58,290 bases of DNA. Origin: Solirubrobacterales bacterium. Lineage in GTDB: Bacteria; Actinomycetota; Thermoleophilia; Solirubrobacterales; Solirubrobacteraceae. The DNA is taken from the NCBI GenBank assembly GCA_003133565.1, contig PKYB01000047.1:1-58290 (forward strand), in the 5' to 3' direction. Below, one piece after another: positions 1 to 58,290 of this stretch. The stretch's first letter is position 1, and every line of letters starts with the position of its first letter. Below the pieces are notes generated by a model. The model did no database searches. It was not told the DNA's origin and saw nothing but the letters and a program-made list of their open reading frames with translations. The position numbers were made by a program, and so were the translations under genes.

Positions 1-51
<51 letters not shown>

Positions 52-67
52 GTTGCAGGGCGCGATT

Positions 68-991
68 CTAGCGGGGGTCGGCAGCGTGCAGGCGCCGCGC
101 GAGCTCGAGTGCCTCGTGCGGCGAGGAGAAAGTGAGCTCGGCGCGATAGGTACCACCGCGCGCGACGGCGACGTGCACGTCGGCACCAAGCGCGCTCGCC
201 AGCGCATCTGCGATCACCGCGCACGCCTCGGCCTGGTCCGGGTGGGGTGCTGTCGTTCTCTCCTTCGCGCCCCCGGGCGCGCCGCCGCGCTGGTTGCTCT
301 CACGGGCTTGTTGCTCGAGTGTTCTGACCGACCACTGCTCGCGGGCGGCGCGGCGGGCGAGTGTCCGCCGGGCATCGTGATCGTTTGCGAGCAGCAGTGC
401 CCGGCCGTGGCCCTCGCTGAGGCCCCTTTGTTCGAGAAGCTCCAACGTTTCGTCGGGGAGATCCAGCAGGCGCAGGAGGTTTGACACGGCGACGCGGCTG
501 CGGCCGATACGCAGGCCGACCTCCTCGCGCGAAAGCCCCAGCTCCTCAACGAGGGCTGCACAGGCGCGCGCTTCATCGACCGGGTTGAGGTCCTCGCGCG
601 CCATGTTCTCGATTAGCGCGAGCTCCAGCGACGCGGCGTCATCGCGCGGCCGCACGAGCGCCGGAATCAGTTCGATGCCCGCGAGCTGGGCGGCTCGCCA
701 CCGCCGCTCGCCCGCGATCAGCTCGTATTTGCCGCCGGGCATCGGCCGCACCAAAATCGGCTGCAGCATGCCACGCGACTGCAGCGAGCCGGCCAGCGCG
801 GCCAGCGTGTCGTCGTCGAAATGACGTCGTGGCTGGTGGGGGTTAGGCGCTATCAGCTCCACTGATAGCTGGCGCAGATCATCGCGGTCGCTGTGAGGTG
901 TCGACGACACCGAAAGGATCGCCGAGAGGCCGCGCCCCATGCCGCGCTGGCGGCCGTCGGAGTCGGGCGAGGTGCCCGGCCAGCTAGCCAT
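68..991 (-). CDS. parB: Chromosome partitioning protein ParB
   Basis: ParB is the CTP-dependent clamp that loads at parS and works with ParA to segregate the origin. The 307-residue protein shows the usual N-terminal GRGLSAIL (about 19-26), the ParB/Srx motif GERRWRA (94-100), box II ENMAREDLNPVDEA (129-142) and a helix-turn-helix around 152-177. A C-terminal dimerisation region follows. The start at 991 overlaps the parA stop (ATGGCTAG), suggesting translational coupling. An internal ATG at 940, directly before GRGLSA, is the alternative. It is the last protein gene of the minus-strand arm. Confidence 0.93.
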   Translation of the reverse strand: MASWPGTSPDSDGRQRGMGRGLSAILSVSSTPHSDRDDLRQLSVELIAPNPHQPRRHFDDDTLAALAGSLQSRGMLQPILVRPMPGGKYELIAGERRWRAAQLAGIELIPALVRPRDDAASLELALIENMAREDLNPVDEARACAALVEELGLSREEVGLRIGRSRVAVSNLLRLLDLPDETLELLEQRGLSEGHGRALLLANDHDARRTLARRAAREQWSVRTLEQQARESNQRGGAPGGAKERTTAPHPDQAEACAVIADALASALGADVHVAVARGGTYRAELTFSSPHEALELARRLHAADPR

Positions 992-1739
992 CGCCGGCAA
1001 CCTCCCGCGCCAGCGCCACGTAGGCATCCGAGCCCGCGCAGAACGGGGCGTGGAGCGTCACCGGGACACCAAAGCTCGGCGCCTCGCTGAGGCGGATGTT
1101 GCGCGGTATCACCGTGTCAAAGACGAGTCCCGGGAAGTGCTCGCGGACGTCTCGTTCGACGTCCCGACCGAGGCGCGTGCGGTTGTCGTGCATCGTCAGA
1201 AGCAAGCCGCCGACGCTGAGGCGCGGGTTGAACTCGCGCTGGATAAGGCCGATCGTGTCCAGCACCTGCGCGAGCCCTTCGAGGGCGAAGTACTCGGTCT
1301 GCACCGGCACGATCACGCTGTCGGCGGCGACCAGCGCGTTTACCGTGAGCGGGCCGAGCGAGGGCGGGCAGTCGATCAGGACGAACGAAAACCGTTCGCG
1401 CAGTGGGGCAAGCGCGTCGTGCAGGCGGCGCTCGGATCCGGGCACTGTTGGCAGCTCGACGGATGCGCCCACCAAGCCGCTGCCCGCGGGCATCAACCAC
1501 AGCCTGTCGACCGGGGTCTCGTGGATAGCCTGCTCAGCATCGCACGCGCCACAGAGGACGTCGTAGACGTTTGGCGACAGCGCGCGGGGCTGTCCGAGCC
1601 CGACCGTCGCATTGGCCTGCGGGTCGATGTCGACGATCAGTGCACGGTGCCCGGCCGCTGCCACCGCGGCCGCAAGGTTGACGGCTGTCGTCGTCTTGCC
1701 AACCCCACCCTTCTGATTCGCGATCGCGAACACGCCCAC
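984..1739 (-). CDS. parA: Chromosome partitioning ATPase ParA/Soj
   Basis: A Walker-type partition ATPase that makes a nucleoid-bound gradient to move ParB-parS. It carries the deviant Walker A KGGVGKTTT near residue 10, the DIDPQAN segment, and Walker B-like FVLIDCPPS. From the GTG at 1739 it has 251 residues, a normal ParA/MinD length. The start is uncertain: a second GTG is at 1733, and the frame stays open upstream to a GTG at 1889, just after the rsmG stop. That would add a roughly 50-residue Arg-rich extension, and no convincing ribosome binding site settles the question. The 155 bases up to rsmG show nothing else I recognise. Confidence 0.93.
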   Translation of the reverse strand: MGVFAIANQKGGVGKTTTAVNLAAAVAAAGHRALIVDIDPQANATVGLGQPRALSPNVYDVLCGACDAEQAIHETPVDRLWLMPAGSGLVGASVELPTVPGSERRLHDALAPLRERFSFVLIDCPPSLGPLTVNALVAADSVIVPVQTEYFALEGLAQVLDTIGLIQREFNPRLSVGGLLLTMHDNRTRLGRDVERDVREHFPGLVFDTVIPRNIRLSEAPSFGVPVTLHAPFCAGSDAYVALAREVAGDG

Positions 1740-1894
1740 ATCGGACAACTTAGCGGTCCGTGCTGCGCTGCCGCGACTCAGTGCCGCCGGCGCGCGCCGT
1801 GAGCGCGCGGCGACGCCGCGCCCAACCAGGCCTGGCTGTGGGCGCTCCGACCGCTCCAAAACCTCGGCGCTGCGGGCTCTTGGGCTCACGAGTG

Positions 1895-2593
1895 CTATCC
1901 GCGTGACCGCTTGCGCGCCACACCGGGCCGGCGAGGGAACCGGGCCGGGGTTTCCGCAACCTTTGCGTACATGACGAGGCGGCGATCCACGCTGCCAGCA
2001 TAGGGTTCCGTTCGGACCGTACCGGCCGCCTCCAGGCCGGTTTCCGCGGCCGCCGCCGTGCCGGCGCGCAGCTCGGCCTCGCTCACGGCGCCTTTCCACG
2101 CCACCAGCGTTCCGCCGAGCACCAGCAACGGCGCGGCGTACTCACACAACAGCGCAAGGGGCCCGACAGCCCGCGCGGTCACGAGATCCTGGCCGACCAG
2201 CCCCTCATCCCAAGATTCCACGCGGGAGCGCACCACCGAAACATTCTCGGCCTGCACCACTACCCGGGCGCGCTCGAGGAACTCGCACTTGCGCCCGGCG
2301 CTTTCGACCAGCGTCACGCGCGCGACGGGCAGCGCGATCGCCAGTACAAGTCCCGGGAATCCCGCGCCCGAACCGACGTCGGCGATCGTGCGCGCGTCGC
2401 GCACCGCCGGCAGATCGACAGCGCTCAACGAGTCGGCGAGATGGACGTCCACCGCCCGCTCTGGCTCGCTGACCGCGGTCGGCGCGTGAGGGTCGCCGGC
2501 CAGGTGCTCGAGCAACGCCAGCAAGCGCGGGCCTGCGGCCGGCTGCAGTCCGTGGCGCTGCGCGAGCTGCTCGACGCGCTCGGCGACGCTCAC
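1895..2593 (-). CDS. rsmG: 16S rRNA (guanine-N7) methyltransferase RsmG/GidB
   Basis: RsmG methylates N7 of G527 in 16S rRNA, using S-adenosylmethionine; loss gives low-level streptomycin resistance in known species. The 232-residue protein has the SAM-binding motif ADVGSGAGFPG near residue 70, followed by LVESAGRKCEFL and the ARAV segment typical of GidB. The GTG start overlaps the stop of the upstream LAGLIDADG-like gene (GTGA), so the two are probably translated in series. The position next to parAB is the classic gidB-parA-parB arrangement. Confidence 0.95.
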   Translation of the reverse strand: MSVAERVEQLAQRHGLQPAAGPRLLALLEHLAGDPHAPTAVSEPERAVDVHLADSLSAVDLPAVRDARTIADVGSGAGFPGLVLAIALPVARVTLVESAGRKCEFLERARVVVQAENVSVVRSRVESWDEGLVGQDLVTARAVGPLALLCEYAAPLLVLGGTLVAWKGAVSEAELRAGTAAAAETGLEAAGTVRTEPYAGSVDRRLVMYAKVAETPARFPRRPGVARKRSRG

Positions 2594-2946
2594 GCGGCGC
2601 GGCGGATTCGCGCGATGTAGTCGGCGTAGCGCTCGCGCATCTCGGCTAGACGGCCTGTCGCATAGGCGTCCAGATCCGGCGTAATGCGCGACTCCAGGAG
2701 CGGCAGTACGTCCTCAACAAGCGCGACGCCGCGGGCCATCCACTGGTAGTAGCTGCGCCCGCCGTGCCCGTAAGGGCCGTAGAGCCGGCTGCGCGGAAAG
2801 CGCTCAATCAGCCAGCGAAAGAGGGCCTCGTGGCGTACATGCATTCGCAGCGTCACCTGGGGCTGCTTGCCATCACCGCCGAATGAGCCCTCGCCGATCA
2901 GTATCCCGGTGACTACTCCCTCTTCGAAAGGCGTCAGCGCGACCAC
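2590..2946 (-). CDS. Stand-alone LAGLIDADG-like protein
   Basis: A 118-residue protein whose N-terminus (about 11-24) reads GVVTGILIGEGSFGGDG, matching the helix and GEGSF turn of LAGLIDADG homing endonucleases. A beta-strand-like stretch follows (VTLRMHVRHEALFRWL), then YYQW and a C-terminal helix. The catalytic-type acidic residue of GEG is kept; the preceding conserved Asp is Ile. A single motif implies a homodimer if folded in this family. It is not inside an intron or intein: it occupies its own slot between jag and rsmG, overlapping rsmG by GTGA. This suggests a domesticated DNA- or RNA-binding role. The start GTG has no strong ribosome binding site. Family assignment is by motif only. 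Confidence 0.7.
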   Translation of the reverse strand: MVALTPFEEGVVTGILIGEGSFGGDGKQPQVTLRMHVRHEALFRWLIERFPRSRLYGPYGHGGRSYYQWMARGVALVEDVLPLLESRITPDLDAYATGRLAEMRERYADYIARIRRAA

Positions 2947-2977
2947 GCCGGCGAGTGTCGCAGGTTTGGCGGATGTT

Positions 2978-3004
2978 GTTTCACCGCCGAGAAAAACGTG
3001 AAAC
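2978..3004. promoter_or_regulatory. Split parS-like inverted repeat
   Basis: GTTTCAC at 2978-2984 and its exact inverse GTGAAAC at 2998-3004 are the two arms of the canonical parS palindrome (TGTTTCACGTGAAACA), here separated by 13 bases instead of adjoining. It lies in the short gap between jag and the LAGLIDADG-like gene, about 2 kb from parB. Whether ParB binds a split site is inference; a chance repeat or an operator is possible. Confidence 0.4.
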
Positions 3005-3019
3005 GAGGCCGCCTCGCGC

Positions 3020-3490
3020 TCAGGCCCCGGCTGGCGTGACGATCAGGCGGCGGTTCGGTTCGTCTCCCTCACTGTACGTGCCAACATCGCCGCGATCGCG
3101 CAGGTACTCGTGAACAAAGCGCCGCTCGGTTGCCGGCATCGGCGACAGGGCGACCTCTCGTCGCTCGGCGACCGCGGTCAGCACTGCGCGGTCGGCCTCC
3201 CCGCGCAACTCCACTTCGCGCCGCTCGCGATAGCCCCCCGCGTCAACGACAACCCGGAGTCCCTCTCCGCCGCGCAGCACGATTCGCTGCGCGAGGTGCT
3301 GCACCGCGTCGATCACGGTGCCGCGCTCGCCGACCACGGACTCCACGTCGGCGCCGGTGATGGTGCCGCGCAGCACCCCGTCCAGCTCTTCAACCACGAC
3401 CTCGGCGTCGAGTCCGAAGGCGTCGATAAGGGTCGCCAGCACCTCGCGCAGCGCCTCCTCCGGAGCCGGCCCTGTGTCGTCGATCGTCAT
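3020..3490 (-). CDS. jag: Jag/KhpB RNA-binding protein (KH and R3H domains)
   Basis: The 156-residue protein has an N-terminal region, a KH-like domain (TITGADVESVVGERGTVIDAVQHL, residues about 45-70) and a C-terminal R3H domain with ERRFVHEYL near 120. This is the SpoIIIJ-associated/KhpB family, which binds RNA and affects cell division and wall synthesis in Gram-positives. The ATG at 3490 lies 28 bases after the yidC stop, matching the conserved yidC-jag pairing. The N-terminal Jag-N domain of firmicutes appears to be absent or very short. Confidence 0.9.
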   Translation of the reverse strand: MTIDDTGPAPEEALREVLATLIDAFGLDAEVVVEELDGVLRGTITGADVESVVGERGTVIDAVQHLAQRIVLRGGEGLRVVVDAGGYRERREVELRGEADRAVLTAVAERREVALSPMPATERRFVHEYLRDRGDVGTYSEGDEPNRRLIVTPAGA

Positions 3491-3518
3491 CCGGCGATCC
3501 GCGCCTCGCTCACGAGCG

Positions 3519-4412
3519 TCAGCGCCGCCGGCCTGAGCGTTTCTTGCGCTTCCGTGGCGGTTGGCGCGGCGGCCCGCTGCGCGCCGCCGGACTCGTCCGC
3601 ACGGCCGTTCGCACCACGCCCTCGGTGGCACGCCCGTTGGTACTCGCGCCGGCGGTCGCTACGGCCAGCGGCGGCGGCGTACCCGCGCGGCGGCGGATGA
3701 ACCACTGCAGGGGGATCTGCGTCATGTTTGTCGTGATCCAGTAGAGCAGCAGCCCGGCGGCGAACTGGAGGATGAAGATCGTGAACACGAACGGCAATCC
3801 GAGCATCATCAGGCGCTGGTTACGGTCCATCGCCGCGGTCGAGAAGTACGACGTCACCACCATCGAACCGACGTAGAGCACCACCAGCACGCCGAGCACC
3901 CAGCCCTGCGCCTTCGCCGTGATGTCGGGAATGAACAAAAAGGCACCCGAGTGGGCCAACACCGAACTGCAGCCATGCTTGGCAGTCTGCGCCGATGTTA
4001 TGTAGCCATGAGCCTTCAGTGCCGGTCCGCAGATCTTCTTCTTCAAGTCGGTTCGCAGCATGTAGATCAGCGACACGAACACCGGCAACTGGACCAGCAT
4101 CGGCAAGCAGGAGGCGAGCGGATTGACGCCGTTCTCCTTGTAGTACTTCATCGTCTCCTCGCTGAGACGTTGCTTGTCGTCCTTGTACTTCGCCTGCAGC
4201 TTCTTGAGCTCCGGGGCGTGGATCTGCATCTTGGCCATGCCGCGGAATTGCTTGAGCGTGATCGGCAGCGTCACGACACGAATCACGATCGTCAGCCCGA
4301 TGATCGCCCAGCCCCAACTGCCACCGACGACCGAGTGGATGTAGATCAGCACCTGCTCAAAGACCTTGATCAGCGGCCCAAAGGCGTCCTCAATGACGTT
4401 TGCCTGGATCAT
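3519..4412 (-). CDS. yidC: Membrane protein insertase YidC/Oxa1
   Basis: YidC inserts and folds membrane proteins alone or with SecYEG. The 297-residue protein begins with a first membrane helix ([20 protein letters not shown]) holding the conserved hydrophilic-groove arginine. A charged cytoplasmic hairpin follows ([29 protein letters not shown]), then helices at [29 protein letters not shown] and [18 protein letters not shown]. The C-terminus is Arg/Lys-rich ([11 protein letters not shown]), as in actinobacterial YidC proteins that contact the ribosome. Its ATG overlaps the yidD stop. Confidence 0.95.
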
Positions 4413-4690
4413 GGGAAGGTCTTCGTGCCCTCGGTGCTCGGGCGTGTGAGGTCGCGAAACAGATGTTGCGCCGCGACGGGGTCAAAGCCGCCGTCGCTCC
4501 ACGGGTTGCAGCGCAGCAGCCGCCAGCCGGCGAGCACGAGCCCGCGGAGTATGCCGAACTCGCGGATTGCCTGCACCGCATAGCGCGAGCAGCTCGGCTC
4601 GTAACGGCAACGCGGGCCGAGAGCCGGCGAGATCACCCTTTGGTAGAGGATTAGGGGTGCCACTGCGATTTCGCGGCCGATGCGCTTCAC
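4409..4690 (-). CDS. yidD: Membrane protein insertion efficiency factor YidD
   Basis: A 93-residue YidD family protein. The N-terminal amphipathic helix ([13 protein letters not shown]) and the cysteine-rich signature [16 protein letters not shown] are intact, followed by [18 protein letters not shown]. YidD associates with the inner membrane and helps YidC-dependent insertion. It overlaps rnpA upstream and yidC downstream by four bases each, so the three are probably one translational unit. Confidence 0.95.
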
Positions 4691-5079
4691 GACGATGCGC
4701 CGCCTTCGTGGTGGGCTTTTGCAAGCAACTCCTCGAGCGCGCCGCCGATTCCCTCGAGGCCACGCGTCGTCGCGAGCTCCAACGCCGCGGCGCGAGCCAC
4801 GAGGACGACGTCCTGGCCCGGCTGGATTGCCTGCCCCTGCGCCGTGCAGGCCTCCCGCAGCAGTCGTTTGACGTGGTTGCGCTCCACCGCGCCCCCAACC
4901 TTGCGCCCGACCGACAGGCCGACGCGCGACGGCCCGTCGCCCTGGCGTGGGAACGTGTACAGCACGAGGTAGCGGTTGGCCACCGAGCGACCCTGTCTGT
5001 ACACGCGGTCGAACTCCGCGCTACGTGACAGTCGCCCCGTCGGACGCCGCGAGGCAGTGCCGTGCTGGCGCTCGGCCAC
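4687..5079 (-). CDS. rnpA: Ribonuclease P protein component
   Basis: RnpA is the basic protein subunit of RNase P, which matures tRNA 5' ends. The 130-residue protein has [16 protein letters not shown], the central [23 protein letters not shown] (an RNR-type motif with His in place of the second Arg), and the VVLVARAAA strand. The GTG start shares one base with the rpmH stop (TAGTG). A short hydrophilic tail follows the conserved fold. Confidence 0.95.
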
Positions 5080-5213
5080 TAGGTGGTGAGTCGCTTGCGG
5101 CCCTTGGCGCGGCGGCGCTTCAGCGTCAACTGTCCGGCGCGCGTGCGCATGCGGGCGCGGAACCCGTGCGTGCGGGCGCGCTTACGCTTCTTCGGCTGGT
5201 AGGTGCGCTTCAT
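5079..5213 (-). CDS. rpmH: 50S ribosomal protein L34
   Basis: A 44-residue very basic protein starting [19 protein letters not shown] and ending KGRKRLTT, a near-perfect L34. It is the first gene of the minus-strand arm and lies opposite dnaA, the classic rpmH-dnaA organisation that marks the origin region. A minus-strand -10-like element is 42 bases upstream. Confidence 0.98.
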
Positions 5214-5254
5214 CGCCAGGCGCGCGGCGGTCAGATCTCGCCGCAGTCGGAGCC

Positions 5255-5260
5255 AGTATA
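5255..5260 (-). promoter_or_regulatory. Putative -10 element for rpmH
   Basis: TATACT on the minus strand, about 42 bases upstream of the rpmH start. No good -35 hexamer is seen at the expected distance, so this rests on the -10 alone. Confidence 0.35.
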
Positions 5261-5349
5261 GCGGGCCGACGGTCGCGCTCCCGCGCCTGCGACGCCACCC
5301 GTTTTTCCCGCCAAATGCGCTCTGCCAAGCAAGCGACGGCAGCACGCGT

Positions 5350-5387
5350 TGGTATATTCGCCCGCTCCGGGGATTAGCCGGATCCCC
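5350..5387 (+). promoter_or_regulatory. Putative dnaA promoter and leader hairpin
   Basis: TGGTATATT at 5350-5358 matches an extended -10 (TGn plus TATATT). Just downstream GGGGAT (5369-5374) can pair with ATCCCC (5382-5387) across a seven-base loop, near the expected transcript 5' end. The rest of the 5214-5433 gap shows no consensus DnaA box. A GGGAGGA at 5416-5422 precedes the dnaA GTG by 11 bases. Confidence 0.45.
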
Positions 5388-5433
5388 CATTAACTGTGAT
5401 GAGCCGACCCATGACGGGAGGACGGCGCGCGTC

Positions 5434-6756
5434 GTGTCGGGCAACCTCGAGCAGACCTGGCAGGAAATTCAACTCGCACTCCGCGAGTCTGTTGGGGAGC
5501 GCGCTTACGGGCTTTGGCTTGCGCCCCTGCGCTGCGTTGGTCTCGAGGGCGACACGCTCGTTCTCGCCGGGCCACCAGAGGTCCTCGCCTGGGCCTCCGG
5601 CCGACTCGGTCCGGCATTGCACAGCGCCAGCGCCTCCGTCTTCGGCCGCGCGATCGCGGTGCGCGTCGCACCAGACGACGGCCCCGCCGCAGCCGCGCCT
5701 GCGCCACCGGCGGCCTTTCCCAAGGACACCGGCCCGAACCCCCGCTACACCTTTGAGCAGTTCGTAATCGGCACCTCCAACCGCCTAGCGCACGCCGCAG
5801 CGCTGTCGGTCGCCGAACTGCCGACACAGGCCTACAACCCACTGTTCATCTACGGCCCGCCCGGCCTTGGCAAGACACATCTTCTGCATTCCATCGGCAA
5901 CTACATTCATGCGTTTGGCGGCGGTCTGACCGTGCGCTACGCCACCGCCGAGGACTTCACCAACGCCTTCCTCGCCGCACTCGCCGCACGAGACACCGGG
6001 CAGTTCAAGGCGCGCTTTCGCGGCGTCGACGTGCTGCTGATCGATGACGTGCAGTTTCTCGAGCGCAAGGCGCGGAGTGAAGAGGAGATGTTTCACACCT
6101 TCAACGCGCTGTACGAGGCCGGCAGCCAACTCGTGGTCACCTGTGACCGCCTACCCTCCGACCTCGCCGGCGTCGAGTACCGCCTACGGGAGCGCTTTGC
6201 CTCCGGCCTCGTCACCGACATCGAGCGTCCCGACAACGCAACGCGCGTTGCAATTCTGCGCAAACGAGCGCTCTACGACGGAATCGAGATCAGCGACGAC
6301 GCCCTGGTTTTGCTTGCCGACAGCGTCACGACCAACGTGCGCGCGCTCGAAGGGGCCTTAACGCGCGTGGTTGCTTTCGGCTCGCTTCAGCGTCGCATAC
6401 TCGACAGTTCACTCGTTGCCGAGGCGCTCGCACGCCAAGGCCTAACCATCGCCCTGACCGCACACATCACAATCGCCCAAGTACAGGCAGCGGCATGCGC
6501 CTATTTCAAGCTCAGTGAGAGCGAGCTCCTCTCACGTTCACGTCTCGAACCCATAGCCTGGGCGCGCCAGGCGGCGATGTATCTCTCACGCGAGTTGACA
6601 AGCCACTCACTTCCGCGCATCGGCCGCGAGTTTGGCGCCCGCGACCACACAACAGTTCTTCACGCCTGCCGCCGCGTCGTCGTCCAGATCGCCCGCAACC
6701 CGGCGGCCTTCGCCGACATCGAAGCGCTCACAACAATGCTTTCCTCCTCGGCCTGA
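5434..6756 (+). CDS. dnaA: Chromosomal replication initiator DnaA
   Basis: DnaA-ATP binds origin boxes, melts the duplex and recruits the helicase. The 440-residue protein has domain I (about 1-80), a short Ala/Pro linker (80-100), the AAA+ core with Walker [10 protein letters not shown] (141-149) and Walker B LLIDD (201-205), and C-terminal domain IV. The signature [10 protein letters not shown] in the recognition helix is intact, which predicts ordinary DnaA-box specificity. The GTG at 5434 was chosen because it follows GGGAGGA and gives the usual domain I start. The linker is shorter than in Streptomyces DnaA. Confidence 0.97.
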
Positions 6757-6882
6757 CCACAGGCCTACGCACAGTCCCTCCACACCGAGAGCGCAGCATC
6801 GTCCCCACGACATGGGAGCATGACGGCAATCCACACAAGCTCACACCCCCTACAGCTATGAGGATTCACAACCGTTGTTGAT
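6757..6882. other. Candidate origin region between dnaA and dnaN
   Basis: This 126-base gap lies within 1.5 kb of the point where the two gene arms diverge. It holds four same-strand DnaA-box-like nonamers: CCCTCCACA (6776, 6/9 to TTGTCCACA), TCGTCCCCA (6799, 7/9), CAATCCACA (6827, 7/9 to TTATCCACA) and GGATTCACA (6862, 6/9). No perfect box is visible. A slightly AT-richer end (GTTGTTGATATGAAAG) runs into dnaN. The gap is short for an actinobacterial origin, so the call is tentative. Confidence 0.35.
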
Positions 6883-8013
6883 ATGAAAGTCACTCTCTCC
6901 ACCGCAGCTTTCCTTGGCGAGCTGCAAACAGCCTCACGTGTCGCCTCCTCGCGCAGCGCAGTCCAGGCGCTTTCTGGTGTCCAGCTGGAGGCGGGCGACG
7001 ATGGTCTCGAGCTGCGCGCTACCGACATGGAGGTCGGCCTGCGGCTACAACTGGATGCAACAGTCTCTGTGCCAGGCTCCGTTGTTCTTCCTGCGCGCTT
7101 GCTGCTCGATGTGGTGCGCGCGCTCGCCGGCTCCGAGCTGACCCTGGAGCTGCGCGCCGAGCAGCACGATGTCGAGCTCGTCTGTGGAACCGCCGTTTTC
7201 CACCTGCGCACGCTTCGAGGCGAAGACTTTCCTCGTCTACCCGAGCCGCCTACCGCCGACATTGTCCAACTCGACGCCGCGGCCTTCATCGACACCGTCG
7301 CACGAGTCGCACGGTCGGCTTCGCGTGACGAGACGAGGCCAATACTCACCGGCATCCTCGTGTCGGCGTCAGCCTCTTCACTACGCATGGTCGCGACCGA
7401 CTCCTACCGCCTCAGCGTGAAGACGACGACGCTTGAGACTGCGGTGACGGCGCCATTTGAGGCAAACGTGCCGGCGCGTGCGCTGCAGGAGCTGGCGCGC
7501 ATCGCCCAGCAGGCCGGGGTCGAGCAGATCGGCGTGGCGCGGCTTGAGAACCAAATCGTCTTCAGCCTGGGTGACGCCACCAACGGTGCTGGCAGCGCGG
7601 TGCTGTCTTCGCGGTTGATCGACGGGCAATTCCCCAACTACCAGCAACTCCTCCCGGACAGCGCCGATCACGAGCTGCGCGTTGCACGCGAGGAGCTGAC
7701 GGAGGTGGTCCGGCGCGTCAGCCTGCTGGCGCAGAAGAACGCGCCCCTGCGTCTCGGCTTCAACGACGGCGAGCTCCGCGTATCGGCGCAGACGCCGGAC
7801 GTCGGCGAGGCGCACGAGACGCTGCCGATCCCGTTTGCGGGTGAGCCGTTTGAGATCGGCTTCAACCCGGAATTCTTCCGCGACGGACTCGAGAGTCTCG
7901 AGTCCTCAGAGGTGTTGATCAAGCTGACCAGTCCGCTGCGCCCGGGTCTGATCGAATCCGCTGACGGCAGTGGATTCGTCTATCTGGTCATGCCGATCCG
8001 CCTGGGCACGTGA
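6883..8013 (+). CDS. dnaN: DNA polymerase III sliding clamp (beta subunit)
   Basis: The beta clamp encircles DNA and tethers polymerase III and other partners. The 376-residue protein is full length, with three clamp domains. It starts MKVTLSTAAFLGELQTASRV and ends in the characteristic VYLVMPIRLGT, which forms part of the peptide-binding pocket. The internal segment TDSYRLSVK is the conserved second-domain motif. ATG at 6883; recF follows after six bases. Confidence 0.97.
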   Translation: MKVTLSTAAFLGELQTASRVASSRSAVQALSGVQLEAGDDGLELRATDMEVGLRLQLDATVSVPGSVVLPARLLLDVVRALAGSELTLELRAEQHDVELVCGTAVFHLRTLRGEDFPRLPEPPTADIVQLDAAAFIDTVARVARSASRDETRPILTGILVSASASSLRMVATDSYRLSVKTTTLETAVTAPFEANVPARALQELARIAQQAGVEQIGVARLENQIVFSLGDATNGAGSAVLSSRLIDGQFPNYQQLLPDSADHELRVAREELTEVVRRVSLLAQKNAPLRLGFNDGELRVSAQTPDVGEAHETLPIPFAGEPFEIGFNPEFFRDGLESLESSEVLIKLTSPLRPGLIESADGSGFVYLVMPIRLGT

Positions 8014-8019
8014 ACCGCT

Positions 8020-9122
8020 ATGCAAGTCGAGCGTGTCCGTGTGCGCGACTTCCGCTGCTACGAGGATGCCGAGGTGACGCTGGGTGAAGGACTGACGCTG
8101 GTGCACGGCGCCAACGCCAGCGGCAAGACAAACCTGCTCGAGGCGCTCTATTTCGCCTGCACGGCGCGGTCGTTTCGAACCTCCAACGAGCGCGAGTTGG
8201 TGCGCTTTGGCGCCGCCGCGACGCGTGTCGTACTGGAAGGCTCTGACGAGGACGGCCAGCACGAGATCGCGATCGGCTTCTCGCCGGGAGAACCCAAGCG
8301 CATATCCCTCGACGGCGCCCCACTCGAGCGCCTCCTCGACGCCCCTCACCGGCCGCTCGTCAGCGTCTTTTCGCCGGACCGCCTCGAGCTCATCAAGGGC
8401 GCACCGCGGCTCCGCCGTGCCCACATTGACCAGCTCGTCGCCGCGTTATGGCCGGCTCGCGCGGCGACCAGGCGTAGCTACGGTGAAGCCCTCGCGCAGC
8501 GCAACGCCCTGTTGCAGCGCGTGCGCGCCGGACGAGCCGATGCCCAGTCGCTTCGGCCCTGGGACCTCGAGCTCGCCACACTCGGCCTCGACCTGGCCGC
8601 AAATCGCGAGCGCGCCACGGAGCGGATCGCCGAGCGCTTCGTGAGCCACGCGGAGGACCTTGGTCTGGATGGTGCGCTGACGCTGTCCTATCGCACGCGC
8701 TCGCAGGCGACGGACGCCGAGGGACTTGCCGCGGAGTTTGCCGCGGCGCTACCGAACGATCTTGCCCGTGGCTACAGCACGCACGGACCGCATCGCGACG
8801 ATCTGATCGTGCGCCGCGACCGTCGCGACCTGCGGGCTTACGGTTCGCAGGGCGAACAGCGAGTCGCGCTGCTAGCGCTCCTGATCGCCGAGCGCGACGC
8901 GCTGGCCGCCGAGCGCGATCGTGTGCCGCTGATGTTGCTCGACGACGTGATGAGCGAACTCGATGTGGGGCACCGTGGCCGCCTCGCTGACGCGTTGGTC
9001 AAGCACGGCCAAACCGTGGTTACCACGAGCGAGCTCGAGCACGTCCCGGGCTGGGACGCCGACGACGTCGCGCGTGTTGCCGTCGAGCCGCTGGCACGCA
9101 CGACAGGCGGAGCGCTCACCCG

Positions 9123-9126
<4 letters not shown>
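8020..9126 (+). CDS. recF: DNA replication and repair protein RecF
   Basis: RecF loads RecA at gaps through the RecFOR pathway. The 368-residue SMC-like ATPase has N-terminal MQVERVRVRDFRCYEDAEV, Walker A GANASGKTN (about 29-37), the ABC-type signature region YSTHGPHRDDL, and Walker B LMLLDDVMSELD. The stop overlaps the dciA start by four bases (ATGA). Confidence 0.96.
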
Positions 9127-12007
<2,881 letters not shown>

Positions 12008-12082
12008 CTGGTGGGGTGATCGGAGATAGCGACTGAGATCCTGAACGGCGGCAACATCGAACCGCGCGCGATCGAGGACGAG

Positions 12083-14566
12083 ATGCGCACGGCGTTCCTC
12101 GACTACGCGATGTCGGTGATCGTCTCGCGGGCGCTGCCCGATGCTCGCGACGGGCTCAAACCAGTCCACCGCCGAGTGCTCTACGCGATGCGCGAGCTCG
12201 GCCTCACGCCGACGCGCGAGATGGCCAAATCGTCGCGGATCGTTGGCGACGTCATGGGGAAGTACCACCCGCACGGGGACTCGGCGATCTACGACACGCT
12301 CGTACGCCTAGCGCAGGACTTCTCGATGCGCTACCCGCTCGTCGACGGCCAGGGCAACTTCGGCTCCGTCGACGACGACCCCGCGGCCGCAATGCGCTAC
12401 ACCGAGGCAAAGCTGACCCGTCTGGCGATGGAGATGCTGCGCGATCTCGACATGGACACCGTCGACTTCGCGCCGAACTACGACGGCAACGAGCAGGAGC
12501 CGCTCGTACTGCCGTCGCGCTTTCCAAACCTGCTCGTCAACGGCTCCTCGGGGATCGCCGTGGGGATGGCGACAAACATCCCGCCGCACAACCTGCGCGA
12601 GGTGATCGACGCAACGATCGCCTATATCGAGCAGCCGTCGATCACGGTGGAGGAGCTGATGGCTCATCTTCGCGGGCCCGACTTCCCCACCGCCGGGATC
12701 ATCCTCGGCCGCGCCGGCATCCGCGAGGCGTATGAGACCGGTCGCGGGCGGGTCCGTCTCCAGGCGCGCGCGCACACCGAGCCGCTGAGCCATGGCAAGG
12801 AGGCGATCGTCGTCACCGAGCTGCCCTACATGGTCAAGAAGGGTGGCGAGGGCGGCCTGATCCAAAAGATCGTCGCGCTGGTCAACGACAAGCGGGTCTC
12901 CGAGATCTCCGACATACGCGACGAATCCGACAAGCGCGGGATGCGGCTCGTGATCGAGCTCAAGCGCGACGTGATCCCAAAGGTCGTGCTGAACAAGCTT
13001 TACAAGCACACGCCGATGCAAACCACGTTCGGCGTCAACATGGTCGCCCTCGTCGATGGCGTCCCGCGCACGCTCTCCCTGCGCGACGCGATCCACCACT
13101 ACGTCGAGCACCAGCGCGAGGTTGTCGTGCGCCGCGCCAAGCACGAGCTCAGCCAGCGCGAGGCGCGCGCACACATCCTCGAGGGCCTGTTGATCGCGCT
13201 CGAGAACCTCGACGCGGTCATCGATTTGATTCGTGCCGCGTCCGATCGGGAGGCAGCGCGCGAGCAGTTGATCGCGCGCTTCGATCTCAGCCTGGTTCAG
13301 GCGCAGGCGATTCTCGATCTGCGCCTCTCGCAGCTCACAGCTCTCGAATCCGGTCAGATCAAACAGGAGCATGCCGACACCGTCGAGCGGATCGCCGAGT
13401 TGCGCGCGATCCTCGGCGACGAGCTGCGCGTTCTCGCCTTGATCAAGGAGGAGCTCGGCGAGATCCGCGAGCAGTTCGGCGATGAGCGCCGCACCGAGAT
13501 CTCCCACGCCGAAGGGGAGATCGATATCGAGGATTTGATCGCCGACCAGCAGATGGTGATCGCGATCACGCGCACGGGCTACATCAAGTCCCTGCCCCTC
13601 GTCACCTACCGCCAGCAACACCGCGGCGGCCGCGGCGTCACCGGCATGGACATGAAGGATGGCGACTTCATCGAGCACCTCTTCATCTGCTCGACTCACG
13701 ACTACCTGCTGTTTTTCACCAACCGCGGCAAGGTCTACCGCTCCAAGGTCTACGACCTGCCGGAGGCCTCGCGGACGGCGAAGGGACGGGCGCTCGTCAA
13801 CATCCTGCCGTTGCGCGAGGGCGAACGCGTGCAGTCGGTGCTCTCGACGCGCGACTACAGCGAGGGGCGCTACCTCGTCTTCGCCACTCAGGCCGGAATC
13901 GTCAAAAAGACCGAGTTCGCCGCCTACAACACGCCGATCAACGCCGATGGCATTATCGCGATCAAGATCCGCGAGGACGACGAGCTCGTCGCCGTGCGCC
14001 GCACCAGCGGCGAGGACGACATTCTGATCGTCTCGCGCTCGGGCAAGGCCGCGCGACTGCTCGAGTCCGCCGTGCGGGCGATGGGCCGCGACACCTCCGG
14101 CATGATCGGGATGAACGTCTCGCAGAAGGGCAATCGCGTGCTCGCGATGGACGTCGCCAGCGACGACCAGGAGCTGCTTGTCGTGACCGAGAACGGCTAC
14201 GGCAAGCGCACCGCGCTCAGTGATTACCCGCGCAAGGGGCGCGGCACGATGGGCGTCAAGACGATCACCTTGACCGAAAACAAGGGCGCGCTCGCCGGAG
14301 CACTCGTCGTGCGCGAGCACGAGGAGCTCGTCTTCATCAGCGCCGGTGGCATGGTCCAGCGCACCAGCGTGCGCGGCATCAACCGCTACGGGCGCGCCTC
14401 GCAGGGCGTGCGCCTCATGAACCTCAAGGACGACGACACCGTCAGCGCCATCGCGCTGGTCGCTGAGACCGATGACGCCGACGTCGACGACGTGGCGAAC
14501 GGGTCTACGGCTGGCGAGAACGGCGCCGGCGTAGCCCCGGTGGCGGATTTGCGGGCGCAGGAGTAG
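12083..14566 (+). CDS. gyrA: DNA gyrase subunit A
   Basis: GyrA cuts and rejoins DNA. It has the winged-helix region [19 protein letters not shown], the quinolone-determining segment [19 protein letters not shown] with the sensitive-type Ser and Asp, the catalytic tyrosine in [12 protein letters not shown], and the GyrA box QHRGGRG that opens the C-terminal DNA-wrapping domain. An acidic tail ends the protein. From the first ATG it has 827 residues. The family's conserved N-terminal residues (IEPRAIEDE) are encoded just upstream in frame, yet no ATG, GTG or TTG lies between them and the stop at 12017. The true start may be CTG 12041, ATC 12038 or another rare codon. Confidence 0.95.
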
Positions 14567-14623
14567 CGAGCGTCATCACCTTTCGCTACTCTGCTCGGAC
14601 CAGAGAAAGGAGGTGGTCCTCAG

Positions 14624-14668
14624 TTGGTTAACAGTACTTGCGGGACTCTGGAGGTGGCCGGCCGCTAG
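14624..14668 (+). CDS. Putative 14-residue micropeptide
   Basis: TTG at 14624, nine bases after AAGGAGGT, opens a reading frame MVNSTCGTLEVAGR ending TAG. The Shine-Dalgarno is the strongest I saw in the window, out of proportion to so short a frame. This points to a regulatory leader peptide or a genuine micropeptide. No function is recognised. The Shine-Dalgarno can pair with 14710-14717, suggesting conditional translation. Confidence 0.4.
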   Translation: MVNSTCGTLEVAGR

Positions 14669-14811
14669 GTCGGAGCAGTCGGCTGGACCCGCTTAGCGGA
14701 ATCCAACCCGGACCACCGTCGGACAGGCCGCCGGATCTAGTCCCTCCGGAACACCTGGCTCCACGATGTCGCGGAGACGCGCGTAGCAGCCTGTACGACC
14801 AAGTCCACCGG

Positions 14812-14835
14812 GAGGGCGCCCCACGGGGCGCCCTC
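14812..14835. terminator. Bidirectional terminator hairpin
   Basis: GAGGGCGCCCC (14812-14822) and GGGGCGCCCTC (14825-14835) form a perfect 11-bp inverted repeat. The two middle bases plus one flanking pair would make a four-base loop. It is followed by only a weak T run (TCTGTGCTT). It lies between the plus-strand gyrA side and the minus-strand HNH gene, so it can stop transcription from both. Confidence 0.75.
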
Positions 14836-14851
14836 TGTGCTTAACGGCGCG

Positions 14852-15427
14852 CTATGCCGCCGCGGGCAGATAAGCGCGCCACGCGGGCGGGATCGTGGGC
14901 GCCGAGACGCGAATGAAAATCTCGGCACGGGGCTGACGAGGAGCCCGTACCGGGTGCATGCCGGACTGCACCGGCGTGCGGTCCGCCTTGCGGCGATTGC
15001 ACGGCGCGCACGAAGCGACGATGTTCTCCCAGCTCGACAGGCCGCCCTTCGACCGCGGGATCACGTGGTCGACCGTCAGGTTCGCACGCACCCCGCAGTA
15101 CTGGCACGTCCAGTCGTCGCGAGCGAACACGGCACGGCGCGTGATCTTGCGACGGTGTGCGTCGCGCGGGAGCCGGACGTAGTTCGTCAGACGAATCACA
15201 AAGGGGCGGGCCAACGCGATCCGCTCGGCGTGCAACGACCACTGCGCCTCCTCGAGGACCTCGGCTTTTGCCTTGAGCAAAAGGCCGATTGCGCGCCGCA
15301 CCGTGCACACGTTGATCGGTTCGAACGTCGCGTTGAGCACGAGCACCCGGCCACTCTCCCGCCCGCGCCGCCGGTGCTCGTCGGGCGACGCGGACCTCGT
15401 CGGCGGGGTTGGCACCTTGGTCGGCAT
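14852..15427 (-). CDS. HNH endonuclease domain protein
   Basis: A 191-residue protein with the actinobacterial HNH layout: VLVLNATFEPINVCTVRRAIGLLL, then LTNYVRLP, a CQYCG zinc knuckle, and the HNH core VDHVIPRSKGG...SWENIVASCAPCNRRKADRTP. Such single-domain HNH proteins are common housekeeping genes of unknown target in actinobacteria. The ATG at 15427 lies 22 bases after the pheA stop. No clear ribosome binding site is seen, and the Pro/Arg-rich first 25 residues may not be translated. Confidence 0.88.
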   Translation of the reverse strand: MPTKVPTPPTRSASPDEHRRRGRESGRVLVLNATFEPINVCTVRRAIGLLLKAKAEVLEEAQWSLHAERIALARPFVIRLTNYVRLPRDAHRRKITRRAVFARDDWTCQYCGVRANLTVDHVIPRSKGGLSSWENIVASCAPCNRRKADRTPVQSGMHPVRAPRQPRAEIFIRVSAPTIPPAWRAYLPAAA

Positions 15428-15449
15428 GCGCGTGGCCGCGAGTCTAGCG

Positions 15450-16304
15450 CTAGGGCACGCGGTAGGAACCAAGCAAACGAACCTCCTGACAGCGTCCACG
15501 GAGCGCCTCGATTGCGTCGGTGACCGGTTCCTGCGCGGTCCCGCCCGCAAGGTCGGCGAAGAACATGTAGTGGCCAAGGCCAATGCGGCGCGGGCGCGAC
15601 TCGATCCGCGTCAGATTGACGTCGCGCGTCGAGAGCTCGCCGAGACAACTGACCAGCCACCCAGGGGCCTCGTCGCCTCCGCCCCAAAACACGATCGAGG
15701 TCTTGGCGTGTTCGCCATGCTCGACGAGCCCCCGCAGCTCCGCCGCGCGCTCGCTGCGCGCCAGCCAGACGAAGCGCGTCGCGTTGTCGGGAACGTCGTC
15801 GACATCCTCGTAAAGGACGACGGCACCGTAAAGCTCGGCCGCCAGTCGGTTTCCAAGCGCGGCCTGGGCGCTGCCGGGAGCACCGGCGACGGCTCGAACC
15901 GCCTCGGCAGTCGAGCTGGCGGCAACGATTCTCGCGCCCGGCAGCTGAGTGCGCAAAAACGTGGCGCACTGGGCGTTTGCCTGGGGGTGGGAGTAGACGG
16001 TCTCGATCTCGTCGAGCGCCAGTGAGTCGGCGACGATCAGGCAGTTGCGAATCGGCTGCACGGTCTCGCCGACGATCGTGACCGCGTCGGCGTCGCCGGC
16101 GAGCGTGTCGAGCGTCACGTCCACGGAGCCCTCGAGCGCGTTCTCGATCGGCACCAGCGCGAGGTCGACCTCGCCGTTGTGCACCGCCATCACCGTCCCG
16201 TACAGCGTCGCGAGCGCCACCGCCGTCGAATCGTCGGGTGGGGCGGCATCGAGCAGCGCCTGATGGCTGAAGGTGCCCTCCGGACCGAGGAAGCCAATTC
16301 GCAT
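15450..16304 (-). CDS. pheA: Prephenate dehydratase
   Basis: Converts prephenate to phenylpyruvate in phenylalanine synthesis. The 284-residue protein starts MRIGFLGPEGTFSHQAL and holds the PDT substrate motif VPIENALEGSV and the TRF-type motif NATRFVWLAR. A C-terminal ACT domain follows, with the ESRP motif (TRIESRPRRIGLGHYMFF) that binds phenylalanine for feedback inhibition. No chorismate mutase domain is fused. It sits 17 bases after the DUF4446 gene, in a probable operon with it and the HNH gene. Confidence 0.95.
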   Translation of the reverse strand: MRIGFLGPEGTFSHQALLDAAPPDDSTAVALATLYGTVMAVHNGEVDLALVPIENALEGSVDVTLDTLAGDADAVTIVGETVQPIRNCLIVADSLALDEIETVYSHPQANAQCATFLRTQLPGARIVAASSTAEAVRAVAGAPGSAQAALGNRLAAELYGAVVLYEDVDDVPDNATRFVWLARSERAAELRGLVEHGEHAKTSIVFWGGGDEAPGWLVSCLGELSTRDVNLTRIESRPRRIGLGHYMFFADLAGGTAQEPVTDAIEALRGRCQEVRLLGSYRVP

Positions 16305-16321
16305 CGTCGGTGCCGCGGCGT

Positions 16322-16828
16322 TCAGGCGTCCTCGAGCAGGGCGAGGCGCAAAGCCTCTTCCTCCTCGGGGGATAGAGTCAACTCGCTCTTGCCATCACGG
16401 ACCTGCTTGACGTAAAGACGCGCCTGGTCGCGGTGCGAGATCGAGGACAGCACCACCCCTGAGCGCGTGGCATCAAGCAGCACCAGCGACAGCGACTGGC
16501 GCCCGGACATCTCGTTGTAGGCGTCGTAATGGACGAGGCCGCGCCTGGCAATCGCCCCATCGAGGCGGGCATCGGCGCTTTGCAGGCGCACGTTCAACCC
16601 CTCGGCGACGTCGTCGAGATAGTCGCGCAGCGCCGTGACCTCCCGCTCGAGGCGGACGGCATAGGAAACGACGTCCGTGGCCCGTTGCTCGCCGAGCACC
16701 GCGCGCTGTGCCGCGCGCAAGCGGCGTAGCGTCACGGCAAGCGCACCGCACGCGATCAAGGCGATAACCGCCGCAACGGCGGCCCCGACCGCGACGTCGT
16801 TGCCGGCCGTGTTAAGCGCGAAGCCCAC
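16322..16828 (-). CDS. DUF4446 family membrane protein
   Basis: A 168-residue protein with one N-terminal membrane helix (VAVGAAVAAVIALIACGALAVTL), a coiled-coil-like charged stretch (about 35-85) and a small C-terminal domain with RGLVHYDAYNEMSGRQSLSLVLLD, GVVLSSI and KSELTLSPEEEEAL. These are the hallmarks of DUF4446. Function is unknown. It starts with GTG and lies directly upstream of pheA. Confidence 0.8.
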   Translation of the reverse strand: MGFALNTAGNDVAVGAAVAAVIALIACGALAVTLRRLRAAQRAVLGEQRATDVVSYAVRLEREVTALRDYLDDVAEGLNVRLQSADARLDGAIARRGLVHYDAYNEMSGRQSLSLVLLDATRSGVVLSSISHRDQARLYVKQVRDGKSELTLSPEEEEALRLALLEDA

Positions 16829-16879
16829 ATCGTGAACCGTATCGACCGCTGACGCTAACCGGCGGCCGCACCGCTCGCG

Positions 16880-18067
16880 CTACGTCAGCTCGATGTAGTA
16901 AACGATCTTGTTGTTGGCGGTATCGGTCTCGCCTGGCACTGGCTCGACGTCGACGGTGAGCTTGAGCGGCACGTGCAGCGGCGGCGTTTGCGTAAAGACG
17001 AGGCTCTTCGTGTAGCTCTGGCCGGGTACCGTGTCGGGCTCAGTCGCCGTGGTCACTATCGGGCTGAAGGTCGCCGAGCTCAGCGTCAGCTTGGTTGTGA
17101 CGTCGTAGGCCGTGTTGTCGCTGTCGTTATCGAAGTTGACGCTGAAGACCATGCCCTGCGAATAGGGCACCTGGTTGATCCCAGGGGTGACCAGCTGCTC
17201 CGAGCCGACGTTCACACCGGTCAGCGCGTCGCCGACCGTCCCGACCAGCGCCGGGCCACCAAGATTGGGTGGCGTGGCGCCGAGGATCTTGCCGGCGACG
17301 TAGCTCGTCAGCGTCCAGGACTCGCTCGGCAGAAACGTGCTCGATACGACATCCTGGCCGCTGACCGGAATGCCGTTGGTGCCGACCGATGCGACCTGGA
17401 TGTGGTCGTTCTCGAGCGCCTCCTCGATCAACGGCTCGACGCGCACGGCGTAGATCACGTCAGAGGCGGCGAGCATTCTCATCGCACCGGCGATGTCCTC
17501 GATCGCCGTCGTCGCGCCGGTCGACCCGAACGCCGGCGTGATGTCGGCCTGAATCTGCTCCAGCGCTTCCAGGCGGAGGTCGACGACAAGCAGGAAGTTC
17601 TGCTGCGCCCCTGCCATCTGCGACGGCACGCTCCAGCCGGCCGCCTCCTGAGCCTCCTGCTTTGCTGTTACCGCGTCCTCGTTGAGCGAGGTCTGGAGCG
17701 TGACCAAAGATGTGCCGGTCACGCCGGCGGCGCCGTTGAGAGTGTTGAAGAACGGGGTCGAGACCTGGCTCTGCTGCTCCTCAACGAGCGTGGTCACCTG
17801 CGAGTTGTAGTTCTTCAGCGACTGCGTCTCCTGGCTTGCGATGAAGAGCTTTATCCCCAGCACGGCAAGGATTACGACGACAAGCGCGATGGCGATGGCG
17901 CCCGCTCGACGCGCGAAGAGAGTGCGCTCGTCCAGCGGCACGCGACGAGCGCCTGGGGCTCGACTCGCTGTGCGCCGGGGAGGCGGTGATTCGATTGCGC
18001 GGCGGGGTTCATCACCCTCTTCGAAGAACGACAAAACCGCTCCTTGCGGGGGATTTGGCACCGTCAC
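16880..18067 (-). CDS. Single-pass membrane protein, large extracytoplasmic region, unknown
   Basis: A 395-residue protein with a proline-rich cytoplasmic N-terminus (1-50), one membrane helix (AGAIAIALVVVILAVLGIKLFI, about 54-75), a helical region resembling a coiled coil (QSLKNYNSQVTTLVEEQQSQV), and a mostly beta C-terminal part. The last 120 residues (VNFDNDSDNTAYDVTTKLTL, PPLHVPLKLTVDVEPVPGETDTANNKIVYY) look like an Ig/CARDB-type adhesion fold. I do not recognise a named family. It is divergent from the Ser/Thr kinase at 18163 with a 95-base gap. Its place beside the kinase/FHA block suggests envelope signalling, which is inference. Confidence 0.75.
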   Translation of the reverse strand: MTVPNPPQGAVLSFFEEGDEPRRAIESPPPRRTASRAPGARRVPLDERTLFARRAGAIAIALVVVILAVLGIKLFIASQETQSLKNYNSQVTTLVEEQQSQVSTPFFNTLNGAAGVTGTSLVTLQTSLNEDAVTAKQEAQEAAGWSVPSQMAGAQQNFLLVVDLRLEALEQIQADITPAFGSTGATTAIEDIAGAMRMLAASDVIYAVRVEPLIEEALENDHIQVASVGTNGIPVSGQDVVSSTFLPSESWTLTSYVAGKILGATPPNLGGPALVGTVGDALTGVNVGSEQLVTPGINQVPYSQGMVFSVNFDNDSDNTAYDVTTKLTLSSATFSPIVTTATEPDTVPGQSYTKSLVFTQTPPLHVPLKLTVDVEPVPGETDTANNKIVYYIELT

Positions 18068-18162
18068 TATTACTCACGGACGACTTGCCCGCGTTCCATG
18101 CAAGTTTCCGATCATCGCGCGTTGCTGGCAGGAAAGCTCCGGTTCACGACGAAGGCGCGCGG

Positions 18163-20079
18163 GTGAACACTGTCCCGCAACCCACTGTCCCGCGGGGTCC
18201 GCGCGTGGCGGCCCGCGATCACGACGGCGATCCTCACAGCGATCCGCATAGCGATCTCGTGCTCGGGCGCTTCCGGATGATCGAACCGCTCGGATCGGGC
18301 GGACACGGCACAGTATGGGTGGCGCGCGACGAGCGATTGCGCCGCAACGTCGCCCTCAAGCGGATCCCCCGCGAATTCGACGACGAGAACAAGGACCGCC
18401 GTAGGATCGCCCGCGAGGCGCTCGCGGCAGCTCGCCTGTCACACCCGGCGATCGTCGCTTTCTACGAAGCGCTCGCCGACGACCGCGCTTATTACCTCGT
18501 CACCGAGCTGGTGGCGGGCCCGTCGCTCGCCGAGCTCTACGCGCAAAAACGGCTGGGAGACCGGGAGCTGATCCGGATCGGCGTGGCGCTCGCCGACGCT
18601 CTCAGTCACGCCCACGCACGCGGCGTTGTGCATCGCGACGTCAAGCCCCAGAACGTGATTGTCGCGGCCGATTCGCCGGGCACGGGGGTGCCGGCAAAGC
18701 TCGCCGACTTCGGTATCGCCCACATCGCCGATGAGCAGCCGCTCACTCGTGCCGGCGATGTCATCGGCACGTTCGCCTATATGGCCCCAGAGCAGGCCGA
18801 GGGAAAAGCGGCGACGCCGGCGAGCGACCTCTACGCGCTCGCCCTCACGCTCTACGAAGGGTTTGGTGGGGAGAACCCGCTGCGCGGCGCCACGGCGGCC
18901 GTGACGGCCCGTCGGCTGGGGCTCGTTGTGCCCTCGCTTGCAAGCGTACGCGGCGATCTTCCGATCCGGCTATGCGCCGGAATCGATCGCGCGCTAAGCC
19001 CCGAGCCCGCCAAACGCGGCACCGTCGCCGACCTGCGCGACGCTCTGACGGCGACGCTCGCCGGCAAGCCGGCGAGCCGTGGCATCTTCGGTCTCACCCG
19101 ACGCCACTCCGATGCCACCCCTGCCCGGCGTGGCGGCGAGCGCGACACGCCCGGCCCCGCCGCCCGCCGCCGTGCGGAGCATCACACCACTGGTACACCC
19201 ACACCTTCGGCCAGCGAACGCCGCGCCACTGGCACCGTTGCGCCGCAGGCCCTTGGGCGCCGCGCGCCCAGCGGCCTCACCCCCCGCGCGGAGCGTCTTG
19301 TCGCCGCGATCGGCGCTGCGGTACTGACCGTGAGCGCTCTCGCCACGGTACTCGGCCCGCATTCGCGTGCAACCGATGTCTTCGTCAGCGCGGTCGCGCT
19401 CCTCGCCGTCGCGATCGCTCCGGGCGCCGGCTGGCTTCTGCTCGCCTTTGGCGCCGTCGTCTGGCTCGCGCTGAGTGGGCAGGCCGGGACCTCGGTGATT
19501 CTCTGCGTGGCCATCGCGCCCGTCCCGCTGCTGCTCGCGTCCGACCCGTGGTTGTGGTCCGTGCCGGCCCTCGCGCCGGTGCTCGGCGCGCTTGGCGTGG
19601 CAGCCGCCTTTCCCGGTATCGCCGCCCGTGCCGGAGGGATCTCGGCTTGGCGCCGCGCCGCGCTGGGAGCCGTCGGCTACTGGTGGGTCGCGCTAACGGA
19701 GGAGCTCGTGGGCAAGCGGTTTCTCCTCGGCGTGGCCCCCGGGTCCCAACCGCGCGCGAGCTGGCAGGGGTCGGTCCCCGGCGCCCTCTCACACGCGCTC
19801 GCTCCGCTTTGCTCGCCGGGCCGTCTAGCGCCCGCGTTGCTCTGGGCAGTGGCGGCACTCATCCTGCCGTGGGCGCTGCGCGAAACGTTGCTCGTGGCGC
19901 GCATCGTCGCCGCAATCACCTGGGCCGGCGGTCTGATCCTCGTGAGTGCCCTGCTGGCGCATCACCTGGGCGCGCCCGGGCCGCCGCTCCCGCTCGGCGC
20001 CGCGGCCCTCGCCTGCCTCGTCGCCCTGAGCTTTCGCCAGCGCCACATCCGCGTACCCGCGCGCGCGAGCGTCGCGTAG
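18163..20079 (+). CDS. Ser/Thr protein kinase with polytopic membrane C-terminus
   Basis: A 638-residue Hanks-type kinase. The catalytic domain spans about 33-300: glycine loop GSGGHGTVW (44-52), invariant Lys66 (VALKR), HRDVKPQN (157-164), DFG (182-184), and FAYMAPEQA. A low-complexity Ser/Arg/Pro linker (310-410) leads to several hydrophobic helices (such as VFVSAVALLAVAIAPGAGWLLLAFGAVVWLAL). Unlike PknA/PknB it has many membrane helices and no PASTA or other sensor domain, so it may sense a membrane-buried signal. GTG at 18163 follows GAAGG by seven bases. fhaA follows after 48 bases. Confidence 0.88.
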   Translation: MNTVPQPTVPRGPRVAARDHDGDPHSDPHSDLVLGRFRMIEPLGSGGHGTVWVARDERLRRNVALKRIPREFDDENKDRRRIAREALAAARLSHPAIVAFYEALADDRAYYLVTELVAGPSLAELYAQKRLGDRELIRIGVALADALSHAHARGVVHRDVKPQNVIVAADSPGTGVPAKLADFGIAHIADEQPLTRAGDVIGTFAYMAPEQAEGKAATPASDLYALALTLYEGFGGENPLRGATAAVTARRLGLVVPSLASVRGDLPIRLCAGIDRALSPEPAKRGTVADLRDALTATLAGKPASRGIFGLTRRHSDATPARRGGERDTPGPAARRRAEHHTTGTPTPSASERRATGTVAPQALGRRAPSGLTPRAERLVAAIGAAVLTVSALATVLGPHSRATDVFVSAVALLAVAIAPGAGWLLLAFGAVVWLALSGQAGTSVILCVAIAPVPLLLASDPWLWSVPALAPVLGALGVAAAFPGIAARAGGISAWRRAALGAVGYWWVALTEELVGKRFLLGVAPGSQPRASWQGSVPGALSHALAPLCSPGRLAPALLWAVAALILPWALRETLLVARIVAAITWAGGLILVSALLAHHLGAPGPPLPLGAAALACLVALSFRQRHIRVPARASVA

Positions 20080-20127
20080 CATGGCGCTAGCCCCGGCGCC
20101 GTGTTCGGGCGCCGGTGCCGCGCAGCG

Positions 20128-20853
20128 ATGAGCGTTCTACGCAACCTCGAAACCAGGATCGCCAGCCTCGTCGAAGGGGCGTTCGGCCGCGCCTTCCGCA
20201 GCGAGATCCGGCCCGTCGAGCTCGCTCGTCGACTCACGCGCGAGATGGACCGCCACCGCCAGAGCTCGCTTTCGAGCACCTACGTGCCCAACGAGTACAT
20301 CGTCTGGCTCTCGCCGCAGGATCGCCGGCAGCTCGCGCCGATCGAGAACGCGCTGATAGAGGAGCTCGCCGCCTTCCTGCTCGAGCATGCGCGCGCCGAG
20401 CACCTCGCACTGCAATCCCAACCCCACATCGAGCTGCGCACCGATCGCGGCCTCACGCTCGGCGAATGCGGCATTGAGGCCAATCTCGTCCAGCACGAGC
20501 GCTCGCTCGCGCGCGCGACGAGCGCTCCGGAGCCGGTGCCGCGCCGCGGACCCCCAGCGAGGGGCTCGGGTTCAGGTCAAGCGTTTCTCGTCTACGGCGC
20601 CTCGCGCACGCCAATCGGTGTGCACGGTGCCGTGATCGGGCGCAGCCCGGACGCCGACGTCGTCCTCTCCTCAACCGACGTGTCGCGCCGCCACGCCGAG
20701 ATCATCCCCGACCCCGGCGGCTGGCTGTTGGTCGATCTCGGATCGACCAACGGGGTGCGCCTGAATGCCCGTACGATGCTCGTTCCGACGCTGCTCACCG
20801 ACGGCGACGTCATCGAGATCGGGTCCGCCGACCTGACCTTCGAGGTCCACTGA
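20128..20853 (+). CDS. fhaA: FhaA-like protein (DUF3662 plus FHA domain)
   Basis: The 241-residue protein has an N-terminal DUF3662 domain (LRNLETRIASLVEGAFGRAFRSEIRPVELARRLTREMD, about 3-120), a short linker, and a C-terminal FHA domain with GRSPDADVVLSS, SRRHAEI and DLGSTNGVRLN. FHA domains bind phosphothreonine. In mycobacteria FhaA binds the pseudokinase MviN and links PknB to peptidoglycan precursor export. Here the linker is very short compared with mycobacterial FhaA (over 500 residues). Confidence 0.92.
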   Translation: MSVLRNLETRIASLVEGAFGRAFRSEIRPVELARRLTREMDRHRQSSLSSTYVPNEYIVWLSPQDRRQLAPIENALIEELAAFLLEHARAEHLALQSQPHIELRTDRGLTLGECGIEANLVQHERSLARATSAPEPVPRRGPPARGSGSGQAFLVYGASRTPIGVHGAVIGRSPDADVVLSSTDVSRRHAEIIPDPGGWLLVDLGSTNGVRLNARTMLVPTLLTDGDVIEIGSADLTFEVH

Positions 20854-20896
20854 GGTGCGGCGACAACCACGCAAAAGCTGACCCGGAGGACGCAGG

Positions 20897-21373
20897 GTGT
20901 CGAATCTCCAGCCAGTATCGGTGGCTCTCAAGTTTGGCTTCCTTGCCGTGCTCTACCTGTTCGTCCTGTGGGTCGCACGGAGCGCGAGCCGTGACCTTCG
21001 CACGAGCCGAGTGCCCAACCTTGCAGACGCTGGCACCGGCATCTACTCCGCGTCGCAGGCGGGCGTCGGTGAGCGCGGCGAACCTCGACTGGTCGTCGAG
21101 CGAGCGCCCGGTCACGCTGCCGGAATGATCTACGACATTGGGACGGGAGCTGTGCTCGGTCGCGGCGACGCGGCCGAGATTCGCCTCAGCGACCCGTTTG
21201 CGTCCTCGCGACACGCGCGCGTCGTGCTCCAGGGCGGCCTCGTCGTCCTCGAGGACCTCGGCTCGACCAACGGCACCTATCTCAACGAAGAACTTCTACA
21301 CGGGCTCGCGCCGCTGCACCACGGCGACCGGGTCCGCATCGGTGACAGCGAGTTCACCTACGAGGACGGCTGA
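20897..21373 (+). CDS. fhaB: FHA domain protein (FhaB/FipA-like)
   Basis: A 158-residue protein with an N-terminal membrane helix (ALKFGFLAVLYLFVLWVA, about 10-27), a linker, and an FHA domain with GRGDAAEIRLSD, SSRHARV and DLGSTNGTYLN. This matches FhaB/FipA of the actinobacterial pstP operon, which acts in septal growth with the kinases. GTG start follows GGAGGA with six bases between. Its stop overlaps the phosphatase start (TGATG). Confidence 0.92.
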   Translation: MSNLQPVSVALKFGFLAVLYLFVLWVARSASRDLRTSRVPNLADAGTGIYSASQAGVGERGEPRLVVERAPGHAAGMIYDIGTGAVLGRGDAAEIRLSDPFASSRHARVVLQGGLVVLEDLGSTNGTYLNEELLHGLAPLHHGDRVRIGDSEFTYEDG

Positions 21374-22677
21374 TGCTCCGCGTCGCCGAAAAGTTCTCCC
21401 ATTCGGACACCGGCCGTCAGCGCCGGGCCAACGAGGACTCCTTCCTCGAGCGTGCGCCCCTGTTCGTGATTGCCGACGGGATGGGCGGGGCGCAGGCCGG
21501 CGAGGTGGCATCGCGGATTGCCGTCGAGCTCTTCGCGGCCAAGCTTTCGATCGACCCCGACCAGGACGCGGCGGCACGCCTCGCGGAGCGAGCCGAGCAA
21601 GCCAACGCCGAGATCTATGCTCGGGCCCAGGAGGACGCCAAGCACGCCGGCATGGGCACCACGCTCACCGCGGCCTACGTCGGGCCCTACGAGGTCTCGG
21701 TCGCGCACGTCGGCGATAGCCGCGCCTACCGCATCCATGACGGCAAGCTCGATCGGCTGACGCACGACCACTCGCTGGTCGCGGAGCTGATCCGCCAAGG
21801 ACAGCTCACAGCGGAGGAGGCCGAAGAGCATCCCCAACGCTCGATCATCACGCGCGCCCTCGGGCCCGAGCCCGAGGTCGACGTCGACACGGTTACGCTC
21901 GACGGCGTCGACGGTGACATCTACCTGCTCTGTAGCGACGGGCTGACCTCGATGGTGCCCGAAGCGCGGCTGGCGGAGATCATTGGCGAGAACTCGACAC
22001 TAGCCCGTGCCGGCCGTGCGCTCATCGCTGAGGCCAACGCGGCGGGCGGCCGCGACAACATCACCGTCATCTTGTTCCGCCTCGAGGAGGTGGCAGGGGG
22101 GCCACCGCGCCCAGCCAAATCCGCCGAGCCCGCCGAGCCCCTCAGCTCGCGGGCTGCTGCCGACGTCGAGGCGCCAACGAGGCCGGAGACTGCGCAGGTG
22201 CCGGCGCAGACCGTGCCCGACACGATGCCCGGTGCCGGGATCGCGCCCGAGACGCTTCGCGATGGCTACTACACCCGACCGCCGCGGACTCCGCGCAGCC
22301 GCCGCATCGCGCCGCGGATGCCGGTGGTCGGCTCGACCCGCGCCGGCAGGCCGCGCCGCCGCTACGCCCGCCGTCTGCGTGTTACCGCCGTGCTGCTGGG
22401 CGTCGTGGCAATCATCGCGACCGGCCTCGTTCTCGCCGCTCAGGCCGTGTACTTCGTCAGCACCGACAACACCGGACAGGTCACGATCTACAACGGATTT
22501 CCCTACACGCTCCCCGACGGCATCCACCTCTACACCGAGTATTTCGTCTCGGGAGTGACCGAGGCGGAGCTCAGCAGCTTCGAGCGCGGGCGCCTGTTCA
22601 ACAACGAGCTGCGCTCGCAAGACGGCGCGACCAACCTCGTACGCCAGCTCGAGCTCGACGAGATCCAGGGCCAATGA
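21373..22677 (+). CDS. pstP: PP2C Ser/Thr phosphatase PstP
   Basis: The 434-residue protein has a cytoplasmic PP2C domain (1-235) with metal-binding motifs RRANEDSF, FVIADGMGGAQAGEVAS, VAHVGDSRAYR, LLCSDGLTSMV and GGRDNITVIL. A proline-rich linker, one membrane helix (VTAVLLGVVAIIATGLVLAAQAVYF, about 340-365) and a small extracytoplasmic domain (TLPDGIHLYTEYFVSGV) follow. It is the antagonist of the PknA/PknB kinases. It overlaps both neighbours, so it is part of one operon. No rodA/ftsW gene follows, unlike the usual actinobacterial order. Confidence 0.95.
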   Translation: MLRVAEKFSHSDTGRQRRANEDSFLERAPLFVIADGMGGAQAGEVASRIAVELFAAKLSIDPDQDAAARLAERAEQANAEIYARAQEDAKHAGMGTTLTAAYVGPYEVSVAHVGDSRAYRIHDGKLDRLTHDHSLVAELIRQGQLTAEEAEEHPQRSIITRALGPEPEVDVDTVTLDGVDGDIYLLCSDGLTSMVPEARLAEIIGENSTLARAGRALIAEANAAGGRDNITVILFRLEEVAGGPPRPAKSAEPAEPLSSRAAADVEAPTRPETAQVPAQTVPDTMPGAGIAPETLRDGYYTRPPRTPRSRRIAPRMPVVGSTRAGRPRRRYARRLRVTAVLLGVVAIIATGLVLAAQAVYFVSTDNTGQVTIYNGFPYTLPDGIHLYTEYFVSGVTEAELSSFERGRLFNNELRSQDGATNLVRQLELDEIQGQ

Positions 22678-24107
22678 ACAAGCCGATCGGTCGTCTGTTC
22701 GCCCTTGTCGTCCTGATGTTCGCGCTGCTGATCGGATTCACGTCGCGCTGGACCGTGTTCGACGCCAAGGCACTGCAAAACAACGCACTAAACGCCCGCA
22801 CGCTGCTCGAGACCCAGCACATCAAGCGCGGGTCGATCTACGCCGAGAACGGGAGCACGCTGCTCGCAGACTCGATCAGCCAACCGGGCGGCGCCTACAC
22901 CCGCTTCTACCCGTTTGGCTCACTGTTTGCCGCATCGGTCGGTTTCGCCTTCCCCAACCAGGGCGATGCGGGCCTCGAGGCCTACCGCAACAGCGTGCTG
23001 ACCGGGACGCCGCTCCAGCACGAGTCGGTGATCGACCAGCTCGAAGGCAAGCAGACCGCTGGCGACAGCGTCTACACGACGCTCGATGCAAACGCACAGC
23101 AGGTGGCGACCAGCGCGCTCGAGGCGACCCACCTGGATGGGGCGGTGGTTGCCATGGTGCCGAGCACCGGCGCGATCAGGGTCTTCGCCGAGAACCCGAG
23201 CTATGACCCCAACCTCATCCCCAGCGGCAGGGCCACGAGCGGCGGCAGCTCGGAGTTCGACCGCGTCAGCGAGTCGCGCTACTTTCCCGGATCGATCCAA
23301 AAGGTCGTCACCTCGATCGCCGCGATCGACAGCGGGAAGTTCACGCCGACCTCGATCATCAACGGCAACTCGCCCCAGACCTTCGAAGGCATCCCGCTCA
23401 ACAACGACGCCAAGACGAGCTACGGGCAAATCACGCTCACCGACGCGCTGACCGACTCGGTCAACACGGCCTTTGCGAATGTTGCCCAGGACCTCGGTGG
23501 CGCGGTGCTCGCGAAGTACATGTATCGCCTGGGTTACTACCGCAAGCCGCCGATCGATCTGCCGCCCGACGAGCTGACGGCGAGCGGCGTACGGGCACAA
23601 AACGGCACCCTGATCCCGCCGACCGGCGCCGTCGACGTGCCGCTGATGGGGATCGGCGAAGGCCAGCTCTATGTCACTCCCTTGCAGATGCTGATGGTCG
23701 CCGCGGCGGTCGCAAACGGCGGCCGCCTGATGACGCCGCACCTCACGAACTACGTGACGAATGCCGATGGGGTGATCGTCCAGCAGGTCAAGCCGACGCT
23801 TTACAGCACCGTGATGAAGCCCTCGACGGCGACGCAGGTAGGCGCGATGATGGAGGACGTGGTCCAGGACGGAACCGCTGAGGCGGCGCTGCAGGGCTTC
23901 GACATCAAGGTCGCGGGCAAGACGGGCACCGCCCAGGACTGCGACACCTGCACCACGAGCCAGGTCTGGTTCATCGCCTACGCGCCTGCGACGGACCCGC
24001 AGATAGCGGTCGCCGTCACACTGGAGAAATCGCTCGGCTTCGGCGGCACGGTTGCAGCGCCGATCGCCAGGCAGGTCATCCAAGCTCTGCTCGGAAAGGG
24101 CACTTGA
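22674..24107 (+). CDS. pbpA: Class B penicillin-binding protein (PbpA-like transpeptidase)
   Basis: The 477-residue protein has an N-terminal membrane anchor (LFALVVLMFALLIGFTSRW), a dimerisation region (RGSIYAENGSTLLAD) and a transpeptidase domain. The catalytic motifs are SIQK in FPGSIQKVV (SxxK), SVN in TDSVNTAF (SxN) and KTG in AGKTGTAQ. It cross-links peptidoglycan at sites controlled by the adjacent kinase and phosphatase. A CDTCTTSQVW insertion near the C-terminus could form a disulfide. ATG overlaps the pstP stop. The SEDS partner (RodA/FtsW) is not next to it. Confidence 0.94.
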   Translation: MNKPIGRLFALVVLMFALLIGFTSRWTVFDAKALQNNALNARTLLETQHIKRGSIYAENGSTLLADSISQPGGAYTRFYPFGSLFAASVGFAFPNQGDAGLEAYRNSVLTGTPLQHESVIDQLEGKQTAGDSVYTTLDANAQQVATSALEATHLDGAVVAMVPSTGAIRVFAENPSYDPNLIPSGRATSGGSSEFDRVSESRYFPGSIQKVVTSIAAIDSGKFTPTSIINGNSPQTFEGIPLNNDAKTSYGQITLTDALTDSVNTAFANVAQDLGGAVLAKYMYRLGYYRKPPIDLPPDELTASGVRAQNGTLIPPTGAVDVPLMGIGEGQLYVTPLQMLMVAAAVANGGRLMTPHLTNYVTNADGVIVQQVKPTLYSTVMKPSTATQVGAMMEDVVQDGTAEAALQGFDIKVAGKTGTAQDCDTCTTSQVWFIAYAPATDPQIAVAVTLEKSLGFGGTVAAPIARQVIQALLGKGT

Positions 24108-26071
24108 TGTTCCAGATCAGCCCCGGCACGATCATCGACGAGCGCTACCGCGTCGTTTCGCGCGTCGGTTCGGGCGGCATGGCCGAGGTTTACTGCGCCG
24201 AGGATCTCCAGCTCGGCCGCCGCGTCGCCGTCAAGCTGCTACACGAGCGCTTCGCGCAGGACCCGGAGTTCGTCGAGCGCTTCCGCCGCGAGGCGTCGAG
24301 CGCCGCGTCGCTTTCCCACGCCAACATCGTCAGCGTCTACGACCGCGGCGAATGGGGCGGTACCTACTACATCGCGATGGAGCTGCTCGAGGGGCGCTCA
24401 CTCGACACGATCGTGCGCGAAGAGGCGCCGCTGACGCCAGAGCGCGCGATCGAGCTGACCGAACAGGTGCTGCGCGCTGCGCGCTTCGCGCACCGTCACG
24501 GCGTGGTGCACCGCGACCTCAAGCCGCACAACGTGATCATCGACAGCGAGGGTCGCGTCAAGGTCACGGACTTCGGCATCGCCCGCGCCGGCGCATCGGA
24601 AATCACCCAAACCGGCTCCATCATGGGCACTGCGCGCTACCTCTCCCCCGAGCAGGCGCAGGGTGAGGCGGTCGGGCCACGCAGTGACCTCTACGCGATC
24701 GGCATCCTGCTCTACGAGCTGCTCACGGGCACCGTCCCCTTCGAGGGTGAATCTGTCGTGGCGATCGCGCTGCGCCATCTCTCTGAGCCGCCGCGGCCGC
24801 CGAGCTCGCTGGTCTCCTCGATCTCGCCGCAGCTGGACGCGATCGTCCTGCGTGCGCTCGCCAAGGATCCGGATCAACGCTTCGCCGACGCCGACGAGTT
24901 CCTCGACGCCCTCAACCGCGAGCGCGAGCGCCTGCGCGCCGAGGACGGCAGCCGGACCGCGTCGTTTGCGCCGGTAGTGCTGCCTGCGATCGGCGCCCCG
25001 GCGCCGCGCCCCGGTGCCCCGGGGACACAGATGCTGTTACCCGCAGCGGTCTCCTACGGCGAGCCGAGTCACTGGGATCCGAACGTCACGAGCGTGATCA
25101 GCGGCGGCCCACCGCCGTCGCGGCGCAGTAGTCCGATGTGGCCGTGGGCACTGTTCGGTGCGCTGCTGGCCGCCGCGGCGATCGTCGCGCTGCTCTACCT
25201 GCTGCTCGCGGCGCACAAGACCGTTCCGAGCGTCACCGGCGACAACGAGTACCAGGCGATAGCCCAGCTCGAGCACGACGGATTCCAGGTCCCGCCGGCC
25301 ACTCTGCAGAGCTCGTCGATATACCCAAACGGCACCGTCATCGCACAGAACCCGGCCGCCGGCACGCAGATTGCAAAGGGCGACACCGTCGCCATCACGG
25401 TCTCCAGCGGGGCTGCCGCCAAGGCCGTCCCCGACGTCACGGGCGACCGGCTGGCGGACGCCGAGTACGCTCTCAGACACAAGGGCTTCCGCTACAGCAC
25501 CTCCCAGCAACCGTCGACCAGCGTCAAGAGCGGCTACGTGATCTCGACCAACCCGGGCGTCGGCAGCGTCGCGGATTCGGGGAGCGTCGTCGCGCTGACC
25601 GTCTCCGGCGGCGCCCCCCGCGTCGCGCTCGTCGACGTCGTCGGTCTGCAATTCGACAATGCCCAGTCGGTGCTGCTCGCGGACGGCTTCCAGGTCAAAG
25701 AGGTCAAGGTCAGCTCGCAACTCCCGCCCGGACAGGTGATCTCCGAGAAGCCTGGCACAGCGAAGGCGCCGGAGGGCTCGATCGTGACCCTCACGGTGGC
25801 AAAGATCCCGACCACCGCGTCCGTGCCGGACCTCACCGGCGACACGCTGGCGGTCGCCACCGCCGACCTCCAGACCGCCGGTCTCACCGCGGCCTCGACG
25901 ACCCAGCCGGTGACCGACCCCACCGAGAACGGCCTCGTGGTCTCGCAGTCGCCGGTTGCCGGCTCGGTTGTCAAGAAGGGCGCGACGGTCACCGTGACGA
26001 TCGGTAGCTACACCGGCTCCACCGGCGCCAGCGGGCCGACCAGCGCGAGCGGCGCGAGCGGCACGACCTGA
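24107..26071 (+). CDS. pknB: PASTA-domain Ser/Thr kinase PknB
   Basis: The 654-residue protein has a kinase domain (about 10-275) with GSGGMAEVY, HRDLKPHN, DFG and ARYLSPEQA, a juxtamembrane linker, one membrane helix (PWALFGALLAAAAIVALLYLLLA) and four extracytoplasmic PASTA repeats starting around VPSVTGDN, VPDVTGDR, LVDVVGLQ and VPDLTGDT. PASTA repeats bind muropeptides or lipid II and localise the kinase to growth sites. A Gly/Ser/Ala/Thr tail ends it. I chose ATG 24107, in TGATG with the PBP stop, over the TTG at 24104. It overlaps ddl likewise. Confidence 0.95.
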   Translation: MFQISPGTIIDERYRVVSRVGSGGMAEVYCAEDLQLGRRVAVKLLHERFAQDPEFVERFRREASSAASLSHANIVSVYDRGEWGGTYYIAMELLEGRSLDTIVREEAPLTPERAIELTEQVLRAARFAHRHGVVHRDLKPHNVIIDSEGRVKVTDFGIARAGASEITQTGSIMGTARYLSPEQAQGEAVGPRSDLYAIGILLYELLTGTVPFEGESVVAIALRHLSEPPRPPSSLVSSISPQLDAIVLRALAKDPDQRFADADEFLDALNRERERLRAEDGSRTASFAPVVLPAIGAPAPRPGAPGTQMLLPAAVSYGEPSHWDPNVTSVISGGPPPSRRSSPMWPWALFGALLAAAAIVALLYLLLAAHKTVPSVTGDNEYQAIAQLEHDGFQVPPATLQSSSIYPNGTVIAQNPAAGTQIAKGDTVAITVSSGAAAKAVPDVTGDRLADAEYALRHKGFRYSTSQQPSTSVKSGYVISTNPGVGSVADSGSVVALTVSGGAPRVALVDVVGLQFDNAQSVLLADGFQVKEVKVSSQLPPGQVISEKPGTAKAPEGSIVTLTVAKIPTTASVPDLTGDTLAVATADLQTAGLTAASTTQPVTDPTENGLVVSQSPVAGSVVKKGATVTVTIGSYTGSTGASGPTSASGASGTT

Positions 26072-27057
26072 TGCGCGTCGCCGTGTTGGGCGGGGGGCGC
26101 TCCGGCGAACACGACGTATCGCTCGCCTCGGCGGCGGCAGTCCGCGAAGGTCTCGCCGCCGCCGGTCATACCGCCCTCGACTTGACGGTCACGCGCGAGG
26201 GCCGCTGGATCCACGACGGCGTCGAGCTCGCGCTGACGCCGGCCGCCGGGCTGCTCGGCTGCGACGTAGCGTTTCCCGCGCTGCACGGACCCTATGGCGA
26301 GGACGGCGTCGTCCAAGGCGTCCTCGAGTGCCTCGACATCCCCTACGTCGGCTCCGGCGTCGCAAGCTCGGCGCTGTGCATCGACAAGGTCGCATCGAAG
26401 CAGGCGCTCGCGGCCGCCGGCATCCCGCAGGTCGCCTTTCGCGCGATCGAGCGCCACCAGCTGGCCGCCGACCACGACCGCCTGCTCGCAGACCTCGACT
26501 CGCTCGGCCGCCCTGTCTTCGTCAAGCCGGCACGGATGGGCTCATCGGTCGGCATCGCCAAGGTCCACGAGGACGGGCGCGAGCTCCTCGCCGCGATCGA
26601 CGCCGCCTTCGCGCACGACGAGCGCGTGATCGTCGAAGCCATGTCCGCGGGGCTCGAGGTCGAGTGCTCGGTACTCGGCAACACCGACGCCCGCGCGTCG
26701 AGACCGGGCGAGATCGGCCTGCACTCGGAGTTCTACGACTACGCCGCCAAGTACGAGCCGGGCGGGATGGACCTCGTCATTCCGGCGCGGATTTCGCCGG
26801 CCGCGCTGAGCACGGTCCAGCGCCTGGCGATCGAGGTATTCGAGCTCTGCCGCTGCGCCGGCCTGGCCCGCGTCGACTTCTTCGTCGACGGCGAGCAGGT
26901 CCTCGTCAACGAGCTGAACACGATGCCCGGCTTTACCGCGACGAGCGTCTACGCGAAGCTCTGGCAGGCCGACGGACTGGCCTACCCAGAGCTTGTCGAC
27001 GAGCTCTGCCGGCTGGCGCTGGAACGCTACGCCCGCAGCGCAGCCGAGGGTCGTTGA
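26071..27057 (+). CDS. ddl: D-alanine--D-alanine ligase
   Basis: Ddl joins two D-Ala with ATP to make the dipeptide end of peptidoglycan precursors. The 328-residue protein has GGGRSGEHDVSLAS, FPALHGPYGEDGVVQG, PYVGSGVASSALCIDK, the ATP-grasp KPARMGSSVGIAKV, and the Mg/substrate end VNELNTMPGFTATS. It is translationally coupled to pknB (TGATG), so a wall-precursor enzyme is in the same operon as the wall-sensing kinase. Confidence 0.94.
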   Translation: MRVAVLGGGRSGEHDVSLASAAAVREGLAAAGHTALDLTVTREGRWIHDGVELALTPAAGLLGCDVAFPALHGPYGEDGVVQGVLECLDIPYVGSGVASSALCIDKVASKQALAAAGIPQVAFRAIERHQLAADHDRLLADLDSLGRPVFVKPARMGSSVGIAKVHEDGRELLAAIDAAFAHDERVIVEAMSAGLEVECSVLGNTDARASRPGEIGLHSEFYDYAAKYEPGGMDLVIPARISPAALSTVQRLAIEVFELCRCAGLARVDFFVDGEQVLVNELNTMPGFTATSVYAKLWQADGLAYPELVDELCRLALERYARSAAEGR

Positions 27058-27072
27058 GCCCGCCCCCAACCT

Positions 27073-28599
27073 TCAGCCAACGGCCTGGGCGAGCGTAATC
27101 TGGCTGATCTCCGCGCTGACCAAAGCGCCGCCTGACGCCGGCGGCAGCCGCGTGATCCAGACGAGGTAGTCGCGGAAGCTCCGACGCGGATCGTTCAGCG
27201 CGATCGCCGTCAGCGCGCCAACGTCGCCTGCCTCGCCCAGTAGCTGCCAGCCGAGCCTGCCCAGCAGTTGTGGCGAGCCGGGGGCGTAGGCGGCGGGCGC
27301 CGTGGCGGCCCAGATCTGGACGCCCAAACCGGGCGTCGGCGTCCCGAGCAGGAGCTCGCTGGCAACCAGCGGCCGCTTCAGCGTGACGTAGATCCCGACG
27401 CCTGGCTGGCCGAGTCTTCCGCCGGCGTAGCGGTTGGTCGCCCAGAAAGTGCCCGGTTTGTCGTCGAGCACGAGCGCGGCCGCGCTCGCGTCCCGCCGGG
27501 CTCTACCGAAAGGGTTGTAGGCGGTTGCGCTGGCACCGCTTAGGCTGACGGGGACTTCGACGGCGCCGAGCGCAGCTCCCCCCGCACCGCCGCTGTGCAC
27601 GCGGGCGAGGCTGAGGAGCGCGATCGCCGCCGCGATCAGCGCTGCCGCGGCGATCGACAGGGCGGTGGAGTGCGGGTGGCGCACGCGCAGCGGCACCTGG
27701 CTACGGGCCCCTGGCGGCAGCGTCCGCAGCACGGCGTTCGCGGCGCCGCTGGCGCTACCGCTGCGAGCGGTCTCGATCGCCAGCGCCTGCTCGAGATCGC
27801 CAATCAGCGCCTGCGCGTCCGGGTAGCGCCGCTCGAGCTGCTTGGCCGTCGCACGATCGAGCGTAGCGGCGAGCGCCGCCGAGACCCCGGGGCGCTCGCG
27901 CTGGACGTCGGGGATCTCCTCGCGCACGTGCATCGTGGCGACCGCGAGCCGGCTTGGCGCGCTGAACGGCACGCCGCCGGTGAGCGCTTCGTAGAGCACC
28001 ACGCCGAGCGAGTAGAGGTCGGACTGCCCGGTCACCTCGTGGCCCAGCGCCTGCTCGGGGGAGACGTAGTCGGTTGTGCCAACGACGTGGCCGCCGAGCG
28101 TGAGCGCGTTCTCGCCGCCACTGCGGGCGATGCCGAAGTCGGTCAGCTTCGCGCCCCCGTCGGGGTCGATGAGGATGTTCTGGGACTTGACGTCGCGGTG
28201 CACGATGCCGCGCTCGTGTGCTGCGGCGAGCGCATGAGCGACCTCGATCGCGTACGCCAGCGCGTCGCCGATCGCGAGCCGCCCGCCGCGCTCGATCCGC
28301 TTCTTGAGCGTCTCGCCGCCGATGTACTCGAGCACGATGAAGGGTGAGCCCTGCTCCTCCCCGGTGTCGATCACGGTGACGATGTGGGGGTGTCCCAGCT
28401 TGGCGAGGGCGCGCGCTTCACGGCGAAAGCGCTCGAGTTTTTCGGGCTCGCCGGCCAGTGCCGGAGTGAGCACCTTGATCGCGACGCGCCGTTCGAGCTC
28501 GCTGTCAAACGCTTGCCAGACAGTGGAGCTTGCGCCCGCGCCGAGCTCGCGCTCGAGCTCGTAGCGCCCGCCGAGCGTTCTGCGGGCCGGAGCGTGCAT
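27073..28599 (-). CDS. Ser/Thr kinase with discoidin-like ectodomain
   Basis: The 508-residue protein has a kinase domain (about 10-275) with GAGASSTVW, VAIK, HRDVKSQN (Pro replaced by Ser), DFG and TTDYVSPEQA. A linker and one membrane helix (STALSIAAAALIAAAIALLSLARV, about 315-338) lead to a 160-residue ectodomain. That part (ATAYNPFGRARRD...VLDDKPGTFWATNRYAGG...VGIYVTLKRPLVASELLLGTP) resembles an F5/8 type C (discoidin) sugar-binding fold. Such kinase-discoidin fusions are known in actinobacteria, and a glycan ligand is plausible but unproven. It is convergent with ddl, 15 bases away. Confidence 0.9.
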   Translation of the reverse strand: MHAPARRTLGGRYELERELGAGASSTVWQAFDSELERRVAIKVLTPALAGEPEKLERFRREARALAKLGHPHIVTVIDTGEEQGSPFIVLEYIGGETLKKRIERGGRLAIGDALAYAIEVAHALAAAHERGIVHRDVKSQNILIDPDGGAKLTDFGIARSGGENALTLGGHVVGTTDYVSPEQALGHEVTGQSDLYSLGVVLYEALTGGVPFSAPSRLAVATMHVREEIPDVQRERPGVSAALAATLDRATAKQLERRYPDAQALIGDLEQALAIETARSGSASGAANAVLRTLPPGARSQVPLRVRHPHSTALSIAAAALIAAAIALLSLARVHSGGAGGAALGAVEVPVSLSGASATAYNPFGRARRDASAAALVLDDKPGTFWATNRYAGGRLGQPGVGIYVTLKRPLVASELLLGTPTPGLGVQIWAATAPAAYAPGSPQLLGRLGWQLLGEAGDVGALTAIALNDPRRSFRDYLVWITRLPPASGGALVSAEISQITLAQAVG

Positions 28600-28646
28600 C
28601 GCCCTATTGTGCGCCGATCGTCGAGCCGCGGCCAGCGGCCGGCGTG

Positions 28647-29693
28647 CTAGAGCGTGACGTCGGGGCCGGGCAGGGAGACGACGGCGGCGCGATCGGTGAC
28701 ACGTCCGATGACCCGCGTCCCGGCGTGGAATTCATCGAGCAGCTCACTCGCCGGGCCAGCCTGCCCTGCCGGAACCACCGCGACGAAGCCGATGCCCATA
28801 TTGAACACCTGGTAGGCCTGTGCCGGCTCGATCGACCCCTGATCACAGACGTAGCGGCAAATCCCCGGAACCGCGAGCGGCGCATCGACCTCGAAGCCCA
28901 CGCTCGCATTCAGTCGCCGCAGGTTCGTCAAGCCGTCGCCTGTGATGTGCGCGAGGCCGTGGACCGCGATATCGCTGGCAAGCAGCGCCATCACAGCCTG
29001 CACATAAATCGTCGTCGGCTCGAGCAGGGCGTCCGCAACGCTCCGCCCACCGAGCTCGGGCGGGCGCTCGTCGAGGCGCTCATACTGCCCGAGGATTCGG
29101 CGCGCGAGCGTGTAGCCATTGGAATGCAGCCCGCTCGACGGTAGTCCGATGAGCGCGTCGCCCGGCGCGCAGCGTTCGCCGGTGACGATCCGCTCGAGCG
29201 CCACCGTGCCGATGCCGGTGCCTGACAGCTCGAAGCCGTGGGGCGAGGGGTGACCGCGTATCAACTCGGGCAGGATCGCCAGCTCGCCGCCCGGGATTTC
29301 GACACCGGCGAGCTCGGCGCCGCGGCGCAGGCCGATCGCGATCTGCTCGAGCGCCTGCGGATCGGCGCGCTCGACGGCGAGGTAGTCGAGCATCGCGATC
29401 GGCTCGGCACCGACGCAGATGATGTCGTTTACGTTCATCGCGACGCAGTCGATGCCCACGCTGTCAAGGCGACCGGTCTGCTCGGCGAGGATCAGCTTCG
29501 AGCCGACACCGTCGGTCGAGAGCGCGATGCCGAGCCCCGGTGCAACCTCCAGCACGCTGGCGTAATGCCCGCTGGCGAGCACCGACCTCGACGCGCGCCC
29601 GAGCTCGATCCCGCGCAGGACGTCAACGAGCGCGCGCACACCGCGGTCGGCCTGCCCAGTGTCGACGCCGGCGGCGGCATAGGGGTCGGTCAT
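28647..29693 (-). CDS. purM: Phosphoribosylformylglycinamidine cyclo-ligase
   Basis: PurM closes the imidazole ring of purines (FGAM to AIR, ATP-dependent). The 348-residue protein shows YAAAGVDTGQADRGV, ALSTDGVGSKLILAEQTGR, DCVAMNVNDIICVGAEPIAMLDYLA, GLPSSGLHSNGYTLARRI, HITGDGLTNLRR and YQVFNMGIGFVAVVP, all PurM landmarks. The ATG at 29693 overlaps the uppP stop (ATGA). The usual partner purN is not adjacent. Confidence 0.95.
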   Translation of the reverse strand: MTDPYAAAGVDTGQADRGVRALVDVLRGIELGRASRSVLASGHYASVLEVAPGLGIALSTDGVGSKLILAEQTGRLDSVGIDCVAMNVNDIICVGAEPIAMLDYLAVERADPQALEQIAIGLRRGAELAGVEIPGGELAILPELIRGHPSPHGFELSGTGIGTVALERIVTGERCAPGDALIGLPSSGLHSNGYTLARRILGQYERLDERPPELGGRSVADALLEPTTIYVQAVMALLASDIAVHGLAHITGDGLTNLRRLNASVGFEVDAPLAVPGICRYVCDQGSIEPAQAYQVFNMGIGFVAVVPAGQAGPASELLDEFHAGTRVIGRVTDRAAVVSLPGPDVTL

Positions 29694-30508
29694 CGGCGCG
29701 GATTCTGGCGCAGCCGCCGCAGCACTGTGGTCGCGAGAGCGCTGCGGTATGCGGCAGCCGGCAGCAGTGAGCGACCGCCCCGCTTGAGCGAGCCGGCGGC
29801 GACGGTCGACGCAAACGAGGCCACCGCGCCGGCCGCCAGCGCCGCCCATTCTGCGCGCTCGCCGCTCAGCGCCTCACGCCCTTTCAGCACGAGCGCGCCA
29901 ATCGTGACCGGCAGCCCGACCTCAAACGCCAGCTGCTCGGCGTCGGCACTGGCGAAGCCGCGCGCCCGTGCCACGGCGCGCGCTGCACCGCTGCGCGAGA
30001 CGCCGGGGAGCAGCGCGGCGGCCTGTCCCAAGCCGAGGGCGAGGCCGTCCAGCCACCCCGCGTCGAGCGCGTGGCGATCGCGCGCGCCAGCGAGCTCGGC
30101 GAGCGCCATCGCGGCGGACCCTCCGAGTAAGCCCCCGGCGATGCTTGCCGGCGTTCCGAGGTGGCGCTCGATCGGTCGTTGCAGCGCGAGGCCCGCGGCG
30201 GCCGCCGGCGCCGTGGCGAGCGCGAGCATGAGCGCGCGCCGCGCACCGAGTTCCGCGAGCGCCCGCGCGAGCTCGAAGCGCGCGACGAGCAGGAGTCCGG
30301 CCAGCGCCCCGGCATGCAGCGCGACCTCGAAGCGCTTGCGCGCGGCCGGGTCGAGCTTGTCGTAGTCGAGGTCGGCGACCCAGCCGAGCAGGGCCGTATG
30401 ACCGGAGGAGGAGATCGGCAGCAGCTCCGTCGGTCCGTGCAGCAGGCCGAGTGCGACGGCATGGCGGAGCTGGAGGCCGAGCGCCGGCTGGGCGGTCGCA
30501 GCGGGCAC
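29690..30508 (-). CDS. uppP: Undecaprenyl-diphosphatase UppP/BacA
   Basis: Recycles undecaprenyl pyrophosphate, the lipid carrier for peptidoglycan and surface glycans. The 272-residue polytopic protein has HGPTELLPISSSGHTALLGW near residue 25 and LLPGVSRSGAARAVARARGF, the two BacA catalytic motifs, spread over about seven helices. The GTG at 30508 follows the DedA stop by five bases; a strong ribosome binding site is lacking. Overlaps purM. Confidence 0.92.
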   Translation of the reverse strand: MPAATAQPALGLQLRHAVALGLLHGPTELLPISSSGHTALLGWVADLDYDKLDPAARKRFEVALHAGALAGLLLVARFELARALAELGARRALMLALATAPAAAAGLALQRPIERHLGTPASIAGGLLGGSAAMALAELAGARDRHALDAGWLDGLALGLGQAAALLPGVSRSGAARAVARARGFASADAEQLAFEVGLPVTIGALVLKGREALSGERAEWAALAAGAVASFASTVAAGSLKRGGRSLLPAAAYRSALATTVLRRLRQNPRR

Positions 30509-30513
30509 GGGGT

Positions 30514-31155
30514 CTAGGTGGCCTCCCCGGCCCGCGTGCCCCGGCGACGGGCGCGTACCGCCAGCAGGTAGGCGATCACGGCGACGATCACCACCAGCGC
30601 TGCGATGTCGACGTAGTGGAGCTGGCCGACGACCGAGTGGTAGTGAGAGCCGAGCGCGTGTCCGGCGATCCCCCATGCGGCGATCCACGGCAGGCTGCCG
30701 GCGAAGGTGAGCGCGAGGAACTTCGGGTAGCGCATCCGCGCCGCGCCCGCCGGGAAGGAGGTGTAGGCGCGGACCAGCGGCAGCAGCCGCGAGATCACGA
30801 TCGCCGCCGCGCCACGCCGCTCGAACCACTGCTCCGCGCGTTCCAGGCGCTCCGGCGTGATGTGGATCTTCGACCCGTGACGCTTGACGAGCTCCAGCCG
30901 GCCGGCGTAGCCGATCGCGTAGGCGATGCTCGCCCCGACGAGGTCGCCGAGGACGCCGACGACGATGATCGTGACGAGGGTGAAGTGGCCGCGGTAGACA
31001 TCGAAGCCGGCGAACAGCATCACGACCTCGGAGGAGATCGGGATCCCGGCCGAGCCCGCGACCAGAAGCACGAAGACCCCGGGCAGCCCAAGGTCGGTGA
31101 TGATGTGCGTCACCAGCTTCACGAGCTCGTTGGTGACGGAGGCCAACTCGTACAC
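30514..31155 (-). CDS. DedA family membrane protein
   Basis: The 213-residue protein has five or so hydrophobic segments and the DedA signatures GIPISSEVVMLFAG, GDLVGASIAYAIGYAGR, and SRLLPLVRAYTSFPAGAARMRYPKFLALTFAGSLPW, where the Arg residues are conserved. DedA proteins include recently described flippases for undecaprenyl phosphate (UptA type), so a place beside uppP is sensible. That specific role is inference. The GTG start is only 30 bases from the divergent DUF354 gene. Confidence 0.9.
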   Translation of the reverse strand: MYELASVTNELVKLVTHIITDLGLPGVFVLLVAGSAGIPISSEVVMLFAGFDVYRGHFTLVTIIVVGVLGDLVGASIAYAIGYAGRLELVKRHGSKIHITPERLERAEQWFERRGAAAIVISRLLPLVRAYTSFPAGAARMRYPKFLALTFAGSLPWIAAWGIAGHALGSHYHSVVGQLHYVDIAALVVIVAVIAYLLAVRARRRGTRAGEAT

Positions 31156-31185
31156 GGGCGGCGAAGGGTAGCGTTGCGCGAGGCG

Positions 31186-32190
31186 ATGCGAGTCTGGGTC
31201 GATCTCACCAACAGTCCCCATCCGCTCGTGATGCGGCCCATCGTCGAGCGGATACGGCGCGGCGGGGACGATGTGACCGTCACCGCCCGCGATTTCGCGC
31301 AGACCGTCGAGCTCTGCGAAAGGCTCGGTTTGGACGCTACCGTGATCGGCCACCATCGCGGCGGGCGGCGCCTCGATAAGGCCCGGGGGCTCGCCGCGCG
31401 CTCCGCCGCGCTCGCGCGCTGGGCGCGGTCCCGGCGTTTCGACCTCGCCCTCGGACACGGCTCCAACGACGTGTCGGTCGCCGCCGCGCTGCTGCGCATT
31501 CCCTCGGCGACGATGTTCGATTACGAGTGGGCAACCGCCCAGCACAACGTCAACTGCCGCCTCGCGCGTGCGGTCGTGGTGCCCGAGGCGATTCCGCCCG
31601 AGCGCCTGCGCCGCTACGGCGCCGCCGCCAAGCTGCGGCGCTACCCGGGACTCAAGGAGGAGTACTACCTCGCCGACTTCGAGCCGCACGAGGAGGTGCT
31701 CGACGAGCTGGGCCTCGACGCGGCGGAGCCGATCGTGGTCCTGCGCACCCCACCCGACGTTTCGCTCTACCACCGCTTTGCCAACGATCTCTTCGGCAGA
31801 GTGCTCGAGCGCCTGCGGGGGACCCAGACGGTGGTGCTGCCGCGGATCGCCTCCCAGCGCGCGGAGCTGGCGCAGGCTGGCGATTTCATCGTCCCCGAGC
31901 ACGCGATCGACGCGCAGTCGCTGATCGCCCTCGCCGATCTCGTTATCAGCGCCGGCGGCACGATGAACCGCGAGGCGGTCGCGCTCGGCACGCCCGTCTG
32001 GACCACGTTCGAGGGTCGCCTCGGTGGTGTCGACGAGCAGCTGATCGCCGAGGGCCGGATGCGCAAGCTGGAATCAGCCGAGCAGATCGAACTGGGCAAG
32101 CGTCGCACCCCTTCGGCCGCCCGGATTCGCCGTGATCCGCAGCTGCTGGCCGACCTCTTGCTGAGCGCGACTTCACCGCGCAAGGAGTGA
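31186..32190 (+). CDS. DUF354 glycosyltransferase-like protein
   Basis: The 334-residue protein starts MRVWVDLTNSPHPLVMRPIVERI, then shows RDFAQTVELCERLG, GHGSNDVSVAAALLRIP, FDYEWATAQHNVNCRLA, and SAGGTMNREAVALGTPVWTTFEGRLGGVDEQL. These match DUF354, a GT-B-like family seen in surface polysaccharide clusters of archaea and bacteria. The last segment corresponds to the nucleotide-sugar binding part of GT-B enzymes. It probably acts on a surface glycan; the substrate is unknown. Confidence 0.88.
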   Translation: MRVWVDLTNSPHPLVMRPIVERIRRGGDDVTVTARDFAQTVELCERLGLDATVIGHHRGGRRLDKARGLAARSAALARWARSRRFDLALGHGSNDVSVAAALLRIPSATMFDYEWATAQHNVNCRLARAVVVPEAIPPERLRRYGAAAKLRRYPGLKEEYYLADFEPHEEVLDELGLDAAEPIVVLRTPPDVSLYHRFANDLFGRVLERLRGTQTVVLPRIASQRAELAQAGDFIVPEHAIDAQSLIALADLVISAGGTMNREAVALGTPVWTTFEGRLGGVDEQLIAEGRMRKLESAEQIELGKRRTPSAARIRRDPQLLADLLLSATSPRKE

Positions 32191-32232
32191 AGGCGAGCTC
32201 CTCGGTCGTCACGCCCCTCTACAATCGCGTGG

Positions 32233-34134
32233 ATGCGCCGACGGCTTCGTTCGGCGACCTTCCCGCTCCACCGCCACTCGCTTTGGCAGCTCGCGGTCGA
32301 TGCCGGTCTGGTCGCGCTCGCGTACTACCTCGCGTTCGTGCTGCGTCTCAACTCGCTGAGCGGCTTCCACAACGGCAAGTACGGCGTGCTCTTCAACCGT
32401 ACCCTGCCGTGGGTCGTGATTGGCACGGCCGTGCTGCTCACGCTCGGCCGCGTCTATCAGCGGCGCTGGCGCTACGCGACGCAGCGCGACATCGAGAACC
32501 TGCTGCAGGTCCTGGTCGTCGACACGATCGTGCTGGTGGCCGCCATCGCGCTGTTCCGCCCCTACGGCGGCCTCAAGCTTCCCGATGGCACGATCGCGCT
32601 CTACTTCCTGCTCTCGCTGCTCTTTCTCGGCAGCGTGCGCCTGGGGGCGCGCAGCCTTCACGATCGCCGGCTGCGGGGGTTTCGTTCACGCAAGGGCGCG
32701 CGTGATGTCCTGATCGTCGGCGCCGGCGACGGCGGGCGCCTGGTGCTGCGCGAGCTGCTGCGCAACGCCGAGCTGGGGCTCAACCCGGTGGGCTTCGTCG
32801 ACGACGATCCGCTCAAGCGACGGCTGCGCCTCGATGGCGTCCGCGTCCGTGGCACCACGCGTGACCTGCCGCGGATCCTCGACGACGCCGAGCCCGACGA
32901 GGTGATCATCGCGATCCCGTCGGCCCCCGGCGAGGTGCGGATGCGCGTCGTGCGGACCTGCCGGGAGCGGGGCATCCCCGTCCGCACGCTACCGACGGTG
33001 TTCGAGCTACTGCGCGGCTCGGTCAACCTCACCCAGCAGGTGCGCGATGTGCGCGTCGAGGATGTCCTCGGTCGTGAGCCGGTGCACATGGAGCTCGAGC
33101 GCGTCGGCGCCTATCTGCGGGGTGCGGTCGTGCTCGTGACCGGGGCCGGCGGGTCGATCGGCTCCGAGCTCTGTCGCCAAATCTCGCGCGTGCAGCCACG
33201 CCGGATCGTCCTCGTCGACCACGCCGAGGACAACGTCTTCGCGATCCAGCGCGAACTGCTCGAAGACCGCCACGTCCAACATGACGTCGTCGCCGCCGTG
33301 CTCGCCGACTGTAAGGAGGAGGAGCGGATGCGCGAGGTCTTCGGCGAGCACCGGCCGAAGTTCGTCTTCCACGCCGCGGCGTACAAGCACGTCGCGCTGA
33401 TGGAGCAGAACCCGGTTGAGGCGATCCGCAACAACTCGATCGGTACCCGCGTCGTGGCAAGCGTGGCGGGGGATCTCGGGGTCGAGGTGTTCGTGCTCAT
33501 CTCGACCGACAAGGCGGTATCGCCGGCGACCGTGATGGGCGCCTCGAAGGCGCTGGCCGAATGCGCGGTCGAGGCGGCGCAGCGGCGCTACCCAAAGACG
33601 CGTTTCATGGCCGTGCGCTTTGGCAACGTGCTCGGCTCGTCGGGCAGCGTTGTGCCGATCTTCCGCCGCCAGATCGCCGCCGGTGGCCCGGTGACCGTCA
33701 CCGACGAGCGGATGACGCGCTTCTTCATGACGATCCCCGAGGCCGTGCAACTCGTGATCCGCTCGGGCTCGCTGGGCGAAGGTGGCGAGGTGTTCGTGCT
33801 CGACATGGGCGAGCCGGTCTCGATCATGGCCCTCGCACGCCAGATGATCGAGCTGTCGGGCCTCGAGCCCGAGCGCGACATCGCGATCGATCTGATCGGC
33901 GCGCGACCGGGGGAGAAGCTCCACGAAGACCTCTTCAACCCGTTCGAGCGCCCGCAGTTGACCAAGGCCGAAAAGATCTGGATCGCCCAGCGCGACCCGC
34001 TCGAATCGGAGCGCGTCGAGGCGATGTTTGACGAGATCTCGCTGCTGGTGCTGGAGAGCGACGCTGCCGGCCTCGCGGAGAAGGTCGCGCAGCTGACGGC
34101 GATCCGCGCGCAGCCGACGGCTTTCGAGTCGTAG
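32233..34134 (+). CDS. Membrane nucleotide-sugar 4,6-dehydratase (CapD/WbpM-like)
   Basis: The 633-residue protein has four N-terminal membrane helices (about 15-145), a CoA-binding-like NAD region (VLIVGAGDGGRLVLREL) and a C-terminal extended SDR domain. The SDR carries LVTGAGGSIGSELCRQI, HAAAYKHVALMEQNP, STDKAVSPATVMGASK and RFGNVLGSSGSVVPIF. This is the WbpM/CapD family that converts UDP-HexNAc to a 4-keto-6-deoxy sugar for surface glycans. As in WbpM, the SDR triad Tyr is replaced: the site has TVMGASK, with Met where YxxxK is expected. Confidence 0.93.
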   Translation: MRRRLRSATFPLHRHSLWQLAVDAGLVALAYYLAFVLRLNSLSGFHNGKYGVLFNRTLPWVVIGTAVLLTLGRVYQRRWRYATQRDIENLLQVLVVDTIVLVAAIALFRPYGGLKLPDGTIALYFLLSLLFLGSVRLGARSLHDRRLRGFRSRKGARDVLIVGAGDGGRLVLRELLRNAELGLNPVGFVDDDPLKRRLRLDGVRVRGTTRDLPRILDDAEPDEVIIAIPSAPGEVRMRVVRTCRERGIPVRTLPTVFELLRGSVNLTQQVRDVRVEDVLGREPVHMELERVGAYLRGAVVLVTGAGGSIGSELCRQISRVQPRRIVLVDHAEDNVFAIQRELLEDRHVQHDVVAAVLADCKEEERMREVFGEHRPKFVFHAAAYKHVALMEQNPVEAIRNNSIGTRVVASVAGDLGVEVFVLISTDKAVSPATVMGASKALAECAVEAAQRRYPKTRFMAVRFGNVLGSSGSVVPIFRRQIAAGGPVTVTDERMTRFFMTIPEAVQLVIRSGSLGEGGEVFVLDMGEPVSIMALARQMIELSGLEPERDIAIDLIGARPGEKLHEDLFNPFERPQLTKAEKIWIAQRDPLESERVEAMFDEISLLVLESDAAGLAEKVAQLTAIRAQPTAFES

Positions 34135-34147
34135 ACTGGCGGCGCCC

Positions 34148-35638
34148 ATGGTCGATCCTCTCGCGCTCTCCCTCAGCGGCGGCATCCAGAAAATCGGCTC
34201 CTACGCAGGCCTCGTCGCCTTTATCGCGCTCGCCCTGCTTTCGCTGCTCTACTTCGCGCAGGCGCGAGAGCTCAAGCGGCTGAGCCAGTGGGCGGCGCGC
34301 CAGCCCGACCCAGCACGCCAGCCGGCGCCGGCGCCGGTACCTGCTCCAGCGAACGCTCGCCCAGCCACAGCGCCGGCGGGTTCGCCGTCGCTCGGGGCGC
34401 CACCGGCGGCCGTCATGGCGCCCCGCCCGACCGGCGCCGCTGTTCTTGCTACGAACGTTCCCGGCGTGCGGCGCGTACCGACGCCGGTGCCCGGCGCAAG
34501 TGCCGGCGCGGTGATCGGGCCGACGACCCCGGCGGGCGTGCGCGCCCAGGCGGCCGAGGCCGCGTCGAGCGAAACAGCAGGGACGAGCACTGTGACGGGC
34601 GAGGAAAGCGTGGTCTCGCCGCCGGCGAGCGCCGATCAGAGCAAGACGCCGGAGGGGGGCGCGACCAAGGTCCAGGCGCCGGCAGCCGCGCCGCCTGGTG
34701 CCGCGCCCGCGCCGACGACGGCCGGCGAGAAGCCCGTGGCGCCCGCGACGGTCGGCGGGGCCACCCAGCCGCCGAGCGGCGAGGACTCGGGGGTGGCCGG
34801 CGCGACCCCGGCGGCAGCAAGCGAGGATCCGGCGCCGACCGGCGCGACCCCGGCGGCTGGCGGCGATGACCCGCCGGCGGATCCGAAGCCGCGCGCCGCG
34901 GCGGTTCCGCTGATCGCAACGCCCGTGCCCGAGCGCGTTGCCCACACCGGGATCGTCGAGGATGTTGCGGCGATCGCGACCACGGGAGAGCCCGCCGCGC
35001 CAGCCGCAGTGCCGGCGCCCGGCCCGGCCGCCGGAAAGGCGCCCGCGCCGATGCTCCCGCCGGCGCCGCACAAGGACTCGCCGGTGATCGGCGCTCCGCC
35101 GCGCGCCGAGCATGAGGGCGCGCTCGCGGCCTCGTACGAGCGCCTGCGCCGACTCGGCGCTCACGGTCACCTGCCGACCGCGCAGGCCGGCAGGCGCCGG
35201 TTGATCGCGCTGATCGCCGTGGGGGTCATCGCGATCGTCGTCGTGGCCGTCGTCGTGCTGCCCGGCGGCGGCTCGAGCCCTCACCCTGCGGTCGCCGTCG
35301 GCGGGCAAGCCGTGATCGGCGCCACCGCGCCCACCACGCTCGCCGTGGCGGTGCTGAACGGCACGGATGTCGGCGGGCTGGCCTCGAAGGTTTCGAAGCA
35401 GCTCACCGACGACGGCTTCACTGCCGGGACGATCGCAAACGCTCCGAATCAGACGACGGCGACGACGACGGTTGGCTACACGCGGGGCCATCAGGCGGAG
35501 GCGATCAAGGTCGCTCGCGCGCTGGACCTCGGCGAATCCAGCGCGGTGCCGGTGAGCACGGCGAATGAGGCCGCCGCCCGCGCCGGGGGCCGCGCGAAGC
35601 AAATCGTCGTCACGCTCGGTGCCAACTACACGCAGTGA
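34148..35638 (+). CDS. LytR_C-domain membrane protein with long disordered linker
   Basis: The 496-residue protein has an N-terminal membrane helix (SYAGLVAFIALALLSLLYFA), about 290 residues of Ala/Pro/Gly/Thr-rich low complexity, a second helix (RLIALIAVGVIAIVVVAVVVL, about 353-373), and a C-terminal LytR_C domain (LAVAVLNGTDVGGLASKVSKQL...VGYTRGHQAEAIKVARAL). LytR_C domains often accompany LCP enzymes that attach glycans to peptidoglycan, but no LCP catalytic domain is present here. The GATPAA unit is repeated (about 34801-34860). It may tether wall-glycan machinery. Confidence 0.85.
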   Translation: MVDPLALSLSGGIQKIGSYAGLVAFIALALLSLLYFAQARELKRLSQWAARQPDPARQPAPAPVPAPANARPATAPAGSPSLGAPPAAVMAPRPTGAAVLATNVPGVRRVPTPVPGASAGAVIGPTTPAGVRAQAAEAASSETAGTSTVTGEESVVSPPASADQSKTPEGGATKVQAPAAAPPGAAPAPTTAGEKPVAPATVGGATQPPSGEDSGVAGATPAAASEDPAPTGATPAAGGDDPPADPKPRAAAVPLIATPVPERVAHTGIVEDVAAIATTGEPAAPAAVPAPGPAAGKAPAPMLPPAPHKDSPVIGAPPRAEHEGALAASYERLRRLGAHGHLPTAQAGRRRLIALIAVGVIAIVVVAVVVLPGGGSSPHPAVAVGGQAVIGATAPTTLAVAVLNGTDVGGLASKVSKQLTDDGFTAGTIANAPNQTTATTTVGYTRGHQAEAIKVARALDLGESSAVPVSTANEAAARAGGRAKQIVVTLGANYTQ

Positions 35639-36077
35639 CGCCGCCGGCCCGCCGGCCGCGGCGCCACTCGCTCCGATCGTCTTCGTCCTGCTCTTGCTCG
35701 CCAGCGTGGCGGCGCTGCTCGTCGCGCAAAAGCTGAAGCACGACCCGCCACTGATCAACGCCAACGCGATCTGGATGCCCAACTCGGGGGCCTTCGATCC
35801 GCAGCGGACGCCGGCGACCTTCAGCTTCCAGACCTCCTACAACGACCGGGTCACGGTGTCGATCGTCTCCACGCACTCGGCCAGGACGGTCGCCGTGCTC
35901 GCGCGCAACTACATGGTTCACGGCTACCGCCGTACCAAGAAGTTCAGCTGGAACGGGCGCACCGCCGCCGGCACCCTGGCGGCCGCCGGAGCCTACGTCG
36001 TGGCGGTGCATTTCGAGCGGCTGCAGCGAACGCCGACGATCCCCGAGGTCCGATTCGACCTGCGCTACGCGACGTGA
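35619..36077 (+). CDS. Single-pass protein with FlgD-like Ig domain
   Basis: A 152-residue protein with a membrane anchor (LAPIVFVLLLLASVAALLVA) and a beta-rich exterior. TFSFQTSYNDRVTVSIVS and FSWNGRTAAGTLAAAGAYVVAVHF are the paired strands and G-x-Y hairpin of FlgD/CHU_C-type Ig domains. The GTG at 35619 overlaps the previous gene by 20 bases; an ATG at 35565 in frame is the alternative. The stop overlaps the O-antigen ligase start (TGATG), so it is likely part of the glycan operon. Function unknown. Confidence 0.75.
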   Translation: MPTTRSDAAGPPAAAPLAPIVFVLLLLASVAALLVAQKLKHDPPLINANAIWMPNSGAFDPQRTPATFSFQTSYNDRVTVSIVSTHSARTVAVLARNYMVHGYRRTKKFSWNGRTAAGTLAAAGAYVVAVHFERLQRTPTIPEVRFDLRYAT

Positions 36078-37633
36078 TGGGCCTGCACGCGGCGCTCGCA
36101 GCCACGACGCTGACCCACGCCATCGAGAGGGGGGGCGTGATCGTCCTCGCGCTGGCGGTCGCGGCGATCCTCTCGCTTCCCGAGCCCATCGGCCGCCGCC
36201 TGCGGCCGGCGCTGATCGTCGCGACGCTCCTCCTCGCGCCCGTCCTGCTCGCCGTCGCGCTCTGGCACAACAGCAAGCTGGCGCCGCTTCATCACCACGC
36301 GCTCCGCGGCGTCGCCGCGGTCGTTGGCGCACTCGTCATCGTCGCCGCGCTCGGCCTCCTCCTCGAGCGCCGGCCGGCCCTGCTCCCGCTCCTCGCCATA
36401 GCCGCGCTGCCGTTCCGAATCCCGCTCGGCAGCGTCTCCGACGGCCTCCTAGTCCCGCTCTACGCCGTGATTGGAGCCGGCTGCCTGCGTCACATCGCCC
36501 ACCGCCCAGGTCGGCGCGGAGACCAATCCGGCGGGCCGGCGAAGCCGGGACCCGGATTGGTTGAGCACCTTTTGAGCGCCTACCTGCTGCTCTACGCGAT
36601 CCAGGCGAGCTACTCGACCGACCTGACCAAGGCCGTCGAGCAGCTCGGCTTCTTCTACGTGCCGTTCGCGCTGCTCTTCTATCTGTTGCGCGGCGTGCGC
36701 TGGGACCGGGCGCTGCTCGAGCGCTGCCTCTGGCTCGTCAGCGCGCTCGCGCTCCTCTTCGCGCTCGTCGGCTTCGTCGAGCTCGCGCGCGGCGGCCTGC
36801 TGTTCAACCGCAGCCTCGACGCGGACGCCTACTTCGTGCGCATCAACTCGCTCTTCTATGACCCGAACATCTACGGCCGCTTCCTCGCGCTGGCGATGAT
36901 CGTGCTCACCGTCGCGCTGCTCTTCACGCGCCGGCGACGGTCGGCGCTGCTCGCCGCCGGGGCGCTGGTGGTGATGTGGGCCGGGCTGGCGCTGAGCCTC
37001 TCGCAGTCGAGCGTCGTCGCTCTGCTCGCGGGACTCGCGGTCGCGGCGATCGGCGTCTGGGGGCGGCGGGCGGCCGCTGTCGTCGCCGTGCTCGCCGTTC
37101 TTGGCGCCGCCGGCGCGCTCGCGGTCGCGCTCCACAGCAACAACTCGGCAAACGACCTCACGAGCGGGCGCTCGTCGCTCGTGCGCGGAGGCGTCGATCT
37201 CTTCGAAGACCGCCCGCTGGCGGGCTACGGCTCGGGCTCCTTCGCGACCGAGTACCTGGCGCACGTCCCGCGCCACCAGAACGGCTTCGAGCGGCGCTGG
37301 CGGTTGCCGGTCGAGCTGCCGGCGACGACCGACTCGCACACGACCGCGATCACGATCGCCGCCGAGCAGGGCCTCGTCGGACTCGCGCTCTACGCGGCGC
37401 TGCTGATCGCCTGCTTTGCCCGGCTCTTTGGCGGCGGGATCTTCGCGCCGCTCCGAAGGCCCGAAGGGGTGGCGCGGCTGGCGGTCGCCGCCGCGTTCAC
37501 CGGCCTCGTCGTGCACACGCTCTTCTATGCCGACTTCCTCGAGGATCCGACCGCGTGGGTGCTGCTGGCGGTCGGCATCGCGCTCTCGCCGCGAAGAGCG
37601 ACGCCAAGCCCCACACAGACCGCCCCAACCTAA
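36077..37633 (+). CDS. O-antigen ligase/Wzy-like polymerase
   Basis: A 518-residue polytopic protein with about 12 hydrophobic helices and a large extracytoplasmic loop before the end. The segment with DPNIYGRFLALAMIVLTVALL, TSGRSSLVRGGVDLFEDRPLAGYGSGSF and TDSHTTAITIAAEQGLVGLALYAALL carries the RxxxW/H-type pattern of Wzy_C (PF04932). It polymerises or ligates undecaprenyl-linked glycans. The ATG at 36077 is inside TGATG; a GTG at 36074 is possible. Confidence 0.88.
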   Translation: MGLHAALAATTLTHAIERGGVIVLALAVAAILSLPEPIGRRLRPALIVATLLLAPVLLAVALWHNSKLAPLHHHALRGVAAVVGALVIVAALGLLLERRPALLPLLAIAALPFRIPLGSVSDGLLVPLYAVIGAGCLRHIAHRPGRRGDQSGGPAKPGPGLVEHLLSAYLLLYAIQASYSTDLTKAVEQLGFFYVPFALLFYLLRGVRWDRALLERCLWLVSALALLFALVGFVELARGGLLFNRSLDADAYFVRINSLFYDPNIYGRFLALAMIVLTVALLFTRRRRSALLAAGALVVMWAGLALSLSQSSVVALLAGLAVAAIGVWGRRAAAVVAVLAVLGAAGALAVALHSNNSANDLTSGRSSLVRGGVDLFEDRPLAGYGSGSFATEYLAHVPRHQNGFERRWRLPVELPATTDSHTTAITIAAEQGLVGLALYAALLIACFARLFGGGIFAPLRRPEGVARLAVAAAFTGLVVHTLFYADFLEDPTAWVLLAVGIALSPRRATPSPTQTAPT

Positions 37634-37637
37634 GAAC

Positions 37638-39113
37638 GTGCTCGCCTACCTCAAGCGTCTGCTGACCGCGGGCGCCGCCTACCAGGCCGGCGACATCCTC
37701 GCCAAGGGTGCCGCGCTCTTCACGCTGCCGCTCTACACGCGCTACGTCTCGACGGTCCAGTACGGCCGCGCGGAGGCGCTGCTGACGGCGGTGATCCTGC
37801 TCTCGATCGTGCTCCGGCTCGGCGTCGGCGAGGCCTTCATCCGCTTCTACTACGACGACGCCGACACGCAACGGCGCGACCGCATCGCCGCTGGTGCGGT
37901 GGGCCTCGTGTTCCTCACGACGACGCTCACCGCGGCCCTCGGCGCCGTTTTCGCACGGCCGCTCTCCGAGCTCCTGCTCGGCTATCACTCGGCGGCGCTG
38001 CTCGACATTGCGATGCTCGGGATCTGGGCCTTCACGAACCTCGAGATCGCCTACGCGCTGCTGCGCGCCGACGAGCGCAAGGGAACCTACATGCGCGCGG
38101 CGCTCGCCGACGTGTCGATCACGATCCCGCTGATGGTCTACCTCGTCGTCGTCCGCCACGACGAGGCTCGCGGCCTGCTCGCAGGCAACTACATCGCTTC
38201 GACGTTCGTCCTGCTCGGGCTGTGGTGGAACGAGCGCGCGCGCCTGCTCGCGGGGTTTCGCCGCGCGCCCGGCGCACCGCCGATCGCGCTCCGGCGGATG
38301 CTCGACTTCGGCCTGCCGACCGTTCCCGCCGACGCCAGCGTCTACGCGCTGCAGGTCGCCGACCGCTGGTATCTGCTGCGCGACTACTCGGTCGGGGCGG
38401 CGGGCCTCTACGCCGTGGCGGCAAAGCTCGCGACGGTCGTCTTCGTCGCCGTGCGCGGCTTCCAGTACGCCTGGCCGCCGCTCGCCTACTCGGTCGAGGA
38501 CGACGACGTCGCGGCGCGCCTCTACTCGATCGTCACGACCTACTACGTGCTCGGGACCGGTGTCGTCGTCGCCGGCGTCGCGCTCTTTGCCCGCTGGGGC
38601 TGCCGCCTGCTCGGACACAGCTACTACGACTCCTATCGCGCGATCCCCTGGCTCGCTCTGGGTTGGTCGCTCTACGGCCTCTATCTGATCTTCATCGTGA
38701 TCTCCGGCCGCGCGCGGCGGACGCGGCGCAACCTCCCCGCCGCGCTCGCCGGCCTCGTCGTCAACGTGATCAGCCTGCTCGTGCTCGTGCCGGCGCTCGG
38801 GATCGCCGGCGCCGGGATCGCGCTGGTCCTCTCCTACGCTGCGATGATCGTCGTCATCTACCTGCTCACGCGGCGGCTGTTCAGCGTCGGTTTTGAGTGG
38901 GGGCGGCTTGCACGCCTCGTAACCGTGTTCTTCACGGCGTCGGTGGGGGGTGAGCTGCTGGCACCGACGCACGGCCTCGTCGGCTTTCTCGCGCGCGGCG
39001 TCGCGTGGTGTCTGATCTTCCCGGCGCTCTGGCTCGCCGGCTTCTTCAACGCGGCCGAGCGCGCGCGGGCCAGCGCGCTGCTGGCGAGCGTGATGACGCG
39101 CTGGCGGGGGTGA
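37638..39113 (+). CDS. Polysaccharide flippase (Wzx/MATE-MVF superfamily)
   Basis: A 491-residue protein with 12-14 hydrophobic helices. It starts LAYLKRLLTAGAAYQAGDILAKGAALFTLPLYTRYVST, the typical Wzx entry, and has GLPTVPADASVYALQVADRWYLLRDYS in the middle and FFNAAERARASALLASV at the end. It exports undecaprenyl-linked oligosaccharides. GTG at 37638, four bases after the ligase stop. It is convergent with tetR. Confidence 0.9.
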   Translation: MLAYLKRLLTAGAAYQAGDILAKGAALFTLPLYTRYVSTVQYGRAEALLTAVILLSIVLRLGVGEAFIRFYYDDADTQRRDRIAAGAVGLVFLTTTLTAALGAVFARPLSELLLGYHSAALLDIAMLGIWAFTNLEIAYALLRADERKGTYMRAALADVSITIPLMVYLVVVRHDEARGLLAGNYIASTFVLLGLWWNERARLLAGFRRAPGAPPIALRRMLDFGLPTVPADASVYALQVADRWYLLRDYSVGAAGLYAVAAKLATVVFVAVRGFQYAWPPLAYSVEDDDVAARLYSIVTTYYVLGTGVVVAGVALFARWGCRLLGHSYYDSYRAIPWLALGWSLYGLYLIFIVISGRARRTRRNLPAALAGLVVNVISLLVLVPALGIAGAGIALVLSYAAMIVVIYLLTRRLFSVGFEWGRLARLVTVFFTASVGGELLAPTHGLVGFLARGVAWCLIFPALWLAGFFNAAERARASALLASVMTRWRG

Positions 39114-39126
39114 GGGCGGGGCGCGC

Positions 39127-39768
39127 TCAGAGCCCCCGCGTGATGGTGTCGAGCAGGTGTTCTAGGGCGGCGTCCCGCTCGGGCTGGGGCAGCTCGCGCA
39201 GCGGTCCGTCGATCAGCAGCATCGCGAGCCCGTGGACCGCCGACCAGGCGGTGAACTCGGCGCCCGGGCGCCGCTTGGGCGGCAGGCCGCCGGCCTTTAC
39301 GACCGCGTCGAGCTGGGCGCCGAGCAGTTCCAGGGGTCCGAGCCCGCTTTCGCCGAGACCCTCATCGCCGGCGAGGTAGTGCAGCTCCGCTGGCACGGCG
39401 AAGGCGGTGCGAAACCAGCCGGGCTCGGTCAGCGCGAACTCGACGTAGGCCGTCCCGGTCGCGCGCAGGCGCCGGCGTGCGCCTTTGAGGCCGTCGTCGC
39501 TCGCCGGCGCGGCCTGCGCGATCCGTTTCTCCATCAGCCGTGCGAGCGCGCTCATGCAACGGCCGCAGACGGCGGCGAGCAGGCTGTCGCGGTCGGCGAA
39601 GTGCCGGTAGGCGGCGTTGTGGGAGACGCCGGCACGGCGCGAGGCCTCGCGCAGCACGACGGCGTCCGGGCCGCCCTCGCGCGCCAGCTCGACGCCCGCG
39701 TCGATCAGCGCCACGCGGAGGTTGCCGTGGTGGTAGGAACCTGGTTGGGAAGTGGTGGTCACAGACAT
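39127..39768 (-). CDS. TetR family regulator
   Basis: The 213-residue protein has the TetR helix-turn-helix (HHGNLRVALIDAGVELAREG...VLREASRRAGVSHNAAYRHFADRDSLLAAV, about 12-65) and a TetR_C_33-like ligand domain (TGTAYVEFALTEPGWFRTAF, VHGLAMLLIDGPL). It is divergent from the MFS exporter and flanks a 51-base dyad, the arrangement of a local repressor of drug efflux. The inducer cannot be read from sequence. Confidence 0.92.
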   Translation of the reverse strand: MSVTTTSQPGSYHHGNLRVALIDAGVELAREGGPDAVVLREASRRAGVSHNAAYRHFADRDSLLAAVCGRCMSALARLMEKRIAQAAPASDDGLKGARRRLRATGTAYVEFALTEPGWFRTAFAVPAELHYLAGDEGLGESGLGPLELLGAQLDAVVKAGGLPPKRRPGAEFTAWSAVHGLAMLLIDGPLRELPQPERDAALEHLLDTITRGL

Positions 39769-39770
39769 AT

Positions 39771-39821
39771 GTTGACAGCGGCCACATGATCTGGCAAGCT
39801 GCACATGTTGTTGCTGTCAAC
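39771..39821. promoter_or_regulatory. TetR/MFS divergent operator dyad
   Basis: GTTGACAGC (39771-39779) and its exact inverse GCTGTCAAC (39813-39821) form a 9-bp inverted repeat with a 33-base spacer. Each arm contains TTGACA in the outward-pointing strand, so the arms double as -35 elements of face-to-face promoters, although clear -10 boxes are not seen. A TetR dimer or pair of dimers is the likely binder. Confidence 0.6.
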
Positions 39822-39843
39822 TTCACGCATTGGAGCTCGCGCC

Positions 39844-41385
39844 ATGGCACCAAAGACCTCGCACCGCGGCCTGATCCTAGCCGCCGTCTGCCTCGCCACG
39901 TTCGCAATCAACCTCGACACGACGATCGTCAACGTCGCCCTCCCGTCGCTCGTGCGCCAGCTCGGAGCCGGCACCAGCCAGTTGCAGTGGATTGTCGACG
40001 GCTACAACCTGGCGTTCGCGGCGCTCGTCCTTTCCGCCGGCAACCTCGGCGACCGTTACGGACGGCGGCCCGCGCTGCTCGTCGGGCTGCTCGGGTTCGC
40101 CGCTGCGAGCGGCGCTGCCGCGCTCTGCTCGAGCGCCGGCGAGCTGATCGCCGCGCGCTTCGTCATGGGCACCTTCGCCGCACTGATCTTTCCGACGACG
40201 CTGGCGGTCATCAGCAACACCTTTCCCGACCGCCGCGATCGCGCCAAGGCGATCGGCGCGTGGGGCGCGGTCGCGGGCCTCGGCGTCGCGGTCGGTCCGG
40301 TCAGCGGTGGGCTGCTGCTCAGCGGCTTTGCCTGGCCCAGCGTGTTCCTCGCCCTGGTGCCCGTCAGCCTGATCGCCGCTGTGACCGTGTTCCTTGTCGT
40401 CCCCGAATCGCGCGGCCCGCGTACCGGCCCGCTCGACCGCGCCGGTCTCCTCACGGCGACGGTCACGATCGGCACGCTCGTCTACACGCTCATCGAAGCG
40501 CCCACTCGGGGCTGGGGTTCGCCCGTGAGCCTGCTCGGGTTTGCGACGGCGCTCGTGGCCGGGATCGTCTTCGTGGCGATCGAACGACGGGTGCAAACGC
40601 CGATGCTCGACGTCTCGCTGTTTGGCGAGCGCGCGTTCAGCGCCGCCAGCGGCTCGGTCACCGTGGCGTTCTTCGCACTGTTCGGCTTCATCTTCCTGAT
40701 CACGCAGTACTTCCAGTTCATCCGCGGCTACGGGCCACTGTCGACCGGCGTGCGCATCCTGCCCGTCGCGATCAGCATCGCGATCGCCTCAGTGCTCGGC
40801 GCCAACCTCGCGGCGCGCCTGGGGACGCGGGTGATCGTGAGCTTCGGGCTGTTCCTCTTCGGCGGCGCATTCCTCTGGATCTCGCGCTCACCGGAGAACA
40901 TCCCTTACGGCGTGATCGTGGCGCAGATGGTGGCGATGGGCACCGGCCTCGGGCTCACCTCGACCCCCGCGACGGAGTCGATCCTGAGCGTCCTGGCGCC
41001 GGCAAAGGCCGGCGTCGGCTCCGCCGTCAACGACGCGACGCGCGAGGCCGGCGGGACCCTCGGCGTCGCGATCGTCGGCAGCGTCTATGCCTCGCTCTAC
41101 ACGGCAAGCCTCGCCCATAGCGCGCTCGCGCACCTCTCCGCGGGCGCGCTCGCAACCGCCGAGCGCTCGGTGGGCGCCGGCCTCGCCGTCGCCGCACACT
41201 CGCCCGCCGTCCTGCGCGTTCCGATCGCAGACGCCGTCCGCAGGGCCTTCATGAGCGGCCTGCATACCGGCTCGCTGGTCGCCGCGGGAGTCTGCTTCGT
41301 CGGCGCGCTGGGAGCGCTCGCGCTGCCGGGACGCGCGCCCAAGCGCGCCCCTGAGGTCCTGCTCGCGCCCAACGGTGCGGCCTGA
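39844..41385 (+). CDS. MFS multidrug transporter (DHA2 family)
   Basis: A 513-residue protein with about 14 hydrophobic helices. Motif A-like NLGDRYGRRPALLVGL follows helix 2, FVMGTFAALIFPTTLAVISNTFPD is the antiporter-type motif C region, and the N-terminal NLDTTIVNVALPSL is typical of EmrB/QacA transporters. It is a proton-driven drug efflux pump. ATG at 39844 follows GGAG by eight bases. Convergent with pilT. Confidence 0.92.
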   Translation: MAPKTSHRGLILAAVCLATFAINLDTTIVNVALPSLVRQLGAGTSQLQWIVDGYNLAFAALVLSAGNLGDRYGRRPALLVGLLGFAAASGAAALCSSAGELIAARFVMGTFAALIFPTTLAVISNTFPDRRDRAKAIGAWGAVAGLGVAVGPVSGGLLLSGFAWPSVFLALVPVSLIAAVTVFLVVPESRGPRTGPLDRAGLLTATVTIGTLVYTLIEAPTRGWGSPVSLLGFATALVAGIVFVAIERRVQTPMLDVSLFGERAFSAASGSVTVAFFALFGFIFLITQYFQFIRGYGPLSTGVRILPVAISIAIASVLGANLAARLGTRVIVSFGLFLFGGAFLWISRSPENIPYGVIVAQMVAMGTGLGLTSTPATESILSVLAPAKAGVGSAVNDATREAGGTLGVAIVGSVYASLYTASLAHSALAHLSAGALATAERSVGAGLAVAAHSPAVLRVPIADAVRRAFMSGLHTGSLVAAGVCFVGALGALALPGRAPKRAPEVLLAPNGAA

Positions 41386-41426
41386 GTCGCGGGGCGGGGT
41401 GGCCCCGGCCGGCAGCACTCGAGCTG

Positions 41427-42551
41427 CTAGGCCGCTGCTCCGACCATCGCGACGTCGGCCATCGTCGTGCCGCGGCGGCCCTCCGCTTCGAGCAGCAGCT
41501 TGAAGTCGTGCGGGCTGGTCGCGGCGCGCATCGCGTCCTCGACGGTGACGCGGCCGGCCTCGACGTGGCCGTAGAGCGCTTGGTCGAAGGTCTGCATGCC
41601 GTCGTATGAGCCTTCGGAGATCACCGTGGTCAGGTCGATATTGGAGTCATCGCTGCGAATCTTGTCGTGCACGCGGCCGGTCATGCGCAGGATCTCGCAG
41701 ACCGCGACGCGGCCGCCGTCGGAGGCCGGCACGAGGCGCTGGGAAATCACGCCGCGCAGCGTGCTCGCGAGCATCGCGCGCACCTGCTGGTGGTGGTTGG
41801 GGGGGAAGAACTCGAGCATCCGGTTGATCGACTCCGCCGCGTCGAGCGTGTGGACGGTGGAGAGCACGAGATGTCCGGTCTCGGCGGCCGAGAGCGCGGT
41901 CGTGACGGTTTCCTCGTCGCGCATCTCGCCGATCAGGATCACGTCGGGGTCCTGGCGCAGCACGTGACGCAGCGCCTCCTTGAAGCCGAGCGTGTCGACG
42001 CCGATCTCGCGCTGGCCGATGATCGAGCGCTTGTCAAAATGGACGAACTCAATCGGGTCCTCGATCGTCACGATGCTCGCGGCGCGGGTGACGTTGATGT
42101 GGTCGATCATCGCCGCCAGCGTCGTCGACTTCCCCGACCCGGTTGTGCCGGTGACGAGGATGATGCCGCGCTGGTCCTCCGCCATCTGCGCCACGACCGG
42201 TGGTAGTGCCAGATCTTCGATCGTGCGAATCCGATGCGGAATGGCGCGGGCTACGAGCGAGAGGCCGCCGCGCTGGTGTCGCGCGTTGAGGCGAAAGCGC
42301 GCGACGTCGGGGATCTCGCGCGAGAGGTCGATCTCGTGGCGCTCCTCGAACTCGGCTAGCCGCGGCCCGCCGCTGAGCAGCTGGCGCACGCACTCTTCGA
42401 GCTCGCCGGGCTCGATCACGGGCCATTCGCCGGAACCCAACGGCCTGAGCTCGCCGTTGATGCGGGCCATCGGAACCGAACCTCCCTTGAGATGCAGGTC
42501 GGAGCCGTCGGCTGCCACGAGTGCGCGCAATACTTGATCGAGGTCGACCAC
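41427..42551 (-). CDS. pilT: PilT-like twitching motility ATPase
   Basis: A 374-residue type IV pilus retraction ATPase. Walker A GTTGSGKSTT, the Asp box ASIVTIEDPIEFVH, Walker B DPDVILIGEMRD, and the His box ETGHLVLSTVHTLDAAESI are all intact, with the PAS-like N-terminal domain ADGSDLHLKGG. The C-terminus (ADVAMVGAAA) is slightly different from the usual. The GTG at 42551 was chosen because it gives the family start VDLDQVLRALV. No pilB, pilC or pilin gene is in the window, so it is an orphan here. Confidence 0.92.
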   Translation of the reverse strand: MVDLDQVLRALVAADGSDLHLKGGSVPMARINGELRPLGSGEWPVIEPGELEECVRQLLSGGPRLAEFEERHEIDLSREIPDVARFRLNARHQRGGLSLVARAIPHRIRTIEDLALPPVVAQMAEDQRGIILVTGTTGSGKSTTLAAMIDHINVTRAASIVTIEDPIEFVHFDKRSIIGQREIGVDTLGFKEALRHVLRQDPDVILIGEMRDEETVTTALSAAETGHLVLSTVHTLDAAESINRMLEFFPPNHHQQVRAMLASTLRGVISQRLVPASDGGRVAVCEILRMTGRVHDKIRSDDSNIDLTTVISEGSYDGMQTFDQALYGHVEAGRVTVEDAMRAATSPHDFKLLLEAEGRRGTTMADVAMVGAAA

Positions 42552-42651
42552 CTCCCTCTCATCGGTCGCCAAGGGCAAATACTCAATAGTTAGCGCCGCG
42601 CGACGGACGCTTTGACTAGACGGCCGCGCCCGATCTGCGCAGACGGCGCGG

Positions 42652-43593
42652 TCAGGACGACCTGCGCGCCGCTGCGTTGCGCTCCGCCGCGGCCTCGCGG
42701 AGACCTTCGCCGCGGGCCGGCCGGAGCGCCGCCGCGGCGTCGGCGCGGTAGCGCCGCCAGTCGTGCCCGGGGGGCACGAGCGCCGCGAGCATGCGAACGA
42801 AGTAGCTCCAGCCAACCAGCCAGCGGACGAGCGCCGCGGCGAGCGGACCGTGGTGCTTTCGCATGTAGCGGTCGCGGCCGCGTGCGAGCTCGACGATCCG
42901 CCGCGCCGGTAGGGCGTCGGTCACGAGCTGCTCGTGGTGGATCGCGACCGCCGCGGGGACGTAGAGCGTGTGCCAGCCGGCGTCCGCCAGACGCTTTTGA
43001 AAGTCGACCTCGTCGGAGTAGACGAAGAACTCGCCGTCCATCCAGCCGACCGCCGCCGCCGCCTCGCGGCGCACCAGAAGCGCCGCCGACTGGCCCCAGT
43101 CGACGCGACGAACGTTCTCCCCCCGGCTCTGCACCACCAGCAGGCGGTGGAGGAAAAGCGCCTGGGCCAAAGCGCTGCCGAGCGACGGGAAGCGCCACGC
43201 CGACGGTTGCGAAACCCCGTCTGGCCGGCGCAGCACCCCCACCGCGCAGCTCGCCCGCCGGTCCGCCTCGAGCGCGGCGTAAAGGGCCGCGCTGGCCCCC
43301 GCCAGAAGCTCGGAATCCTCATTTGCCAACAGGCAGTAGCGACCCTGCGAGCGCTCCATCAGCTCACTGTCGTTCAGGGCCTTGCCGCGCCGCTCCGCCA
43401 AAGCGATCAGCTGCAGGTCGGCGTCGAGCGCCCGCACCGCCTCCGCCGACCCGTCGTCCGAGGCGTTGTCCAGTACGAGCAACTCCGTCTCGAAGCCGAG
43501 CCGGGCCCGTTCGGCCTGGACGGCGGCAATGCTCCGCAGGAGCATTTCTCGCCCGTCCGTGTTGACGACGCAGAAGGAGATCTCGATGCCCAC
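42652..43593 (-). CDS. Glycosyltransferase family 2 (rhamnosyltransferase-like)
   Basis: A 313-residue GT-A enzyme. It begins MGIEISFCVVNTDGREMLLRSIAAV, with LLVLDNASDDGSAEAVRAL (nucleotide binding), NEDSELL for the DxD site, AALLVRREAAAAVGWMDGEFFVYSDEVDFQKRLADAGW, and VAIHHEQLVTD, matching the rhamnosyl/hexosyltransferases of O-antigen and wall glycan clusters. The GTG at 43593 is just 18 bases from the divergent GT4 gene. Upstream of pilT. Confidence 0.9.
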   Translation of the reverse strand: MGIEISFCVVNTDGREMLLRSIAAVQAERARLGFETELLVLDNASDDGSAEAVRALDADLQLIALAERRGKALNDSELMERSQGRYCLLANEDSELLAGASAALYAALEADRRASCAVGVLRRPDGVSQPSAWRFPSLGSALAQALFLHRLLVVQSRGENVRRVDWGQSAALLVRREAAAAVGWMDGEFFVYSDEVDFQKRLADAGWHTLYVPAAVAIHHEQLVTDALPARRIVELARGRDRYMRKHHGPLAAALVRWLVGWSYFVRMLAALVPPGHDWRRYRADAAAALRPARGEGLREAAAERNAAARRSS

Positions 43594-43611
43594 ACGCGTA
43601 TTGTCGGGCCT

Positions 43612-44709
43612 GTGAAGGTTCACGTCGTCGACCCGCCGGCCTACACGCCGCCGTATGACCACGCGCTCTGCGCCGCGCTCGCCGCCGAAGGGCTCGACGT
43701 CGAGCTCTACACCAGCGCGTTCCCCTACGCCGAGCTGCCGCCGCCCGACGGGTACCGGCGTCGCGAGTTCTTCTACCGCCACGCTCGCGGGGCCGCCGGT
43801 TCGCCGGCCCAGCGCGCGACCCGCCTCGCCGAGCACGTCCCCGACATGCTCCGCTACCGCGCCGCCGCCTGCGCCGCCGACGTCGTGCACGTCCAGTGGC
43901 TCGCGCTCGGAGCGCTCGACGGCGTGCTCCTGCCGCGCCGGCGCCCGCTCGTGCTGACGGCGCACGAGATCCTGCCGCGGGACGCGCCGCGCCTGCGCCG
44001 CGAAGCCCAGCGCCGGCTCTATGCGAGCTTCGACGCGGTGATTGCACACTCGCAGGCGAGCCGCGCCCGGCTGATCTCCGAGCTCGCGCTCGATCCGGCG
44101 CGCGTCCACGCGATCCCCCATGGCGCCTTCGCCCACCTCGCCGCGAGCGCACCGGCGCCGCTGCCCACCGAGCTCGGAACGCCGAACGGCCCCGTCGTTC
44201 TCTACTTCGGCTTGATCCGTCCCTACAAGGGCCTCGAGGTGCTGCTCGACGCCTGGCGGGGGGGATTTGACGACGCCGAGCTCTGGATCGTCGGACGGCC
44301 GCGCTTTGACGTCACGGCGCTGCGCGGGGCCGCCGGCCCCGGCGTGCGCTGGGTTCCGCGCTTCGTCGGCGACGGCGAGCTCGCAGCGTGCTTTCGCCGC
44401 GCCGACCTCGTCGTCCTGCCCTACCGCGAGGTCGAGCAGTCCGGCGTGCTGGCGACCGCGCTGGCGTTCGGCTCGGCGCTGATCCTCAGCGACATCGGTG
44501 GCTTTCGCGAAGTGGGCGCCGCGGGCGCCGCGGCGCTCGTGCCGCCTGGCGACCCCGCGGCGCTCCGCGCGGCGCTCCGCGAACTGCTCGACGACCCCGC
44601 AGCGCGCCGGCGTCTATCGGCCGCCGCGAGCACCCTCGCCGCCGGCGCCGCCTCGTGGCCGCAGGTCGCCGCGCAGACCAGGGCGCTCTATCAGACGCTC
44701 GTTGGCTGA
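43612..44709 (+). CDS. Glycosyltransferase family 4
   Basis: A 365-residue GT-B enzyme. The N-terminal half has PPAYTPPYDHALCAALAAEG and HVQWLALGALDG. The C-terminal half has VVLYFGLIRPYKGLEVLLDA, WIVGRP, and FRRADLVVLPYREVEQSGVLATALAFG, the E-x7-E nucleotide-sugar motif variant, with SDIGGFREV. It acts at the membrane on lipid-linked glycans. It starts with GTG and has no Shine-Dalgarno, so it may be leaderless. Confidence 0.92.
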   Translation: MKVHVVDPPAYTPPYDHALCAALAAEGLDVELYTSAFPYAELPPPDGYRRREFFYRHARGAAGSPAQRATRLAEHVPDMLRYRAAACAADVVHVQWLALGALDGVLLPRRRPLVLTAHEILPRDAPRLRREAQRRLYASFDAVIAHSQASRARLISELALDPARVHAIPHGAFAHLAASAPAPLPTELGTPNGPVVLYFGLIRPYKGLEVLLDAWRGGFDDAELWIVGRPRFDVTALRGAAGPGVRWVPRFVGDGELAACFRRADLVVLPYREVEQSGVLATALAFGSALILSDIGGFREVGAAGAAALVPPGDPAALRAALRELLDDPAARRRLSAAASTLAAGAASWPQVAAQTRALYQTLVG

Positions 44710-44717
44710 CCCGCGCG

Positions 44718-45569
44718 TCAGCTGACCTGGGCGATCAGGGCCTGGAGCTGGGCGAGCGTGGGCACGGCGGAGAGCGTCCCGCTCTTGTCGTATTCGACGG
44801 TGCCCTTGGGACCCTTCACGAAGATCGTCGGTGTCCCCTCGACGCCCAGCTGGTTTCCGGCATTGCCGTCGGCGGTGACGTCCTGGGCCAGCGCGGGGTC
44901 GGTCAGGCCCTGCTGCCACTGGGCGAAGTTGAGGCCCGGGACCTGCTTTGCGATGTCGGAAAGGTAGCTCGACGAGACATAGGTCACGAGCTCTTCGTCC
45001 CTGCCATGGATCGATACCGGCTGCTCGTTGTAGGTTAGCAGGACGTAGTCCCACTCGAGGTGCTGGAGGCCCGCCGCGCGCGCGGCAACCTGGGTGGCGG
45101 TGTACTCGCTGGCGTTTGCGGTGCCGCTCGCGGTCTCGAACCCCCGATAGACGAGCTTCACCTTGCCGGTCGCGACGTCGGCGGTGATCAGCTGCGGCTC
45201 GGAGGTCAGCGCGAAGTAGTCGCAGGTGGAGCAGACGAGGTCGCCGAACTCGGTGATCGTCACCGGCGCATCCGGGTTGCCGAGCACGTTGCCGGTCTGG
45301 GGAATCCCCTTGAGCGCGCTCTCCATCGCCTGCTGCGCCTCGGCGTGCGTCTTGAAGTGGAAGGTCGCTCCGCTCAGCCCGTTGGAGCTAATGCCCGCCC
45401 CGGCTTTCGAGCTCGCGATGATGAACACCGCCGCCACGACGATGACCCCGGCGAGCACGCCACCGAGCACCCAGACGCGCACGCGCTTTCGCTGCGACGC
45501 CTGCAGCTGGGCGTGCAACTGCTCGCGCTGCCGGCGTGCAGCTTCCTTTTGCTCCTTGCGGCTGGCCAC
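44718..45569 (-). CDS. Membrane-anchored DsbA-like thiol oxidoreductase
   Basis: A 283-residue protein with a charged coiled cytoplasmic start (about 1-30), one membrane helix (VWVLGGVLAGVIVVAAVFIIA) and a thioredoxin-fold domain with the active site CSTC in FGDLVCSTCDYF. The later cis-Pro loop is VEGTPTIFVKGP. It catalyses disulfide formation in exported proteins. A VKOR protein that could reoxidise it lies 2 kb away at 47390, supporting a DsbA-VKOR couple. Confidence 0.9.
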   Translation of the reverse strand: MASRKEQKEAARRQREQLHAQLQASQRKRVRVWVLGGVLAGVIVVAAVFIIASSKAGAGISSNGLSGATFHFKTHAEAQQAMESALKGIPQTGNVLGNPDAPVTITEFGDLVCSTCDYFALTSEPQLITADVATGKVKLVYRGFETASGTANASEYTATQVAARAAGLQHLEWDYVLLTYNEQPVSIHGRDEELVTYVSSSYLSDIAKQVPGLNFAQWQQGLTDPALAQDVTADGNAGNQLGVEGTPTIFVKGPKGTVEYDKSGTLSAVPTLAQLQALIAQVS

Positions 45570-45654
45570 CGCTCCGCAGTCTAGCGACGCAGCTTTGGCG
45601 TAGATAAGCCTGCAATTCCGGCACCGCCGGGCGCGCGTGCGGGAGAATCGCGGG

Positions 45655-46794
45655 GTGAGCGTCGTGGCAGCGATCTTCTGGGCCAGCGTAGCCCTGCTCG
45701 TCTACACCCAGTTCGGCTACCCGCTCGTCCTAATGGTGCTCGCACGCCTCGCCCCGGCGCGCGCGACCCCGGCGCATGGTCGTGAAGAGCCAACGGTGGC
45801 GCTGATAGTGGCCGCCCATAACGAAGCAGCGGTGATCGGCGCGAAGGTCGCGAACGCGCTCGCGCTGAGCTGGCCGCGCGAGCGCCTCGAGGTGGTCGTC
45901 TGCTGCGACGGCTGCACCGACGCCACCGCGCAGCTCGCGCGCGAGGCCGGCGCCGACCAGGTGCTCGAGCTCGAGCGCTGCGGCAAGATCCCGGCGCTCG
46001 ATGCGGGTGTCGCCGCCTCGCACGGCGCGCTGCTCGTCTTCTCCGACGCCAACGCGAGCCTCGAGCCCGACGCGTTGCACGAGCTTGCGGGCGCGTTCGA
46101 CGACCCCGCCGTCGGCTACGCCTGCGGCCAGGTCCGCTTCGTCCAGGGCGGGCAGGGGTCCGGCGCCGACAACCAGGAAGGGCTCTACTGGCGCTACGAG
46201 ATGGCGGTGCGCTCGCTCGAGTCGCGGGTCTGGTCGGTGACCGCCGGCAACGGCGCGATCCAGGCGACGCGCCGCGCCTCCTACATCGTCATCGACCCGC
46301 GGATGGACCACGACATCTACCTGCCGTTCGCGCTGGTCAAGCGCGGTTGGCGCGCGGTCTATGTGCCGAGCGCGCGCGCGGTCGAGAAGATGGTGCCCTC
46401 GATCGGTGGCGAGTTCGCGCGCAAGCGCCGCTTCATGAGCCACGTCTGGACGACCGTGCTGCGCGGCGGCATGCTCTCGCCGCGCGGCTACGGCCTGCGC
46501 TACAGCCTGATGATCCTCAGCCACCGCGCGCTCCGCTACAGCGCGACGGCGCTGCACGTGGTGGCGCTCGTCACCAACGCGCTGCTGCTCGGACACGGAT
46601 GGGTTTATGGCGTCTGTTTTGGGGCGCAGCTTGTTCTTCTCGGCGCAGCCGCCCTGGCTGGCGTGGTGCGCCGCCGCCCGCTGCTCGTGGCGCGCTACTA
46701 CGTGGCGATGAACGTGGCCAGCACGCTCGGCCTCTGGGACTACCTGCGCCGCGGCACGCCACTCGGCTGGGAGGCCCCGGAGGGCACGCGATGA
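45655..46794 (+). CDS. Membrane glycosyltransferase family 2
   Basis: A 379-residue protein with an N-terminal helix (VAAIFWASVALLVYTQFGYPLVLMVL), a GT2 domain (VALIVAAHNEAAVIGAKVAN, VVCCDGCTDATAQLA, VFSDANASLEPDAL, VTAGNGAIQATRR, and RMDHDIYLPFALVKRGWRAVY), and C-terminal helices. DGC and DAN replace the common DDGS and DxD. GTG at 45655 follows GGGAG by nine bases. It overlaps the sugar-1-phosphate transferase start. Confidence 0.88.
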   Translation: MSVVAAIFWASVALLVYTQFGYPLVLMVLARLAPARATPAHGREEPTVALIVAAHNEAAVIGAKVANALALSWPRERLEVVVCCDGCTDATAQLAREAGADQVLELERCGKIPALDAGVAASHGALLVFSDANASLEPDALHELAGAFDDPAVGYACGQVRFVQGGQGSGADNQEGLYWRYEMAVRSLESRVWSVTAGNGAIQATRRASYIVIDPRMDHDIYLPFALVKRGWRAVYVPSARAVEKMVPSIGGEFARKRRFMSHVWTTVLRGGMLSPRGYGLRYSLMILSHRALRYSATALHVVALVTNALLLGHGWVYGVCFGAQLVLLGAAALAGVVRRRPLLVARYYVAMNVASTLGLWDYLRRGTPLGWEAPEGTR

Positions 46795-47486
46795 TCCGAC
46801 GTGGCGTCGATGTCGTCATTGCGGCGAGCGCGCTCGTCGCGGCCTCGCCGCTGCTCGCGGTGGCGGCGATCGCGATCGTGCTCTCCTCGCGCGGGCCGGT
46901 GATCTACCGCCAACGGCGCGTCGGCCTGGACGGCGCCGAGTTCGACGTGCTGAAGCTGCGCACGATGGTGGTCGGCGCCGAGCACATCGGCGCGGGGCTG
47001 TGGGTCGACGCCGGCGACGCGCGGATCACCCGCGTCGGCGCGCTGCTGCGGCGCACCTCACTTGACGAGCTGCCGAACCTCGTCAACGTGCTGCGCGGCG
47101 AGATGTCCTTGATCGGGCCGCGGCCGACGGTACCCGAGCAGGTCGCGGTGTACACCGAGCGCCAGCGCGGGCGGCTTGCGATCAGGCCGGGGATCACCGG
47201 CTGGGCGCAGGTCAACGGCCGCGCCGCGCTGCCCTGGGGGCAGCGGATCGAGCTCGACCTCGACTACATCGAGCGCCGCTCGCTGTGGCTCGACCTGCAG
47301 ATCGTCGCGCGCACCGCGCGCATGCTGCTGGGCGGCGGCGACCTCTACCGCGGCGAGACCGGCGGCTGGGACCTGCCGCACGTCCCGGGCTACGAGGCGG
47401 CCGGCGAGGTACCGCCGGAGAGTTCGCCGGAGAGTTCGCCGGAGAGCGACCCGTCGGCGGAGAGCAAGGAGTCGCCACGCCAGTAG
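46791..47486 (+). CDS. Undecaprenyl-phosphate sugar phosphotransferase (WcaJ/RfbP-like)
   Basis: A 231-residue PHPT family enzyme that starts lipid-linked glycan synthesis by moving a sugar-1-phosphate to undecaprenyl phosphate. After one hydrophobic helix (VVIAASALVAASPLLAVAAIAIVL) it has GPVIYRQRRVGLDGAEFDVLKLRTM, RRTSLDELPNLVNVLRGEMSLIGPRPTVPEQ, RLAIRPGITGWAQVNGRA and LDLDYIERRSLWLDLQIV. It lacks the long N-terminal part of WbaP. Its Ser/Pro/Glu-rich tail (SSPESSPESDPSAESK) overlaps the antisense VKOR gene by 97 bases. Confidence 0.93.
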   Translation: MIRRGVDVVIAASALVAASPLLAVAAIAIVLSSRGPVIYRQRRVGLDGAEFDVLKLRTMVVGAEHIGAGLWVDAGDARITRVGALLRRTSLDELPNLVNVLRGEMSLIGPRPTVPEQVAVYTERQRGRLAIRPGITGWAQVNGRAALPWGQRIELDLDYIERRSLWLDLQIVARTARMLLGGGDLYRGETGGWDLPHVPGYEAAGEVPPESSPESSPESDPSAESKESPRQ

Positions 47487-47881
47487 CGGACGACCGCGGC
47501 GATGAAGAGCAGCGTCATCAGGATCGCGCTCGAGACGCACCACTCGCAGATCTCCTTCAGCGTGAACACCTCGCGGTATGTGAGGTAACCGCTGAAGACC
47601 CAGCCGAAGAGCGTGATGCCGAGCGTCGCCGCCCGGGTCAGCTCGCGCGGCGGAGCGAGCAGCGAGGCGACGATCAGCACGTAGCCGATCAGCCCGAGCA
47701 AGGCGACCGGGATGCCAAAGACGCTCGAGTAGACCGACGACTGGACCTGGGCGCAGGGATTGCCCTTGGCGGCGCAGAGCACCACGAGACCGGTGTAGTG
47801 GACGACCGTCAGATAGCTGGCAATGCCGAGGCCGATCACTCCCAGCACGAGCATCATGCGCCAAAGCGTGCGGTCGCTCAT
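47390..47881 (-). CDS. Vitamin K epoxide reductase (VKOR) family protein
   Basis: A 163-residue four-helix membrane protein. It has the VKOR loop cysteines (VLCAAKGNPCAQVQSSVYS) and the active site CEWC in KEICEWCVSSAILMT. Bacterial VKOR oxidises DsbA by passing electrons to quinone, replacing DsbB in actinobacteria. The C-terminal tail (LSGELSGELSGG) is repetitive and encoded by the strand opposite the WcaJ-like tail. Confidence 0.92.
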   Translation of the reverse strand: MSDRTLWRMMLVLGVIGLGIASYLTVVHYTGLVVLCAAKGNPCAQVQSSVYSSVFGIPVALLGLIGYVLIVASLLAPPRELTRAATLGITLFGWVFSGYLTYREVFTLKEICEWCVSSAILMTLLFIAAVVRYWRGDSLLSADGSLSGELSGELSGGTSPAAS

Positions 47882-47987
47882 CGCCTTCAAGGTTAGCTGC
47901 CACGGACGCTGGCGAGGGACGCCCGCGTCGTCGTGCCCAGGTCCGTCGCCGCGCACGCCTTGGCGCGGCGCCGTAGTCTCGGCCGCG

Positions 47988-48842
47988 ATGCGCCAGTTGC
48001 GTGCCGGCGAGCTGGGCTCGCAAATCGTGCTCGAAGACGATCTCGTGATCGAGGCCGACGCGAGCGCCGTGCTCGCCGGCCTGCCGGACGCGGCGTTCGA
48101 GTTGATCTACATCGACCCGCCGTGGGGCACCGGGCGGCCGCAGCGGGCGCAGCGGCTGAGCGTCGCACGCGACGAGACGGGCGGTGACCGCCAGGGCTTC
48201 GGCGGTCGGCGCTACCGCTCGACCGCGCTCAGCGACATGGCCTTCGACGACCGCTTCGAGGACTACATGGCGTTCTTGACGCCAAAGCTCGAGCGCGCGC
48301 GCGAGCTGCTCGCGCCGGACGGGACGCTCTACGTCCACATCGACTACCGCGCGGCGCACTACGTCAAGGTCGCGCTCGACGGGATCTTCGGCCGCGAGTG
48401 CTTCCTGAACGAGATTATCTGGGCCTACGACTACGGCGCGAAGCCAAAGCGGCGCTGGCCGCCCAAGCACGACACGATCCTCGTCTACGTCCGCGACCCG
48501 GCTCGCTACCTCTTTGACGCCGAGGCGGTCGATCGCGAGCCCTACATGGCGCCCGGCCTCGTCGGTCCGGCAAAGGCCGCTCGCGGCAAGCGCCCGACCG
48601 ACACCTGGTGGCACACGATCGTGCCGACCAATGGGTCCGAGCGCACCGGCTACCCGACGCAGAAACCCGAGGGCGTGCTGCGCCGGATCGTCGCCGCGTC
48701 CTCGCGGCCGGGCGGCTGGTGTCTGGACTTCTTTGCCGGCTCGGGGACGCTCGGGGCCGTCTGCTCCAAGCTCGGCCGGCACTACGTGCTGGTCGACTGC
48801 AACCCGCAGGCGATCGCGGTGATGGCGGCGCGGCTCGGCTAA
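47988..48842 (+). CDS. Site-specific DNA methyltransferase, beta class
   Basis: A 284-residue amino-methyltransferase with motif IV DPPW (IDPPWGTG) near residue 40, followed later by target-region sequence (KRRWPPKHDTILVY, TWWHTIVP, GYPTQKPE), then motif I FFAGSGTLG near 250 that binds SAM. Motif IV before motif I is the beta order, as in CcrM. The DPPW motif is compatible with N6-adenine or N4-cytosine. No restriction gene lies next to it, so it is an orphan. The stop overlaps the convergent AspH-like gene by four bases. Confidence 0.92.
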   Translation: MRQLRAGELGSQIVLEDDLVIEADASAVLAGLPDAAFELIYIDPPWGTGRPQRAQRLSVARDETGGDRQGFGGRRYRSTALSDMAFDDRFEDYMAFLTPKLERARELLAPDGTLYVHIDYRAAHYVKVALDGIFGRECFLNEIIWAYDYGAKPKRRWPPKHDTILVYVRDPARYLFDAEAVDREPYMAPGLVGPAKAARGKRPTDTWWHTIVPTNGSERTGYPTQKPEGVLRRIVAASSRPGGWCLDFFAGSGTLGAVCSKLGRHYVLVDCNPQAIAVMAARLG

Positions 48843-49600
48843 GCCGGCACGCGATGCGCCTTCAGCAGCTCGAAGCGCTTCTCCCAGTCGAGCTCGCGGC
48901 GCTTGGCGTCGCTGATGAAGGGCGAGAAGGCGATCGCCCAGAGGACGAGCCAGTTGACGAGCTTTGCCGGCTGGCGCAGTGGGCGGACGAAGTCGACGAA
49001 CAGCACGACGCGCGTCTTGTCGGTGTGGTTCCAGGCCTCGTGCTCGTAGGTGTCGTCGAAGATCATCGATTTGCCCTCCGCCCAGTGGCGCGTCTCGGTA
49101 TCGACGCGGATCCCGCACTCCTGCGCCGGCTCGGGGATCAGAAGGCCGAGGTGGTAGCGCATAACGCCCTTGTAGGGGCCCTCGTGGGCCGGCAGGTGCT
49201 TACCGGGCGCGAGGATCGAGAACATCGCGGTCTTCATCCCGGGGATCTGCTCGCAGAGCTTCGCGGTCTCGGGGCAGCGCTCGCAGTTGGCGTCTGACTT
49301 GAAGCCGTAGCCATAGAGGAAGTAGGTCTTCCAGCGGTCGTCGGTCGTCATCGTCGCCTGGTCAACAGAGATGTCCTGGAAGTTCGGCAGGTGCTCCTGG
49401 TCCTCGAGCACCGCGTCGAGCTCGGCGCGGATCTTCTCCCAGTTGACCTCGAGGCCCTGCGCCCAGAGGAAGTCGTCGGCGTCGAAGAACGGCGTGTCGC
49501 CAATCAGCGAGGAGCTACCGAGCCAGCGCTCGAGCGGCTCGAGCGCCCGCTCGCCCGCGGCGACGGTGAAGGCAACGATCTTTTCCCGCAAGCTAGCCAT
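48839..49600 (-). CDS. Aspartyl/asparaginyl beta-hydroxylase family protein
   Basis: A 253-residue Fe(II)/2-oxoglutarate-dependent dioxygenase. Core motifs APGKHLPAHEGPYKGVMRYHLGL and FDDTYEHEAWNHTDKTRVVLFVDFVRPL supply the two metal histidines and the arginine that binds 2-oxoglutarate. NFQDISVDQATMTTDDRWKTYFLYGYGF and the CERC pair are typical of the AspH/LpxO group. LpxO hydroxylates lipid A, which is not expected in this lineage, so its substrate is unclear. A C-terminal hydrophobic segment (LVNWLVLWAIAFSPF) may hold it at the membrane. Confidence 0.9.
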   Translation of the reverse strand: MASLREKIVAFTVAAGERALEPLERWLGSSSLIGDTPFFDADDFLWAQGLEVNWEKIRAELDAVLEDQEHLPNFQDISVDQATMTTDDRWKTYFLYGYGFKSDANCERCPETAKLCEQIPGMKTAMFSILAPGKHLPAHEGPYKGVMRYHLGLLIPEPAQECGIRVDTETRHWAEGKSMIFDDTYEHEAWNHTDKTRVVLFVDFVRPLRQPAKLVNWLVLWAIAFSPFISDAKRRELDWEKRFELLKAHRVPA

Positions 49601-49696
49601 GGCGCTCCGGGGAATCCTATTACTGCCCCGCCGCGGGCCCGCCTGGGCGCGGTTCCGCCGGGCGCCCGCGCGCGGCTCTGTGGCGCCGGCGCGCGG

Positions 49697-51136
49697 TTAG
49701 TGGTGGTGCTTGTGCGCGGCGACGTGGTCGACGGTCACGCTGACCGTCGTCGAAAGGCCGCCGACGTAGGTTGCGATCGCGCTGATCGTGTGCGTGCCGA
49801 GCGAGAGCGACTTTGCGCCCTGCCAGTCGAGCTCGCCGCTCAGCGTGTCGCCGGCCGCGTGGGCGTCGTGGATGTTGAAGTACATGATCGTCTTGCCGTC
49901 GTGCTGAAGCTGGATTTCGCGCACCGGGCGACCGTGGCCAATCGCCTTTACAGCGAGCAGCAGCGGCCCGCTGTAGGTCTTGCCCTGGCCGGGATCGAGC
50001 AGCGTCACCTGCGGTCCGCTGAAGCTGCCGCAGGCGCCCTTGAGCTGATCGCCGTCGAGCGACTCCTTTTCAAAGGCTTTGAATGACGGCTTGGTCTTGA
50101 GCGTGGCGGTGAGCAGGCCGTAGTGGTCTCCGAGAGTGCTGGCGGCGCCGAAGTCGACCATGTCGAACCAGATCGCCGCGGTCACGTAGGAGTACTGCGG
50201 CTGGGCGAGGCAGTGATAGGCCTCCTTGAGGTAGGTCGCCTGATGGCTCTCGCTGACCCCGGCGAACGGCTTGCCGTTCGCTGTGCAGCCGCTGTCCTTG
50301 CCGGCCGTTGACCAACCAAGCTCGGTCATCACGATCGGCTTCGTTCCGTCGCCGTTGGCGACCATCACCGAGTGCACGGTCGTGAAGCCTAGGAAGGAGG
50401 CGCCGCTGATCGTCTGGGCGCCGGCGTTGAGGATGAAGCGGTAAGGCGACGCGTCGCCGCCGCAACCGTCGTCGGTATGGACGGCCACGCCGTCGAAGTA
50501 GTTGCGTGCGCCGGCGCTGTAGATCGACTGGAGGTAGGTGAAGTCGTTTGCCGCGAGGCCGCCGATAAGCACGGTCGCGTTGGGGTTGACCGCCTTGATC
50601 GAGGTGTAGGCGGCCTGCAGGATCCCGACGTACTGGGCGGGCGTGCCCGTCCACCAACCGGCGTCGTCCTCCTCGTTCCAGATCTCCCAGTCGGTGACGG
50701 AGCTGCCGAAGGCGTTCGCGAGATAGTCGATAAACGCGCCATAGGTCTGCGGGTTGGTTGGCGGCGTCGCCGGGTTCCCCGAGTCGCTCGCCCACGACGG
50801 CGTCAGCACGACATCCACATCGACCTTCGTACCGGCCGGCAACGAAGCAAAGAACGCGCGGTAATCGGCGAGCTGACCGGTCTCGTAGTCGCCCGGTGCC
50901 GGCTCAAAGGAGCTCCAGTTGACGAACACGCGCACCCACGCCGGATGCAGCTGATCGATGCGCGCAAAGAGGCTCGCGTTGGCAGCCGGTGTGTTGAAGA
51001 ACCCCGCCACGTTCAGCCCGTCCTCCGCCGCTGGTGCCGCGGCCGCCGAGCCGAGCATGAGCGCGCTGAGCGCGCACACGCTGCCGGCGATCGTGACGCG
51101 GCGGAGCAGGCGCGCAGATAGTTTCGGCCCTCGCAT
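49697..51136 (-). CDS. Secreted clan GH-A glycoside hydrolase (GH39/GH5-like)
   Basis: A 479-residue protein with a signal peptide (RRVTIAGSVCALSALMLGSAAAAPAA) and a TIM-barrel domain (about 35-345). VTDWEIWNEEDD holds the putative acid/base Glu after Asn (NE), and KPIVMTELGWST the nucleophile Glu. The C-terminal beta domain (about 370-470) is Ig-like and ends with AAHKHHH. It may trim surface or plant polysaccharide; the precise family needs alignment. The 103 bases to the next gene show nothing definite. Confidence 0.85.
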   Translation of the reverse strand: MRGPKLSARLLRRVTIAGSVCALSALMLGSAAAAPAAEDGLNVAGFFNTPAANASLFARIDQLHPAWVRVFVNWSSFEPAPGDYETGQLADYRAFFASLPAGTKVDVDVVLTPSWASDSGNPATPPTNPQTYGAFIDYLANAFGSSVTDWEIWNEEDDAGWWTGTPAQYVGILQAAYTSIKAVNPNATVLIGGLAANDFTYLQSIYSAGARNYFDGVAVHTDDGCGGDASPYRFILNAGAQTISGASFLGFTTVHSVMVANGDGTKPIVMTELGWSTAGKDSGCTANGKPFAGVSESHQATYLKEAYHCLAQPQYSYVTAAIWFDMVDFGAASTLGDHYGLLTATLKTKPSFKAFEKESLDGDQLKGACGSFSGPQVTLLDPGQGKTYSGPLLLAVKAIGHGRPVREIQLQHDGKTIMYFNIHDAHAAGDTLSGELDWQGAKSLSLGTHTISAIATYVGGLSTTVSVTVDHVAAHKHHH

Positions 51137-51239
51137 GGAACCGGTATCGGTTGGGGCTCACTCGAGCGCCCAACTTCACGGCGAACCCTGGACGGACAGG
51201 CCGTGCGCGGGCCGCTTTAGGTCCAGCGTCCAGCCGCGA

Positions 51240-51971
51240 CTAGACGGCGGCGAGCTTGGCGGCCTCGATCAGCGCGAGCACCGAGCGCTCGTCACCGTCG
51301 CGCAGGAGCACAATCGGATCGGGCTCGCCGCCGACGATCGACTCAAAGAACTCCTTGCGTTGCTGGAACGTCGGCAGCGTCGCCTTCGCCCAGCCTCGGG
51401 CGTCGTTGAGCAGCACCGCCAGGCGCGCGTAGTCATCGCCGAAAAGCTCTGAGATCTCGCGCTTCATCCGCTTGGCAAGCGCCGGCGAAGCGCCCGCGGT
51501 GGAGATCGCGATAGCGAGCGGTCCGCTGCGCACGATCGCCGGCAGGATGAAGTTGCACAGCGGCGGCACGTCCACGACGTTGACAAGCATCGCGCGCGCT
51601 TCGGCGTCGGTATGCACCGCGATGTTGACCTCGCTGTCCCCGGTTGCCGCGATTACGAGGAACGATCGCTCGAGATCACGTGGCGCGTAATCGCGCGGCA
51701 CCCATTCGAGCGAGCCTTCCTCGGCCAGCGCGACGAGCTCGGGGTGCGCCGTGGGGGAGACCAGGGTCACGGCGGCACCGCAGGTGAGGAGGCCTTCGAC
51801 CTTCTCCAGTCCAACCGCGCCGCCGCCGACGACCAGGCAGCGTCGCCCGGCGACGCGCAGGCAGGCCACGTAGAACGGCACGGCGAGCATGTCGCGGACG
51901 CAGGACTGGTCGCAGATCCCGCGGCGAAACTGGCAGACGCATTCCTTGCCGGCATAGGCCTGGGCTGGCAT
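51240..51971 (-). CDS. Precorrin-2 dehydrogenase (siroheme pathway)
   Basis: A CysG-N/Met8-like NAD-dependent enzyme that makes sirohydrochlorin for siroheme. It has [22 protein letters not shown], the [45 protein letters not shown] signature, and no fused methyltransferase domain. From ATG 51971 it is 243 residues, with a Cys-rich extension ([16 protein letters not shown]) before the usual start, which is Met at 51890. Which start is used is not settled. Sulfite/nitrite reductase genes are not in view. Confidence 0.88.
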
Positions 51972-52015
51972 CGACACAGCGTAGCCCTCGCTCCCGGTTG
52001 CGATCAGCGCGACGC

Positions 52016-53281
52016 TCAGCGACGGCGCTCCTCGACGCCCCGTGCGGAGCGGACCTCCGCGAGCGCCGCGGCGAGCTTCGCTTCGGCTGCGTCGGGCAGA
52101 TAGAAACGCGTGCCTTCGAGCCCCGGCGGCATCAGCTCCTGCGCGCTTAGGTGGCCGGGGTGGGCGTGCGGGTAGTCGTAGCCGGGGCTGCCGTCCTCGC
52201 GCAGGTAGGCCGGCGGACGCTGCGCGCCGTGCTCGTGCACCTGGGCGCGAGCGGCGCCCAGGGCGCGCCCGGCGGCGTTTGACTTTGGCGCCAGCGAGAG
52301 GTAGATCGCGGCCTGGGCGAGCGCGAAGGTGCCCTCCGGCAGCCCCACCTGCTCGACGGCCGCGGCTGCCGCAGTCGCGACGCTCAACGCCATCGGGTCG
52401 GCATTGCCGATGTCCTCGGAGGCGAGGATCACCATTCGTCGTGCGATGAAGCCAGCGTCCTCGCCGCCTTCGAGCATCGTCGCGAGGTAGTAGAGCGAAG
52501 CGTCCGGGTCGCTACCCCGGGTCGCCTTGATCCAAGCCGAGATCGTCTCGTAGTGGCGGTCGCCGGCGGCGTCATAGCGCACGACAGCGCTGTCAAGCGC
52601 GGCGTCGGCCGCCGCGACATCGATCCGGCCCCCGGCTGCCGCCGCCAGCTCTAGCGCGCCGAGCGCGATCCGTGCATCCCCGCCGCTGCGCCGTGCAAGG
52701 AGATCCACTGCCTCGGGATCGATTAGCGCTTCGCCGAGCTCGCCGCGCGCCTGCGCACGCTCGATCAGCTCGGCGATCTCCGCGCTACCGAGCGCTTCCA
52801 CCGGGTAGAGCCGCACACGCGAGAGCAGCGCCGAGCTGATCCCGTGGCGCGGGTTCTCCGTTGTAGCGCCGATCAACACCACCAGGCCTTCCTCGACCGC
52901 CCGCAGCAGCGCATCCTGCTGCGGGCGGTTGAAGCGATGGATCTCGTCGAGGAAGAACACCGTCGCGCCCTCGCGGACGCGGGCGCGTTCGATCACTGCG
53001 CGGACCTCCGCGCGGCCGGCCTCGATCGCGCTGTGCTCCTCGTAGGCGGCGCCGCTGGCGCGCGCGATGATCCGCGCCAACGTCGTCTTGCCGGATCCCG
53101 GCGGGCCGTGAAGGATCATCGAGTGCAGCGTCCCGGCCTCGACTGCCCGGCGCAACGGCGCACCAGGAGCGAGCAGCGCGCGCTGGCCGACGACCTCCTC
53201 CAGCGTCTGCGGGCGCATCCTCGCGGCGAGCGGTTCCGGTCTGGTCGGCCCGCCAGCATCCTCCTCGAACAAGCGCTCCAT
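52016..53281 (-). CDS. rarA: Replication-associated recombination protein A (RarA/MgsA)
   Basis: A 421-residue AAA+ ATPase of the clamp-loader group. [14 protein letters not shown], Walker [15 protein letters not shown], Walker [37 protein letters not shown] (sensor I) and the C-terminal DUF815-like region with [29 protein letters not shown] and [13 protein letters not shown] are typical. It acts at stalled forks. It starts with ATG and the GNAT stop is four bases upstream. Confidence 0.95.
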
Positions 53282-53285
53282 CGCG

Positions 53286-53777
53286 CTAGGCGCCCACCGC
53301 GCGCCCGAGGATCACGATGTCGGCCGGGCGTCCATCGAGCCGCGTGATGCCCGGGAGCAGGCCCCAGTGCTCGAAGCCGGCGGCGGCGAACAGCGCGATG
53401 CTTGGCTCGTTGTGGCCAAACGCCACGGCCACAAGTCGCTCGATGCCCAGCGGCGGGGCCTTCGCAATCGCATGGTCGAGAAGCGTCCTGGCGTACCCGC
53501 GGCGGCGCCGCGCGGCATCGACGTAGACGCTCACCTCGGCGGTGATCGAGTAGGCCGCGCGGTCCTTGTAGTCCTCGAGACTGAGCCAGGCGACGACCTG
53601 CTCGTCGTCTTCCAGCACCCAGCACGGCCGCCGCGCCGGGTCGTGGCGGGCCAGCCACGACCGTCGCTGCGCCAACGTCACTGGCTCGAGGTCGGCGGTC
53701 GACGTTCGCGTCGGAATCGTCGCGTTGTAGATCGCGACGATCGCAGTGAGGTCGGCTGACGTGGCGTGACGAATCAG
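53286..53777 (-). CDS. GNAT acetyltransferase (phosphinothricin acetyltransferase-like)
   Basis: A GNAT protein with AWLSLEDYKDRAAYSITAEVSVYVDAARRRRGYARTLLDHAI (acetyl-CoA site RRGYA) and FGHNEPSIALFAAAGFEHWGLL. The family's N-terminal strand and helix (IRHATSADLTAIVAIYNATIPTRTS) are encoded in frame upstream of the first GTG (53681), but no ATG, GTG or TTG precedes them before the stop just upstream. I therefore give a CTG start at 53777; ATT 53774 is equally possible, and a 131-residue product from 53681 would lack that part of the fold. Confidence 0.75.
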   Translation of the reverse strand: MIRHATSADLTAIVAIYNATIPTRTSTADLEPVTLAQRRSWLARHDPARRPCWVLEDDEQVVAWLSLEDYKDRAAYSITAEVSVYVDAARRRRGYARTLLDHAIAKAPPLGIERLVAVAFGHNEPSIALFAAAGFEHWGLLPGITRLDGRPADIVILGRAVGA

Positions 53778-53874
53778 GGCAAGTCCCGGCTTCGGCTAGC
53801 GACTGTAGCGGGCTATGCCGACGACGCGCCGCCGGCTGCAGCGACCCTTTGGGCGACCATCGTAGGATGAGCCC

Positions 53875-55191
53875 GTGAGCGACGCACTCCAGACCGAGGC
53901 CGTCGAGCTGCTCCAGCGTCTGATCCGTTTCAACACGGTCAACCCTCCCGGCGCCGAGCGCGACGCGCAGGAGTTTCTCGCCGGGGTGCTGTCCGCGGCT
54001 GGTTTTGAGTGCGAGCTCCTCGGCCGCACGCCCGAGCGGCCAAACCTCGTCGCGCGACTGGCCGGGGACGCTCCGGGTCCGACGCTGTGTCTGCTCTCCC
54101 ACGTCGACACCGTGCTGGCAACGGCGAGCGACTGGTCGCACGACCCCTGGTCGGGGGACATAGCCGACGGGTGCGTCTGGGGCCGTGGGGCGCTCGACAT
54201 GAAGAGCCAGACCGCTGCCGAGGTTGCGGCGGCGTGCTCGCTTGCGCGCGGCTCCTGGCGGCCGGCCCGCGGCGCGCTGCTTGTCGTGGTCCTTGCCGAC
54301 GAGGAGACCGGTGGTAGCGAGGGTGCGCAGTGGCTGACCGCGACGCACCCCGACAAGGTGCGCTGCGACTACCTCGTCAACGAGGGCGGGGGTGGCATCC
54401 TCGAGTACGGCGAGCGGCGGTTGTACTGCCTCGGATGCGCCGAGAAGGGCGTGTTTCGCTTCGCTCTGCACACCGGCGGCGCGGCCGCGCACGCCTCGAT
54501 GCCGCGGCTCGGGGACAACGCCCTGCTCAAGCTCGCGCCGCTGCTCGCGGCGCTCGGATCGCGCCAGCCTTCCTATGACCTGACGGCGGAAGCGCGCGCG
54601 TTTCTGGAGGCGGTGGGGGCGCTCGCCCCAGGGGCGGGCGACGAGGACGTCGCTGAGGCGCTAGAGCGAGTCCGCGCGACCGACCCGCGGCTCGTGCCGC
54701 TCGTCGAGCCGATGCTCGGCATCTCGCTCGCGCCTACGCGGGCGTTTGCCTCGGAGAAGATCAATGTGATCCCAGCGGAGGCCCGACTGGCGGTCGACTG
54801 TCGGGTGCCCCCGGGACTCGGCGAGGCCGAGGCGCTGGCGCGAATCGAGGAGGTGGTGGGGACCGACGGCTACCGCCTGGAGTGGACCGAGCAGGTGATC
54901 GGCAACCGCTCGCCGATCGACTCCCCGATGAGCGAGTTTATTCGCGGCTGGATCGCCGACCAGGATCCGAGTGCCAGCGTCGTGCCGACGGTGCTGCCTG
55001 GCTTCACCGACTCGCGCACCTTTCGTGACGCCTTTCCGGAGTGCGTCGCGTACGGCTTCTTTCCCCACCGCGTGACGACGCGCTTCGATAACGACCACTT
55101 GATGCACGGTGCCGACGAGCGCATCGATGTCCGCGACCTTGCGTTCGCGACAACCTTCTTTCGCGATCTCTGCGAGGCCATGCTCGGCTGA
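53875..55191 (+). CDS. M20/M25/M40 family metallopeptidase (ArgE/DapE-like)
   Basis: A 438-residue dizinc hydrolase. The metal ligands are in LSHVDTVL (His), GRGALDMKS (Asp bridging), ADEETGG (Glu catalytic and metal) and DNDHLMHGADERI (His) near the end. A dimerisation domain is inserted around 195-310. Closest in pattern to acetylornithine deacetylase/succinyl-diaminopimelate desuccinylase-like enzymes; substrate not assigned. The GTG at 53875 is about 98 bases from the divergent GNAT start. Confidence 0.9.
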   Translation: MSDALQTEAVELLQRLIRFNTVNPPGAERDAQEFLAGVLSAAGFECELLGRTPERPNLVARLAGDAPGPTLCLLSHVDTVLATASDWSHDPWSGDIADGCVWGRGALDMKSQTAAEVAAACSLARGSWRPARGALLVVVLADEETGGSEGAQWLTATHPDKVRCDYLVNEGGGGILEYGERRLYCLGCAEKGVFRFALHTGGAAAHASMPRLGDNALLKLAPLLAALGSRQPSYDLTAEARAFLEAVGALAPGAGDEDVAEALERVRATDPRLVPLVEPMLGISLAPTRAFASEKINVIPAEARLAVDCRVPPGLGEAEALARIEEVVGTDGYRLEWTEQVIGNRSPIDSPMSEFIRGWIADQDPSASVVPTVLPGFTDSRTFRDAFPECVAYGFFPHRVTTRFDNDHLMHGADERIDVRDLAFATTFFRDLCEAMLG

Positions 55192-55239
55192 GCGGGAATG
55201 GTCTGGCCGGCGGCGGGCGCACAATAGACTGGGGCCACG

Positions 55240-55644
55240 ATGTTTCAGCGGATCGACCACGTCGGGATTGCCGTAGCCGAGCTCGAGCCGGCGCTCGCCC
55301 TCTACGCCGAGGAGTTTGGCGTCGAGCTCGTGCATCGCGAACTGCTTTGCAACGGCGGCGTCGACGCGGCGGTACTCAGCGCCGGCGAGTCCCAGCTCGA
55401 GTTGCTCGCACCGCTGGTCGGCGGCACGGCGCTCGCTCGGTTCCTCGCCAAGCGCGGTCCCGGCATGCACCACATCGCCTACCAGGTGGACGACATCGAG
55501 GCGACGCTCGCGACGCTCCGTGCCTGCGCCGTGTCGCTGATCGACAAGGTGCCGCGCCCGGGAATCCGCGATTCGCTTGTCGCCTTCGTCCATCCGAGCA
55601 GCTGCGCCGGCGTGCTCACGGAGATCGTCCAGACCGCATCCTGA
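55240..55644 (+). CDS. mce: Methylmalonyl-CoA epimerase
   Basis: A 134-residue VOC-fold enzyme. RIDHVGIAVAELEPALALYAEEFG at the start, GESQLELLAP and GMHHIAYQVDDIEATLATLRA carry the metal-ligand histidines and glutamate of the methylmalonyl-CoA epimerase family. It racemises (2R/2S)-methylmalonyl-CoA for propionate catabolism. The mutase is not in the window. The stop overlaps the next small gene (TGATG). Confidence 0.9.
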   Translation: MFQRIDHVGIAVAELEPALALYAEEFGVELVHRELLCNGGVDAAVLSAGESQLELLAPLVGGTALARFLAKRGPGMHHIAYQVDDIEATLATLRACAVSLIDKVPRPGIRDSLVAFVHPSSCAGVLTEIVQTAS

Positions 55645-55868
55645 TGCCCGTCGCCCGTTATCAGAAGATCTCGATCGGCTTCGCCGGCGGCCAGGTGCTC
55701 CCAGCGCGCGTCGCCACCGGCGATCTGGAATCACTGCGCGGTGCCCTGGGCTCTGCCACCGGCTGGCATGAGCTGGCCTGCGAAGACGGGACCGTACGCC
55801 TCGACCTCGCGCAGGTGGCGTATGTGCGCGTCGACTCTGACGAGCCGCGCGTGGGCTTCGGCGCCTGA
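55644..55868 (+). CDS. Small conserved-looking protein, unknown
   Basis: A 74-residue protein (starts MPVARYQKISIGFAGGQVL, ends VDSDEPRVGFGA) with an alternating beta pattern, probably a small single domain. It overlaps mce by two bases, so it is translationally coupled. No family is recognised. Its codon pattern resembles its neighbours and it is tightly packed, so I consider it real. Confidence 0.7.
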   Translation: MPVARYQKISIGFAGGQVLPARVATGDLESLRGALGSATGWHELACEDGTVRLDLAQVAYVRVDSDEPRVGFGA

Positions 55869-55881
55869 GCGCGCCGGCGAC

Positions 55882-56373
55882 GTGGGCTCGCTCGATATCG
55901 AGTTGCTGCGCCGAGCCCGCACGCTCGGTCACACCACTGAGCGCGAGCGAGCGGTGGCGCACTTCTCGGCGCTCGGGCAACACGCCGCGCTCTGGCTCGC
56001 CCTCGGGAGCACTGCGTCACTGCTGGCGCCGGCCGAACGGCGTCGACGCTGGCGTGTCGGAACCGCCACCGTCGCCGGGGCCTACGTGCTCAACACGGCG
56101 CTGAAGTTCGCGGTCCAGCGCCCACGTCCAGAGCTGCCCGGCCTACCGCCGCTCGTGCGCACGCCGACCCAACTCAGCTTCCCGAGCGCGCACGCGACGA
56201 CCTCGTTCGCCGCGGCGCGCGCCTACTCGTGGGCGGGCGCGCCCCGCGCGCCGCTCTACGCGCTAGCCGCTTCGCTTGCCGCGTCGCGGTTGTATCTCGG
56301 CGTTCACTACCCCTCAGACGTCGTCGCGGGGGCGTTGCTCGGGAGTGCGCTCGGCGCACTCGCCGCCCGATGA
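55882..56373 (+). CDS. PAP2 family phosphatase
   Basis: A 163-residue membrane phosphatase with all three PAP2 signatures: KFAVQRPRPELPG, FPSAHATTSFA (PSAH for the more common PSGH) and SRLYLGVHYPSDVVAG. Members dephosphorylate undecaprenyl pyrophosphate or other lipids. The GTG at 55882 is 14 bases after the previous stop. The stop overlaps ychF (ATGA). Confidence 0.9.
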   Translation: MGSLDIELLRRARTLGHTTERERAVAHFSALGQHAALWLALGSTASLLAPAERRRRWRVGTATVAGAYVLNTALKFAVQRPRPELPGLPPLVRTPTQLSFPSAHATTSFAAARAYSWAGAPRAPLYALAASLAASRLYLGVHYPSDVVAGALLGSALGALAAR

Positions 56374-57449
56374 AGATCGGCATCGTCGGGCTGCCCAACG
56401 CCGGCAAGTCCTCACTCTTCAACGCGCTGACACGCGCCGGCGCCGAAGCTGCGAACTATCCGTTCACGACGATCGAGCCAAACGTCGCGATCGTGCCCGT
56501 GCCCGACGCGCGGCTCGACGCGCTCGCCGAGCTGGTGGGAGCAAGCGAAGCCGTCTACGACACGATCTCCTTTCACGACATTGCGGGCCTGGTGGCTGGC
56601 GCGCACCGTGGCGAGGGGCTCGGCAACCGCTTCCTCGCCAACATCCGCGAAACCGACGCGATCCTGCATGTAGTGCGGGCTCACCACGACGCGAGCGTCG
56701 TGCACCCCGACGGTCGCGTCGATCCGATCGCCGACATCGAGACGATCGAAACCGAGCTCGCCCTCGCCGACCTCGAGCAGGCCGAGCGGCGGCTCGAGCG
56801 GGTGACTCGTGCCGCGCGCGGTGGCGAGCGGACGGCCCTCGTCGAGCAGGCGTGGCTCGAAGAGTTGGTGGCGGCGTTGCAGTCCGGGCGGCCCGCGCGT
56901 AGCGTGCCGCCGCCGCCAGAGGCGGCGGACGCCATGCGCCTGCTCGGTCCGATCACCGCCAAGCCGACGCTGTTTGTGGCCAACGTCGACGAGGGCTCCG
57001 ATGAGGTGCCGGCCGCTATCGCCGCACACGCGGCGGCGCAGGGCGCGGGCGCGGTGGCGATCTCCGCACGGATCGAGTCGGAGCTCAGTGAGCTCGAAGC
57101 CGGCGACGCGGCCTCAATGCGCGCCGAGCTCGGTGTCGGCGAAGCGGGGCTCGGGCGCGTCGTGCGCGGCGCGTTCGAGCTGCTCGAACTAAACGCGTTC
57201 TTCACCGCGGGGGAGGCCAAGCCGGCGCAGTCCTGGCATCTGCGCCGCGGCCTGACAGCGTGGCACGCCGCGGGCCAGATCCACTCCGACATCCAGCGCG
57301 GCTTCGTCCGCGCGGAGGTCGTTGGCTGGCAGGAGCTGCTCGACGCCGGCGGTTACGTCGGCGCGCGCGAACGCGGCGTCCTGCGGATCGAGGGGCGCGA
57401 CTACTTGATGCGCGACGGCGATGTGATCACCGTCAAGTTCACGCCCTAG
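56370..57449 (+). CDS. ychF: Redox-regulated ATPase YchF
   Basis: A 359-residue Obg-related nucleotidase that prefers ATP. It has the P-loop GLPNAGKSSLFNAL, FTTIEPNV, a switch II DIAGLVAGAHRGEGLGNRFLANIRETDAI, and the C-terminal TGS-like domain (FFTAGEAKPAQSWHLRRGLTAWHAAGQIHSDIQRGFVRAEV) ending GDVITVKFTP. Probably ribosome-associated. Its ATG overlaps the PAP2 stop. Confidence 0.95.
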   Translation: MKIGIVGLPNAGKSSLFNALTRAGAEAANYPFTTIEPNVAIVPVPDARLDALAELVGASEAVYDTISFHDIAGLVAGAHRGEGLGNRFLANIRETDAILHVVRAHHDASVVHPDGRVDPIADIETIETELALADLEQAERRLERVTRAARGGERTALVEQAWLEELVAALQSGRPARSVPPPPEAADAMRLLGPITAKPTLFVANVDEGSDEVPAAIAAHAAAQGAGAVAISARIESELSELEAGDAASMRAELGVGEAGLGRVVRGAFELLELNAFFTAGEAKPAQSWHLRRGLTAWHAAGQIHSDIQRGFVRAEVVGWQELLDAGGYVGARERGVLRIEGRDYLMRDGDVITVKFTP

Positions 57450-57557
57450 CGTCGCCGCCTGCTGCCGGGCACGGCGGGACAGGGGCGGCGTGCTCGGAAA
57501 GAGCGCTCGCGCGTCTCGGGGCGATCGTTCCGGGCCCTGGCGTGCTAGTACTGACAG

Positions 57558-58290
57558 ATGGCGCAAACGCAACGAGGTCCGGCGGACGAGGACCGGCGCC
57601 CGGATCCCCAGCACGAGGCGCCCTACCTCGAAGCCCTTCGCGACTACGCGGCGCGGGACCCGGCGCGGCTCCACATCCCTGGCCACAAAGGCGGGGTGGG
57701 CGCCGACCCCGAGCTCATTGCTGTGATCGGCGAGGCGGCGTTGCGGCACGATGTGCCGGGGCTGACCTGGGGGATCGACGTCGGCCCGGCGCCAACGCCG
57801 TTTGAGCGCGCTCAGCGGCTCGCGGCCGATGCGTGGGGCGCCGCGCGCACCTGGTTTCTCGTCAACGGCGCTTCGCAGGGAAACCTGACGGCTGGACTCG
57901 CGCTCGCACACTACGGCGATGAGGTGGTGTTGCAACGCAACGGCCACTCGAGCACGATCGACGCCCTCGTGCTTTCGGGCCTACGCCCCACGTTCGTGGC
58001 ACCGGAGGTCGACCCGGAGCTTGGTATCGCCCACTGCCTGGTTGCAGACACACTCGATCGGGCACTCAGCGCGACGCCGCGGGCGACGGCAGCGTGGATC
58101 GTCACGCCGACCTACTTCGGCGCCGTGGCCGACGTGCGTGGGCTCGCCGAGGTGGCGCACGCGCACCAGGTCCCGCTGATCGTCGATGAGGCTTGGGGCG
58201 CCCACATGGCTTTCCACGAGGATCTTCCCGAGCATGCGCTCGCGGCGGGGGCCGATCTCGTGATCTCGAGCACGCACAAGATCGTCGGCA
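57558..58290 (+). CDS. Orn/Lys/Arg decarboxylase family protein, 3' truncated by window
   Basis: A PLP-dependent fold I enzyme, 244 residues visible. LHIPGHKGG near the start, WFLVNGASQGNLTAGLALAHYGDEVVLQRNGHSSTIDALVLSGL, IVDEAWGAHM and the PLP lysine in ISSTHKIVG match the major domain of ornithine/lysine/arginine decarboxylases, likely making a polyamine precursor. The substrate cannot be told from this part. It begins with ATG 57558, 108 bases after ychF; a small gap without other features. Confidence 0.88.
   Translation, partial: MAQTQRGPADEDRRPDPQHEAPYLEALRDYAARDPARLHIPGHKGGVGADPELIAVIGEAALRHDVPGLTWGIDVGPAPTPFERAQRLAADAWGAARTWFLVNGASQGNLTAGLALAHYGDEVVLQRNGHSSTIDALVLSGLRPTFVAPEVDPELGIAHCLVADTLDRALSATPRATAAWIVTPTYFGAVADVRGLAEVAHAHQVPLIVDEAWGAHMAFHEDLPEHALAAGADLVISSTHKIVG

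Follow-up and report, generated by a model that had tools for sequence, protein, structure and literature searches.

A conserved gene with a predicted LAGLIDADG fold is linked to a split parS site in seven bacterial phyla

A LAGLIDADG-like gene between jag and rsmG

The window analyzed here is a stretch of 58,290 nucleotides from a Solirubrobacterales genome, and the genes of interest lie close to its start, all on the minus strand. A gene for a jag-like protein with an R3H domain (positions 3020..3490; Pfam PF01424) is followed by an open reading frame for a 118-residue protein (2590..2946, GTG start at 2946; hereafter, gene X), then by rsmG (gidB; 1895..2593; PF02527) and, further downstream, by parA (984..1742; PF13614/PF01656) and parB. 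The limits of the parB reading frame are 68..1027, with the start probably near 940, and its product contains the ParB_N and HTH_ParB domains with, according to the helix alignment, the recognition helix GRSRVAVSN. The stop codon of X overlaps the start of rsmG as GTGA. The original prediction had described this reading frame, its length, its GEGSF-type motif, its place between jag and rsmG and the GTGA overlap, all of which are confirmed; the strand, which it left unstated, is minus. A tRNA gene truncated by the window start (positions 1-51, minus strand) lies just past parB and is the sole Rfam match within positions 1-12000, and no intron reaches the Rfam gathering score in that region.

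The single motif of X reads GILIGEGSF: Glu19 occupies the position of the catalytic acid at the motif end, and Ile17 replaces the first Asp of LAGLIDADG, as originally noticed. The AlphaFold model of X (pLDDT 96.5) adopts a LAGLIDADG fold, with the alpha-beta-beta-alpha-beta-beta-alpha core and the LAGLIDADG helix forming one lobe that fills the whole 118 residues, and all 43 Foldseek matches to this model at E<=0.001 are LAGLIDADG proteins. The proposed LAGLIDADG ancestry is thus supported by the predicted structure. By sequence, X alone matches nothing in Pfam and NCBIfam, even at E<=10, and a search of solved structures yields a single chance-level match (E 1.2); 4 of 15 family members weakly match PF14528 (LAGLIDADG_3; best E 0.016). 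A Pfam scan found no HTH family in X, and neither WhiA nor HTH regulators are among the structure matches listed for it.

Protein searches returned 5735 relatives of X at E<=0.001 and, with a myxococcal X as the query, 2414; among the matches listed (the best 120 of 5735 and the best 120 of 2414), the relatives are annotated as 'hypothetical protein' wherever they are named. From a scan of named genomes, 80 of 134 loci were retained, each with at least 56% identity. By the NCBI ranks of the record titles, the kept loci span seven phyla, namely, Actinomycetota, Acidobacteriota, Myxococcota, Deinococcota, Gemmatimonadota, Elusimicrobiota and Ignavibacteriota. Across 15 diverse members, 37 alignment columns are invariant, many of them within the two beta hairpins that make the DNA contacts in LAGLIDADG enzymes. 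Thus, X belongs to an unnamed, strongly conserved family, and the 5735 relatives, intact reading frames (no internal stops in the 52 X-containing genomes of our order sample) and low dN/dS values described below show that it is more than a chance open reading frame.

The spread of X is patchy: the gene was found in 6 of 296 genomes sampled across the phylum and in 52 of 201 genomes sampled from the order, every one of these 52 in the family of the window, which contributes 115 of the 201 genomes. X has no match among 50,697 phage records, 72,556 plasmid records or viral contigs. A phage, plasmid or viral origin was rejected given these zero matches in all three collections, in keeping, along with the lack of Rfam introns, with the original statement that the gene has no intron or mobile context.

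A split parS element directly upstream of X

The main finding of this analysis, absent from the original prediction, is a conserved element in the gap between jag and X, directly upstream of X (2977..3004, minus strand), that has the form GTTTCAC-13 bp-GTGAAACA. The arms are the half-sites of the canonical parS palindrome, GTTTCACGTGAAAC. In the window, the left half-site GTTTCAC lies at 2998..3004, the 13-bp spacer GTTTTTCTCGGCG, which includes a degenerate middle half-site, at 2985..2997, and the right half-site GTGAAACA at 2977..2984. Thus, the half-sites GTTTCAC/GTGAAAC are those of canonical ParABS, but here 13 bp separate the outer half-sites, and the middle one is degenerate.

Searching up to 260 bases upstream, we found the split element in front of X in 78 of the 80 loci as well as in the window; both exceptions (L001 and L045) start at a contig end. 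Compared with the 16 arm positions, the best element has no mismatches in 30 of the 78 loci, one in 42, two in 5 and three in 1, so that 77 of the 78 depart from the arms TGTTTCAC/GTGAAACA at no more than two positions. The window contains a single match, and 100 shuffles of the window gave none. In the genome from which the window comes, there is one element with 0 mismatches, and the next four places have 3 mismatches each. A regulon of the element is ruled out in this genome, where the sole copy within two mismatches sits at X.

Among 57 sites from the family of the window, both arms are near-invariant (in the left half-site, six of the seven positions are invariant and one is conserved at 98%), and the middle half-site reads GTTTTTC in 39. 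In other groups, 48 sites from 26 loci follow the pattern TGTTYCAC, degenerate GTGAAAC, TGACG, GTGAAACA, with the left half-site exact in 41, the right one (GTGAAAC) in 47 and the middle one in 2. Left and middle half-sites are never both exact, against 1.7 such sites expected (Fisher p=0.019, with two off-register fits, L062 at -49 and L073 at -88, included in the 48 sites). Accordingly, with the outer half-sites kept and the left and middle ones never both exact, these X+ loci show no full parS. Two or more element sites were scored in 20 of the 26 loci outside the family, compared with 4 of 53 family loci. In 297 Acidobacteriota genomes that were not sorted by the presence of X, a gap of 0 dominates among the places listed, with no visible enrichment of a gap of 13.

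Both half-sites lie on one side of X, upstream, and no parS remnants were detected downstream of the gene in 23 of the 24 loci shown. The exception is L034, where a second inverted pair of half-sites, 13 bp apart, is located about 40 bases past the X stop codon and resembles the upstream element when read on the other strand.

In four loci (L025, L053, L013 and L017), inspection by eye places the right half of the element over a -35-like TTGACG, with a -10-like TAGAAC about 17-18 bases further. Given this overlap, binding at the right half could affect the transcription of X. One possible reading is that X is an autoregulating transcription factor and the element is its operator, parS-like by descent, so that X would act on its own operon (rsmG and parAB) and not on segregation. 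The location of the element in the promoter region of X, over promoter-like boxes in several loci, and its presence as a single copy in the genome of the window agree with this scheme, and WhiA, in the accessible part of PMC3781837, provides a precedent for a LAGLIDADG-derived regulator. An operator would leave unexplained, however, both the near letter-for-letter retention of the two half-sites and the absence of an intact parS alongside it, and X cannot be an operon leader in the acidobacterial loci, most acidimicrobial loci and L066, where X is on one strand and rsmG and parB are on the other. We consider this explanation unlikely.

Intact parS without X or split parS with X

The genome of the window (86% complete) contains no parS 16-mer within two mismatches; near its origin, the split form is found instead of a palindromic parS. 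A canonical parS within the window itself is ruled out, the best match having 4 mismatches. A further 39 X+ genomes, corresponding to 39 of the 80 loci, all contain the element, and none contains the exact 16-mer; 11 of the 39 match the 16-mer within two mismatches, and several of these matches are the element itself. None of the 52 X+ genomes in the order sample contains the 16-mer within one mismatch. Within the family, 26 of the 63 X- genomes contain the exact 14-mer core of parS, compared with 2 of the 52 X+ genomes (p=1.7e-6); among genomes from the other families of the order, 9 of 86 contain it. The two cores in X+ genomes are isolated (L136, G443 C40; L148, G514 C478); no origin genes were recognized on the G443 and G514 stretches that carry them, and a plasmid, an integrated element or a binning error are possible sources.

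From the 37 X- family genomes that lack the exact core, 22 were searched and 19 gave an rsmG locus: 15 of these loci contain parS with one mismatch, 3 with two mismatches and 1 contains none, and the split element is present in 0 of the 19. We then scored 95 family loci uniformly (53 X+ and 42 X-) within 2.2 kb of the rsmG start. Of the 53 X+ loci, 51 contain the split site, and in the other 2 the region is cut off. A separate intact parS was found in none of them, the two-mismatch intact match in L034 being its own split element. Among the 42 X- loci, a non-random draw from the 63 sampled X- family genomes made up of 23 fetched for carrying parS and 19 for lacking the exact core, intact parS was found in 41 (21 exact, 17 with one mismatch and 3 with two) and the split site in 0; L200 is the sole X- locus with neither. 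The best intact parS is upstream of rsmG, on the same side as the split site and X, in 30 of the 41 loci, and between rsmG and parA in the remaining 11. Thus, around rsmG in this family, nearly every locus read has, near the partition genes, either an intact parS without X or a split parS directly beside X, and in the X+ loci the arrangement departs from canonical ParABS in that a fourth gene adjoins parS.

When the X state was mapped on a tree of DnaA and DnaN for 84 loci, 12 changes were obtained, 7 of them forced by supported branches, and the parS state switches along with X in 7 of 7 independent supported pairs (p=0.0156). A search of the 42 X- stretches at E<=0.1 detected no X remnants. 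With neither an X-less split site nor an X remnant seen, the split site appears to need X. The absence of the gene at the same place in close relatives had been named beforehand as an observation that would count against the original prediction, and X is indeed missing from 63 of the 115 family genomes; this absence does not refute the prediction, given that an intact parS lies near rsmG in 41 of the 42 X- loci read.

A missing parS is not exclusive to X+ loci: of 8 loci read from other families of the order, 6 have neither X nor a recognizable parS near rsmG. These six (L173, L175, L176, L178, L179 and L180) encode parAB and rsmG, with neither X nor a recognizable parS in the stretch, and may use sites invisible to this search.

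Selection, descent and the catalytic acid

In the six closest pairs of X genes, dN/dS ranges from 0.05 to 0.19, indicating purifying selection. The reading of selection leans on these pairs only: many codon pairs are near saturation among the 2297 shared pairs, over which X has a median dN/dS of 0.27 and rsmG one of 0.39, and jag gave no codon pairs. The X genes of the family form one clade (support 98, on few columns), and distances between them track those of DnaA/DnaN (rho 0.32, p=0.001), with rsmG following more closely (0.60). These observations fit one acquisition followed by mostly vertical inheritance with repeated switching, gain and loss not being separable by the tree.

Of 81 X copies, 78, the window included, have Glu at the catalytic position, as do 34 of 34 further family loci that overlap with the 81-copy set; the first Asp of LAGLIDADG is replaced by Ile, Val, Met, Leu or Thr. 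The retention of a catalytic-type Glu in 78 of 81 copies is more than a pure binder should need and counts against a purely DNA-binding role. The three remaining copies (L004, L036 and L057) have Gln and occupy two parts of the X tree; all three keep the split element, and near rsmG they lack an intact parS within two mismatches, although the argument is carried by L004 and L036, the reading frame of L057 being broken in the public contig. A conserved cutting role would not predict Gln copies that keep the element, and the conserved role of X therefore seems not to require cutting.

These data bear directly on the main alternative, namely, that X is a selfish homing endonuclease, active now or until recently, whose target is parS, with the split element being a cleavage-resistant parS that ParB uses unaided. 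Such a nuclease explains the usual Glu better than the role in ParB loading proposed below, and it explains equally well the avoidance of full parS, that is, the fact that none of the 53 X+ loci scored has an intact parS near rsmG and that left and middle half-sites are never both intact in the 48 sites outside the family. The 12 state changes on the best tree of one family, 7 of them forced, are also compatible with homing, as is the variation in the gap and the orientation of the cassette from phylum to phylum, as parS itself may vary. A homing cycle should, however, leave X-less split sites and X remnants, and there are 0 of these in 42 X- loci. Furthermore, the three acid-less copies in two parts of the tree keep both element and gene, X is not inserted into parS but has both halves upstream, the family copies form one clade whose distances track DnaA/DnaN, two X+ genomes carry an exact 14-mer core elsewhere, and the phage, plasmid and viral-contig collections hold no match. 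On balance, we regard a selfish nuclease as improbable; if it were the true explanation, a nuclease that attacks the bacterial centromere would be equally striking.

A domesticated X, as originally suggested, is supported indirectly by purifying selection, the absence of decayed copies in the 42 X- loci, the Gln copies and the lack of matches in mobile collections.

Genomic neighborhoods of X

X leads into rsmG in the family of the window and in Meiothermus. In five Acidobacteriota loci, X adjoins rsmG but points away from it, and in most Acidimicrobiia loci and L066, it is located between parB and rsmG on the opposite strand. X precedes parA in L068 and L078 (by eye) and mnmG in L062; L080 is the sole locus without par genes, rsmG or mnmG among the annotated neighbors. 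Because X occupies varied gaps and orientations among parAB, rsmG and mnmG, the evidence points to a tie of the gene to the split parS, not to rsmG. The original prediction had offered replication, partition or rRNA maturation as the process in which X takes part; the evidence points to partition, via the split parS, and rRNA maturation or coupling to rsmG is rejected, X being convergent with, divergent from or separated from rsmG elsewhere. In Acidobacteriota, 20 stretches fetched for carrying parS include 0 with X, and in 15 of them parS is about 1.5 kb or less from parB or rsmG.

The same neighborhoods help to weigh a passive alternative, under which X would be a domesticated relic on a recombining jag-rsmG-parA allele and the split parS a neutral ParB variant with no tie to it other than linkage. 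Being neighbors, X and the element would be moved together in a single recombination event. A passenger, however, would hardly show dN/dS of 0.05-0.19 in the closest pairs and at least 56% identity across the kept loci, nor would the pair of gene and element be expected to stay together in seven phyla amid different neighbors, and we deem this reading very improbable.

ParB proteins in X+ and X- loci

The ParB recognition helix looks alike in X+ and X- loci. The pattern of residues equivalent to R173, N178, G201 and R204, whose roles are described in the accessible part of PMC7383237, is shared by all 45 X+ ParBs scored and by 34 of the 37 X- ones; with the R173 and G201 equivalents and the ParB_N and HTH_ParB domains kept, these proteins resemble those of canonical ParABS. 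The residue three positions before the GxSR turn is R or K in 36 of 37 X- ParBs, whereas 33 of 45 X+ ParBs have L, V, I, C or S there; in the window, it is Leu, within EVGLRIGRSR. The mutual information of this column (0.58) is the highest among seven proteins, the maxima of the others being 0.21-0.46, with two of the seven, parA (13 X+ rows) and recF (1), being poor controls. The kinship-aware covariation test was not significant (1.5 of 6 pairs agree, 0 opposed), and we take co-evolution of this ParB column with the X state as a hint only.

A possible role of X in ParB loading

In the window, parA and parB are side by side near the origin and, as in canonical ParABS, next to rsmG near dnaA. 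Since the X+ loci keep both genes, and no other parS-like site was seen at the origin, the split element is the likely centromere of X+ genomes. In the available parts of PMC10419367 and PMC7022226, other ParBs are reported to bind single half-sites, GTTTCAC or GTTCCAC, in cells, producing narrow peaks; the left arm of the element varies mostly between these two sequences, and this match supports the use of the element by ParB. Two half-sites 13 bp apart should nevertheless not serve ParB alone as one site.

We therefore propose, with marginally better than even confidence and judging from sequence patterns and the predicted fold, that X is a homodimeric DNA-binding protein of the LAGLIDADG fold that lets ParB load on the split parS. 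The X homodimer would sit across the 13-bp spacer, on a pseudo-palindrome of 25-29 bp. LAGLIDADG homodimers such as I-CreI span about 22 bp, a length at which an X dimer would fit across the spacer. Once bound, X may position or retain ParB on the two half-sites and thereby license loading. X may also control its own level, given that the element lies in the promoter region of the gene.

A broader version of this proposal, which in our estimate falls just short of an even chance, is that X is a fourth component of chromosome segregation, in which a homing-endonuclease fold was domesticated and now performs part of the recognition of the centromere. X would license ParB at a parS split by 13 bp and would replace the near-universal palindromic parS in at least seven phyla, with switching back and forth within a single family. 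If this is correct, ParB loading can be licensed by another protein, the centromere can be split and is naturally and repeatedly switched, and an endonuclease fold has been recruited into chromosome segregation. We found no report of a LAGLIDADG protein at parS in a literature search that covered open sources and few subscription papers, bioRxiv preprints being outside its range.

KorA, an HTH protein and not a LAGLIDADG one, is the partner of KorB in plasmid RK2. This pair, described in the available part of PMC11790492, offers a working analogy only, in the sense of a small DNA-binding partner of a ParB-family clamp; its function in plasmid transcription silencing is unlike the chromosomal role that we propose for X. 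WhiA (DUF199) is, according to the accessible portion of PMC3781837, a domesticated LAGLIDADG endonuclease linked to cell-cycle functions, in which the C-terminal HTH domain is responsible for DNA binding and the metal-binding and catalytic residues have been lost. X resembles WhiA in being, by its predicted fold, a LAGLIDADG-derived bacterial protein but differs from it in consisting of one lobe, in having no HTH family detected and in mostly keeping the acid. The LAGLIDADG-like lobes of WhiA are two in number.

Compared with the single-motif, homodimeric endonucleases I-CreI and I-MsoI, X, which we describe here from sequence and predicted fold, keeps the acid at the motif end but has no first Asp; it was found in no intron, intein or mobile element and is not inserted in its own putative target, and it occupies one chromosomal neighborhood. 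Single-motif LAGLIDADG homing endonucleases of this kind are about 160 residues long, and the X proteins, at about 105-120 residues, are shorter.
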